Assembly (NCBI RefSeq): GCF_963675165.1
Contig: NC_087393.1
Coordinates: forward strand, 3,725,502-3,789,501
Direction: 5' to 3'
From: Halichondria panicea
Lineage: Eukaryota > Porifera > Demospongiae > Suberitida > Halichondriidae
Length of the DNA: 64,000 nt
Positions 1 through 64,000 of this stretch are shown piece after piece. Numbering within the stretch: position 1 is the stretch's first letter; each line of letters begins with the position of its first letter. Made by a program: the position numbers and the translations under genes. The notes under the pieces are model-generated. The model did no database searches. It worked only from the letters and a program-made list of their open reading frames with translations, and was not told the origin of the DNA.

Positions 1-341
1 TTTCATAATGTGGCACAGGCCGGACATAAACAAGATAAAAAGAAGACAACTCATGCACTTGTCGACTGCGACAAACAGGATGCACATCCAACCACGAATC
101 CCCCCAACACAGAAAACTACACAATTTTGCACACTAGCTCATGCAATCAAGTAATTACAGCCCCCTGCAGCCAGGTTAGACTAACCACAGACAGGATGTT
201 AGAGCATAAAATGACTTTGATCACTACAAATGAAATTCATAAAATTATTGCGCAATTACGACATAGCAACCAGCCTTGTATAAAAATAGCTAGTGTAGCA
301 TCAACGCCATCATCAACAATAATTTGTCATTTCTCAAGAAG
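1..341. other. Upstream flank of receptor copy 1, inside the duplicated block
   Basis: No gene was found here. The stretch matches 7120-7983 apart from one 534-bp insertion in the other copy, so the duplicated block begins at or before the window edge and its true left end cannot be seen. The promoter of receptor copy 1 should lie here, but no clear TATA or other element was picked out. Confidence 0.6.
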
Positions 342-2131
342 ATGCAGTTGGCCATGGACAAGACTATAATTACACTGTTGGCTTCAGCATTTGTAATTGG
401 TAAGCGTATGCACATGCATGAGGCATCTTTTTGCTTGCATGGCCCAGATGTTAAATTCATTCATGTTATAATATCTTGAAACGTACTCCCGTTAACTGTG
501 CCCATCCCTAGACTTTCTGGATACCAGTCTCGAGAGTGTTCAATTATTTTTAGTATACAATAACACAATTAATCTCTCACACGCACGCTTGTTTTTTCTA
601 CAGCTGTTTTAGGGGTTCGTTGCTCCAATGCCATTTGCAGTCAACAGTCTTTTCCTTCCACGTTTGACCTCAGGGCATTTCTCCCCTCAGTAGGCCAGCT
701 GCCCCATCCCAGTGATATTCTTGTCACCTCTTACAGGTACGCAGTACAAGAGAGTTGATGTCATATAATAATAATAGTGCCAAATAAGTTGATAATGTGA
801 ATTGTCTTAATAAAAGACTCGGAAATTGTGTTGTTTTAGAAAAAAGCCCACTGAGGGCTAAAAAGTTGTTTGTTGACGTCAAAAAAATAATGGGTAAGTT
901 CATTAATAATTATTTATACTTTCTCAAGCTACGATTCAGCAGTCTCAAGCCCGTCCCCCTACAGGTTCACTTGTGAAGGCACCATCACTCACTGGGAGGC
1001 CTACACTACAGGCACTGGGTCACATCCAATGGAGTTCCAAGTATGGCGGGAAGCTCCTGAGCTGCTAAGATACAATCTAGTCGGTAACAATATTTTCCCT
1101 ACCGCTTCTCCGACCAATGGGATGCTTCGACTGGGCGTCCCTGTAGACCAACAAATCACTGCTATGCCCGGAGATTTTGTGGGGGTGAGAACAATACAAG
1201 GAAACGAAGATGACCCGTTTCAAATTCTTACTATCCTTGGCTACTACCTTAATTATAATCTAACGGACCGTGGTTTCGATAGCACTCCTGCACAGCTGCC
1301 ACTGGGCTCATTGTTTGGCTTAGACTGCTTTACACCTAGCAACAGCCTGCCTACTAACATCAGCATAACTCCATTGATCAATGCAGTGCTTAACAGTGAG
1401 TTCATGGCAGTAGCTAGGTTTCAGTCTGAGAGGTAACAAACACTAAAGGTGTTCAGCATCCTTACTAAGAACTTTGTCCGCAGACAGGGTAATCCAAAAT
1501 GTACTAACATAATTATACATGACTTACAAAAATTGAAGGTTTTCAAGCCTTACTAGTTATATGCACACTAACGTTGTAGTAACAAAACAGTGGGAGTTGT
1601 CTAAGCAACAGACAAGAATGGCTGGTTACACAAATGAGTACATTAAGTCTAAGTATCAATAGAGAGCATACACTAGTGCATGCACTAGCTAACAAATACA
1701 CACACTAAGTTAAGGTGAGTGTTTCCAATACTATGCACTTTTACGATACTACAGGTACCTCTGATGTATGGACCCCTGAACCCTCAAACTCTGACCCCTC
1801 CACCCCTCCGCCAGACGAGCCAGCTACCTCACAAGCACTCCTCATTGCTACAGGAGTATTAGCAGGCCTGCTACTGACTCTATTAATTATCTTGGTTGTC
1901 ACGGTGACTCTGTTTTGCTGCTACATGCAACACAAGAGAGGGGGGAACACTGTCAAGGAGCCAGCAATGACCTCCAACACTGCGTATAATGGTGTGAGGG
2001 GGGGCGAAGTTGAACTGACCTCCAATACTGCGTACAATCATGCAAGAGGGGACGAGGTCGAACTGACTCCCAACGATGCTTACAATGACCAGACAGGGGA
2101 TACTCCATACTACTCCAGGATAGCTACATAG
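342..2131 (+). CDS. Sponge-type single-pass receptor-like protein, copy 1
   Basis: Four exons read cleanly: 342-399, 604-736, 965-1395 and 1755-2131, giving about 332 residues with matching phases at every junction. Exon 1 is a hydrophobic signal peptide ([17 protein letters not shown]). Exons 2-3 form a cysteine-containing extracellular domain starting [13 protein letters not shown] and containing QVWRE and [10 protein letters not shown]. Exon 4 has a Pro/Ser/Thr-rich stalk, one transmembrane segment ([20 protein letters not shown]) with a following CC, and a cytoplasmic tail. The tail carries tandem repeats of about 17 residues, NTAYN...GGEVELTS, ending PYYSRIAT, with several tyrosines. The F-C-x-G...W...QVWR layout resembles a large uncharacterised family I associate with sponges; that link is from memory. 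A second copy lies at 7984-9871. Function is unknown; an adhesion or signalling receptor is only a guess. Confidence 0.8.
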
Positions 2132-3205
2132 GTTACTCTAACATTGAATTGACAAACTACCATAGATTAATTATTAACACGATTAAATTTTAAGAGTTTC
2201 AAGCTGTTTAATAGGAAGCAAACATAGAATCTATTTCTAGAGTCGTACAATCATATGTAATAGCTACTACCTATTGTCAAAAATATTTTGTATGTCTGTA
2301 TTATATACAAGCGAAAATCATTTGCAAAGGAGCCAAATGGGCATAAGTTTTGCAATCTGGCAAGGATTGTGATGTCATCAGGATAATGTACAACCGGGAT
2401 ATCCCCCCTCCCCTAAATTTTGCTTACTAGTTGTATAGTTGTATGACTGAGTATGCAAAGGCAGCCCGGATTCACCTAAGATCACCTAATTAACAATAAA
2501 TTTGTGGGGGGGGGCATGCCCCTGGGTCCCCTTAGCTGGTGAGCGACACACTCTGCGTGCCCTACTACTTCAAAACCCTGTATGACACCCTGGTCATGCA
2601 TGCACAAGTACCGTAGGTCTTTGCTATCCTATTTTTGCAAGGCATTAGCACTCACAAAGTTCCGCATACCATGCAGCGGGTATAACTGCAGCATGCATGC
2701 ATGTGATATTAAATTTGTGGGTATAAAAAATGTTCGCGGTACATGATTAATCAGCAAAAACCGCAAACATTTATACACTCGAATATAGAGGGTATATTTC
2801 GAAACAGTATCGATAACAATTCATTTACCCACTCATAAAATACCTACAGAATATTTTGCTGGTTAAAAACCTTTGCGAATGAGCCAAATCAGCAGAAAAT
2901 TTGACCCTTTGCGATCTAACTATTGCGCTCTGGCAAGGATTGTGTGTATTTACTAGTAATAATTTAAGTTTTGTGGATTTTAATGTTGCGAATTGATCAA
3001 CTATCGCAAAGTTTGCAACTGTTTGATGCTCGCAAACATTCTAGTAATGCAGTAATTAACTTTGTATGAGTAGCTAGTATACACGTGTACACTTACACGT
3101 AGCCTGGAGAACTAAGAATGGTAGGTTTAAGATATTTTGCACGTACAGTGCAGCTTTTAAAAAAGTTTCCTGGAGAGACTAGTGAACCCTCCGTGTGTGC
3201 GGTAC
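2132..3205. repeat. Duplicated non-coding block after receptor copy 1
   Basis: This is 3' flank of the receptor gene, nearly identical to 9872-10825 apart from small indels. It contains a fragment of a dispersed element at about 2460-2590 (G-run, then ACTTCAAAACCCTGTATGAC and ACACCCTG), related to the inverted-repeat element at 19184-19394. At 2720-2810 there is a short hairpin-like stretch (GGGTATAAAAAATGTTCGCGG against CCGCAAACATTTATACAC). Part of it (about 2930-3050) recurs in diverged form at 4250-4385. No coding sequence was seen. Confidence 0.6.
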
Positions 3206-3946
3206 CTTTGATCTCAATGGTGTCCACTGGAATAAGAGGTTCCGTCATGTGGAAGATGTCCAGACTGTAGCACAGTTGCTATGGTGTGTGCACGCAGACA
3301 AAAATGAGTTCAAGTGCACTATAGTTTAAATGTGAGTTACAGTCAAACTCCCGAGGTCAATTGCACTCGTCATTTTGAGCGGTTACCATAACAACATACA
3401 GTGTAGTGTACATACCTTTCTGCTTTTGTTAAGGAAATGGTCAACTCGAACCGCCAAGAAATCTCCTTGCTTGTGCCAATGCAGCTTGAACTGTGCGAGA
3501 TCAAAAATTGTTACATGCTTTATTGTTGCACTTAGTATAGCTCTTGTGCTGTGTGTGTGTGTGAACCTTAAATATTAGTTCGTCTATTAATCTAGCAACA
3601 AATCTGTCTACGTATACGGGCACTATAAGTCATCCTTCATATTTGGGTCAGGTGACAGTTACATAATACAGGTTGTAACTATAGAGAAGGCTACACACTT
3701 AAAAAACATACACACGTACTCCGGCCCTTTCAAACCTTTTATCTCACTAATTTAATTATAGAGTCATGCATGCATGTACACTACTACATTTGTGTGCGTA
3801 CATGTACCTCAGATACCAAGTGTCGACTCTTAGTGCTGAGCTCATTACGAGAAGGCATCTCCAGGACGATTATCTTGGCAGGGATTTGGCCATGTTCAGG
3901 CACCCAGTAGGCTAGATTGTAGTCACGAGGAGACCACGAGAAGTCA
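3206..3946 (-). pseudogene. Three stray duplicated exons of eIF3b
   Basis: Three blocks on the minus strand copy exons of the real gene: 3808-3946 (copy of 11428-11566, [19 protein letters not shown]), 3416-3490 (copy of 11036-11110, [19 protein letters not shown]) and 3206-3279 (copy of 10826-10899, [19 protein letters not shown]). They lie beyond the eIF3b stop codon at 4515-4517, so they cannot be part of the normal transcript. Most differences are silent. In the last block, however, the codon for the conserved Arg of the M-R-E motif is ACG (Thr) at about 3243-3245, where the functional exon has AGG. This fits relaxed selection after duplication. An unmerged second haplotype in the assembly is an alternative. 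Confidence 0.75.
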
Positions 3947-3952
3947 CTGTGT

Positions 3953-3983
<31 letters not shown>

Positions 3984-3984
3984 G
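3947..3984. repeat. GT/G simple repeat
   Basis: A (GT)n run passes directly into a G homopolymer of about 20 bases. The same compound repeat occurs at the equivalent place in the second copy of the duplication (about 11567-11607). Runs like this are prone to length error in assemblies. Confidence 0.85.
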
Positions 3985-4199
3985 AGTATGAAAAGTCACT
4001 GTGGGTGCATGTGAAGTCACTGTGTGTGAGTGGGTGCAGGTGCACTGGGGGTATGTGGTATGAAAGGTCATTGTGGGTGCACGTGCACTGGGGGGAAAGT
4101 TGAGGTTTATACGGAGGTTTTGCGGAGTCAATGTGTTGTGTGGACACTGTATATGTACATGAATGTGGTACAGAGTGGGGGTTAATTAGGATCATAATA

Positions 4200-4514
4200 A
4201 ACGTAATCACAAACTACATTGAAAGTCAGCAACTTTTAGTTACCGTATTACTAGCGGGTGAAAAACTTTTGCGGATCTGACAAGGATCGTGTGTATTTAC
4301 TAGTTAAGTTTTGGATTTTGTTGTTGCGAATTGATCAACCATCGCAAGTTCGCAAATGTTTGATGCTCGCAAAACATTCTAATAATATACGATACACTGT
4401 TTATAATTTATCGCTCTAAAGTAATAAATTTCAGTAGCACTGTACAATCTTGTCATAACTAGTAAAGCACTCGCAACAGTTTATTATAGAAAGTGCAAAG
4501 TTAGCTCTAACACT
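4200..4514. other. Junction between duplicated block and eIF3b 3' end
   Basis: Similarity to copy 2 stops near 4193 (GGGGTTAATTAGGA, then divergence), which marks the right edge of duplicate copy 1. From about 4250 to 4385 lies a diverged repeat of 2924-3050. The remainder is AT-rich and should hold the eIF3b 3' UTR. No gene was found. Confidence 0.55.
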
Positions 4515-7500
4515 CTATTCATTATTGTTCACAGTTTCTTTTGTCTCGTTCACAAGGATATACAAGGTTTCCTCTTCGTAGTCTAACTCTGCCTGCCCCT
4601 CCTCCCCCACGTCCACACCTGTACGACAAGAAGTGACAGTATTAACAGGAGCTGATCCTGGTATTAGGGTGTTTCTTTAGACGTGAAATACGTGAAGAGT
4701 GTATATAGAACTAAGAGAGCATATATAGCTATAAGGTATTCAAAAGGTGTGTAATAATGTGACTCTTGTATAACACACCATCTTCTATCAGCATCTTCTT
4801 TGTCTTTCTCGCCTCCTGCTCCGCCTTACGGCGGTATTCCTTGTACTGTGACATCATCTTCTTTCTCTTCTCAAGAAGTTCCTAGAGGGGAGAGAACAGC
4901 AAGTTAATACACACAGTTTACCCTGACCACAAGTTCAATAGCTCAGACTAGCTACCAAGGACCATTCTACACTGCTCACACTTGAGGCCACTTCTATAGA
5001 AACACTAGTGTACATAAGTTGTTGCTACATCAGCCGGTTCCACTGTACTGTCATGCATAGCTCCAATGTTTAGTAATTGTAAAGATCAGAAATAAAATTT
5101 GAGTGTTCACATTAATGAGTAATGAGTGTCACACTAAGCTTTAGGCCACGTACTGGTGTTCTCTAATAGGGTCATAAATGAACACACACCTTGGATGCTT
5201 TGCTCTTGGAGGTCCTGTCTCTCTGTTCGAACATGTGAGAGTACTTCTTCTGGTCTTTCTTGATCAGCTACATGCATGGAGTTAAAAGTTAGCAATGGAT
5301 AGGAAAAAACCTTTCAAGAGGTGAACTGAACACAATTAGTTAAAGCAAATACAAAAGGAAGTGTATAAATTATAATAACATCAGTTTTGTTGCTACAAGT
5401 AAAGTCACACTTGACACTAAAAGCGAGGCAAACATAAATTTTGCGGAGCTCCTAATTAACTATGTAGTAGATATCAGCAGTACGTACTTTGAGGTGCTCC
5501 TCGGCGAGCAATGTGGGGGGTCTTGGTCGCCACTGGTGTTGACAGAACTTGTCTAAGCTAGGGGGGCTGCGATAGAGTGACCGTCCTTGGAACGACCACA
5601 TGCAGAATCCAGTGTCCATCTATAGTGTATTAATATCAACACACACATCCTTACAGGCTCTGCTATACAGCAACAACGAAAGCCACACTGTAATAACAGA
5701 AGACGTCTAAATGCCAATAGGGCATATAGACATTGCGTGTGTGCGTGCAATTCACCTTCTGCTTCCAGACGCTGACAGAGGTGACAACGTATCTGCCTGA
5801 GGGGTCCCACTCCAGATCAGAGGCCTGCTGGTGCTGGGAAGAGTTCATCAAGGTCATTGACCCCGTGTCCCAGAACTCTAGGTGACCACTCTCAGGGCTA
5901 AGGGAGAAACAGGTGCAGTGAAACTCGCATACAACTGGGCAGACTAACAGTGGGTGTACTAAAGAAGTGGCCTGCTAAACGTAAATTGAAATACAATATG
6001 CTAGAGAGAATTTGGAGATTACAATTATAAGGATGGGTGACCACAATCGACAGCTAGCTTTCACTTTATGCTATCTAAAATGATTTTATGTACACGCAGG
6101 ATAACAACGAGAGATTGAAGGCATTGATGCTATACAAGACTGTAGTGAAGCGCTTGTCACACTTGGTTCACTGAATTAAGTACATGTACCACAACGTATA
6201 CAGGTAATTACACAATCGAACTACAAGATTATAAACGACACAAGTGAATCAAACTGTAGTATATACAATTTGGAGTGGTACCCCAGGATATAGGATACCC
6301 AAAGATGTTAGTCACAACCATTATAGACATGTAGTTAGATAGTTGATAGGCTCATTAACTCTGTAGCTGCCCGCCCACTTACCCCTTTAGGTTGGCCAAC
6401 ACCACGAACTGTCCACTAGGAGACCAGAATATGTTGTTGACAGCTGTGTTCTCCAAAATCTCGAGGGTCTCTATAGCAACAAATATGACTGTTACACTTG
6501 GTGTTAATTTTAAACCAATTTCAAAGATTATGGTTTCCTGAGTTTTACCTCTCTCTAAGACTACACATTCATTGGTATAATGTGCCAATTAACATAACAT
6601 AACAAACACACCCAATTAACATAACAAACACAGTCACGGGGGGGGGGGGGGGCCTTACTGATTTGGGTGGGCTTTCCCCCCTTGTTGATCTGATAGAAGG
6701 TGGTGTGTATTCGTAAGGGGGGCTCCCCATGGATGACTGCCAGCTTTGACCCCTGAGGCTCCAGAGCAAACGCCACAACCGGTTCTGGGGAATACAAGAT
6801 ATCCGATAATTATGTAATGCAAAGCAACAGCTGCATATGTAATTATAGTATGAACGATTTGCATGAGGAGAACAGCTGGGTTTATTGTTACCGGTTATTA
6901 AAGATTAAGTCAGATAGCGTGTATAGGTGGTTCTATTTCTATTTTTAAACCCAAATAAGAGTTACGGCAATAAAAAAAGAGCGATCAGGGCAAATATTGA
7001 TCAACTTGTCATTCTCAAAGCTTCAGAAGTGATGGAATAGTTTTTTATGGCCTCGTTTCTGCTGACTGAGATGGAGGAATCGTGTTAAACTACTACCATA
7101 AAGGGATTCCTTGGGTTTTCACAATGTGACAGGGGCCAGGACATAAACAGGATCAAAATAGGGCAACTCATGCACTTGTCGACTGCGACAAACAGGATGC
7201 ACATCTAACCACGAATCCCAACACAGAAAACTACACAATTTTGCACACTAGCTCATGCAATCATAGATAGAGTAGAAGAGGAATTGGAAACGGAAGTACC
7301 CTCGAAGTACCATCCATGTATCTCCGCGGTTTTAATCGAGGCTTACTTTTTAACATGAGGGCTAAACATGAATAATTCATGAGAATTGTTTTGCTCTCTG
7401 TAAGAAGTCCACGAGCAGTTCTGCTGCTAAGCATCAACTTTCTCTAATACTTGAAGCCATTTGGGACACAGGACACTATTTAGTTACAAAGCCTTAGCTG

Positions 7501-10500
7501 TATCAAAGGTACTATAGGAACACAAGCATGAAAAAGCGCTCTGTGTACCTCTAGCTACTTCACGACAATCGAGATTATATTTTCTTTGTTTCCAATTGAT
7601 ACCTACTATCAGGAGGCATGTGATTCAGTAATGGGGGTAGCTCTGAGATGTATGCTTTGGACACAATAAGTTTCCCGGGCTTTTGCGGGAGTTATGAGGA
7701 GATACACGGATGGTCCCAGAGCCACTACGTAGACTTCATTGTAAAACATCACGTGAATCACTTCCGTTTCCAATCCCTCTTCTACTCTATCTATGATGCA
7801 ATCAAGTAATTACAGCCCCCTGCAGCCAGGTTAGACTAACTACAGACAGGGTGTTATAAAATTAGAGTATAATGACCTTGATCACTAAAAATATAATTAT
7901 TGTGCAATCACGACATAGCAACCAGCCTTGTATAAAAATGGCTAGTGTAGCATCAACGCCATCATCAACAATAATTCAAGAAGATGCAGTTGGCCATGGA
8001 CAAGACTATAATTACACTGTTGGCTTCAGCATTTGTAATTGGTAAGCGTACGTATGCACATGCATTTTGCTTGCATGGCCCAGATGCTAAATTCATGTGT
8101 TACCGTATAGTGCGAAATTTTCGCGGATTAGCAATCCTACACGAAAATTGTTCTTTAATTAGAATTATCTGCTATAACGTGCAAAGATTAAAAGACGTGG
8201 CTTCCAGTAAGCAGTCATTCTGCGAACATTGTGCAGCGAAATGCTTTTAGAGGCCAATCCACGAAATATAAGTGCTTCGAAAATTTCGCGCTATACGGTA
8301 TCTTGAAACATACTTTCGTTACTGTGCCCATCCCTCCCATCCCTAGACTTTTTGGATGATCGAGAGTGTTCAGTACACAATAACACAATCTAATTATAAT
8401 CACACACTCTTGTTTTTTCTACAGCTGTTTTGGAGTTTCATCGCTCCAATGCCATTTGCAGTCAAGAGTCTTTTCCTTCCACGTTTGACCCCGGGGCATT
8501 TCTCCCCTCAGTAGGCCAGCTGCCCCATCCCAGTGATATTCTTGTCATCTCTTACAGGTCCCAGTACAAAGAGAGAGTATGTAACTGTTGAAAAGTAAAA
8601 CCGTCAAATAAGTTAATGTCTTAATAAAAGACGTCCGAAAATTGTTGTTTTAGAGGAAAGCGCTAAAAAGTTGTTTGTTGACACAATGAAGTCTTTAAAA
8701 AATGTCCAAAAATTGACGGGTAAGTTTATCAGTAGTCTCAAACCCCGCCTCCCTACAGGTTCACTTGTGAAGGCACCATCACTCACTGGGAGGCCTACAC
8801 TACAGGCACTGGGTCACATCCAATGGAGTTCCAAGTATGGCGGGAAGCTCAGTTGCTAACATATAATCTAGTCGGTAACAATATATTCTCTACCGCTTCT
8901 CCGTCCAATGGGATGCTTCGACTGGGCGTCCCTGTAGACCAACAAATCACTGTTATGCCCGGAGATTTTGTGGGGGTGAGAACAATACAAGGAAACGAAG
9001 ATGACCCATTTCAAATTCTTACTATCCGCGGCTACTACATTAATTATAATCTAACGAAGCGTGGTTTCGATAGCACTCCTGCACAGCTGCCACTGGGCAT
9101 ATCGTTAGGCTTAAACTGCTTTACACCTCTCAACAGCCTGCCTACTAGAATCAGCATAACTCCATTGATCAATGCAGTGCTTAACAGTGAGTTCATGGCA
9201 GTAGCTAGGTTTCAGTCTGAGAGGTAACAAACATTGAAGGTGTTCAGCATCCTTACTAAGAACTTTGTCCGCAGACAGGGTAATCCAAAATGTACTAACA
9301 TAATTATACATGACTTACAGGTTTTCAAGCCTTACTAGTTATATGCACACTAACGTTGTAGTACAAAACAGTGGGATTTCTCTAAGCAACTGGTTGATTA
9401 CACAAATTAGTACATTAAGTCTTACAAGTGGTACGTATCAATAGAAAGCGTGCACTAGCTAACAAATGCACACTAAGTTAAGGTGATTGTTTTTAATTGC
9501 ACTTTTACGATACTACAGGCAACTCTGATGTCTCGACCCCTGACCCCTCCATCTCTCCGCCAGCTACCTCACAAGCACTCTTCATCGGTACAGGAGTATT
9601 AGCAGGCCTGCTACTGACCCTATTAATTCTCTTTGTCGTCACGGTGACTCTGTTCTGCTGCTACATGCAACACAAGAGAGGGGGGAACACTGTCAAGGGG
9701 CCAGCAATGACCGTCAACACTGCGTACTATGATGTGAGGGGGGGCGAAGTTGAACTGACCTCTAACACTGCGTACAATCATGCAAGAGGGGGCGAGGTCA
9801 AATTGACTCCCAACGATGCTTACAATGACCAGACAGGGGATGCTCCATACTACTCCAGGATAGCTACATAGGTTACTCGAATTGACAAACTACCATAGAT
9901 TAATTATTAACACGATTAAATTTTAAGAGTTTCAAGCTGTTTAATAGAAAGCAAACATAGAATCTATTTCTAGAGTCGTACAATCATATGTAATACTACC
10001 TATTGTCAAAAAATATTTTAATTAATGTATATCTGTATTATATACAAGCGAACATGATCTGCAAAGGAGCCAAATAGGCATAAGCCCGGATTCACCTAAG
10101 ATCACCTAATCAACAATAAATTTGTGGGGGGGGGGGGCATGCCCCTGGGTCCGCCTAGCTGGTGAGCGACACACTCTGCGTGCCCTACTACTTCAAAACC
10201 CTGTATGACACCCTGGTCATGCATGCACAAGTACCGTAGGTCTTTGCTATCCTATTTTTGCAAGGCATTAGCACTCGCAAAGTTCCGCATACCATGCAGC
10301 GGGTATAACAGCAGCATGCATGCATGTGATATTAAATTTGTGGGTATAAAAAATGTTCGCGGTACATGATTAATCAGCAAAAACCGCAAACATTTATACA
10401 CTCGAATATAGAAGGTATATTTCGAAACAGTATCGATAACAATTCATTTACCCACTCATAAAAATACAGAATATTTTGCTGGTTAAAAACCTTTGCGAAT

Positions 10501-11574
10501 GAGCCAAATCAGCAGAAAATTTGATCCTTTGCGATCTAACTATTGCGCTCTGGCAAGGATTGTGTGTATTTACTAGTAATAATTTAAGTTTTGCGGATTT
10601 TAATGTTGCGAATTGATCAACCATCGCAAAGTTTGCAACTGTTTGATGCTCGTAAACATTCTAGTAATACAGTAATTAACTTTGTATGCGTAGCTAGTAT
10701 ACACGTGTACACTTACACGTAGCCTGGAGAACTAAGAATGGTAGGTTTAAGATATTTTGCACGTACAGTGCAGCTTTTAAAAAAGTTTCCTGGAGAGACT
10801 AGTGAACCCTCCGTGTGTGCAGTACCTTTGATCTCAATGGTGTCCACTGGAATAAGAGGTTCCCTCATGTGGAAGATGTCCAGACTGTAGCACAGTTGCT
10901 ATGGTGTGTGCACGCAGACAAAAATGAGTTCAAGTGCACTATAGTTTAAATGTGAGTTACAGTCAAACTCCCGAGGTCAATTGCACTCGTCATTTTGAGC
11001 GGTTACCATAACAACATACAGTGTAGTGTACATACCTTTCTGCTTTTGTTAAGGAAATGGTCAACTCGAACTGCCAAGAAATCTCCTTGCTTGTGCCAAT
11101 GCAGCTTGAACTGTGCGAGACCAAAAATTGTTACATGCTAACATTTGTTGGACTTAGTATAGCTCTTGTGCTGTGTGTGTGTGTGAACCTTAAATATTAG
11201 TTAGTCTATTAATCTAGCAACAAATCTGTCTACGTATACGGGCATCTATAAACCATCCTTCATCCTTGCAGGTGACAGTTATATAATACAGGCTGTAACT
11301 ATAGAGAAGGCTACACACTTAAAAAACATACACACGTACTCCGGCCCTTTCAAACCTTTTATCTCACTAATTTAATTATAGAGTCATGCATGCATGTACA
11401 CTACTACATTTGTGTGTGTACATGTACCTCAGAGACCAAGTGTCGACTCTTAGTGCTGAGCTCATTACGAGAAGGCATCTCCAGGACGATTATCTTGGCA
11501 GGGATTTGGCCATGTTCAGGCACCCAGTAGGCTAGATTGTAGTCACGAGGAGACCATGAGAAGTCACTGTGTGT

Positions 11575-11605
<31 letters not shown>

Positions 11606-14600
11606 GTATGAAAAGTCACTGTGGGTGCATGTGAAGGAGTATGAGAAGTCACTGTGTGTGTGTGAATGGGTGCAGGTGCACTGGGGGTATGTGGTATGAA
11701 AGGTCATTGTGGGTGCACATGCACTGGGGGAAGGTTGTATGAAAGGTCATTGTGGGTGCACGTGCACTGGGGGGAGGTTATGGTTTATACGGAGGTTTTG
11801 CGGAGTAGAGCGCTTTTTCATGCTTGTGTTCCTACGTACAGTACCTTTGACATAGCTAAGGTTGTGCTACTAAATAGTGTCCTGTGTCCCAAATGGCCTC
11901 AAGTATGAGATGAAAGTTGATGTAGCAGCAGAACTGCTCGTGGAGAGCAAAACAATTCTCATGAATTATTCACGTTTAGCCCTCGTGTTAAAAAGTAAGC
12001 CTCGATTAAAACCGCGGAGATAAATGTGTTCGTGTGGACACTGTACGTGTATACATGAATGTGGTACGGAGTGGGGGTTAATTAGGAGGAATTACTGTGT
12101 TTGAATTGGGGTAAAACTGTGGTGTACGAATCTTCTTACCGAATTCCCTTGATGATCATCGACTTCTTATCCAGCAGGCCAAAGGACTGAAAGGAACAAC
12201 AAGACAGTGTGAGCTACTGTACATACAGTACTTACCAGTAAGTTCAACAATTATACACACGACCAATAATATAAGGACATAGAATTCAAGGAATTAATAA
12301 CTGCATGTACAAATTTAGTTAAGTGATAAAAGTGGTGCAACAGAATCCTAGAAACATGTGGACGCATGTACACACTGAACCCTTACAAAAAGGGATGCAA
12401 ACAGTTCCTAGAAAATGTAGGCACTTGTGAACAAACACTATGATGTCACAATGAAGAGGGTGAGGATTAACTGCAATGCACTTACGTCTCTATATTATAT
12501 TACATCATGTGTTCTGACTCACTGGTGTTTCATAGATGCTCAGCAAATTCTCGGTCATCCTACCAAAATATTTCCCATCATGACTCCACCTGCAGTTAAT
12601 ATGTTATATGTAAAAATGTACAAAGCTGACGAGGCCGTGCTGCGGCTAGCGGATATAGTAGTCCGTTGGTTGTTTGTGTGTGACATGTGAGTCTACTCAC
12701 CCGGATGCCATAGCACTGCGTTTACAACATGGATAGCCTCTACAAAAATTTAATGTTAAATGTGACAGACTGTGATGTTAAAGCTTCGTTGTCTAATAAA
12801 AGCAAGCAAAAGCTCGAGGCACTTATGTTTCGTGGAATGCCCTCTAGATGAAAGCATTTCGGTGAGTGGGTTGACTGCTTACTAGAAACATTCCCTGCAT
12901 GGCCACGCCTTTACGTTATAGCAGATATTTCTAATTAAATTTTTAAGCTTAAACTTGCACATTGAGGCTAGCTACTCCGGCCTTTATTCGAGGTACTTAT
13001 TTGCAGCTAAGGTGATCCTGTACCAGGAATAATGGAACAGGGTCACTAAAGTAGAAAGCTAGAGTTATGATTGTGAAAAGGCTCCTTTGCCGACTCTGCG
13101 ATCCTAGCTCATACTTTTAAGACTCCAGGCTTCGTTATTGTGATCCTAGTCCACGTCTCATGTACCGCTAAAACTCTGTTCTCTTTCAGCAACATTGAAA
13201 GCAAGTTCAAACTTCCTTTTTGGGCATCGTCAAGTACATGTAAGTCTGTTTGGTTTAGTTTTATTGCTATGCTAGACAGCTCAGTATATCAATCCTCTGG
13301 TTGTGTCACCAGCCGAGGGTTTGCACTTTTAGTGCTCTAATTATGTTATCGTGAATGTGCATTATAGTTGCATACAGTACGTTGAGCACCAGGAAACAAT
13401 TCATTTGGTTTTGGAATTGGTAAAAAACAAGTTGCACAGTCATGTACCGTATAGCGGGTAATTTTCGTGGGTAAGCTGACCTCCACGCAATTTTCTCCAA
13501 CAAAAACGTGGCTCACCGGAACGCATGCAATGAAGTCAAACGAAATTTTTACCTCATGAAATTACCCGCTATACAGTCTGGACGTACTACTAGTTAGTTA
13601 TACTTGTGCAAGCCATACAGACAGTGCACCAACTCACTTGAGAATGGGCCACTCCTCAGACTTTTCTCGCTTAAACGACCTCTTCCTGGCCCCTGTACGA
13701 GTGTCCCACACAATGATGTTCTGGGGGTCGTTGGGGTCATCCACAGTGTTGCTAAAGGTCACTAGGTACCTGCACAAGGGTCAATATAAGTTTTAAGCAA
13801 AAAATTTGAAGGCAGCAGTCAAGCAGCAGAAGTCAAAGCAAGTGGTGTAAATGTCACGTAATAATATTATTTGCTGTGAAACAAAGTATTATACTGAGGT
13901 GATATGGGTTGCTTTTTTGCAGAAACTGTTTACTTGGTAACTAGCTGACTTTACTTTTCACAAGGGGAGAAATCGATGTACTGCACATTCATCTGCTCAA
14001 ACTTGCCAGTTCTTTCGAAGTTAGGGCCTCCCCACAGTGCCACGCCCCTTTTGTGAAGGGTGGCTAGGTACGAGCCTTGGGGCGACCATCGGAGGTAGGT
14101 CTCAGTCCAGTGCTAGTGTGTGAAAAGTACTTGATGTGCATAAATACTGTGTCTATAATCATAGTTGGCCTGGGGTCACCTGCATTCTACATAAAATTCT
14201 ACCTAGTGTGTACCGATAAAAACACCATCAATCTTTGGCCGAGAATTGTAATTCAATTGCGACCCTAACATGCGAACTGAAGATGAATATCTACAGTGCA
14301 GTACATGTCATGTGTCAATTAAAGTGTTTTAGTGATACTACATAATTATTATGTCCAGTGTATGCAATACACATGTGCATAATGCCTGTATGACGTAAGA
14401 AATCAGAAACCACTTGCATCTCTATAATTGAGGTGACTAGCTATCACAAGCTCACCTCTCTCTCAGTGACGATTTTGATCTCGTGGGGGGTGTTCTGACA
14501 CACTGCCACCGTGCTGCCCTCTTTGTACTGAACAACCGATTGGTCGTAACAGTTCTCATCCAGAAGCCAAGAACGAACGTTGCCCTGGAAACAAAAAAGA

Positions 14601-16154
14601 AGATTATATACAGTACCTACACCTGAATACATGCATGTATACCAATCCCTGGCCATTTGGAACAAACTAAACAGGTAACTTCAATGTACAAATGCACGTT
14701 TTTATGCGTTTTTCAGTCACGACTGTTACGCTTTAGTGCATATATACATACTTGTACCAGATGAAGCACACAATAAACTGAAATTTATTTTCACTCACAA
14801 ATTCCTTAAACTCCGTTTTCTTCGGAGGCTCAAACTTTTTGGGAAGATTCTTGTACTTATCGAAATCGCTAAAAAAGTAGACGGTAAAGATGTGAGACTT
14901 GTCCAACTTGTAGCCGTTGCCCGTCTTCACAGCGTTCACTGCCTCCTCTGGCTTCTTGAACTCAAGGAAAAAGTACCTGCAATGAAATACAACGTCAACA
15001 GTGCAAGTTGTGGCAGGAACCAACACGGACACACAAAGTACAATTAATGTAGGACACATGTAGGAAGGACACATGTATTCGCCAACTCAGAAAGTTAATA
15101 CATACCTATATCGCAGAGAAATAATGTTTTCAAGTACAGCTGCAAACTGAAAATACGCAAGGCATCCTGGTACATGTACAATCAGGGCAACACATCTTTG
15201 ACCCAATTAACATGCACACAAATTAACTTTTACTACAATGGAAATCTGGAGTCTTATCCCTAACACCTGCACACACACACCTGCACACGCACACACACAC
15301 ACACACACACACAGCGAAGCATCCAGCAGCTGCATTGTCAAAGCATTACACTCACCCCTTAAACATGTTTTTCTCGTCGACGGGGTAGTGCTGATAAACG
15401 ATGGTGCCAAATCGTCCAAAAACTTTGTTGAGAACGGTCTTGAGTCTCTCGATTCGCTCGGGACCTACCTTGGGAGCGTTGTCCACTACAATCACGCTTT
15501 CAAAACCCGTCTCAATCATTGGCTTGTCCTTCAGCAGGTCTCCTAGCAACTCTGCAGGGACAGTAGATTAATTGGCTGAGACCAAACAAAGGTTCTATGG
15601 TAGAACTAGACTCACAAGCCGTCACTGTTGCACGGTGAACAGTAGACTGGTCAAACTCCGTGTAGAGACTTGTGCAACATTTGCCACTATATTTGTGGCA
15701 ACTCAAGTGGCTAGACTGCATGATCATTGATAGTGACGTAGCACTAGAAAACTCTAGGTATCACATGCAGACGATGCAGTATACTGACGTCATGAAAACC
15801 GCAGTCACTTAGAGATATGCTGACTGTGCAACACAAGTCTCTACACGGAGTTTGACCTGTCTACTGTTCGCCGTGCAATAGTGACAGCTTGATAGTCTAC
15901 GGTAGAACCGCTGATCTCTACTTTTAGACTGGTACTAGCACCTTACTACAAGTTACGACCTCATCTTTAGTACGTCACACTGCAAACACCATAATTTTAC
16001 CTTCATCAGTGATGTCGTCAACAAAACCTTCCGGATCATCAAACTCTGAGTCCGATTCATCAAATTCAGAGTCTGTACCATCTTCCTCACTACTTGATCC
16101 TTCCTCCTCTAAGCTGTCCTCCTTTTCAGGCTTTTCTTCCTCATGATCTGACAT
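4515..16154 (-). CDS. EIF3B: Eukaryotic translation initiation factor 3 subunit B
   Basis: This is the scaffold subunit of eIF3, which brings the 40S ribosome and initiator complex to mRNA. The start is ATG at 16152-16154, followed by a Glu/Ser/Asp-rich N-terminus ([19 protein letters not shown]). Next come an RRM ([20 protein letters not shown] to [14 protein letters not shown], about 14.9-15.5 kb) and the WD-type propeller: [114 protein letters not shown] and [19 protein letters not shown] charged C-terminal helix and the acidic end [17 protein letters not shown] complete it. The C-terminus aligns well with human eIF3b. More than a dozen exons are present, with exact ones at 11428-11566, 11036-11110 and 10826-10899. 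The next exon ends at 6784, leaving a 4,041-bp intron that holds another gene in antisense. Its start codon is only 178 bp from that of the divergent I-BAR gene. Confidence 0.95.
7262..7795. mobile_element. Non-autonomous inverted-repeat element in an eIF3b intron
   Basis: The ends are inverted repeats of more than 30 bp, starting CATAGATAGAGTAGAAGAG and ending in its near-complement CTCTTCTACTCTATCTATG. The 7-bp ATGCAAT flanks it on both sides (7255-7261 and 7796-7802). The matching place in duplicate copy 1 (near 145-165) has a single uninterrupted ATGCAAT and no element. This is direct evidence of insertion with a target duplication. No transposase ORF is inside. A longer relative lies at 38235-39376 and an inverted fragment at 11816-12021. 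Confidence 0.85.
7984..9871 (+). CDS. Sponge-type single-pass receptor-like protein, copy 2, nested in eIF3b
   Basis: The exons are 7984-8041, 8425-8557, 8759-9186 and 9519-9871, about 323 residues, all in phase. The order is the same as in copy 1: signal peptide, extracellular domain ([28 protein letters not shown]), Pro-rich stalk, transmembrane helix ([20 protein letters not shown]) and a tyrosine-repeat tail ([16 protein letters not shown]). The stalk is shorter than in copy 1 (WTPEPSNSDPSTPPPDEPAT becomes [12 protein letters not shown]), and several surface residues differ, for example ILGYYLN to IRGYYIN. The whole gene lies inside the eIF3b intron 6785-10825 on the opposite strand. Both copies keep open frames and splice sites, so both may be expressed. 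Function is unknown. Confidence 0.8.
8101..8300. mobile_element. 200-bp MITE with TACCGTATAG ends in receptor copy 2 intron 1
   Basis: It begins TACCGTATAGTGCGAAATTT and ends with the near-complement AAATTTCGCGCTATACGGTA. It is absent from the equivalent intron of receptor copy 1, where the sequence simply reads GTTATAATATCTTGAA around position 470. The boundary is consistent with a TA target duplication, as in Tc1/mariner-type elements. Related ends occur at 13445-13577, 27869, 41667 and 53005-53175. An inverted, truncated relative of the interior lies near 12817-12945. Confidence 0.85.
11816..12021. mobile_element. Fragment of the CATAGATAGAG-type element, inverted
   Basis: This roughly 205-bp stretch is the reverse complement of 7318-7545 with many differences (GAGCGCTTTTTCATGCTTGTG, AACAATTCTCATGAATTATT, AAAACCGCGGAGAT). 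It is missing from the corresponding point in duplicate copy 1 (about 4118-4130). It therefore arrived in copy 2 after the duplication or was lost from copy 1. No terminal repeats remain. Confidence 0.65.
12628..13345. repeat. Dispersed repeat in an eIF3b intron
   Basis: It shares long blocks with 26047-26660 in a PICK1 intron: GTCTACTCACCCGGATGCCATAGC-type start, GGGTCACTAAAGTAGAAAGC, AAGACTCCAGGCTTC and GACAGCTCAGT. At 12817-12945 a diverged, inverted piece of the 8101-8300 MITE is nested inside; it is not present in the PICK1 copy. No intact ORF was seen. The family is unknown to me. Confidence 0.65.
13445..13577. mobile_element. Short MITE with TACCGTATAG ends
   Basis: It starts TACCGTATAGCGGGTAATTT and ends AAATTACCCGCTATACAGT, an imperfect inverted pair, about 133 bp in all. 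The interior AACGCATGCAATGAA is shared with the element at 53005-53175. It sits in an intron of eIF3b. Confidence 0.75.
15271..15314. repeat. CA simple repeat in an eIF3b intron
   Basis: A (CA)n tract with a few interruptions lies between two coding exons of eIF3b. No other feature was seen in it. Confidence 0.85.
15591..15909. mobile_element. MITE-like element with long inverted repeats in eIF3b intron 1
   Basis: The left arm (GGTTCTATGGTAGAACTAGA, GCACGGTGAACAGTAGAC, CTCCGTGTAGAGACTTGTG) returns as its reverse complement on the right (CACAAGTCTCTACACGGAG, GTCTACTGTTCGCCGTGC, CTACGGTAGAACC). The arms are about 80 bp and the spacer about 150 bp. The interior codes for nothing evident. A flanking target duplication was not clear. 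Confidence 0.7.
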
Positions 16155-16332
16155 ACTGGAGCACTAAAGAATAGCTAGACTTTTTAACACGTGGTCGTAA
16201 AGATGACCTTTGACCTACTGGTTAGGAACAGCAGCTTTGCAGAGAAAGGGGAGGGGCTGCATCGTATTCATTGCTACAGGTGGGTGGGGCACCTTGCTTT
16301 GCTCAAAGCCTGTAAACAGCAAACATCTCAAG
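16155..16332. promoter_or_regulatory. Shared promoter region, eIF3b / I-BAR gene
   Basis: Only 178 bp separate the start codon of eIF3b (leftward) from that of the I-BAR/SH3 gene (rightward). Both transcripts must start in or very near this space, so regulatory sequence is likely shared. No TATA box was recognised. Confidence 0.6.
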
Positions 16333-18736
16333 ATGGAGACTAAATCCGAGCAAATGCACAGGCTGGCTGACACTACCTACAGAGTAAGTGTAGGATCTAT
16401 ATCTAGCAAGCCAAATATTTACAAAGCTAGCTAATACTGAGAAAGAGTTTTCAGGTTTAGTATGGATCTAGTAGACCACTATTTACAAAGTAGCTAATAG
16501 AAGGAGTTTCAGATTAAGTATGGTATATAGTTTGCTACATTTTCATCTTCTGGGCTTCTGCAGAACATTGGAGACGTGATTGGAGACCTAAAATCTTTAT
16601 CAGCTGCTGCCAAATCGTACCAAAAAGCCATGGAAGGTAAGAAAAATGCAATGAACTTTATCAGTTTAATTTTCTCACTGAACAGGAATGGTGTCTGCCT
16701 CAAACCACTTTTTCTTTATTTTTGAGTCCATTGGAGCCAAAGCTTCAAAGCTTCCTGGAGCTGTGCATAAGCTAGGTAACTAGATCTAGAATGTTTTTCT
16801 GTCGTACCAAACACTATAATAATTCTACAGGGGACAATATAATGGAAATGGTCAATGCTCATGAAAAGATTAGTAATCATCACCACGACTGGGTACGCTT
16901 GTAGATTCATCTCAGGCAATTGATTTATCATACTTTATGCACAGATACAGTCTCTGGAGACGGATTTCATTGTCCCTCTAGGAGCAAAGCTGGACATGGA
17001 ATCCCATAACATACCTGTAAGAAATTTACTGGCCATAACGATTGATCTACATGCACTTTCACAGGCTCTTCACAAGAGTTACAAGCAGGAACATTCCAAG
17101 CAGGCTTCAGTAAGTTTTGTAATATTGCTACCCATTCCAGATTGATGAGAATTGTGCGATCATGATGGGTATAAATGTGTGTAGGTGGTAGATAAAACGG
17201 GAAGTAAGTTGAAGTCACTGCAAAAGAAAAAATCATCAAGAGAACAAATTGAGAAAGAGGCACAGGTATAAAAAAAAAAGCAATGCATGCTAGAGTTGAA
17301 TGTATTACTCATGCAGTTGAAGCAAGTCCTCTCTGACTACACTGAGGAGCTTCATGCTGCTAGAGCGGAGGGACTGAGAAAGGTAGGGTCATGCATGACA
17401 ATATATACTTGGTCACATCATAAAGAATTCCATGCAGGCTCTGATCGAGGAGAGGAAGTTGTATTGTTTTGTTGTCGAGCATTTCTGTTCTGTCGTTCAC
17501 AACCAGATTGCGTACAATGCACTAGTAAGTATTCCTACAATTTATTGACGTTTCAACCCTAGCGTTGTACACCACTATTCAGTCACATCAAGAGCTCTCT
17601 ACCAAGGTGACTGATTGGTCAACAAATTGTTCCTCACCAAATGAACTTCCTCCAGAGAGCTCCATTCTCCTTGCCGTAAGTAACATGATACTATAGAGCA
17701 CTAATTATCCTTCCTCACGCCAAGTACACAGCTACAGCTTCTAGATCAGGCTGCCGTGAAAGGGTCCATTGCGGCCTATAACGAGGACACACCATAGCTA
17801 TATCTGTAGAAATATACTGTGAATTGCACTGGCCATGCATTATCACGCACTATCTCTCAACTGTGCAGGATCCACAGTCCCCCAGAGCCTACCCTGGGTC
17901 CTCCAACTTGGATTATGATGGGGGTAGTGACACTGTGGGAATTCTCAAACGAACGGGTAATTATCATCTGGCTCAGGGCATGTATTCAGTTGGTTCACTC
18001 TGATATGCATATACTCTTGCTGCAGACTCGAAGAGGAGCAACGGCTCACATGGATCAGGGGGAGGAAAGCCAAGAACTCGAAGAATAAGGTAATTATTAT
18101 GTTGCTCTCACAGACAATCACTTAATTGGTATTATAACACATGTGTCTAATAACAGTTGCAGGGTGAAGGCCCTCTACCCCAATCAAGTGTCCACCAGCG
18201 GACAGTTGGAATTCACACCAGTACGTTGCACGAGTGTGCTCCGTTCCTCAGCTGTTGTTTGTTGTGACAGAATGTGTACATGTGTTTTTTTTGGAGAGTG
18301 TTGCACTGACAAGAATTGTCCATATTCCTCCCTTAGGGTGACCTTATCGATGCCCTGGATGATCCACATGAAGGATGGCAGTATGGAGAGAACACTCGCA
18401 CTGGAGGGTATGTTTAGTATCAGAGTTGGTAATGAATGATCATAGCTGGTAACCTCTGTAGCACTGGATGGTTTCCTGTGCAATTTGTAGACAAGATATG
18501 GCCTACACCTGAGACAGCGTGAGTTGAAAAATTGATTCACAAAAGAATGAGCTTACATGGTTTTTATTGCTCAGTATAATTATATCACTCATTCTTAAAA
18601 ATTTTGCCCATGCAGAAGACGTAAGAAACGAAATGATAGCCTGAGGTCATCATCAGGGCAGCTGACTGGGGGCAATATTCCAGAGCGTGACTATGACAGC
18701 CCCATCTCACAGCGACAAGGCCGTGACTACAGATGA
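16333..18736 (+). CDS. I-BAR (IMD) and SH3 protein of the IRSp53/BAIAP2 family
   Basis: Proteins of this family bend plasma membrane outward and link Rac/Cdc42 signals to actin. Exon 1 (16333-16383) gives METKSEQMHRLADTTYR, followed by exons at 16564-16636 and 16686-16775 and several short ones. The first ~250 residues form the helical I-BAR domain: NIGDVIGDLKSLSAAAKSY, KASKLPGAVHKLGDNIMEMV, KKSSREQIEKEAQLKQVLSD, LIEERKLYCFVVEHFCSVV. After a Ser/Pro linker (DPQSPRAYPGSSNLDYDGG) comes an SH3 domain: VKALYPNQVSTSGQLEFT, GDLIDALDDPHEGWQ, GWFPVQFVDKIWP. The C-terminus is basic and ends RDYR. The frame reaches a TAG at 17795-17797 just after the I-BAR part with no good GT donor before it. A weak donor at CC/GTGAAA upstream would skip that stop. 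Which BAIAP2-type paralogue it matches best is undecided. Confidence 0.88.
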
Positions 18737-19040
18737 GGGGGTGGCTTACATGCAGTGTACAATTAAGCATACATAGTTAGATTTATCGAAGTATATAGAT
18801 TGACGTTTAAAATCATAGCTTAGTTACAATTTTGTCATTCGTTTTTTACCAGTAATAATGTACCTTTCAGTAATTGCAGACATGCACATTTGTCATTTGC
18901 TTTTTACAAATAATAATAGTTAATTGCAATAAAAACAGACATGCATCGCCATGCATGTGCAATGGAACAAAAACATATCTATAAAATTATATATCCAGAT
19001 AAATTCTCCCACAGCTAGCTTTTCAATTATGAGTTAAAAG
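18737..19040. other. Gap between convergent genes
   Basis: AT-rich sequence lies between the stop codons of the I-BAR gene (+) and the PH-START gene (-). It should contain both 3' UTRs; AATAAA-like motifs occur (for example GCAATAAAAACAG near 18926). No gene was found. Confidence 0.5.
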
Positions 19041-22000
19041 TCAGATGCTTGTTATCTGTACAAACTTTTCTAATTGTTCTTTGATGTGCACAAAGGTGGA
19101 TCGAATTCCTAGCTTTAACAGCCCTGAAGAGACAGAAACATTTCTTTAAAATTTGTCCTAGCTACAGTATAATCAGGGTGTCATACAGGATTAAAATAGG
19201 GAGGGGAAATAAGAAAAGTAACCAGACAATTTTGCTAAAAAAAAGGTAAACCGTTATTTCAACACCCTGTTAGTATGTAAAATTGCCAGCTATGGACACT
19301 CAGTCATACAACTAGTACATGAATGCAAATTTTCGGGGGGGGGGGGAATTGGAGCTAGGAGGATATCCCCCCTTTCTCCCCTGTATAACACCCTGATAAC
19401 ATAATACATTTTTGTAATTATGCATTATGCACACACCTGAGTTATAAGCTCCTTTCAGCATTCTGTGTAGAGCTCCATAGAGAGCAATTTGAACAAGAAT
19501 GGTCATCTTTGTATGCACTGCACCACCTAGACGGGAATACACACAATGCATAGTACATTGTACCTAGTATTGTACTGAGTACCCACTTATGAAATACAAT
19601 GTCATGTACCTGGTCCAGGATAGCACTTTAGTATGAGGCCGGATGGCTTGATATTAATTCTTTTTGAGTCCTACAAAATAATGATTTCTGACACATTAGC
19701 ATATTGGAGCTGCTAGAGCACCTACCCTTTCAGGCTGGGTGGCGTCAGGATGGTCCACAGAGAACATTACCATGCCTACACACAAAACATGAATATTCTG
19801 TTACATCAGTTCCGACTGTACAAGCAGCATAATGGTGAAGAGTCAAACACGTATACAGTATGTAATAAAAGCATTCAAATCGAGAGCACTACCAGGTTTT
19901 ATACAGGTGTATGTACTCTTGATTTTAAGAACGATGCTTAATAGGAAAAGCTACTCGTAGGCACACTCTCAACTGCTCCTAGCTCACCTGACGACTCGTC
20001 CTGTGAGAGGTACTGAGGCACCCAGATCTTCATGGCCACAACGTCTCTCTTGGATACCCTCGGGAGGGGCAGTAGGAATTGGTTAAAGATGACTGAGCCA
20101 GCTGGATCGTCTGCGGAGTGTGTGAGAGCACAATTATTATAGTCACTGTACTGTACTGAAATACATTGACACAGAATTAATAGTAATGTTAATGGTGTTT
20201 GAACTGTATTGTATCAAGGTCTTTATACGTAGAATTTAATTCAAACGTACCTTCCAATAAGTGAAGAATTTGTTCATTCCTAAACAGGTAATCCAACTGC
20301 AAAAAATCATAATAACAGTGATACACATGTACAGACTCAGTAGACAGTCATGTGACTCACCTTCCCTCCTTCCCGCGTGCTCAGTTGCATAAACTGATAC
20401 ACAGTGCTAGGGTTCGCCTGTAGAACACCTTCCACTTTAATCACGGCATTACCGCCATTACCCCGTCCAAATTTGCACCTGGAAACGGTGACGCCATCCT
20501 TTGTGTCCACTTTGCTCCATTTCAGGGTGGCCGCAGCATGACAAAGTTTCAGCCAGTGCTGCGGTTGATGTATTCATGAGTGTGGATAGTGTGTGTGAGG
20601 GATACATGTATATAAATGCAGTGGCGGATCCAGGGTCAGTTAATTCGTTGGGTTCGTACGAACCACCCGCCTTCCAGTTAGTTTATACACCACTAGATCT
20701 ATATTAAACTTACTGATTCGAGCAAGCTAGCAAGCTATACTGTCATGACAACACCGTACAAAATTCTCTCTGCATGATAAGAGGGTGGGGCTGGCTACTG
20801 GCTGAGTCAGCTAGTCTAGATCAGCCACATTTGCACCATTGAGCACCATACCCTCTTGGTCTCTCAGATAACCATGAAAGTAATTATGTTACAGTAGCTA
20901 TCAGCACTGGTCTAGCTAACAGGTATTCAATAACCTTTGACCCATTTTGTTTAGTAAAATCTCAGTTACACTTTTAGAACCACCCCTCTTTCACAATTCC
21001 TGAATCCGCCCCTGAAATGTGTATAGGTAGCCTAATTCCCGGTTCAATCTTTTTAGCTGTAAAACACTATGGTTATTAGAGGAAGGAAATTATTTATCCA
21101 TATTACATAGGAAGACTAAGAGAGTAGCAGAACCATACTAACCCAAAGAACTGTTGGAAATAATTTGCACTGTATATATTATACTGTATATATACTGTAC
21201 TAGCTTGTGTACTACACCTGTAAGATCTTACACAAAGACACCAATTTTACCACCAAAGACCTCACCTCTATCCTCCATGAGTTACTGTCATATGCACTCA
21301 GGCGAGCTGCTGGTTTGAGGTCACTGTCTGTAGTACAGTACCTCTTCTTGATCGAGACTGAGGCCCCGTCCACTTCTTCTCCCTCCTCTTCGCTCACCTC
21401 ACCCTCCACACTCTCCCACACCTCGTCATCACTCAGGTCCTCGTGCTGGATCCTACATTGCTAATGGTTCAGGGCTAGTAAATTTTGATTTTGAACGCAT
21501 ACCCTGAATCGACAGTTGCTCCCAGCGAAGACGTTGCTTGGTTAGGCGTGGCTGCACTGGTTGAAAGGTCGAGAGCCCTCTCTTCAATGTCTCCGAGTGA
21601 ATCTGCAGTGCTTAGTGACCGGGACACCACTCTCTGCAGGTATACGTGTGCTTTTAAATGCTATACAATCTATAGGACTCAATCGAGTTGAATTAGGAAC
21701 CCATTTCAAATAAAGATCTATGTAGCTTAATGGAGACTCAGTGTAAAATAAGTACGTGTAACCCTGTCAGAGTGTGATCCTCACCCTTGAGTTATTCCTG
21801 ATGGAGAACTGATGGCTGATGGTTTGCCTCCTCCGCTGAGCCAGCTCTGGAACTCCCTGAATGGCTGCATCAATTACTGTCAGCCACTCTTCCATTGACT
21901 GAAGGGAGGCTGTAAACAACGAAATAATCAATTATGAATAACACGAAATTGAAAATAAAAACTATACATTGAAATGCACCACAAACGTAAACAAAAACAG

Positions 22001-23354
22001 GGATTTCTGAAACAAGTGGGAATTAAAGCAGCATACAGCATACTGGTTATATCAATGTATGAGTCACTGGGGTAGGTGTAGGGAAAAGTTCCACAAGAGA
22101 AACATCAAGGCTGGCCATTTTGTGCATGCAGTAAAGTATTGAGAGGCAATAATATTTCGGTATACCCACCCCCTTGCTTGTCACATCTCCAATGGAACAC
22201 TTACAGGTACTCTGTATATTTGTACTCACAGCAGCTGATGTAGTAAGTTCTGATAGCACCATCATCAACCAGTGGACCCACGGCAAAGCAATTGGACTGT
22301 GACTTCTCGCGGTTCTCTATCTGTCGGGTAGAGTCTGAGAGAGGGGGGCAATCAGAAGAGTGAGTGAAGGGGGAATCAGAGAAGGGGCAATAAAAAGAGT
22401 GAATGGTGAGAACTATATATGGTATACTGTTACAGCACTTACCGTATTATATATATGTGCAGTGCAATGCATGTATACATCATACAATGGTCGTAAAAAT
22501 GGGGCATACAACGTAGAATTAACGGACTCATTGGAAATAATTATGCAGATGCTTGCCAAACACATCGATAAACATACATGTGACGTCCAATCTGACGGAA
22601 CCTGCTGGATTTCTGTCACCACGACTCCTGTAGATGATATCGATGGATAAATCATGTGATTTTCAGTTGCAAAGTGTAATCAGTCTATAGTGTCGCGCAG
22701 ATAAAAAAAAAAGTACAATTCAATTCTTAGTTCATGAAGGATATAAAGCTCCAGCAATATATGAGGTGTGTATATATAATACACAATTGAAAGAAAAGGG
22801 TCATTGTGTTTGCATTGACAACTATAGCATTGATAACACAATCACAAAACACCTTATACAATCTGTGGATTTAATTATGGGATTAGCCTCCTCTGTACCT
22901 AAAAACAGAGGTCCCACTATTTAGAGGTTCAAGTGTGTAGCACTCACTTGAAATATTCGAGAGAGACCGTAGGTCCCCTCTGCACTAGTTTGAACCACCT
23001 CTTCCTCCAGTTGGTCTTTCCCAGGAATGCCGTACCACTCTCCTTGACACACCAGCCCTCATGAAGAATCACCTCCAAAACTGTGTGTCAATGTGTGTGG
23101 GAAGAGGGATACGTGGTATGAGTGTGAGCATGCAGCACATAATCAAACAGAAGACTTACATCTGCAGGTGCAATTGCTTTATCTGGCTTCATGCATAGCT
23201 ATGGATAATTATGATGCCAGCCACATATCTACGTACCATCTAGAATAAGATCTATGCCTATGGCTATGCTCTATGCATATAGACTACCTTGAGGGCCACC
23301 AGGCACTGAAGTAGTTCTCCCAAGTGTCCTGGCCCTTATCTTTTTTGTCGCCAT
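19041..23354 (-). CDS. PH-START domain lipid-binding/transfer protein
   Basis: The start is ATG at 23352-23354 (MATKKIRARTLGRTTSVPGG) and the stop TGA at 19041-19043 (KFVQITSI). The first part is a PH domain: EVILHEGWCVKESGTAFLG, NWRKRWFKLVQRGPTVSLEY, RTYYISC and the conserved tryptophan of SMEEWLTVIDAAIQ. An acidic linker follows (EVWESVEGEVSEEEGEEVDG). The last ~200 residues look like a START domain: GNGGNAVIKVEGVLQANPST, LDYLFRNEQILHLLEDD, FLLPLPRVSKRDVVAMKIW and a C-terminal amphipathic helix (TFVHIKEQLEKFVQ). PH domains bind phosphoinositides and START domains hold one lipid, so a role in lipid movement between membranes is likely. CERT has the same domain pair, but I see no FFAT motif and cannot name an orthologue. 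At least nine exons are present. Confidence 0.75.
19184..19394. mobile_element. MITE with CAGGGTGTCATACAGG ends
   Basis: The left end CAGGGTGTCATACAGG pairs with the right end CCTGTATAACACCCTG. The interior has AT-rich sequence and a G-run. It lies in an intron of the PH-START gene. Diverged fragments with the same ends or core are at about 2460-2600, 10090-10215, 30471-30545 and 62390-62475. Confidence 0.75.
20619..21014. mobile_element. hAT-like MITE in a PH-START intron
   Basis: It begins CAGTGGCGGATCCAGGG and ends CCTGAATCCGCCCCTG, inverted repeats of the CAG(T/G)GGCGGAT type typical of hAT elements. Only a 5-bp AAATG is shared by the flanks, so an 8-bp target duplication is not clear. 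It carries GAACCACCC blocks near both ends, also found in 32252-32639. No transposase is present. Confidence 0.7.
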
Positions 23355-23740
23355 TCTCTCGGTTTTAACATAAAAATTAATATCGCCAGAACGCCCCGTT
23401 TCTGGGCCAAGACCACGCCCACTTAGCTGCCGAGTCAGCAATAATGGGATACATTTTGACCGTACCCAGCAAGCTTCCGTATCGATATCCTCAGTTTTCT
23501 ATGAGGCTGAAGGGCTATTAGGGCTAGGTGGATCAAACTGTATTTGTGAATGAATGCTCCCTGCTTACTTATCTCTACCAAACTATTCAGAGAAATCAGA
23601 CAGTTCCACTTGCAGTGTAAGAGGTATTAATTATTTGTATTTGAGTAGACTATCCTGAATGAACTTAAATATAAATCTTTACATGTGTGTACAAGGTGAT
23701 TGTATTGACACAGTTCTCGGGGTGTAGAGGAAGTGCAGCC
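23355..23740. promoter_or_regulatory. Shared promoter region, PH-START / PICK1
   Basis: 386 bp separate the divergent start codons. The stretch must hold both transcription starts and any shared control elements. No motif stands out. Confidence 0.5.
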
Positions 23741-26700
23741 ATGTCTAAGAAGGTGACGTTGGTGAAGGGCAAGAATAACATGATAGGGATCAGCATAGGG
23801 GGAGGGGCCCCCATGTGTCCAGTGCTGTACGTCGTCCAGGTGAGGCCTTTTCCCTAACCACCTGACTATACATATAGTATAATTATGTACATGTATGTAT
23901 GTTTTTGTTCAATTGCCTCTTTGCAAATAGAAAATAAAAAAAGTAGCTCTATGTCTGTATGCTTATACCCGTACTCCGAGCCGTACTCATTTACCCCACA
24001 TCCCTTTCACATAGCTACATTTTCACATAGCTACACACCGTTCTAAGTATGCGCCATTTCAATATAATTTTATGACACCATAATAGTGTGTTGTGTTATA
24101 CATAATTTACACAACATAATTTTTTGCCGTAAATCAAATAATGTACGGTATTCACATTACTCACATCATCCCCATACCCTTATATTATGCCCACCCTTAT
24201 ATTATGCCCACACTTGTACACTATCACAGTCTAATCTACATATATTATCACTCTCTCTATGCCCTCACACCTCCACAGGTGTTTCATCGTACCCCCGCTT
24301 ACGATGATGGCTCCCTGTGTCCAGGTGATGAGCTGGTCTCCGTGAACGGGGTCAGCTTGAAGGGGTTGTCCAGGAAACAAACAGCTGATGTGATTCAGGC
24401 AGAAAAGGTAGTTACATGTACATGTACAGACAGTGGTCGCACTCAATTTCATAGTCAATGATAATGTTACATGTACGCTTAGTTTGTGTAACATTTCTTG
24501 CATTGTTGCAAGAGTTGGTATAGTAATGCTTCCCTTGTAGGGTGAGATCACTATTGTGTTCAACAAGATTGAGCCTCCTAAAGGAAAGAGTATGGACATA
24601 GGTAAACCACATCATTGGCTGCACTGTACACACAGTTAGCTTTGTTTTATGGGCTGTAGCTGTTACAACACAGTCGACACTAATTTGTTCTGCCAACATT
24701 CATTGGTTAGCAAACTTCTAGACAGTATATATATACTTCGTTCATTCAACAGTTAGATAGAGAAGTGCTACATAGATAGTCAAACAATATACCTCGAAGC
24801 GCTACAAACACAAACACACACACACATGTACACACATACACACGCACAGCAATGAAGAAGGTGAAGCATCGGATAGTTGAGAAGATGAATGAAAGTACGG
24901 CTGACTCACTGGGACTGAGCAGAGCTGTCCTTGTCAACGGTTAGCCACACTATACCCACTAATGTGTACTCAATATTGTGAAGTTACTTGAAGGCCAGAA
25001 AAAGATTGCAATCACTTACGTATATACACTGCCCTTGGTATGAAATTCCTGTACAAGTGCATGTCAGTTTGTCAATACTGCCAGCCTATTAAGTATTGAC
25101 CCTTTCTTTATTTTATTTCCCAGACAAGCTTGTGGCTAAGGTGGATGCGCTGGAGAAGAATGCTAAAGTGTACAAAGGTGAGTACAGTGCGTGTCCCAAT
25201 TGAGTGCTGTATAGCTACTGTCTGGTTACACACATGCAGGGATTGCTGAACAGGCCCGCTCATTCCTGATCGGTGTGAAGGAGCTCACAATCACTCATAG
25301 AAGTGAGTAATGGAATTACCTTGGGCATGTGCTTTTTGTGTACACCCTTCCCCCCACACACAGCACACATTACTATAAACACATGCATGCTTGCAATAAT
25401 ATTAATACACCATATGTGTACAGATGTAGCCAGATATTTGCTTTCACTTTTAGTGGACGTAACTCATACTTGATGTTTACATTGTTGAATGTTGTACAAT
25501 ACATGTGACTGTCACGTGACCACCCTGTACAGAGTTTGGGGACGTGTTCAGCAGGGTGGGTGTGTACGAGATACAACAAAGTGCTAGTCTGGCATTCAGC
25601 AAGTTTGGCACTGCTCACAAGACGATGGCTGATGAAGGAATGAAGTTCATCGTCAACGTGGGACCAGTAAGTGAAAAATTGTACGTATAGCATTTACCAT
25701 TGCACAAACAGAATGAATTACGTAATTGCTGTGTGATTACTACCCAATATGAGCCATGCATGTGACTGTACGTTTGTTATAATTATATAGTCTCACGGCT
25801 GTAGCATGATGTATTCTAGCTCCTACAGTGTACCTTTATTTTTAGATACATGTATGGCACTTTAGAGGCTCTTTTCTTTCACTAGATGCTGAGAGAGCTG
25901 TACACCTTTCTGGAGAAGGCAAGCTACATCATACGTTGACTGTGTCTTACACACTCTACCTCACTATAGGCTGTTCCTGACACAAGGCTAACTCTCAAGA
26001 AGTACACCGATGCTAAAGTGGAGTTTCTGGTGAGATATATAATTATTACCCGAGGCGCGTGTGGGCAGCCACGGGTATAGTAGTACTTTAATTGGTTTGT
26101 TTGTCTGTTTGTTTGTGACAGGTGAATCTACTCACCTGGGTGCCATAGCACTGCGTTTACAGCATTAATAGCCTCCACACAGTAAGTAAAAGTGGAAGAT
26201 TTTGATGTTAGAGCAAACTAAAAAGCTTGAACTTGCACGTACGTGTCAGCTAGCTAACTACACGCAGCCTTTATTCGAGACAGATTACGTATTTACGGCT
26301 GAAGTGATCTCGTACCAGAAACAATGGAAAGGGTCACTAAAGTAGAAAGCTAGAATTGTGACTGGTTTGTTGTCTTAGGCTTCTTTGCTGACTCGACTCT
26401 GGATCCTAGCACCAGGACTTCAGGAGCCACACCTCTCTAAGACTCCAGGCTTCTTTGCTATGATCCTACATGTCTCAAATGCCACTAAAACTCTGTTTTC
26501 AAATGTTTCAGAATGCCTCCAGTCTGGTTTAGTTTTATTGCTTCTGAGTTACTGTGCTAGACAGCTCAGTCATACGATACATACTACATGCACTGCATTA
26601 TATCACTCCTCTGGTTCATGTCACCAGCCAGGGTTTGCACTTTAGTGCTCTAGTGATCATTGTACTTGATATAAAACCAAGGCTATTGTGGCTTCTATTT

Positions 26701-27731
26701 ATATGGGTTAATGTTCTGAGAAGGCATATTGAATAATAATTGTTGCAACCTATGAAGTATATTAATGGTGTACATTGTAGGTATACACGTGTATATGCAT
26801 GATGGTATCGCCACATGTGAAATGTGAATGTCTCACTCTCTGCCCTCTCAGGCCTATTGTCTCAAGGTCAAGGAAATGGACGACGAGGAGTACGAAGCAT
26901 CGGTGAGTACAATACAGTACATTTAGAACAAGCACATAAAATAATATTCCTAGTTTCTGATTTTTTTGAGCGAAGGTCACTACATACGGCTTGTGTGACT
27001 TGTAAAGTCGGAGCTTTGTAATGAGATGTGTACACTGTATGCATGCTCTGGATGTTAATGTCGTGACTTAACTTCTGTTTAATTCTCCCTGCAAGAGCTT
27101 TGGGCAGCCTCTGGTTCGAGTGCTGAACGGTAACGAGGTGTATCGAGTGTTCCTGCGTTGTCGTCATGCAGCCAAGCTGAGGTTCATCAAGCTACGCTCT
27201 GACGTGCTGGTCAAACTGCAGCTGCTGGATAACAAGAGAGGTGGGGATGTCAATGCAATTAGTATTATATGTATAGCAAACATGACTTTTATGCTCCGAC
27301 TCACAATGCTGATCTTCAGTAGTTGAGTTATCTCTTTAAAAATGTAGTTTTATAGTGTATAGTAGTCACTGTATATACGTGTATGTCATCACTCCTCCCC
27401 CCATCACATACCTACACACACAGTGCAAGATGTGGCGTTTCAACTGGAGAGACTGGTTGCTGGAATGTACGTTTACTACCGACAGTGTCACAAGATCATG
27501 ACGCCAGCGTGTGTGTTCCCAATTGAAGTCGAGTTGGGTATCAACCTTGATCCATATCGCTATGAGTCACATGACCCACCTCCGGTATCACCTGACATCA
27601 ACAAGCCAGAGGACATCGGTGTTGACGACCTACTCCTTCCATCACTTGCCACGCCCACAGGTGATATGAAGCCACACCCACCCAGCAGTATTGATGAACT
27701 GCTCTCCCTTCCTCAAAGCAGTGAACCATGA
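23741..27731 (+). CDS. PICK1: PICK1, PDZ and BAR domain trafficking protein
   Basis: In animals PICK1 binds C-termini of receptors through its PDZ domain and curved membrane through its BAR domain, acting in vesicle trafficking. The start is MSKKVTLVKGKNNMIGISIG. The PDZ binding loop reads NMIGISIGGG; GDELVSVNGVSLKG and GEITIVFNKIEPP complete the domain. The BAR region follows: AMKKVKHRIVEKMNES, VDALEKNAKVYKGIAEQARS, FGDVFSRVGVYEIQQSAS, GMKFIVNVGPMLRELYTFLE, VPDTRLTLKKYTDAKVEFLA, FIKLRSDVLVKLQLLDNK. It ends in a Pro/Asp-rich tail (INKPEDIGVDDLLLPSLATP) with stop at 27729-27731. Roughly a dozen exons are present. Domain order and motifs match PICK1 along the length. One intron holds a dispersed repeat. 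Confidence 0.95.
26047..26660. repeat. Dispersed repeat in a PICK1 intron
   Basis: This is the second copy of the repeat at 12628-13345, same orientation, sharing GCCATAGCACTGCGTTTAC, GGGTCACTAAAGTAGAAAGC, AAGACTCCAGGCTTC and the GGTTTAGTTTTATTGCT block. It starts with CCCGAGGCGCGTGTGGGCAG. It has no ORF of note. Confidence 0.7.
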
Positions 27732-28145
27732 ATGAACTGTGCCAACTATAATTCATGTACGGTACATTTTCTATAGATTCTACTATCACATGAATCAGTC
27801 ATAATTATATACATTTAATTTTCACTGTAAAATCAGATTATTGAAGTCATGATCGGAGACATGTACAATACCGTATAGTCTATAGAGGGTAATTTTCGTG
27901 GGGCAAATATTCGTGTGCCTACCTTTACCTGCAGTACAAGCAGCAACCACGAAAATAATATCCACAAAATGACTAAATACTGTTCAACCACGAATATTAA
28001 TTTTTGTCCCCCGCAAATTAACACCAACTTTGCCTCGATTTCAAGCCGCAAGGAAGCTACGCATGCGCATGCGCAAAAGCCTCGCCTACACATGATGAGA
28101 GCTCAGCAATAATTATTATGCAATTATGTCTTGCTCAAGAAAAGC
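27732..28145. other. PICK1-transporter gap with a MITE end
   Basis: At 27869 there is a TACCGTATAG-type element end followed by GGGTAATTTTCGTGGGGC. The interior repeats CACGAAAAT and CACGAATATTAAT motifs on both strands to about 28020. The right end is not recognisable. The remainder should hold the PICK1 3' UTR and the promoter of the transporter gene. No gene was found. Confidence 0.5.
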
Positions 28146-30016
28146 ATGATGGTAGAAACAAATTCACAGAAGATGAGAGGAAAGGGTGAAAAGTCTACGG
28201 ATTTTACAGAAAGGTCACCTCTGTTGCAAACCCCTATTGCAAGTAGTGTTACTGTAAGCAGTCCCACTTTTGGTCGCTGTAGAGCTAGAGCCTCATGTGC
28301 CAGACGTCCATTGCCCCAAGGAAAAGGATTGCTGTTGTTATTGCTTGTTTACTTTGTTGAGAGTTTTGCCTTTTATTGTGCAACTAAAGGCATTCGGGTG
28401 CTACTCTTTAAAGATGAAAGCAAGCAAGTTTGGGGAAGTTTTATCTACTCACTTGTGTACAACTCTCTTGGTCGTCTCTTTTACCCATTGGCAGGTGTTT
28501 TAGCTGATACTTTTTGGGGAAGATACAATGTTATCAAAATTGGACTGTGGCTAATTGCTTTTGCATTAGGCATCATTTGTATTAACCTTTCAATAATCGA
28601 TAGTGTGACTGAATCAGTTGGCCGGATATTTCTACCAATCATATTCATTTTATTGATTGCTATTGGTTCTGCATGTGTTGAAGTCAATGCTATTTCCTTC
28701 GGGGTTGACCAGTTGCCACAAGGTTGCACATCAGACCAGATAAGCTCTTACTTTTTTTGGTATGATTTCACTCGAAATGCCAGTACATTGTTGGCAGTCA
28801 TTGTATTTTTACTACTACAAGGTTTTTATTATTTCCTTGATCTAGAAGAGGGCCATTATTACTACACATCCCTTCAAGAACTAATGAAATCAATCAACTT
28901 ACATTACAAGACTCTAATCGTTATCTTAATAGCTGCTAGTGCTATTGTTTGTATTCTGCTACTGCACACTTTCAAGCATTATTGGTACTTTAAGAATTCC
29001 CAACGTGAAAACCCTGTCAAGACAATCGTTAACGTCAGTTGGTACAGTTTAACCGTGAAAAGACATCCTCCCGTTTATAGGAGAACATTTCGCTACGGAG
29101 AAGCTAGACAGCCTCGAATTGAACTGGCAAAAAAGGATTTTGATGGCATATTTGAGGCTGAAGAAGTTGAAAATGTTAAGTCCTTCTATCAAATTCTGTT
29201 TCTCATATTATCTCTGGGGGGATTTTTGGCATCTAATAGGGGGGTAAGTCAGCTAGAATATTGTAATGGATAAAATTATCTTGCGTTTCCACAGGCTTCA
29301 TCGATGCTCTCATTACAATTTGAAGCCGAAAATGTATTAGAGCTAGGCGAATCATACCGCATTATAGCTCCTTATCTCAATGATTTGGTCAATATTATTA
29401 CGATTGTTATATTTCTTCCATTCTTCAACCATGTGGTCTTGCCTTTTCTCCGCATGTCCTTAAAACTCAGGTTGGTTATTGGTCTAATTTTTAACCTCAT
29501 AGCAATTCTGATAGCTGTATTCCTCCAAGCAACTGTGCAGATTGACAGCAATGGCTTTGCGATTGAAAGGTTTCTTTGGCTCCTTCTGCCGGCTATTGTA
29601 CTTTCAGTGGCAGAAACTATTACCTTTGTCTCTTGTAAGATTTTAACTTTAATGCACATTCACCATAATAATTATTTGTCTGTCAAATAGGTTTGGAATT
29701 CATTTATGCCCAAGCTCCAGAGCCCATGAAAGGACTTCTAACTGGACTGTTCTATTTCATGTTTGGAGTATTTGGTGGTATTTCCAGCATTGTGTTTTAC
29801 TGCTTCCCTTTTGATAATCAAGAAGAGGACAAAGTCGACTACATTTTATGGTTTTACATTTTGTTTACAATTGTTACTGCTCTAGGATTACTAGTGTATA
29901 TAATTGTTGTGTGGGTGTGGTTTTATCAAAACCGTCACAGACCAGCTGTGGATGAAGAGGATTTGACGCACAGACTATATGCACAAAACGTTTTTTTCCT
30001 CAAAAATCGTGATTGA
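28146..30016 (+). CDS. Proton-coupled oligopeptide transporter-like protein (SLC15/POT family)
   Basis: The exons are 28146-29243, 29295-29634 and 29691-30016, in phase, about 587 residues with ten or more hydrophobic segments. The first in-frame ATG is 28146, with a second directly after it; the frame is open upstream but has no earlier ATG. The loop after the second segment, RLFYPLAGVLADTFWGRYNV, is the POT/PTR family motif. FGVDQLPQG matches the family FGGDQF motif, and GLEFIYAQAPEPMKGLLTG matches the late (T/A)QAPxxM(K/R) motif. The cytosolic N-terminus has a possible sorting motif (ERSPLLQT). A family-typical E-x-x-E-R motif in helix 1 was not seen: that region reads LVYFVESFAFYCATKG. 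Substrate is therefore uncertain. Members carry di- and tripeptides or histidine; plant relatives carry nitrate. Confidence 0.82.
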
Positions 30017-30966
30017 ATTGTACTGTCAATTTGTCTGTTGTACATGTGTATAATTATTGTTAAATTAATGTGTGATCATTAGTTGTGCAGTTTCACTTTG
30101 CATTGTTGCTATAACTGCAATTTGACATTGTGTTTGGGCTTCGGTTGTAGCCTTTGATACTATAATAATTATATTCATGATCAGTGAGACATTACATGCA
30201 TTCGAACCAATATTCTGACTTCTATATGAGAGCATAAAAAATGTATTTTGGTACCCAGATCTTTTATTTATACTAAATTGGACATCCAAGCTATAAATTA
30301 TATCAGCAGACATTTCTTGCTTATACACTACATAAGTGTAAGGATACTATATACACCGGCGTAAAAAAATGGATAGTACATGCCAATAATAAGGTGCCCT
30401 TATCACACAGAATTCTTTCGCAAGAAGTATATATAATTATATAGACCCTGATTGATCGGTACACTTTCAGGGCTTCATACAGGGGGGGGGGGCGCATGCC
30501 TCCCATGGGATTGGGCACACACTGTGTTACGGCCTGTGATACCATTAAGCAAACATCTTGTCAAACAACAATAATTATTACAATGTGAATCACTGGATGA
30601 ATTTTTATACTCTTTCTGTTCCATATAATGTCCACAATTTCCTCTAATTCACTACCTATAATAATTAACTTAATGTATTCCTGCTCAAGTAAAAGAGACG
30701 ATTCCAGAGCGATTTTCATTAAGTTAAGTTCACTCGGACTTGTATATAAATATCCCAGTGCATGAGGTGACACTTTTTTGTAGAGGTCTTTGACCAAATC
30801 ACCATGGCATTGCATGTATACGTGAGAATTTTTAATGATTCAGAATTTATCTTTGTTTACAATGACGTCCATGCAGCGTGCATAAGTACCATTAATGTCA
30901 ATCGGAATAATAACGCTATAATGATATAAGAAACAGTATGCACCATCCTAGTGCTTGAGTCGTGGG
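30017..30966. other. Gap between convergent transporter and WIPI genes
   Basis: AT-rich sequence with no gene. It holds both 3' UTRs. A fragment related to the CAGGGTGTCATACAGG element lies at 30471-30545 (GGCTTCATACAGG, G-run, GGCCTGTGATACC). Confidence 0.5.
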
Positions 30967-33900
30967 CTAGCTGTGTATTGTTTGTGCACTAGGGGGTTGT
31001 TCATCATCATCTTCTGTGTACGATTGTCTCTGTGGGTCAGGTGATGCCAAATGACTGTCATGTGACACAGATGGGGAGTGGCCTGATTCAGGCTTAGAAA
31101 TTACTGATGCATATGTTTGCTGCTCTGTGGAAGGAACTGATGTGCTCGCAAGACCTGCCGTTGGCTGTGTGTGTGGCATGCGTTCTCACATTAGTTAATT
31201 GCATTTCAACAATATAATAATTGCGCGTGCATTATAATTATACATGATTGTATACCAGCTGTATGTACGCTAATTACATGTGCACTGTCCCAACAAAGGA
31301 ATTGACTGCATGCATGGGTTTGGTTCAACTACAGCAATTGGTTGAACCTACCTCGCCTATACCCAGGAGCCCATAAATGATTATGGCCTACACGTACTGC
31401 CAGGTGTACTCTTGGTACTGTATATACTTACTGTATGTAACATAATTATGAGTTCTGTATGTAAATATGTAGTTCTGACTAAATTTATTTGTTGCTGAAT
31501 GAGCTGAGTGTTCGACCTATTTGTTGTTGTTGTTAATGTAGCTGTAGAGTTTGTTACTATAATAGCATTGTGTGCCTTAAGCCCACAGTTGTCAGTGAGC
31601 ATGTGATGTCAGATACAAACTTTTATAGAGTATGAAGTGATCAAAATGGTTACTCACTACGTCCTCTCCGCCGACAAGTCTGAACTCCCGGTGGTACTTG
31701 CAGTCCCCTCCTTCACGGGGATCAATGTCCCCCATGTGGAGGGACCCATCGGATGTGGCCACTAACACTCTGTGAACACCCTCAATACTGCAGCATGGAG
31801 GGAAGAAGATTGTCACTAGCTATAAATTAAAGATGGCATTATGAGTGTAAAGTACAATTGCATCATGATAAAACAATAAAAATAACAAGTTCTTTCCCTA
31901 TTACATGCCTATTCCAAACATAAAGTTCCAGGGGGTACATTAGCCTCGATCCTAGGCCGCACTTCCTTTGAGAGTGGGCCTGGTATCGACTGCTTGCGCA
32001 AGCACTAATCATTAGCCAGATACTGGCTAACGCAGGATAACAACGTGTATGCTCAGTAAAACAATGACGTTACAACATACATTGCACAACTGTAGGTGGC
32101 AGCCATTGAATGATTAGCCTGTAGGAAGTTAGACACACTCACCTTACAACACTGCACACACTCTTGAGACCTGCAGCAATGGAAGCACACACATCACAAC
32201 AGGGTAAATTAATACTCAATCATTTCCCTACTAATACAATCACAATCACTTTCGGTGGCAGATTCAGGCGGAGATCCAAGGGAGCAAAGAAATCCTCACT
32301 TTGCGCTGATTGATTTTTAGCAATCTACAGTCATTTACAGTTTTGTTTCACCTATTCTACTTATGGAGTGATGTCAATACCTGCGTGTAGTCCACTCTAG
32401 AACAAACAGAAGCTAGATAAAAGCAGTGGCAGTTTCTACACTTCTTTCTACACTGATCGCATTGCAAACTCTGCAATTATTGGTAAAGAGATGGAATTTC
32501 CCACATCCACATGGGCGGATATTGAACCGGAAGTGGGCGTAACCCCTAAAAGTTCGCACTCCGCCGGGGAGAATACTTACCCTACAGGCTCGTTGCCCTT
32601 TAGGAACCACCCTTTTCTAATTTCTGGATTTGCCACTGAAGATATGTACAGAAGCTGACATACACGCACCCAATAAGTTTAAGTATGGGTAGTAACCAAA
32701 TAAGGCTAACCTGATCGTGGTAACTTAAGGTGTGCAAATGCTCTGATTTGAGTGAATGCATCAGTCATTTGGGAGGGCAGAATTGCAGCAGGGGAGAGGG
32801 TCTTGCTCAGGTAGCTGAACCAACCTTGTTGACCCTCTGCTGTTCTGTGTATGTGTGTGTGCATTGCATAAGACACAATACTTACGCTATTTCCCTAACA
32901 CATTATTATTAATAAACTACCACAAAAACACAACTAGCCTAAGCAGTAGGGGACATACTGTACATGTGTACATTTCTAGAGGGTGTCTACAGTACTAGGT
33001 GTGGTATGAACACAGGGGGCATACTTCTCTTGTGGGGGCTCCACTAATCTGAACACGTGCACTGTCTCTGTGCTGCTGGAGGAGGCTAGGTACACATCGT
33101 CAGGGCTGAACGCCAGACAGTTGATATGGATAAACCTGCAGCAAATTGCCAATCATTAGGAGCAACACACACGCACACATTCAAGCTCAATGTACTCAAT
33201 GTCCAGTTTTGGACCTAATAACATACTTACATGTACAACGCATGTGAATCTGACTAAAAAATAAGTGCAGTAAAAGCTTTTACTGCACCTATTTGTACAC
33301 TTCACGTAGACTGAGGTGGGTACCATAATTCTATAATGTCTCTGTAAACCCGGCCTTAGCTCACCTCTTCATACCTCTTCTGAACTCAAACAACCTCTCT
33401 CCTTGTGGAATGCTGAACACACGGATCACAGTACCCTGCACGTGGTGGACATGCACAGTAGTTGTAAACGTTTAGAATTCACATATACAACACAGTGATG
33501 AGGCATGGGCACACACATTGGGGGACAATACTACCATTATTCTTGAATTACAGAGCCACAAAAAAAAATTTACATGATTTTCCAGTGGCGAACAAATCGA
33601 ACAAGGACAAAATTGTACTTCGACACTTTGTGCTGTTTATCCTCCTTCACTGGCCTCCCCCCCCTAAAGAAAAGGCCTGCTACTGACTGCTTGCGCACAC
33701 GCACATACACAGAGTTATATAATAGCTAGCTAGCAAGAGACAGAGCTGTATATCTGCAGCAGCAGTAGTATAGTAGGCTTTTACCAAAGTTAGTATTAGA
33801 TGGGCGTGGCCTGTCCATATAGGCTCTTGTCAGCTTTCACTCCGTTCAGACGATTGTCATCCACACTGTTGCTGGCTGTGAGTCTTTTGTTAACATAGCA

Positions 33901-36013
33901 GGCTAAGGGTAGCTATTAGAATACTATCAGATGGGCTAGAAACCTTCAATCGAACTTTCTATCTACTTCCTTCAATCCACTTCCATTTGTTGTGACGTCA
34001 TTGTTTTACTGAGTATACACGTTGTTATCCTGATTAGCTGGTATCTGGCTAATGGTTAGCGCATGCGCAAGCAGTCGATACCAGGCCCACTTATCGAGGA
34101 AGTGCGGCCTGGGATCGAGGCTAAGTGCCGCTTAGCGATAGAACGTAAAATAATAGTAGTTGTTCCACGAGATTATAACAGACAAAAATTAATCTATATC
34201 AGTGAGCAGTTCTACTATGTATACACCATGACCTGTTTGTTTTGATAGGTCAAGTGGCACTTAGCAACAAGCTATTGACAATGTGTTGTTTGCAACATAA
34301 ATGAGAAAATGTGCATATAATTATAATAGAGACCAGAGATACACTCACTGTTGCTGAGGCTGACGCTAATTTGGTTCCTGTGGAGTTAAAAGTGAGGGCA
34401 GCAAGAGGCGAGTCGTGGGCTGGAATCACAGCCACAGCCTTCAGGTTCACAGCATCAAACACCTGGATCTCACCATTCTACAGGATCACAGACACGTACA
34501 GTACACAATCATCATTGGGACAACCGTTACTTTAGTGAACACATCAACAGAATCAATGCACGCAAATGTTATACGTACTCAGGAGTACATGAACTCCTGA
34601 CGTACAACATGTGTACCAATATGAACAGATTTATTTACAGATAAGATATTAGATAAACGCATGTGTAGCAGAAACTTGCAAGGACTATCGCTATGGCCTT
34701 TGTTAAGGAACACACAGTGACACATGCAGAATTATTGTATCACATTTCTTTCTACTGTGGTTTGCTGGCATGAGCTAACTCACCTGACTGCTTCCAGGAT
34801 ACGCTATAAATCCGTTCTCGTTGTCAGCAGACAGTGCACACAATCCTACATGTACGTATGAGACGCAAAAAATATCACGGTGGAACCTCCAATATATGAG
34901 CAAAGTATAAATACCTCTCTACAGAAGAACAGTGTTTGTCTTACTTTCCTACGAACACAACGTTACCATTGTAGTGTATAAAATATCGGACCAAAGGACA
35001 AGCTCTCTACAAAGGACAAAACATTAATTTATGGCCCCCAAACAGCACACTTCACTCAGTGAGTTCGCGAAGAACATTGTTCCCATTCAACAGACAGCTG
35101 CTGCACTGACCTGATGCATTCTTGGGAGTGTCTCTAATGGTGTGCATGACCTGGTGTGGTATTGAGGGTGTGGTGAGCAATGAAAGCTAATGATTGATAT
35201 CCCACTCACTTTCATATCTCTGATGTTGTGTATGTACAGATTTTGACGAAGGACCACCACCAACCTCTGTGTGCGTGTGTGTACGTGAAAAACTCATATG
35301 AGGAATTGGCTCTTTGCAGTTTTTTAGACAGTGAGTTTTCTAACCTGTCTGCTCAGCTTCACCGAGAGAATCGTATCCGGGTAACTGTATGTGCATATCT
35401 CTGAGTTTTTCTGCAGAGAACAGACAGTGTGTATATACATGTAATATGTCCCACTAGCGGGGCATACCTTAAAGTGACAGACTCTTAGTTTCCTGGGGTT
35501 ACTGAGCTCCACCATGGCAACAAGACTGCTTGAGAATAACCTCTCAATTATACACACTTCATGGCCTCCATCTGAGGAAGAAAGGACACATCACATCAGC
35601 TTCATAGGTAGAGAGGAAACAAGCATACTAAATATATCAGAGGAACAACTTTCATGCACATGTATACAATGGCGGCTACTAGTTTTATAGATATGGATAC
35701 CAATGTTTTCCATAATGGTTCCTTATTCTTACAAGAATGTGATAGACTGAAAAGATTACCTTTCTCAAAGCTGGGCTCAATATGCTCTGTTGAGGTTAGG
35801 GGGTACAGTTTATAACCAGTCCTGACACCCACAGAAATAGATCTGTTTGGATAGTGGGCGTGGTCAATAGTACACACCTTTTATACAAACTGTACACGCA
35901 GTAGCATTCAGCATTCAGGTAGTAATGAATGCATGCACGTACGTTACATCTTGGTTGAAGTTGATGTAGAGAAGTTCGGAAGATAACTCTCCAGCCTCTT
36001 GCGACAGATTCAT
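30967..36013 (-). CDS. WIPI / Atg18 family autophagy protein, WIPI2-like
   Basis: These seven-bladed propellers bind PI3P on forming autophagosomes and recruit the conjugation machinery. The start is ATG at 36011-36013 ([20 protein letters not shown]). Then follow [90 protein letters not shown] and [20 protein letters not shown]. The phosphoinositide-binding FRRG motif is intact, near 33390. The tail is Ser/Pro/Gln-rich and acidic, ending [14 protein letters not shown]. The order and wording fit the WIPI1/WIPI2 branch better than WDR45. It has about ten exons, with two inverted copies of a dispersed repeat and a hAT-like MITE in its introns. Confidence 0.9.
31943..32078. repeat. Inverted repeat arm A in WIPI-like gene
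   Basis: About 135 bp (TAGCCTCGATCCTAGGCCGC to AACAATGACGTTACAACA) matches the reverse complement of 33993-34125 with scattered differences. The two arms flank coding exons near 33.0-33.4 kb. Confidence 0.75.
32252..32639. mobile_element. hAT-like MITE in a WIPI-like intron
   Basis: It begins CGGTGGCAGATTCAGG and ends CTGGATTTGCCACTGA, with GGAACCACCCTTTTCTAA just inside the right end, as in 20619-21014. The ends are diverged and no ORF is present. Confidence 0.6.
33993..34125. repeat. Inverted repeat arm B in WIPI-like gene
   Basis: This is the partner of 31943-32078 in opposite orientation (GACGTCATTGTTTTACTGAG to GGGATCGAGGCTA). It is probably a second insertion of the same unnamed repeat; it could in principle form a long hairpin in the pre-mRNA. 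Confidence 0.75.
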
Positions 36014-37369
36014 TTCACTTGGTTTTGCTGCTTATAAACTACAATATGATGACACTGTCAGCTACATCTGGTGTCCATACAGTATAGCTAGACAATTAAC
36101 AGTGTTATGCATCAAACTCACCAGCAAATCAGAGATATAGATATAAAGTGTCGAGGTATATACGTATTGTGTTGTTGTACTCTGTACCTAGTAGCTATTT
36201 TATATCTCAGGTGAATTATGGTCATAAACGTCATAAGTCATCACCTGATTAAACAAATTGCATCATAATGATGTCATGATGACTAGACAGTGTCGTACTA
36301 AAAATAGATATAACCACTATAAAGACAAGCTGCGCCGGTGTCAAATTCAGTTCTCAATCAACTCCGAAGCGCAGTCTCCCTCAAACCACTCTCTTCAATA
36401 GCAGAGATGAGGCCAAGAGAGATTGTGTTGGGCGTACCAGTGAAAGATTTCCTCCACTGACGCTTACTTCGCAACCGCTTACTTCGTTTGGGGTGCAGTT
36501 AGGTGTCATGCCTGCTGTTCCCTTTACACCCGCTTCAGAAGCCTGGCACCACAGCGGCCACGCCATCACCCTTGGGTGCTAAGTGGCAGGTGTCAGTGCC
36601 TTCTGAGGCACCCTGGCTGTATTGGTGTGGTCATTCTCTGAGTGGCTGCACTGGTGCAGTTTGGGTAGTAACCTCTTCAGCATCATAGCGGTTGTGAGGA
36701 AGTTGTCAGTGTAGTGGTGAAGTCCTCCACTTGCGTCCAGCGAAATCTCTCTTGACCCCATCTTGTGCAGGACTGTATTATTAAACCATGTCTGTGCAAA
36801 CACCTTTTGCCTCACAATAATATTATAGTATGCACTACCATAAATCCCTACTTTGGTCACATGAATGTTTATCATGTTGTCATGACGACAGCAAATGTTT
36901 GGAGCTTTGTGACCTTTTTTAAATGTATGCTAAAAAGCCACATAAGTATTATTGGTTGCACAAATAATTAGTAGCTGAGGCTAACAGAGTGCTTCGTCAC
37001 AGAGAACCAAATAATTTACTTTGTTTGACAGCAATAAAGACATAATATTGAAGTTAAAAGTGATGATGAATCCGTTACGGAGTGCACGTGATAAAACCGG
37101 ACAGTGGATGACGCGCGTTCAACCTCCTCTGTAGTGATGTCATGACAACTGTTATCGAGGCAAAATAATGGCTAAAGATTCCAATCTGCCACAATTACTA
37201 GTGTTATTTCACTCATTGTCCATCCTGATGAATCAGCACTAGTACCAACGATTCTTATCGATGCAAAACTTTTTAGAGTGTGTTTGTATGATACCGACAA
37301 TATTAGGTATCTCGTTAGCCTAAAAGCCCATGCAATTATTAAACCGTAATTTTACGATGTACATGAGTA

Positions 37370-37407
<38 letters not shown>

Positions 37408-37563
37408 CTTGAATTTGCTAAGAAAATTAATTGTTGTGCTTAGTATTAGATTTTGCTAGCACAAAAAACAGGCAAAAAAAGAAAAAAATGACAACAACAA
37501 CATAGTACATGGAAGTCATTTCAACTAACGAATGTTTCACTTGTGGGAAGCCCGATGATTGCC
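36014..37563. other. Gap between WIPI-like and eRF3 genes
   Basis: About 1.55 kb with no supported gene. On the minus strand at 36579-36875 one frame reads LHHYTDNFLTTAMMLKRL, slightly like the piggyBac transposase D-N-(F/Y)-x-T-S region. The frame is short and broken, so a transposon relic is only a possibility. A trinucleotide (ATA)n run spans about 37372-37405. The WIPI promoter should be near the left end. Confidence 0.4.
37372..37405. repeat. AAT/ATA trinucleotide repeat
   Basis: Eleven or so perfect units of a trinucleotide repeat in the gap downstream of eRF3. Confidence 0.9.
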
Positions 37564-40500
37564 CTACTCCAGAAGCCTGAGTACTTTACCAATAGCAATC
37601 GTCTTGCCTGCAACAATACAAAACCATACATAGTAAACTGTGTCAACAGCTGAGTCATCACACGTCCAAGAAATTGTTACATTAGACAATGGTGTTGTAC
37701 CAACATGGTACCACGTTGACATGGTGCTACTACATTAGGCTCTGGTGAACTATATAAGTACATAATGTATGATTCAATCATTTTAAGGGACTAAACTGCA
37801 AGATTCAACAACACCGGCCCAGTACAGTAATAAGGAAGGAAGATACATGTGCATGTAAAAATTTCATTGTTCAAGGGCTGAAAAACTTCATGCCAGCTTA
37901 GTCTACAAGTATTACAGCTACCACACTATATACATACCTTCATCTCGTAAGGTAAATCTTGCCATTTGAGGAAATTCTTTGAATGTTTCCAGACAAATAA
38001 CTCCAGCTGTCTCCAATACTGCCAGGACAACCTGGTCTTGTTTCACAAATCTTGGCCTTTGGGATGCTTTTTTCCCTGTCTTTCTGTCAATTAGAGCCTT
38101 AAGTTGCTACAATGAGAGAAATCAGTATAAACATTCTTGTTGTAAACTGTAGGTACAACAAAATTAATAGCAAAGTACGTGCATAATAGGTACAGAGATT
38201 GAGCACAGTAACTGATAAATATCACCCATTAAATCATAGATAGAGTAGTAACAGGGATTGGAAACGAGATCACGTGCGACAATGACTCCAACGTTGCCTC
38301 TTGAAACCATCCGCGTTTCGGTTCAGAGTGCAATAGGCAGTGGGCGTTAACCTGTAGCAACTAAAACCATGCTAAAACTCCTCTTCTCCAGCTTCTAAAG
38401 TTGGGCTGGGCACAACCCAGCCTATAAACCTCTTGTGGTCATCATTTGGAACCACATTAGTTGTGAATTTGTTCAAGTTTGAGTTTCAAGACGATCCTAC
38501 AACACTTTGGTGAGTTTTTATATGCTTTTTCTCCCTAGAACCAGAGTTTAAATAATCTTTAACCTAGAAAAAGTATAATAGTGTTTCCATTAGTGAGCCA
38601 CAATGGTGTTGATTGAAAAACATGTGTTGCTGATTTCAAGTATCAACTATGCTAATTGATTTATGCGTTTATTTGTACCTCTATGCAGAGGTAAAGAGGT
38701 TCTAATTTCACAATTTTTAGTTATAGGCCAAGCATAGGAATAGGTTCATCGTAATGTCTTATTTCTATGCATTCTTGTGAGAAGTTACACCTTGCTCAAT
38801 TCAGTAGGTAAACGTTGAACATGTCGACCGTTTGTGTATGCAGATATGCCTTGAAGACCCAAATTCCAACATCACCAGGCAAATGCAAGAAAGAAACAAC
38901 TTCAGAAAGATTATGGGATGCCTATATAAGTCATAAAGAACACGAGTAGACAAAGAAAAATTTGTTCGTAGTTTTTGTAAATTTTCCATATAAGCTTCAA
39001 TTCAGTTTATAATGTCATAAATATCACAATAATAATGGCCAACAGACAGTTGATATTTCCAAATGGCCAACAGGCATAATAATATATAATTCTGCCTTTA
39101 TAGAGCCTATAGTGTCTCCAAAGGAGGGTTTTGCTCAATCTGGCTGATGCTACAAGCTCTCCCCTACAGCAGGTATACAGGAACGATCGCATTTGCTGCT
39201 CATCAGTCCTGTCTTCTGTCTTCTTGCTACTCATAGCCAGCCACCCTCGGTATAGCCTCGATTCAAGCCTGGTAGCCTGGTTTCAAGGCTTGATCATATA
39301 CATGACGTCAACCGAAACACGGATGGTTTCATCCTGTTCTATTGCGTTTCCAATCCCTCTTCCTCCTCTATCTATGATTAAATAGGCCTTTTTACTCAAC
39401 TAACCACCCACCCACACTTACAATGAGATGAACCTCCTCTACCACTGAGTGTATGTGCATTATAGCACTGTAGCCGGCGCAGATGATGGACTTGTGCTCC
39501 AGGACTGCAATCTGGGCCTCAAACTTGTTGCCAACATGACACGGGGAGGAGGGGTCACACAGGACGAAACCGGGAGAGATGTCCTAGTGGTAGTACAAGA
39601 ACAAACGTTGTGCATGAAAAGCCGTGATCGTCTAGAGGTTAGGACATTACGTTGTAGCCGTAATAACCCAGGTCACGTCTTTTTTTTACAACAACAAAGC
39701 TACAAGAATATTCAGCAGAACAGATCTTAGACAAGAAGTGATGTGTATACTCACCTCTTCCTCGATTCCTTTTAACCGCAGTTTAATGTTGTCCCCAGAG
39801 TAAGCAGTTGGTACCTCCTCCTCTACTCTTAACACACTTAGCACTTCCACAGACACCTGTACACCAGCATACACTCATAACACAATTCACCACAATGGAC
39901 AAGTGTATACACAATAGCACAACACAAACAAAGCTGAAAATTACATACACACTGTGATGCACACTCCACTTACTCTATTTGGCATGAGCAGTAGGATAGA
40001 CCCCTTGGCCACGCCCCCCGACTCCACCTTCCCCATCACCACTGTGCCCATGTCCTGTACAGGTAGAGCATTGGGTTATGAGCACTGTAATCACATGAGC
40101 ATGCTCAATACACAAAATACACATGCACTTATAAGCCAACCAAATATACAAGTACATTTTTGATCCCCAGTCTATACATCTGTATACCGATAAGGCTTTT
40201 TGTGCATGCAATCTCTACACCACATTATCCGACATTGATACTTAATTCCTACCTTGTACTTGTCTGCTATGGGCATTCTAAACGGTCCCGTATCTTCCCT
40301 TGAGATAAGCGGCAGGTCGTTAAGGTAAGTGATGAACGGAGGACCGCTGCATACAAAGAATGACAAAATGTTAAGTAGAAAAAACAATTGGTACACAGTA
40401 TCCCTGAAGAGAACCGTTTCTATTTCAGTGTTACCAGCTCACCTGTACCAAGGGCATGTCTCATCAGAGATGGGGTCCTTGAGATTTGCACCGGTTAAAC

Positions 40501-43500
40501 CCGACACAGGAAGGTAGTAGATATCTGGTGCAGAGAAAATTAAGGACATTTATGTACTGTACTGTGCATTGGCAATACACACCCTAACACTAACAATTTT
40601 CTGAGATCGACTCACCAGTTTTTGGGAAGCCAACCTTCTTGAGGAAAGGCGTCAGTTTGTTCTTACACTCTTCATACCTGGAATGGAAGGTTATTAATGT
40701 ACAAGCTAGTCTGAGGGCCAGACCTAATAGCTCGGGGACAAATCAAGTAGAGCTAGGATTAGGTCTGGAGACTCTTGCAGCATTTCCGTGTGCTCTAGCG
40801 GAATGTGGACAGAGCCAATGAAATGCATATCCTATGTCATGTGATTTTTAACCCAATGAAATACAAATAATTATTGCATCTGTGGAATTTGGATACAGGT
40901 AATGAAATGAGAGTATTGCTACATCTACTCCTTCTTTATAACCTCCAATATCACAGTCTCCGCCCTATTGACAATCCAAGAGCACATGGAAGTGCTGCAA
41001 GAGTCTCCAGACCTTTTCTCTTCCCCCTCCCCCCTCTGAGAAAAGGTCTGGCCCTCAAACTATGTTACAAGCTAGCACAAGTCATTATTATGAGTACAAG
41101 GAACACATCAACATGTATAAGAGAGGAGAACTTAAGTATGGTCTACAGTACTTTGCTTTTGTATATGTAACACTTACTTCACACTGGCATAACACATAGA
41201 ACACTCATTATAATAATGGATGACATGCCACACCCACCTTTCCTCTGACCACTCGACTGTGGGGTCGTCCATCTTGTTAATGAGTACCACGAGATGTTTC
41301 ACACCAGCTGTCTTCGCTAACATGGCATGCTCTCTACAGAAATAGAGGGCATTGCATTAAATAAGCCAAACAGCAGAAAAATGTAATGTTTCAATCCCTA
41401 AAGAGACTGGAATTGACAGATAATTCAGTATAGATGCACCCACATGAATGTACAATGTACACGAGATTTGTACTAGCTACATGCACTGTTCCAGTAGTTT
41501 ACAGCCTGTTTGCAGGGAGGGTGCCACAAGCAGGTGAAAAGCTACCGAAAAGTTTCTCTGCCCCTCTTCCAAAACTCAGAGTCACAACCACACGCAATAA
41601 TAGTACATGAATGTGATCGACAGTGAGCATAACATGAGGGGACACACCCACAATAATTATTATCAATACCGTATAGCGGGGAATTTTCAGGAAGGGGGGT
41701 CAAACATTTGTAGTTGTAATTTTAGAGTATATATTTTGTGGTTGCTTGCACTGCAGGTAAAGGTGGTCAATGATTGCTTCATTCGTGGGTAAAATACTTG
41801 AGCTCAGAGATTCAACAACGCAACTTTGTTTGTGATTCATTGAATGTTGCGAATAAATCTAAACCTACACCATAGATACTGTACACTCCGGAGTGTACAG
41901 TATCTATGCCTACACAGACTAAAATAACTTGCTTCAACAACATAGTGACAATTTAACAACAGTGACTTTAATTGCAGCTCCCAAGCTCCAAACAATATTT
42001 ACACATTATCTCCAACCGTACCTGGTTTGACCCTTCCTTTCGAACCCTGTCTCAAACTCTCCCTTTCTTGCTGATATCACAAGTACCCCGATGTCAGCCT
42101 GGGCTGCTCCACTGATCATGTTTGGCACAAAGCCGGCGTGACCCGGAGCATCTAAGATAGTGAATCGCTTCTGTTCTGTTTCAAAAGACGCTCGGCCAAC
42201 CTCAACAGTCTTGCCCTGCACAGTGTGAGAGAGTGATAATCACCTAAAATTATGTCATTACACAATGATGCATGAATACTACACAGAAGTGGAAAACGTA
42301 TCACTCACAATTGGGGAATGCGAGTATAATTACTTGAACGATAGAGATTTACTGTATGCAAAGGCACGTTGTTTTTGTCCAAAACACTGACACCGCGCAA
42401 TTAATAGTCACAATGAACTCTTTGAACCCACTAGCTAATGTAACAGTATATTATATGTAGATGCACTGTTCCAGTAGTTTACAGCCTGTTTGTAGGGAGG
42501 GTGCCACAAGCAGGTGAAAAGCTACCAGTAAGTTTCTCTGCCCCTCTTCCAAAACTCAGAGTCACAACCACACGCAATAGTACATGAATGTGATCGACAG
42601 TGAGCATAACATGAGGGGACACCACAATCATGCTAAGCCTTGATTTATGATTCTGTATTTGCAATAAGATACAGCTACAGGGATTTTCAGAGTTCTTGCA
42701 TTTGCAATGTCTAGAGCAGAACTGTCCGCCCTGATATTTTTGCGACATTTTCAAGTGATCTACATTGAATTTGTTGCTGATCACGTGCAAGTCATGCAAT
42801 AAGACAGGTATTTTCGCTCAGAAGCAAGAACTCAGAAATTTGATACTAACCACCTCTAATTAAAATAACCACAACTTAGGTCTAGTTTTTACCACACGAA
42901 ATACGGCAATTCAGGATTGCACCACTCTGATGCTACCACAGCTACCCACCGGGCCCTATGTTGGCACCACAAGGCCTATCCACCCACGGATGCACCTCGC
43001 ACCTTGTCCCTTTCCTCTTGGTTGGTATCGAGGGCCCAGGAGAGGTACCAAGTCTCTCTGTTTTTCTCTTTGGCTTCTCGCTCGTACTTTTCCAAAGTCC
43101 TCTTGTCCACTTGTCCAGTCAGGTACCTGGATAATAAAAGCAGTGCTCACAAGGCGAACTAACCAGTACACGTACTGCATGCGTACGTTCCAGTTAAGAG
43201 AGGCACCCCAAAAATCAATAAGTTCAGAATGACCTTTTTTTGTGTGACACAGCTTTAGAGGTTAGAGGTAATTACATGAATTCTCACGTACATTAGATGA
43301 CCTCCAATGGTAGACTTGCCAGCATCAACGTGACCAATGAAGATTATGTTCACATTCTCTTTCTCATCTACAGCCCTGGGTGCCACTTGCATGGACAAAG
43401 ACTTTGCAGAGTCCACTTTAACCCCTTTGGGCTTGCTACCGTTCGTTGCTTTCGGTCTTACTTCCTCAATCGATTCATCTTTTGCTGCCTCCGATGTTCT

Positions 43501-44504
43501 TTTTTTGTCCGAGTCAGAGGTGACCTCTCCTACTGAAGTAGCTACTGCTGTGGTTTTTGGTGATTCAGATGGCGAGTCATCTTCAGCTATATCCTCCCAT
43601 GAGTCGACCGGTTTGGGTTCAGGCGGAGAAATGGTGGGTGTGGTCTGAACAATAGTGGGTTTCGTCACAGTGTGTCGAGGGGGTTCATTAAATGGTTTCT
43701 GAGGTGACTGATCAGATACACCTGCACTAGATGCTGGGGTAAGGAAACAGACCGTAATGTCATACAGGTGTATAAGGAACAATGTATGTCTACACAACAC
43801 ATGTAAAGGAACTGTTCACTTCGTTCAGCAACACATCTAGAAGACTTTATTGTGATCTCTACCAAGATACCCTTACCTGGGAACGGCTCTTGGTTAGGGT
43901 GTGAGTGTTGGGGTCCCTGCTGACTGCTTCCATGCATGGCAGCTTGATGCTGCATCATGTATCCACCTCCTGGATAGACCGGACAAAGGTCAAATCATGT
44001 ATTCAATTGCACAACACCACTGCAATACATACAAACTAATTGACACTTTAGGAAAGAATGAAAGTTTGACCCTGTGCATTCTAATACTTGGCAAGCTTGG
44101 CCTTGAGGAAATTAACGACGTTAGACAATTAACCTACAATGCAAACCTACGTGGAGGTATCATGTTAGGTTGCATGTACATTCCAGGGGGGCCTCCATAC
44201 ATTTGTGGGTGATGACCTAAGGAAAATAGAGATCATACAATTACTCAATTGAACACTGAATGTGTACGTATGAAACGTGAAAACTTTACATTTACATACT
44301 GAATTGTGAGAACGTACCACCATGTACAGGGTATCCACCGGCGTACTGAGGAGAGTAGCCAGGGGGCATGCCATGGCCGCCGGGAACGAATGTTGGAGCC
44401 TGGACATTGGGTACGAAGGAGTTGGCGTTAATGTTCATCCTTCCAAACTGTGCATTATAGTCGAATGGCATTCTGCCCGGTCCTCCAGCCTGATCATTGG
44501 ACAT
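37564..44504 (-). CDS. GSPT1: Eukaryotic peptide chain release factor GTP-binding subunit eRF3
   Basis: eRF3 is the GTPase partner of eRF1 in translation termination. ATG is at 44502-44504 and stop TAG at 37564-37566 ([14 protein letters not shown]). The N-terminus is Gly/Pro/Gln/Tyr-rich and holds two overlapping poly(A)-binding-protein motifs: [10 protein letters not shown] and [10 protein letters not shown]. An acidic Ser/Lys linker follows ([14 protein letters not shown]). The EF-Tu-like GTPase has G1 GHVDAGKST, the switch-2 motif DAPGH in [20 protein letters not shown] and the NKMD motif ([20 protein letters not shown]). Beta-barrel domains follow: [79 protein letters not shown]. It has about 15 exons. 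Introns hold a 1.14-kb inverted-repeat element, a tRNA-His relic and a pair of direct repeats. Vertebrates have GSPT1 and GSPT2; the sponge gene predates that split. Confidence 0.95.
38235..39376. mobile_element. 1.14-kb inverted-repeat element in an eRF3 intron
   Basis: It starts CATAGATAGAGTAGTAACAG and ends CTCTATCTATG, inverted. The inner parts of the ends also match in inverted orientation (GGGATTGGAAACG against CGTTTCCAATCCC; AACCATCCGCGTTTCGGTT against AACCGAAACACGGATGGTT). The 7-bp ATTAAAT flanks both sides (38228-38234 and 39377-39383). It is the same family as 7262-7795. No transposase ORF was recognised in the interior. Confidence 0.8.
39621..39678 (+). pseudogene. Truncated tRNA-His relic in an eRF3 intron
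   Basis: The acceptor 5' strand GCCGTGA, the D-arm TCGTCTAGAGGTTAGGAC and a perfect anticodon stem TTACG/CGTAA follow the tRNA-His pattern. The loop TTGTAGC gives GTA where His needs GTG. The T-arm is almost wholly missing: CCCAGG runs straight into TCACG of the acceptor 3' strand. A run of eight T follows, like a Pol III terminator. A functional tRNA is ruled out by the missing T-arm. Confidence 0.7.
41481..41647. repeat. Direct repeat A around an eRF3 exon
   Basis: About 165 bp (ATGCACTGTTCCAGTAGTTT to ATAACATGAGGGGACAC) is repeated in the same orientation at 42461-42626 with few differences. The eRF3 exon encoding the DAPGH motif (42.0-42.2 kb) lies between the two. Confidence 0.85.
41667..41860. 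mobile_element. Partial TACCGTATAG-type MITE
   Basis: It starts TACCGTATAGCGGGGAATTT, the left end of the family seen at 13445 and 53005. The interior resembles that of the 27869 element (TGCACTGCAGGTAAAGGT). A right end with the matching inverted repeat was not found. Confidence 0.6.
41871..41908. repeat. Perfect 38-bp palindrome
   Basis: CATAGATACTGTACACTC, then CG, then the exact reverse complement GAGTGTACAGTATCTATG. It lies in an eRF3 intron beside a partial MITE and may be the remnant of two abutting element ends. Confidence 0.9.
42461..42626. repeat. Direct repeat B around an eRF3 exon
   Basis: Second copy of 41481-41647, same orientation. The copies differ by single bases and small indels, for example CTACCGAAAAG against CTACCAGTAAG. 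Confidence 0.85.
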
Positions 44505-45109
44505 GGTGACTTCGAGGGACAGGAAACAGTTCACTTGGGTAGATCTATACCAAGCTTCTTGATGTATTGATGTCTATGTTAACAACTGTCCTGAGTCAGT
44601 AGATCAAAGGCAGATCAGCTAGCTAACTTCAATTAAAAGCTAGAGACGCTTCAGGAGATTGCTAGACGTACCTGCGCCATAGCAAAAGAGACGGCCACAT
44701 GTTTCGCTCGCAGTCACGTGGCTTGGTTTTGCGTCGGCGATCCTTGACATTCTTGACATCATCTTACGTAACAGATTATCTGCCAATTTAATATCGAGAG
44801 TTAAATTTAAAGCAGAGAAAACAACTCTGCAGTTTTAGCTTGAGTAAGAGACAGTGTGTGACTTCCCTCTCATCGGCCCTGAGTTTTTAGAAGTAGGTAA
44901 TCGGCAACTCCTAGATCAGAACAGACATAGATATAGAGTCTTAGAGATAGATCTAGCTATGTGCATCATTTAGAAAACTCATTGTTTATTTTGATAGACA
45001 GTCCTTTAGTGAAGGTATACTGTATGTAAGTCTGACTGATTGTAGTGCCTAGCTCTGTATGTTATAAAGTTTGAAGAAACTCTATTTATTTCTCAGGTAA
45101 GAAACCAAA
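44505..45109. promoter_or_regulatory. Shared promoter region, eRF3 / HAPSTR1
   Basis: 605 bp separate the divergent start codons. It includes both 5' UTRs. Just before the HAPSTR1 ATG, TTTCTCAG/GTAAG could act as a splice acceptor for a non-coding first exon. No clear core promoter motif was identified. Confidence 0.5.
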
Positions 45110-46454
45110 ATGGCCGAAGGTCGTGGTGATCCCCCGGCCATTTTCACCCCTCAAGAGGAGGAATACATTCGCGAATATGAGGAAAATGGGGACATTGATC
45201 AACAGCTCCTGAGGGACAAAGACGTTGCCTCTCAGAAACTATGGATGTCCTTCCAAGACTCAGCCACTGCTGTGGCTCATCTTTTCAGAGGTAATTCTTT
45301 CACTTTGTTTAACAGATTTTTGAATAGGCACTGACAGTGTACAAATAATTATTTATGTATGTTGTGGAGCATCGTTATTTATAATACACACACACGCACT
45401 CAGTAGCGAAGTGCTGAATGGTATAGTGTATTAACAGATAGTTGTGCGCCTTATGTTCATTTTGTGTGATCACCGTCAGCTTGTTATTTATGTGTGTGAT
45501 GGTCATGCCCAATTACGTGACACGTGTTCATTATCCACAAGATCTCTTCGATGGTGCCCAATCTTATTTGATCACTTATTGGCATTCCTGTCCATGCAGA
45601 TTGTCAGTACCAAGCTGGAGTAAAAGCTTGGGTGCCTTTCCATGAGAGTGCTAGTGCTGTAACTCATCTATATAAAGGTACAGACTATAATAGAAGCTTA
45701 AAACGGTCTACTCTAAAAAGTTGGTTACCCTCTATGATTCAATTTATACAAGTTGTAGCAAGTCACCTCTGTGCTACAGCCACTGTTGGTCTACCCAAAA
45801 AGTGTGTCGTCTATAAACAGGTTTAACCAAGAGTTCATAAGTTTCACTGTAACATTTTTGTAGGTGTTTCCTTTTTATGTGTATTTCAGCTTCTGTAAGC
45901 TATAATTATTTTGTATGTGCACTAGCTCCTTATCTGCTCTTAGCCTCTGTGGTTTGGCGGTGCTTTGTAGTTAGACTTGTATTGTAGTTGTTGCTCGTGT
46001 ATTATTCTGACGTACAAGCTGTACTCCCTCTTTAGACTCCGTGGATGTGTGTCGGCAATGCTGTGATTCAGGAATAAAGTATGGACAACGAAAAAGAACT
46101 AAAGAAATTGTATCGTGGGTTAAAAGAAAACGCAAACATATCAAGAGAGAAGAACTGCTAGCCTTTCTCCTGGATAAGCCGTATTCAGAGTCCTCTAAAC
46201 ACGAAGATTTTGAGCCATCTGTTGGGCACCAATTAAGTGGGTTGTCACTGGGTCACATGTGTCCATCTGGAATAAACCATTACCAATCCCCGTCGTATCC
46301 GTCCCCGAGTGTGTCTCCAAGGAGAAGACTGTGCAGAGAAGACAGTGACGGAGAGACTGTGGTCAATTCTAGCGGACGGAAACGATCAGCAAACAGCAGT
46401 AGTCTCGATGTGGAGTCTGGGTTTAGCCCAATTGCTAAACGTATAAGACTGTGA
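45110..46454 (+). CDS. HAPSTR1: HAPSTR1 (C16orf72) stress-response protein
   Basis: Three exons, 45110-45290, 45600-45677 and 46036-46454, in phase, 225 residues. The hallmark is two repeated helical motifs, KLWMSFQDSATAVAHLFR and AWVPFHESASAVTHLYK. They are followed by SVDVCRQCCDSGIKYGQRKR, then TKEIVSWVKRKRKHIKREEL and LLAFLLDKP. Human C16orf72 has the same series of motifs. The C-terminus is Ser/Pro-rich with basic clusters (KRSANSSS, IAKRIRL) that could be a nuclear localisation signal. In mammals the protein works with the ubiquitin ligase HUWE1 in stress signalling; a shared role in the sponge is inference. Exons 1 and 2 each end with one copy of the motif, which suggests old exon duplication. 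Confidence 0.92.
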
Positions 46455-46864
46455 TTGTGTTATTTATTGTTACTATAGCTATTATGGCATCACATGAATT
46501 TTGTTGTTCAGTCATTTACCCTCGATCATGATATAGATCTGCTGATTCAAAAATACTACCCCGGTATGATCAGTTTTTGAAGTATGGCCCCGCGATATAA
46601 AATTATGGTGTTAATTTCTGTTGAAGTCATAAAAGCTGTGTGGTCTAGGGGCGTGACCAACTATGGTTTTCAGTAAACAAAAATAATGGGTGGGGCTCGT
46701 TTGCACTTTTTGAGGTTTTGCCAGAATCTCTAAAACAGCAGCTCTAACCTTCTGCTATTTCTGTAAGAGCTCACAGCAAAGATATCTAAGACAGTTAGGT
46801 GTATGTAGAGAGTGTAGGTTAGATACACAGCAGGTGATCAAGCTATACTACAAAAGTGGTTCCA
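46455..46864. other. Gap between HAPSTR1 and the ankyrin-SAM gene
   Basis: 410 bp without a gene. The genes are in tandem, so this holds the HAPSTR1 3' UTR and the next promoter. Nothing else was recognised. Confidence 0.5.
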
Positions 46865-48216
46865 ATGTCAGACACGCCCACATTGTTTGCTCCTCATCAA
46901 GCTGCGAAAGAGGGTAACCATCCTCTTCTCAAGAAAGCCAGCAGGAAGGATGTTAATAGAGGGGATCAAGATGGATGGACGGCTATGCACTGGGCAGCCT
47001 GGAATGGGAATCCAGAATCACTCAAAATACTTATTTCGAAGGGGTAAGTCGACATGTACGTAGCTCATCTCTTTTAACAGTGCAGTAGACTACTACACTA
47101 GCTATTAAACAAGATGCCATGATAGCTAGATCTACTGCATAATTATGTACTATTATTGGGACTAGCATTAAAAATACAAACATACCATGTTACTAGCTAG
47201 AGCTGACACACATGTTGAATATCTAGTACACTATAAAATCCACCTACAGAGGAGAGGTTGACAATCCTGATAACAAAGGAAGTACTCCACTTCACATTGC
47301 AGCAACATATGGCCATGAACAAGCACTGGAACTGTTAATCGGCAAGAATGCAAATCTGTTTGCACTGGATAATAATGGCAGGACAGCTGCCAAAGTGGCT
47401 GCTTCCCACCAAAAAGTTGATTGCTGTCGATTCCTCGATACTCTGGGTGTCCGATGGGAAGTACAAAACCATGAGCTTGTAACAAAGCTTAAAAAGAAGG
47501 CAATGAAGGATCTTCAAAAACGAACAAAGAAGGTTGGTGAGTCAAGTGGCACACGAACACCAGCTTCATACGACTATTCAACTGCTCCTTCTGGTCTCTC
47601 TGGAAGCCCTCGAAAGGCTGCAAGACCTCCGCGTCCATCTTCCGGTGGCCCTACCGGAGGAAAGGGTGCCAAACTATCTCTGCAAGACGCGCTTCGTCAA
47701 AACTTTGAGCTTCGTACAACAGACTCCACGGAGAACATAGGCGATGGTGGACTAGGAGCAAGTAATAGTGCAACCGAGCTAAATTATCCAGGCTCAGGCA
47801 GCAGTACATTTCGAACAGTACGTCGACCAAACCAAGGGCCTCTCATTAATGCTCTCTCTGGACTACCACTTAAAATTGAAGCTGACGATGCAAAAAATGT
47901 ACCCGGGGCTATAGTGGCAGGTTCAAACTCAAATGGACACCGATTACCAAGTATGCAATTAATTGGATCCCAAGCTACTTCCTTCAAAAACGACTCCCCA
48001 CTCTCAACCTTCCTGCATTCATTGGACCTCGTTGATTACGTCGAGAACTTGCACAAAGAGAAGCTGGATCTAGAAGCACTTGCAATGTGCAGAGAGGAGG
48101 ATTTGACTAGCATTGGACTTCCTCTAGGCCCGCGAAAGAAGATTTTAAATGCTATTCTTAAAAGACGTCGAATTATCGCTAGTCCAAGCAAGAAAATGAC
48201 TGAGTCAGAATTCTAG
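46865..48216 (+). CDS. Ankyrin-SAM scaffold, USH1G (Sans) / ANKS4B-like
   Basis: Two exons, 46865-47043 and 47250-48216, in phase, 381 residues. The first ATG is at 46865 (MSDTPTLFAPHQAAKEGNHP). Three ankyrin repeats follow: WTAMHWAAWNGNPESLKILI, STPLHIAATYGHEQALELLI and GRTAAKVAASHQKVDCCRFL. Then come a basic helix (LVTKLKKKAMKDLQKRTKK), a long Ser/Gly-rich linker and a SAM domain (LSTFLHSLDLVDYVENLHKE, KLDLEALAMCREEDLTSIGL, PLGPRKKILNAILKRRR). The C-terminus ESEF is a possible PDZ ligand, comparable with the DTEL-type ends of the vertebrate proteins. Those proteins scaffold harmonin/myosin-VII complexes in stereocilia and microvilli. In a sponge, choanocyte microvilli would be an obvious place to look, but that is inference. 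USH1G and ANKS4B are vertebrate paralogues, so no single symbol is given. Confidence 0.88.
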
Positions 48217-48544
48217 ACATGCATCACTTAAAATAATAGAGAAAAAGGAACTCATCTGTTTTGTAACCTATAGTTAATTCTACTTGCTATTAAATTATAT
48301 TATGTGTATACTGTACTAGCTACATGTTTAATGTCTTTTTTTAATACTGAGATTTAGTTATGTGTGGACAACATGGTTTTACAATTAATGCACAGAGTGA
48401 AATAAGTGACCAAAAGTTGAGCATTGTCTTGATACGACACAGCAGAGTTATGATGGCACACATGTGTATACTACATGTATTATACAAAAAGTAAGAGCCA
48501 AACTTAATACCTGAAAGATGTAATTGGCATGACATGTATTAAAG
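48217..48544. other. Gap between convergent ankyrin-SAM and USP7 genes
   Basis: AT-rich 3' UTR sequence of both genes. No other feature was seen. Confidence 0.5.
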
Positions 48545-59821
<11,277 letters not shown>

Positions 59822-60290
59822 CGTCTTCCTCCAGTCTTGCTTGTGTTCTCTCTTTTGCTTGCCTGCTTCCAGTGGAAATACTTTAATTGACTTCTTAGCT
59901 AGCTTGAGACGAGACAGTAACCCGTGGCTATTTGTCTTTCCCCGAGAGCTCTTTGAGGGAGCTAAGTTTCCTGTGACTTTAGAGCCGAAAGAAATCGTAG
60001 TCACAGGATCTTTGCTGATCTTTACACCGATTTTGCTTTACTAGTACTCGAAGCAAAAAAAAAAAACAAGATTTATCTTGGCGCTTGGTCTTGAACATGT
60101 GCCACTAGCAGTATGGTAGTAATCGTCAAAATAATAAATCCTAAATGAACAGTAACATGTACACTTAGCCTCGAATTCAGACCGATTAAAAATTAATCAG
60201 CCTGGATTCGGCCTGGATTCGAGGCTAATGTACACTGTGCATGTATGCCAGTAATATAAAGTTTTTGCCTGCCACTGTTGTGCATAGTAC
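59822..60290. promoter_or_regulatory. Shared promoter region, USP7 / METTL22
   Basis: 469 bp separate the divergent start codons. The minus-strand frame stays open upstream of the USP7 ATG as far as about 60004, and further to an in-frame stop near 60045, but has no other ATG. It is probably 5' UTR. A short inverted pair (TAGCCTCGAATTCAG / CTGGATTCGAGGCTA) lies at 60169-60228. Confidence 0.5.
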
Positions 60291-62138
60291 ATGGCATCCT
60301 CAGTAGGTGATACTTTCCTTTCCGACGTACACGTTGGAACGTTTGGATCATTATCAAATCAAGTTAGTCATTAATTTATGTATATTCGACTCGTACTATA
60401 AATAATTTCTCTCTATATACAGGGCACCCTTATTACACGATTTATTTTCCATCTGCAAAATAATTCTTCATTAGACTTCTTTTCTGACGATCAACCTACT
60501 GAAGACGTGGATGGAGACATTGAAGTCGCTAGAAGATCATCTCTGTTTGAGAACGGAGTACTGAGCATTGGTAAACAGCTCTGTGGCAACTCATTGCTTT
60601 GGGGGCCCAGCATAGAACATTGTTTTGAGAAAGAAACCCCTTGGTGCAGTTTAAACGTTACAGCAACTTGGTTAGGACTTAATTGAAACACCTATCTGAG
60701 TACTGGCTTTCTAATTGGCACAGGCTAATGGTTGATTCTCGCTTGTTGTAGTGGGAAGCCTGTATAGATAACCTACTCCAATCTCTTGTAAGTATATCTA
60801 CCATGAGCCCTCAGCTTTAATGGTACGTCTTCACAACTCACACATGTACATACGTTATGCAAGGTGAGATGATTTCCATCCTCATACCCCCCTCCCGTGC
60901 ACAGAGCATGCCATGTCAACCACACTTCCCAATGTGGGACTGCAAGTGTGGAGAGGAGCACTACTAATGAGTGATTACCTACTGGCTCACTCGGAAAGTG
61001 TAGAAGGAGCCATTGTGCTGGAGCTGGGGGCTGGCACTGGGCTGGTTAGTCTAGTTGCAGCCATAGCCGCCGCACAGGTGTTCTGTACAGGTCAGTAATA
61101 ATTGTCACAAGTATATCTTATACATTTCTTCTTACATTAACTGATGACTGTACTGTGTCTGTACTTTTCTGCATTTTGATGCAGACACTGGTAAAGAAGT
61201 GATGGAAGTATGCCAGCGAAATGTTATTAGGAATTCTAATGAAGTAACTGGAAATGTGTTGGTGAGGGAAATCAATTGGACACAGCCATTTGTCAGTTCC
61301 TTATCTGGTATGTCGCTTTCAAGACTGTCATGTTGTTGTGGACGTTTACTTCGTGAGAAATTGATTAGCTATAGGCGATTATCGCCTAATTAATATTGCA
61401 TCATGTGTTACACACAACATATACAGATTGCACAATTCCTGAAAATGACTTGAGACAACTTTCTATGGCTGATTACATTATCGCCTAATTTGCATCATGT
61501 GTTACACACAACACAACATATAATTACTCAGTGTGCAAAACATTCTATATGCTGGGAATACAGATAGCACAATTCCTGGGTGGACAGAAAATGACTTGAG
61601 ACAACTTTCTATGGCTGATTACATTGTTGCCACTGATGGTACATACATACATGTACATGAAGATTATTACATACATGTATCTATCTGGCTGCATGTATAT
61701 AATATTATACTCTACCTATACACACACATACATCTGTTGGCAGTGATATACAGCGACAAATTGACCGATGCTTTCCTGTCTTGCTTGGCCCAACTTCATT
61801 TTAAACTGAACAAAACTCCTACTATATTGCTCGCATTTGAAAGAAGGTATATATGGCCCTTGCATATATAATTACAGCGTAGGAAATTTAGATCATAGGC
61901 ACCGTGCAGGCGTAACTGCAATTATTATGTCACATGTGTTTGTAATGAATACACCCTATGTAGAATAAACTTCACAATAGAGGACTTAGCACCTGTGGCT
62001 CCAGCATACAATCATTTTATGAGTTGCTTGGAAACCATGTACTCGACTGGCAATAATGGAGTGGCTGTATCGTTCAAAGCAGAGCAACTCTCAACAGAAT
62101 TTGAGCAATATTTCGAATACAAACGTGTTAAAGAATTG
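60291..62138 (+). CDS. METTL22: METTL22-type protein-lysine methyltransferase
   Basis: Seven exons are in phase: 60291-60362, 60423-60570, 60905-61090, 61185-61307, 61564-61638, 61744-61846 and 61964-62138 (294 codons). The start is MASSVGDTFLSDVHVGTFGS. The seven-strand methyltransferase core shows the pre-core MSTTLPNVGLQVWRGALLMS and the SAM-binding loop VLELGAGTGLVSLVAAIAAA, then CTDTGKEVMEVCQRNV and the post-II motif MADYIVATDVIYSDKLTDA. Next come FERRINFTIEDLAPVAPAYN and FEQYFEYKRVKEL. This order matches human METTL22 closely. The final short exon was not located: after KEL there is a GT donor, while reading through would add about ten residues to a TAG. A broken duplicate of exon 5 lies at 61437-61490. 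Confidence 0.88.
61383..61490 (+). repeat. Partial tandem duplicate of METTL22 exon 5
   Basis: The sequence CATCATGTGTTACACACAAC plus an exon-like block (CTIPENDLRQLSMADYII) precedes the real exon 5 at 61564-61638 (STIPGWTENDLRQLSMADYI). The duplicate has an acceptor-like ATACAG. It lacks nine bases (the codons for G-W-T), and it lacks the donor: the frame ends in TAA. It is probably not spliced in. Confidence 0.75.
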
Positions 62139-63259
62139 GTGAGTGCTATAATAATTATCGCAACAACTATATAGGCCCCTTCTTTATAAACCATAATAGC
62201 TCTCTATAAATCTCAACGGATGTGCTCCAGCCAAGTTATAATTATTATTGTACATTGACAGTGAGTTTTTAAAAACTCAGGAGCATAATTTCTTATTGAG
62301 GCGGGGATCCGTTTACAATTGTAATACTCATAACAATTAATACTGATGCAAGTGCCTCAATTTTTCTGTACGCAATTAGTTCAGGGCCGTAGATAGTTCA
62401 AGTTTGCAGGGGTGGCAAAATTATAGCTGTACAATCAGTTTTACTAAAAAAAGTAAACTGTTATTTTTTTGTTCATGGCGACTTGTAACTTGCTGTAGCA
62501 CCAACTTAGCTGTAGCACCAACTTAGCTGTTTATGGAGCAACTAAGGAAAAGTAGCTTGAACTAACAAGGTACTCTAGGATTTCAGAAAGAGCAGGACAA
62601 AATAATAGGGCGCTGAATTTTCAAAAAAGGTCATCGCCGTTTCACACTGCATGCAATGAGCATGCACATTAAAATAGCCCTGCCCACACATCAATTGCGA
62701 TAAAGTGTGCAGATAAAATTTATTATTAATTATTGTGGCTAAAACTAGATCTAGAATGCGGCCCTGTAGTTAGACACTGTTTTGGAGGTATCTATGGATT
62801 TAGAAGCCCAATGCACTGATTTAGTATCCCGAGCATAGCGAGGGTACTGCAAGTGGCTGAGAGCTTCTAAATCACGTGGACACCGAAAAAACAGTGTCTA
62901 ACTCAATACTAGTTGCGCATGCGCAAACCGATCACTTGGCAATGGGATATTAGGTATACTAAGTAAGTGGCAAGTATACTAAGTCCCGTAGTATACCTCC
63001 TCTGACGCACTTTTCCCATGCATGTACTTCCGATGTAGATCTTATCAACTAGTGTCTAATGATTGCTATGCATGATCTTTCATGAAAAGTATATACACGT
63101 GCTTGCATGAAACCTAATTGTTTATCTCTAGGGTCCGTCAATTTACTTTCAGTGTTTGTTTTGAATAGATAAATGCACTTCTTGTGAATTAGCTTATAGT
63201 TGTGCTTTAAAATCAGTCTCATTGCTGTAGCTCATTTTACCATTCGATCAAGACTTACT
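62139..63259. other. Gap after METTL22 with repeat fragments
   Basis: It may hold the last METTL22 exon and 3' UTR. At 62390-62475 there is a fragment like the interior of the 19184-19394 MITE (TTTTACTAAAAAAAGTAAAC). At 62770-62910 an imperfect inverted repeat surrounds GTATCCCGAGCATAGCGAGG: AGACACTGTTTT, then AAAACAGTGTCTAAC. No other gene was seen. Confidence 0.45.
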
Positions 63260-64000
63260 ATGAATCAGTTCATAAGTATATTTTTGCTGCTTCTGTTTCT
63301 GTACATCAATTTAGTACCCGTTTTTACTAAGTCAGTATTATGTGTCAGCGAAAGTAGTAACTGTAGTAAGTATACTGAGTGCAAAGATTGTCACCCTCTT
63401 CAATGGTATATGAAAAATGAATCATTCAAGTCAAATTCCACATTTTTCTTTCTTCCTGAACGGCACAAGCTGTGCAACAGCATGAACATAAGAAATGTAT
63501 CACGTTTGACATTAGAGGGAAGCAAACAGTCTACGAAAAGGAGTGAGATTGCTTGCTGCTTTAACAAAACTGGAGGAGGTGTGTCTTTTTTAGACGTAAC
63601 TAATGTAAACTTGACAAATATCACGTTCACAAAGTGTGGAATCGATAACAATTACACATCGGATAATTTTACCGTTCATGCAACTGTCTCTTTCCGTTAC
63701 TCATCCAACATTACTCTATCTGGTGTTGTGATCGACGGTAGCACTGGTTTTGGCTTACATGTTGATAGAGTGTACGGTTTCATCAGAGTCCAAGACTCCG
63801 TATTTAAATATAGTACTAACGTCAGTCACAATTGCAGTCACAATTGGACTTACAAGTACACAGGAAACGCAAGGTTCTATTACGGAAATGACTCTAAGAA
63901 AGGTTCGTCGTTAGTTATTAAAAACTCTAGTTTCCTATATGGACATGGTTACAGGTATAACGGTAGAAGACCTGACAGCACTGGACTTCTCATTCTTATT
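63260..64000 (+). CDS. Secreted or membrane-anchored Asn-rich protein, likely beta-helix, 3' end beyond window
   Basis: One uninterrupted frame of 247 codons runs from ATG 63260 to the window edge with no intron. The start is a clear signal peptide (MNQFISIFLLLLFLYINLVP). The mature part begins with clustered cysteines (CVSESSNCSKYTECKDCHPL). Short strand-turn units then follow, rich in Asn, Ser and Thr: VSRLTLEGS, VNLTNITFTKCGIDNN, SNITLSGVVIDGSTGFGLHV, GFIRVQDSVFKYS, SSLVIKNSSFLYGHG. This periodic N-(I/L)-T-(F/L) pattern is that of a right-handed parallel beta-helix, and there are many N-glycosylation sites. Large intron-poor families of such proteins are, from memory, common in sponge genomes. 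Ligand and role are unknown. Confidence 0.75.
   Translation, partial: MNQFISIFLLLLFLYINLVPVFTKSVLCVSESSNCSKYTECKDCHPLQWYMKNESFKSNSTFFFLPERHKLCNSMNIRNVSRLTLEGSKQSTKRSEIACCFNKTGGGVSFLDVTNVNLTNITFTKCGIDNNYTSDNFTVHATVSFRYSSNITLSGVVIDGSTGFGLHVDRVYGFIRVQDSVFKYSTNVSHNCSHNWTYKYTGNARFYYGNDSKKGSSLVIKNSSFLYGHGYRYNGRRPDSTGLLILI

Follow-up and report, generated by a model that had tools for sequence, protein, structure and literature searches.

Five neighbouring genes of the sponge Halichondria panicea have human counterparts on 16p, for the most part probably through a shared ancestral chromosome, and the closeness of USP7, HAPSTR1 and METTL22 is a lead for comparison with other animals. The evidence comes from the genes located at the locus, from the places of other 16p13 families in the same genome and from simulations of local gene order. 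Papers are cited by PMC number.

Gene content and order of the locus

The window, the whole stretch of 64,000 nucleotides analysed, covers positions 3725502-3789501 of contig C17 (of 5739701; 4.4% of the genome) in a genome of 131 Mb and 39 contigs. Exons and peptide pieces located in the window placed five genes in the order eRF3 (-), HAPSTR1 (+), an ankyrin-SAM gene (+), USP7 (-) and METTL22 (+), as the first-pass annotation of this DNA had given them, with gaps of 605, 410, 328 and 469 bp separating the coding regions. Its further statement that nothing else lies between them agrees with our finding no further gene recognisable among the five, but is weakened by introns that are only partly annotated. 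The features are as follows (window numbering).

37564-44504, - strand: eRF3 gene (GSPT1-type release factor GTPase), start codon at 44504, GTP_EFTU domain
44505-45109, no strand: 605 bp spacer from the eRF3 start codon to that of HAPSTR1, the two genes being divergent
45110-46454, + strand: HAPSTR1 (C16orf72/TAPR1) gene, exons 45110-45290, 45600-45677 and 46036-46454
46865-48216, + strand: ankyrin-SAM gene, exons 46865-47043 and 47250-48216, Ank and SAM domains (Pfam)
48545-59821, - strand: USP7 gene, start codon at 59821, final coding residue ending at 48548
59822-60290, no strand: 469 bp spacer from the USP7 start codon to that of METTL22, the two genes being divergent
60291-62138, + strand: METTL22 gene, 7 peptide pieces

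The Pfam scan was run first on ten single open frames and then on joined pieces. Three of the ten frames (59229-59537 -, 52776-52964 - and 61524-61868 +) gave no Pfam family and one (43258-43815 -) scored just under the cut-off; the domains were recovered once the peptide pieces had been joined. USP7 was assembled from 32 collinear pieces on the - strand, from 59821 down to 48548, with USP7 as its top solved-structure match (8.2e-236) and with MATH, UCH, USP7_ICP0_bdg and USP7_C2 domains on the concatenated pieces, while a structure search with the single open frame 50713-51171 (-) gave no match. A search of the genome with the USP7_C2 family also gave no match, though on the joined pieces this domain reaches 1.1e-24; the difference marks a blind spot of exon-by-exon searching. 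Elsewhere in the genome, repeated similar ubiquitin-protease-like matches were seen at C3:6001207-6079190, apparently as a tandem array. The 13 collinear pieces of eRF3, also on the - strand, run from 44504 down to 37567 and have eRF3a as top solved-structure match (1.4e-190).

The three exons of HAPSTR1 are bounded by GT-AG, its Pfam TAPR1-like match is 1.8e-37, and the only two matches to this family genome-wide both lie inside exons of this gene. On an assumed alignment to the human numbering, five of six conserved HAPSTR1 residues look retained (45600-46100), with A93 reading as serine. The six (F90, A93, A94, L100, Y101 and G119) are those termed perfectly conserved in PMC9834230. It was also observed that exon 2 (45600-45677; 78 bp, with both ends in phase 1) is a repeat of the last part of exon 1 (45227-45290), with 21 residues aligned at a score of 59 that was equalled in 0 of 20000 shuffles. 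Two degenerate helices in tandem are said to make up the HUWE1-binding domain of HAPSTR1 (PMC10921065), and the repeat suggests that these helices arose by exon duplication.

The labels of the remaining two genes are putative and follow from resemblance. The ankyrin-SAM gene we take to be of USH1G/ANKS4B type; neither name appeared among the best 60 of its 317 solved-structure matches, which were general ankyrin chains, and the structure search gave this label neither support nor refutation. The joined pieces of the gene at 60291-62138 carry a lysine methyltransferase domain (Methyltransf_16, 2.5e-24; Pfam), and the gene is presumably METTL22. A donor-like GTGAGT directly follows position 62138, and METTL22 may therefore extend past the end that the first-pass annotation had assigned to it.

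Linkage with 16p13 along the contig

Nine hand-picked gene families of human 16p were searched for in the genome, their human places being assumed; 16p positions are taken as given for GSPT1, ANKS4B, CLEC16A, RRN3, TVP23A, NTAN1, ROGDI and COQ7. Six of the nine were located, and four of these six (CLEC16A, NUBP1, RRN3 and TVP23) have matches on C17, that is, on 4.4% of the genome (P 5e-5 by a simple binomial on families picked by hand). Leaving out NUBP1, of which C13 carries a second copy, three of five remained on C17 (P 8e-4). The NUBP1 copy on C17 has an N-terminal cysteine motif, which we take to be typical of NUBP1, and two more members of its family lie on C10 and C9. RRN3 is present on C17 in several copies; RRN3-like sequence was seen in at least four places over about 154 kb (C17:1906902-2060543), all on this contig. 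Two located families were off C17, PMM2 with a PMM match on C2 and ABAT with exon fragments on C1 that fall under the family cut-off. NTAN1, ROGDI and COQ7 (3/9 families) gave no match in the genome search, which does not imply their absence.

The 16p families of C17 span 3.4 Mb, with RRN3 at 1.9-2.1 Mb, the window at 3.73-3.79 Mb and NUBP1, TVP23 and CLEC16A at 4.29-5.29 Mb, and this scatter away from the window matches the expectation after shuffling. With four of the six located families on it, C17 would seem to have an ancestral linkage group in common with 16p13.2-p13.11. The linkage with human 16p13 that had been proposed for the window is accordingly upheld and reaches along C17, and the family test supports the view that C17 and human 16p13.2-p13.11 come largely from one ancestral chromosome. 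It is argued in PMC12728501 that random-shuffle tests can overstate the significance of linkage.

The idea of a 16p13 block extending beyond the five genes was considered and rejected. No 16p13 gene was recognised by eye in frames of at least 85-90 aa, either in the remainder of the window or in the 50 kb flanking it to left and right; small exons fell outside this reading and several frames stayed unnamed. The genes recognised by eye were EIF3B, PICK1, SLC15-like, IFT70-like, RRS1 and INTS15-like. Several further features were observed there by eye (window numbering throughout). EIF3B-like pieces occur as two similar copies at -1452 to -207 and 5666-6904, with more EIF3B-like sequence near 14.7 kb (14736-15086), and several frames with TRAF-like zinc-finger and RING-like sequence follow one another from about -49998 to -27553. 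Five single open frames, each 1232-1332 aa long, look like a secreted region with several membrane spans behind it; the last two frames lie in a ~9.3 kb tandem duplication that also carries an INTS15-like gene.

63200-67021: long single open frame
71898-75698: long single open frame
76569-80264: long single open frame
95711-99703: long single open frame, in the tandem duplication
104984-108979: long single open frame, in the tandem duplication

Closeness and orientation of the genes

In the human genome METTL22, USP7 and HAPSTR1 are presumably the only ones of the five that lie close together, GSPT1 being ~25 genes off and ANKS4B many megabases off; all human strands and the exact human gene order used here are likewise assumed. 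Human USP7 is reported to adjoin C16orf72/HAPSTR1 directly at 16p13.2 (PMC11148184), and a 326 kb human duplication to span USP7, PMM2, C16orf72 and CARHSP1 (PMC6779875). A 1.054 Mb chicken interval contains CARHSP1, PMM2, TMEM186, ABAT, METTL22, TMEM114, C16orf72, USP7, NUBP1, TEKT5, EMP2 and GRIN2A among its genes (PMC11050503).

In the window METTL22, USP7 and HAPSTR1 fit within four adjacent genes, with the ankyrin-SAM gene intervening. Simulations assumed a shared chromosome with random gene order and guessed numbers, namely 250-1500 genes on C17 and 8-20 shared genes. Four genes fell within five adjacent places in 5e-4 to 0.026 of trials with 250 genes on C17, in 1.7e-5 to 3.6e-3 with 500, in 0 to 4.8e-4 with 1000 and in 0 to 1.2e-4 with 1500; three genes fell within four adjacent places in 1.5 to 26%, 0.4 to 7%, 0.1 to 2% and 0.04 to 0.9% of trials, respectively. 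Macrosynteny alone would give 0.06-2.3 equally tight trios genome-wide (assuming 500 or 1000 genes a chromosome), and scanning windows would select exactly such trios. For a given same-chromosome pair, lying as close as USP7 and HAPSTR1, which have one gene between them, has a P of about 0.003-0.008 (500-1500 genes).

Gene order is collinear with human for METTL22, USP7, HAPSTR1 and GSPT1 (chance 1 in 12, the human order being partly assumed). When the ankyrin-SAM gene is skipped, all three adjacent pairs show the opposite head-to-tail relation to human, whose strands are assumed:

METTL22-USP7: divergent here, convergent in human (strands assumed)
USP7-HAPSTR1: convergent here, divergent in human (strands assumed)
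HAPSTR1-GSPT1 (eRF3): divergent here, convergent in human (strands assumed)

If the assumed human strands are correct, none of the pairs has retained its promoter arrangement, and the difference in 3/3 pairs makes a constraint by co-orientation or by a shared promoter unlikely.

Explanations for the cluster

We consider it moderately probable that the cluster is what slow local shuffling has left of an ancestral animal linkage group, with no need for selection on the neighbourhood. C17 and human 16p13.2-p13.11 would descend largely from one ancestral chromosome, and local rearrangements would shuffle its order at so low a rate that METTL22, USP7 and HAPSTR1 have stayed close together on both sides, eRF3 adjoining the trio here and lying further off in human; mild selection would be compatible with such a course, in which we infer slow neutral decay. 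This reading is favoured because four of the six located families are on C17 and scattered along it, because the orientations of adjacent pairs differ on the assumed human strands and because no nearby 16p13 genes were recognised among the frames read by eye; it is also backed by the linkage of the gene set in human (PMC6779875, PMC11148184) and chicken (PMC11050503). Weighing against it are the improbability under full shuffling of four genes in five places, the order collinear with human, and the absence from C17 of PMM2 and ABAT, both reported from the chicken interval, together with the 3/9 families without a match. A closely related reading, in which the ancestral chromosome was shared but fully shuffled and the genes met again in this lineage by chance, is in keeping with the expected number of equally tight trios and with the differing orientations; its likelihood is lowered by the fourth gene and by the collinear order, and we judge it distinctly improbable.

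The first-pass annotation went on from close linkage to functional or regulatory constraint, a step that the data do not demonstrate. It is possible, though unlikely, that selection keeps USP7 and HAPSTR1 linked as members of one dose-sensitive pathway, with METTL22 and eRF3 as passengers; the deubiquitinase USP7 would stabilise HAPSTR1, whose amount would set nuclear HUWE1 activity, and linkage would let the pair change copy number jointly or share one chromatin neighbourhood. The single gene between the two here (P about 0.003-0.008) speaks for this, but their orientation seems not to have been kept (convergent here, divergent in human on the assumed strands), neighbour pairs are so numerous that linkage of a few functional pairs is to be expected by chance, and co-essentiality of neighbouring genes can be inflated in CRISPR screens. 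On the functional side, human USP7 adjoins HAPSTR1, the two genes are co-amplified and their tagged products co-precipitate (PMC11148184); HAPSTR1 is made more stable by USP7, described as its second co-essential gene, after HUWE1 (PMC10921065); and USP7 and C16orf72 knockouts have a common expression profile, with C16orf72 a candidate USP7 substrate (PMC9225015). These mammalian ties make selection on the pair a reasonable hypothesis; the pathway link in the cited papers is nevertheless a mammalian one and the lineages compared are two. We hold it doubtful that USP7 and HAPSTR1 are an ancient pair, selectively maintained since the common ancestor with humans so that their doses travel together.

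Very improbable, to our mind, is a regulatory block in which the enhancers of one gene, located within the adjoining genes, keep the group from separating, given gaps of just 328-605 bp, adjacent pairs none of which keeps its orientation (human strands assumed) and five genes that we take from their roles to be housekeeping. In its favour, shared cis-regulation is a frequent explanation for microsynteny in animals (PMC5560861, PMC8851819).

Comparison with known systems

Linkage shared by sponges and other animals with shuffled order is known, and some local order is reported to have been kept (PMC7385117, PMC10232365). Between choanoflagellates and the sponge Ephydatia, conserved syntenic regions are in general lacking according to PMC7385117. 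Sea anemones are reported to have strong macrosynteny and poor microsynteny (PMC10719294), which as context tells against deep local order. As in the BCnS ALGs (PMC10232365) and in Ephydatia synteny (PMC7385117), where orthologues share a chromosome across the sponge-human distance regardless of order, four of six located families are found together on C17; PMM2 and ABAT, in contrast, lie off C17.

The literature searched, with supplementary tables outside its scope, gave no report of deep USP7-HAPSTR1 linkage, and the pair may already be listed in print. The main catalogue of ancient gene pairs is reportedly that of Irimia et al. 2012. Should the USP7-HAPSTR1 neighbourhood be conserved across phyla, it would lend evolutionary weight to a stress/p53 pathway so far mammalian and would bear on the copy-number gains spanning USP7 and HAPSTR1 in autism and cancer (PMC11148184). 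Should it not be, the case would show a shared ancestral chromosome yielding neighbourhoods that merely look constrained.

METTL22, USP7 and HAPSTR1, with one intervening gene, qualify as a microsyntenic block in this genome and would do so in human by the assumed order; GSPT1 and ANKS4B would lie outside it in human, with more than five genes intervening by their assumed positions. The definition is that of PMC8851819, which asks for three or more orthologues, lets no more than five genes intervene and needs no collinearity; a block of this kind is dated by its presence in further phyla. For a second species, the papers give the adjacency of USP7 and HAPSTR1 in human (PMC6779875, PMC11148184) and METTL22 in the 1.05 Mb chicken interval (PMC11050503), the exact human gene count being assumed. 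USP7 and HAPSTR1 are close in both genomes, directly adjacent in human (PMC11148184). In this genome the two genes are convergent with the ankyrin-SAM gene between them, unlike the human pair, whose assumed strands are divergent.
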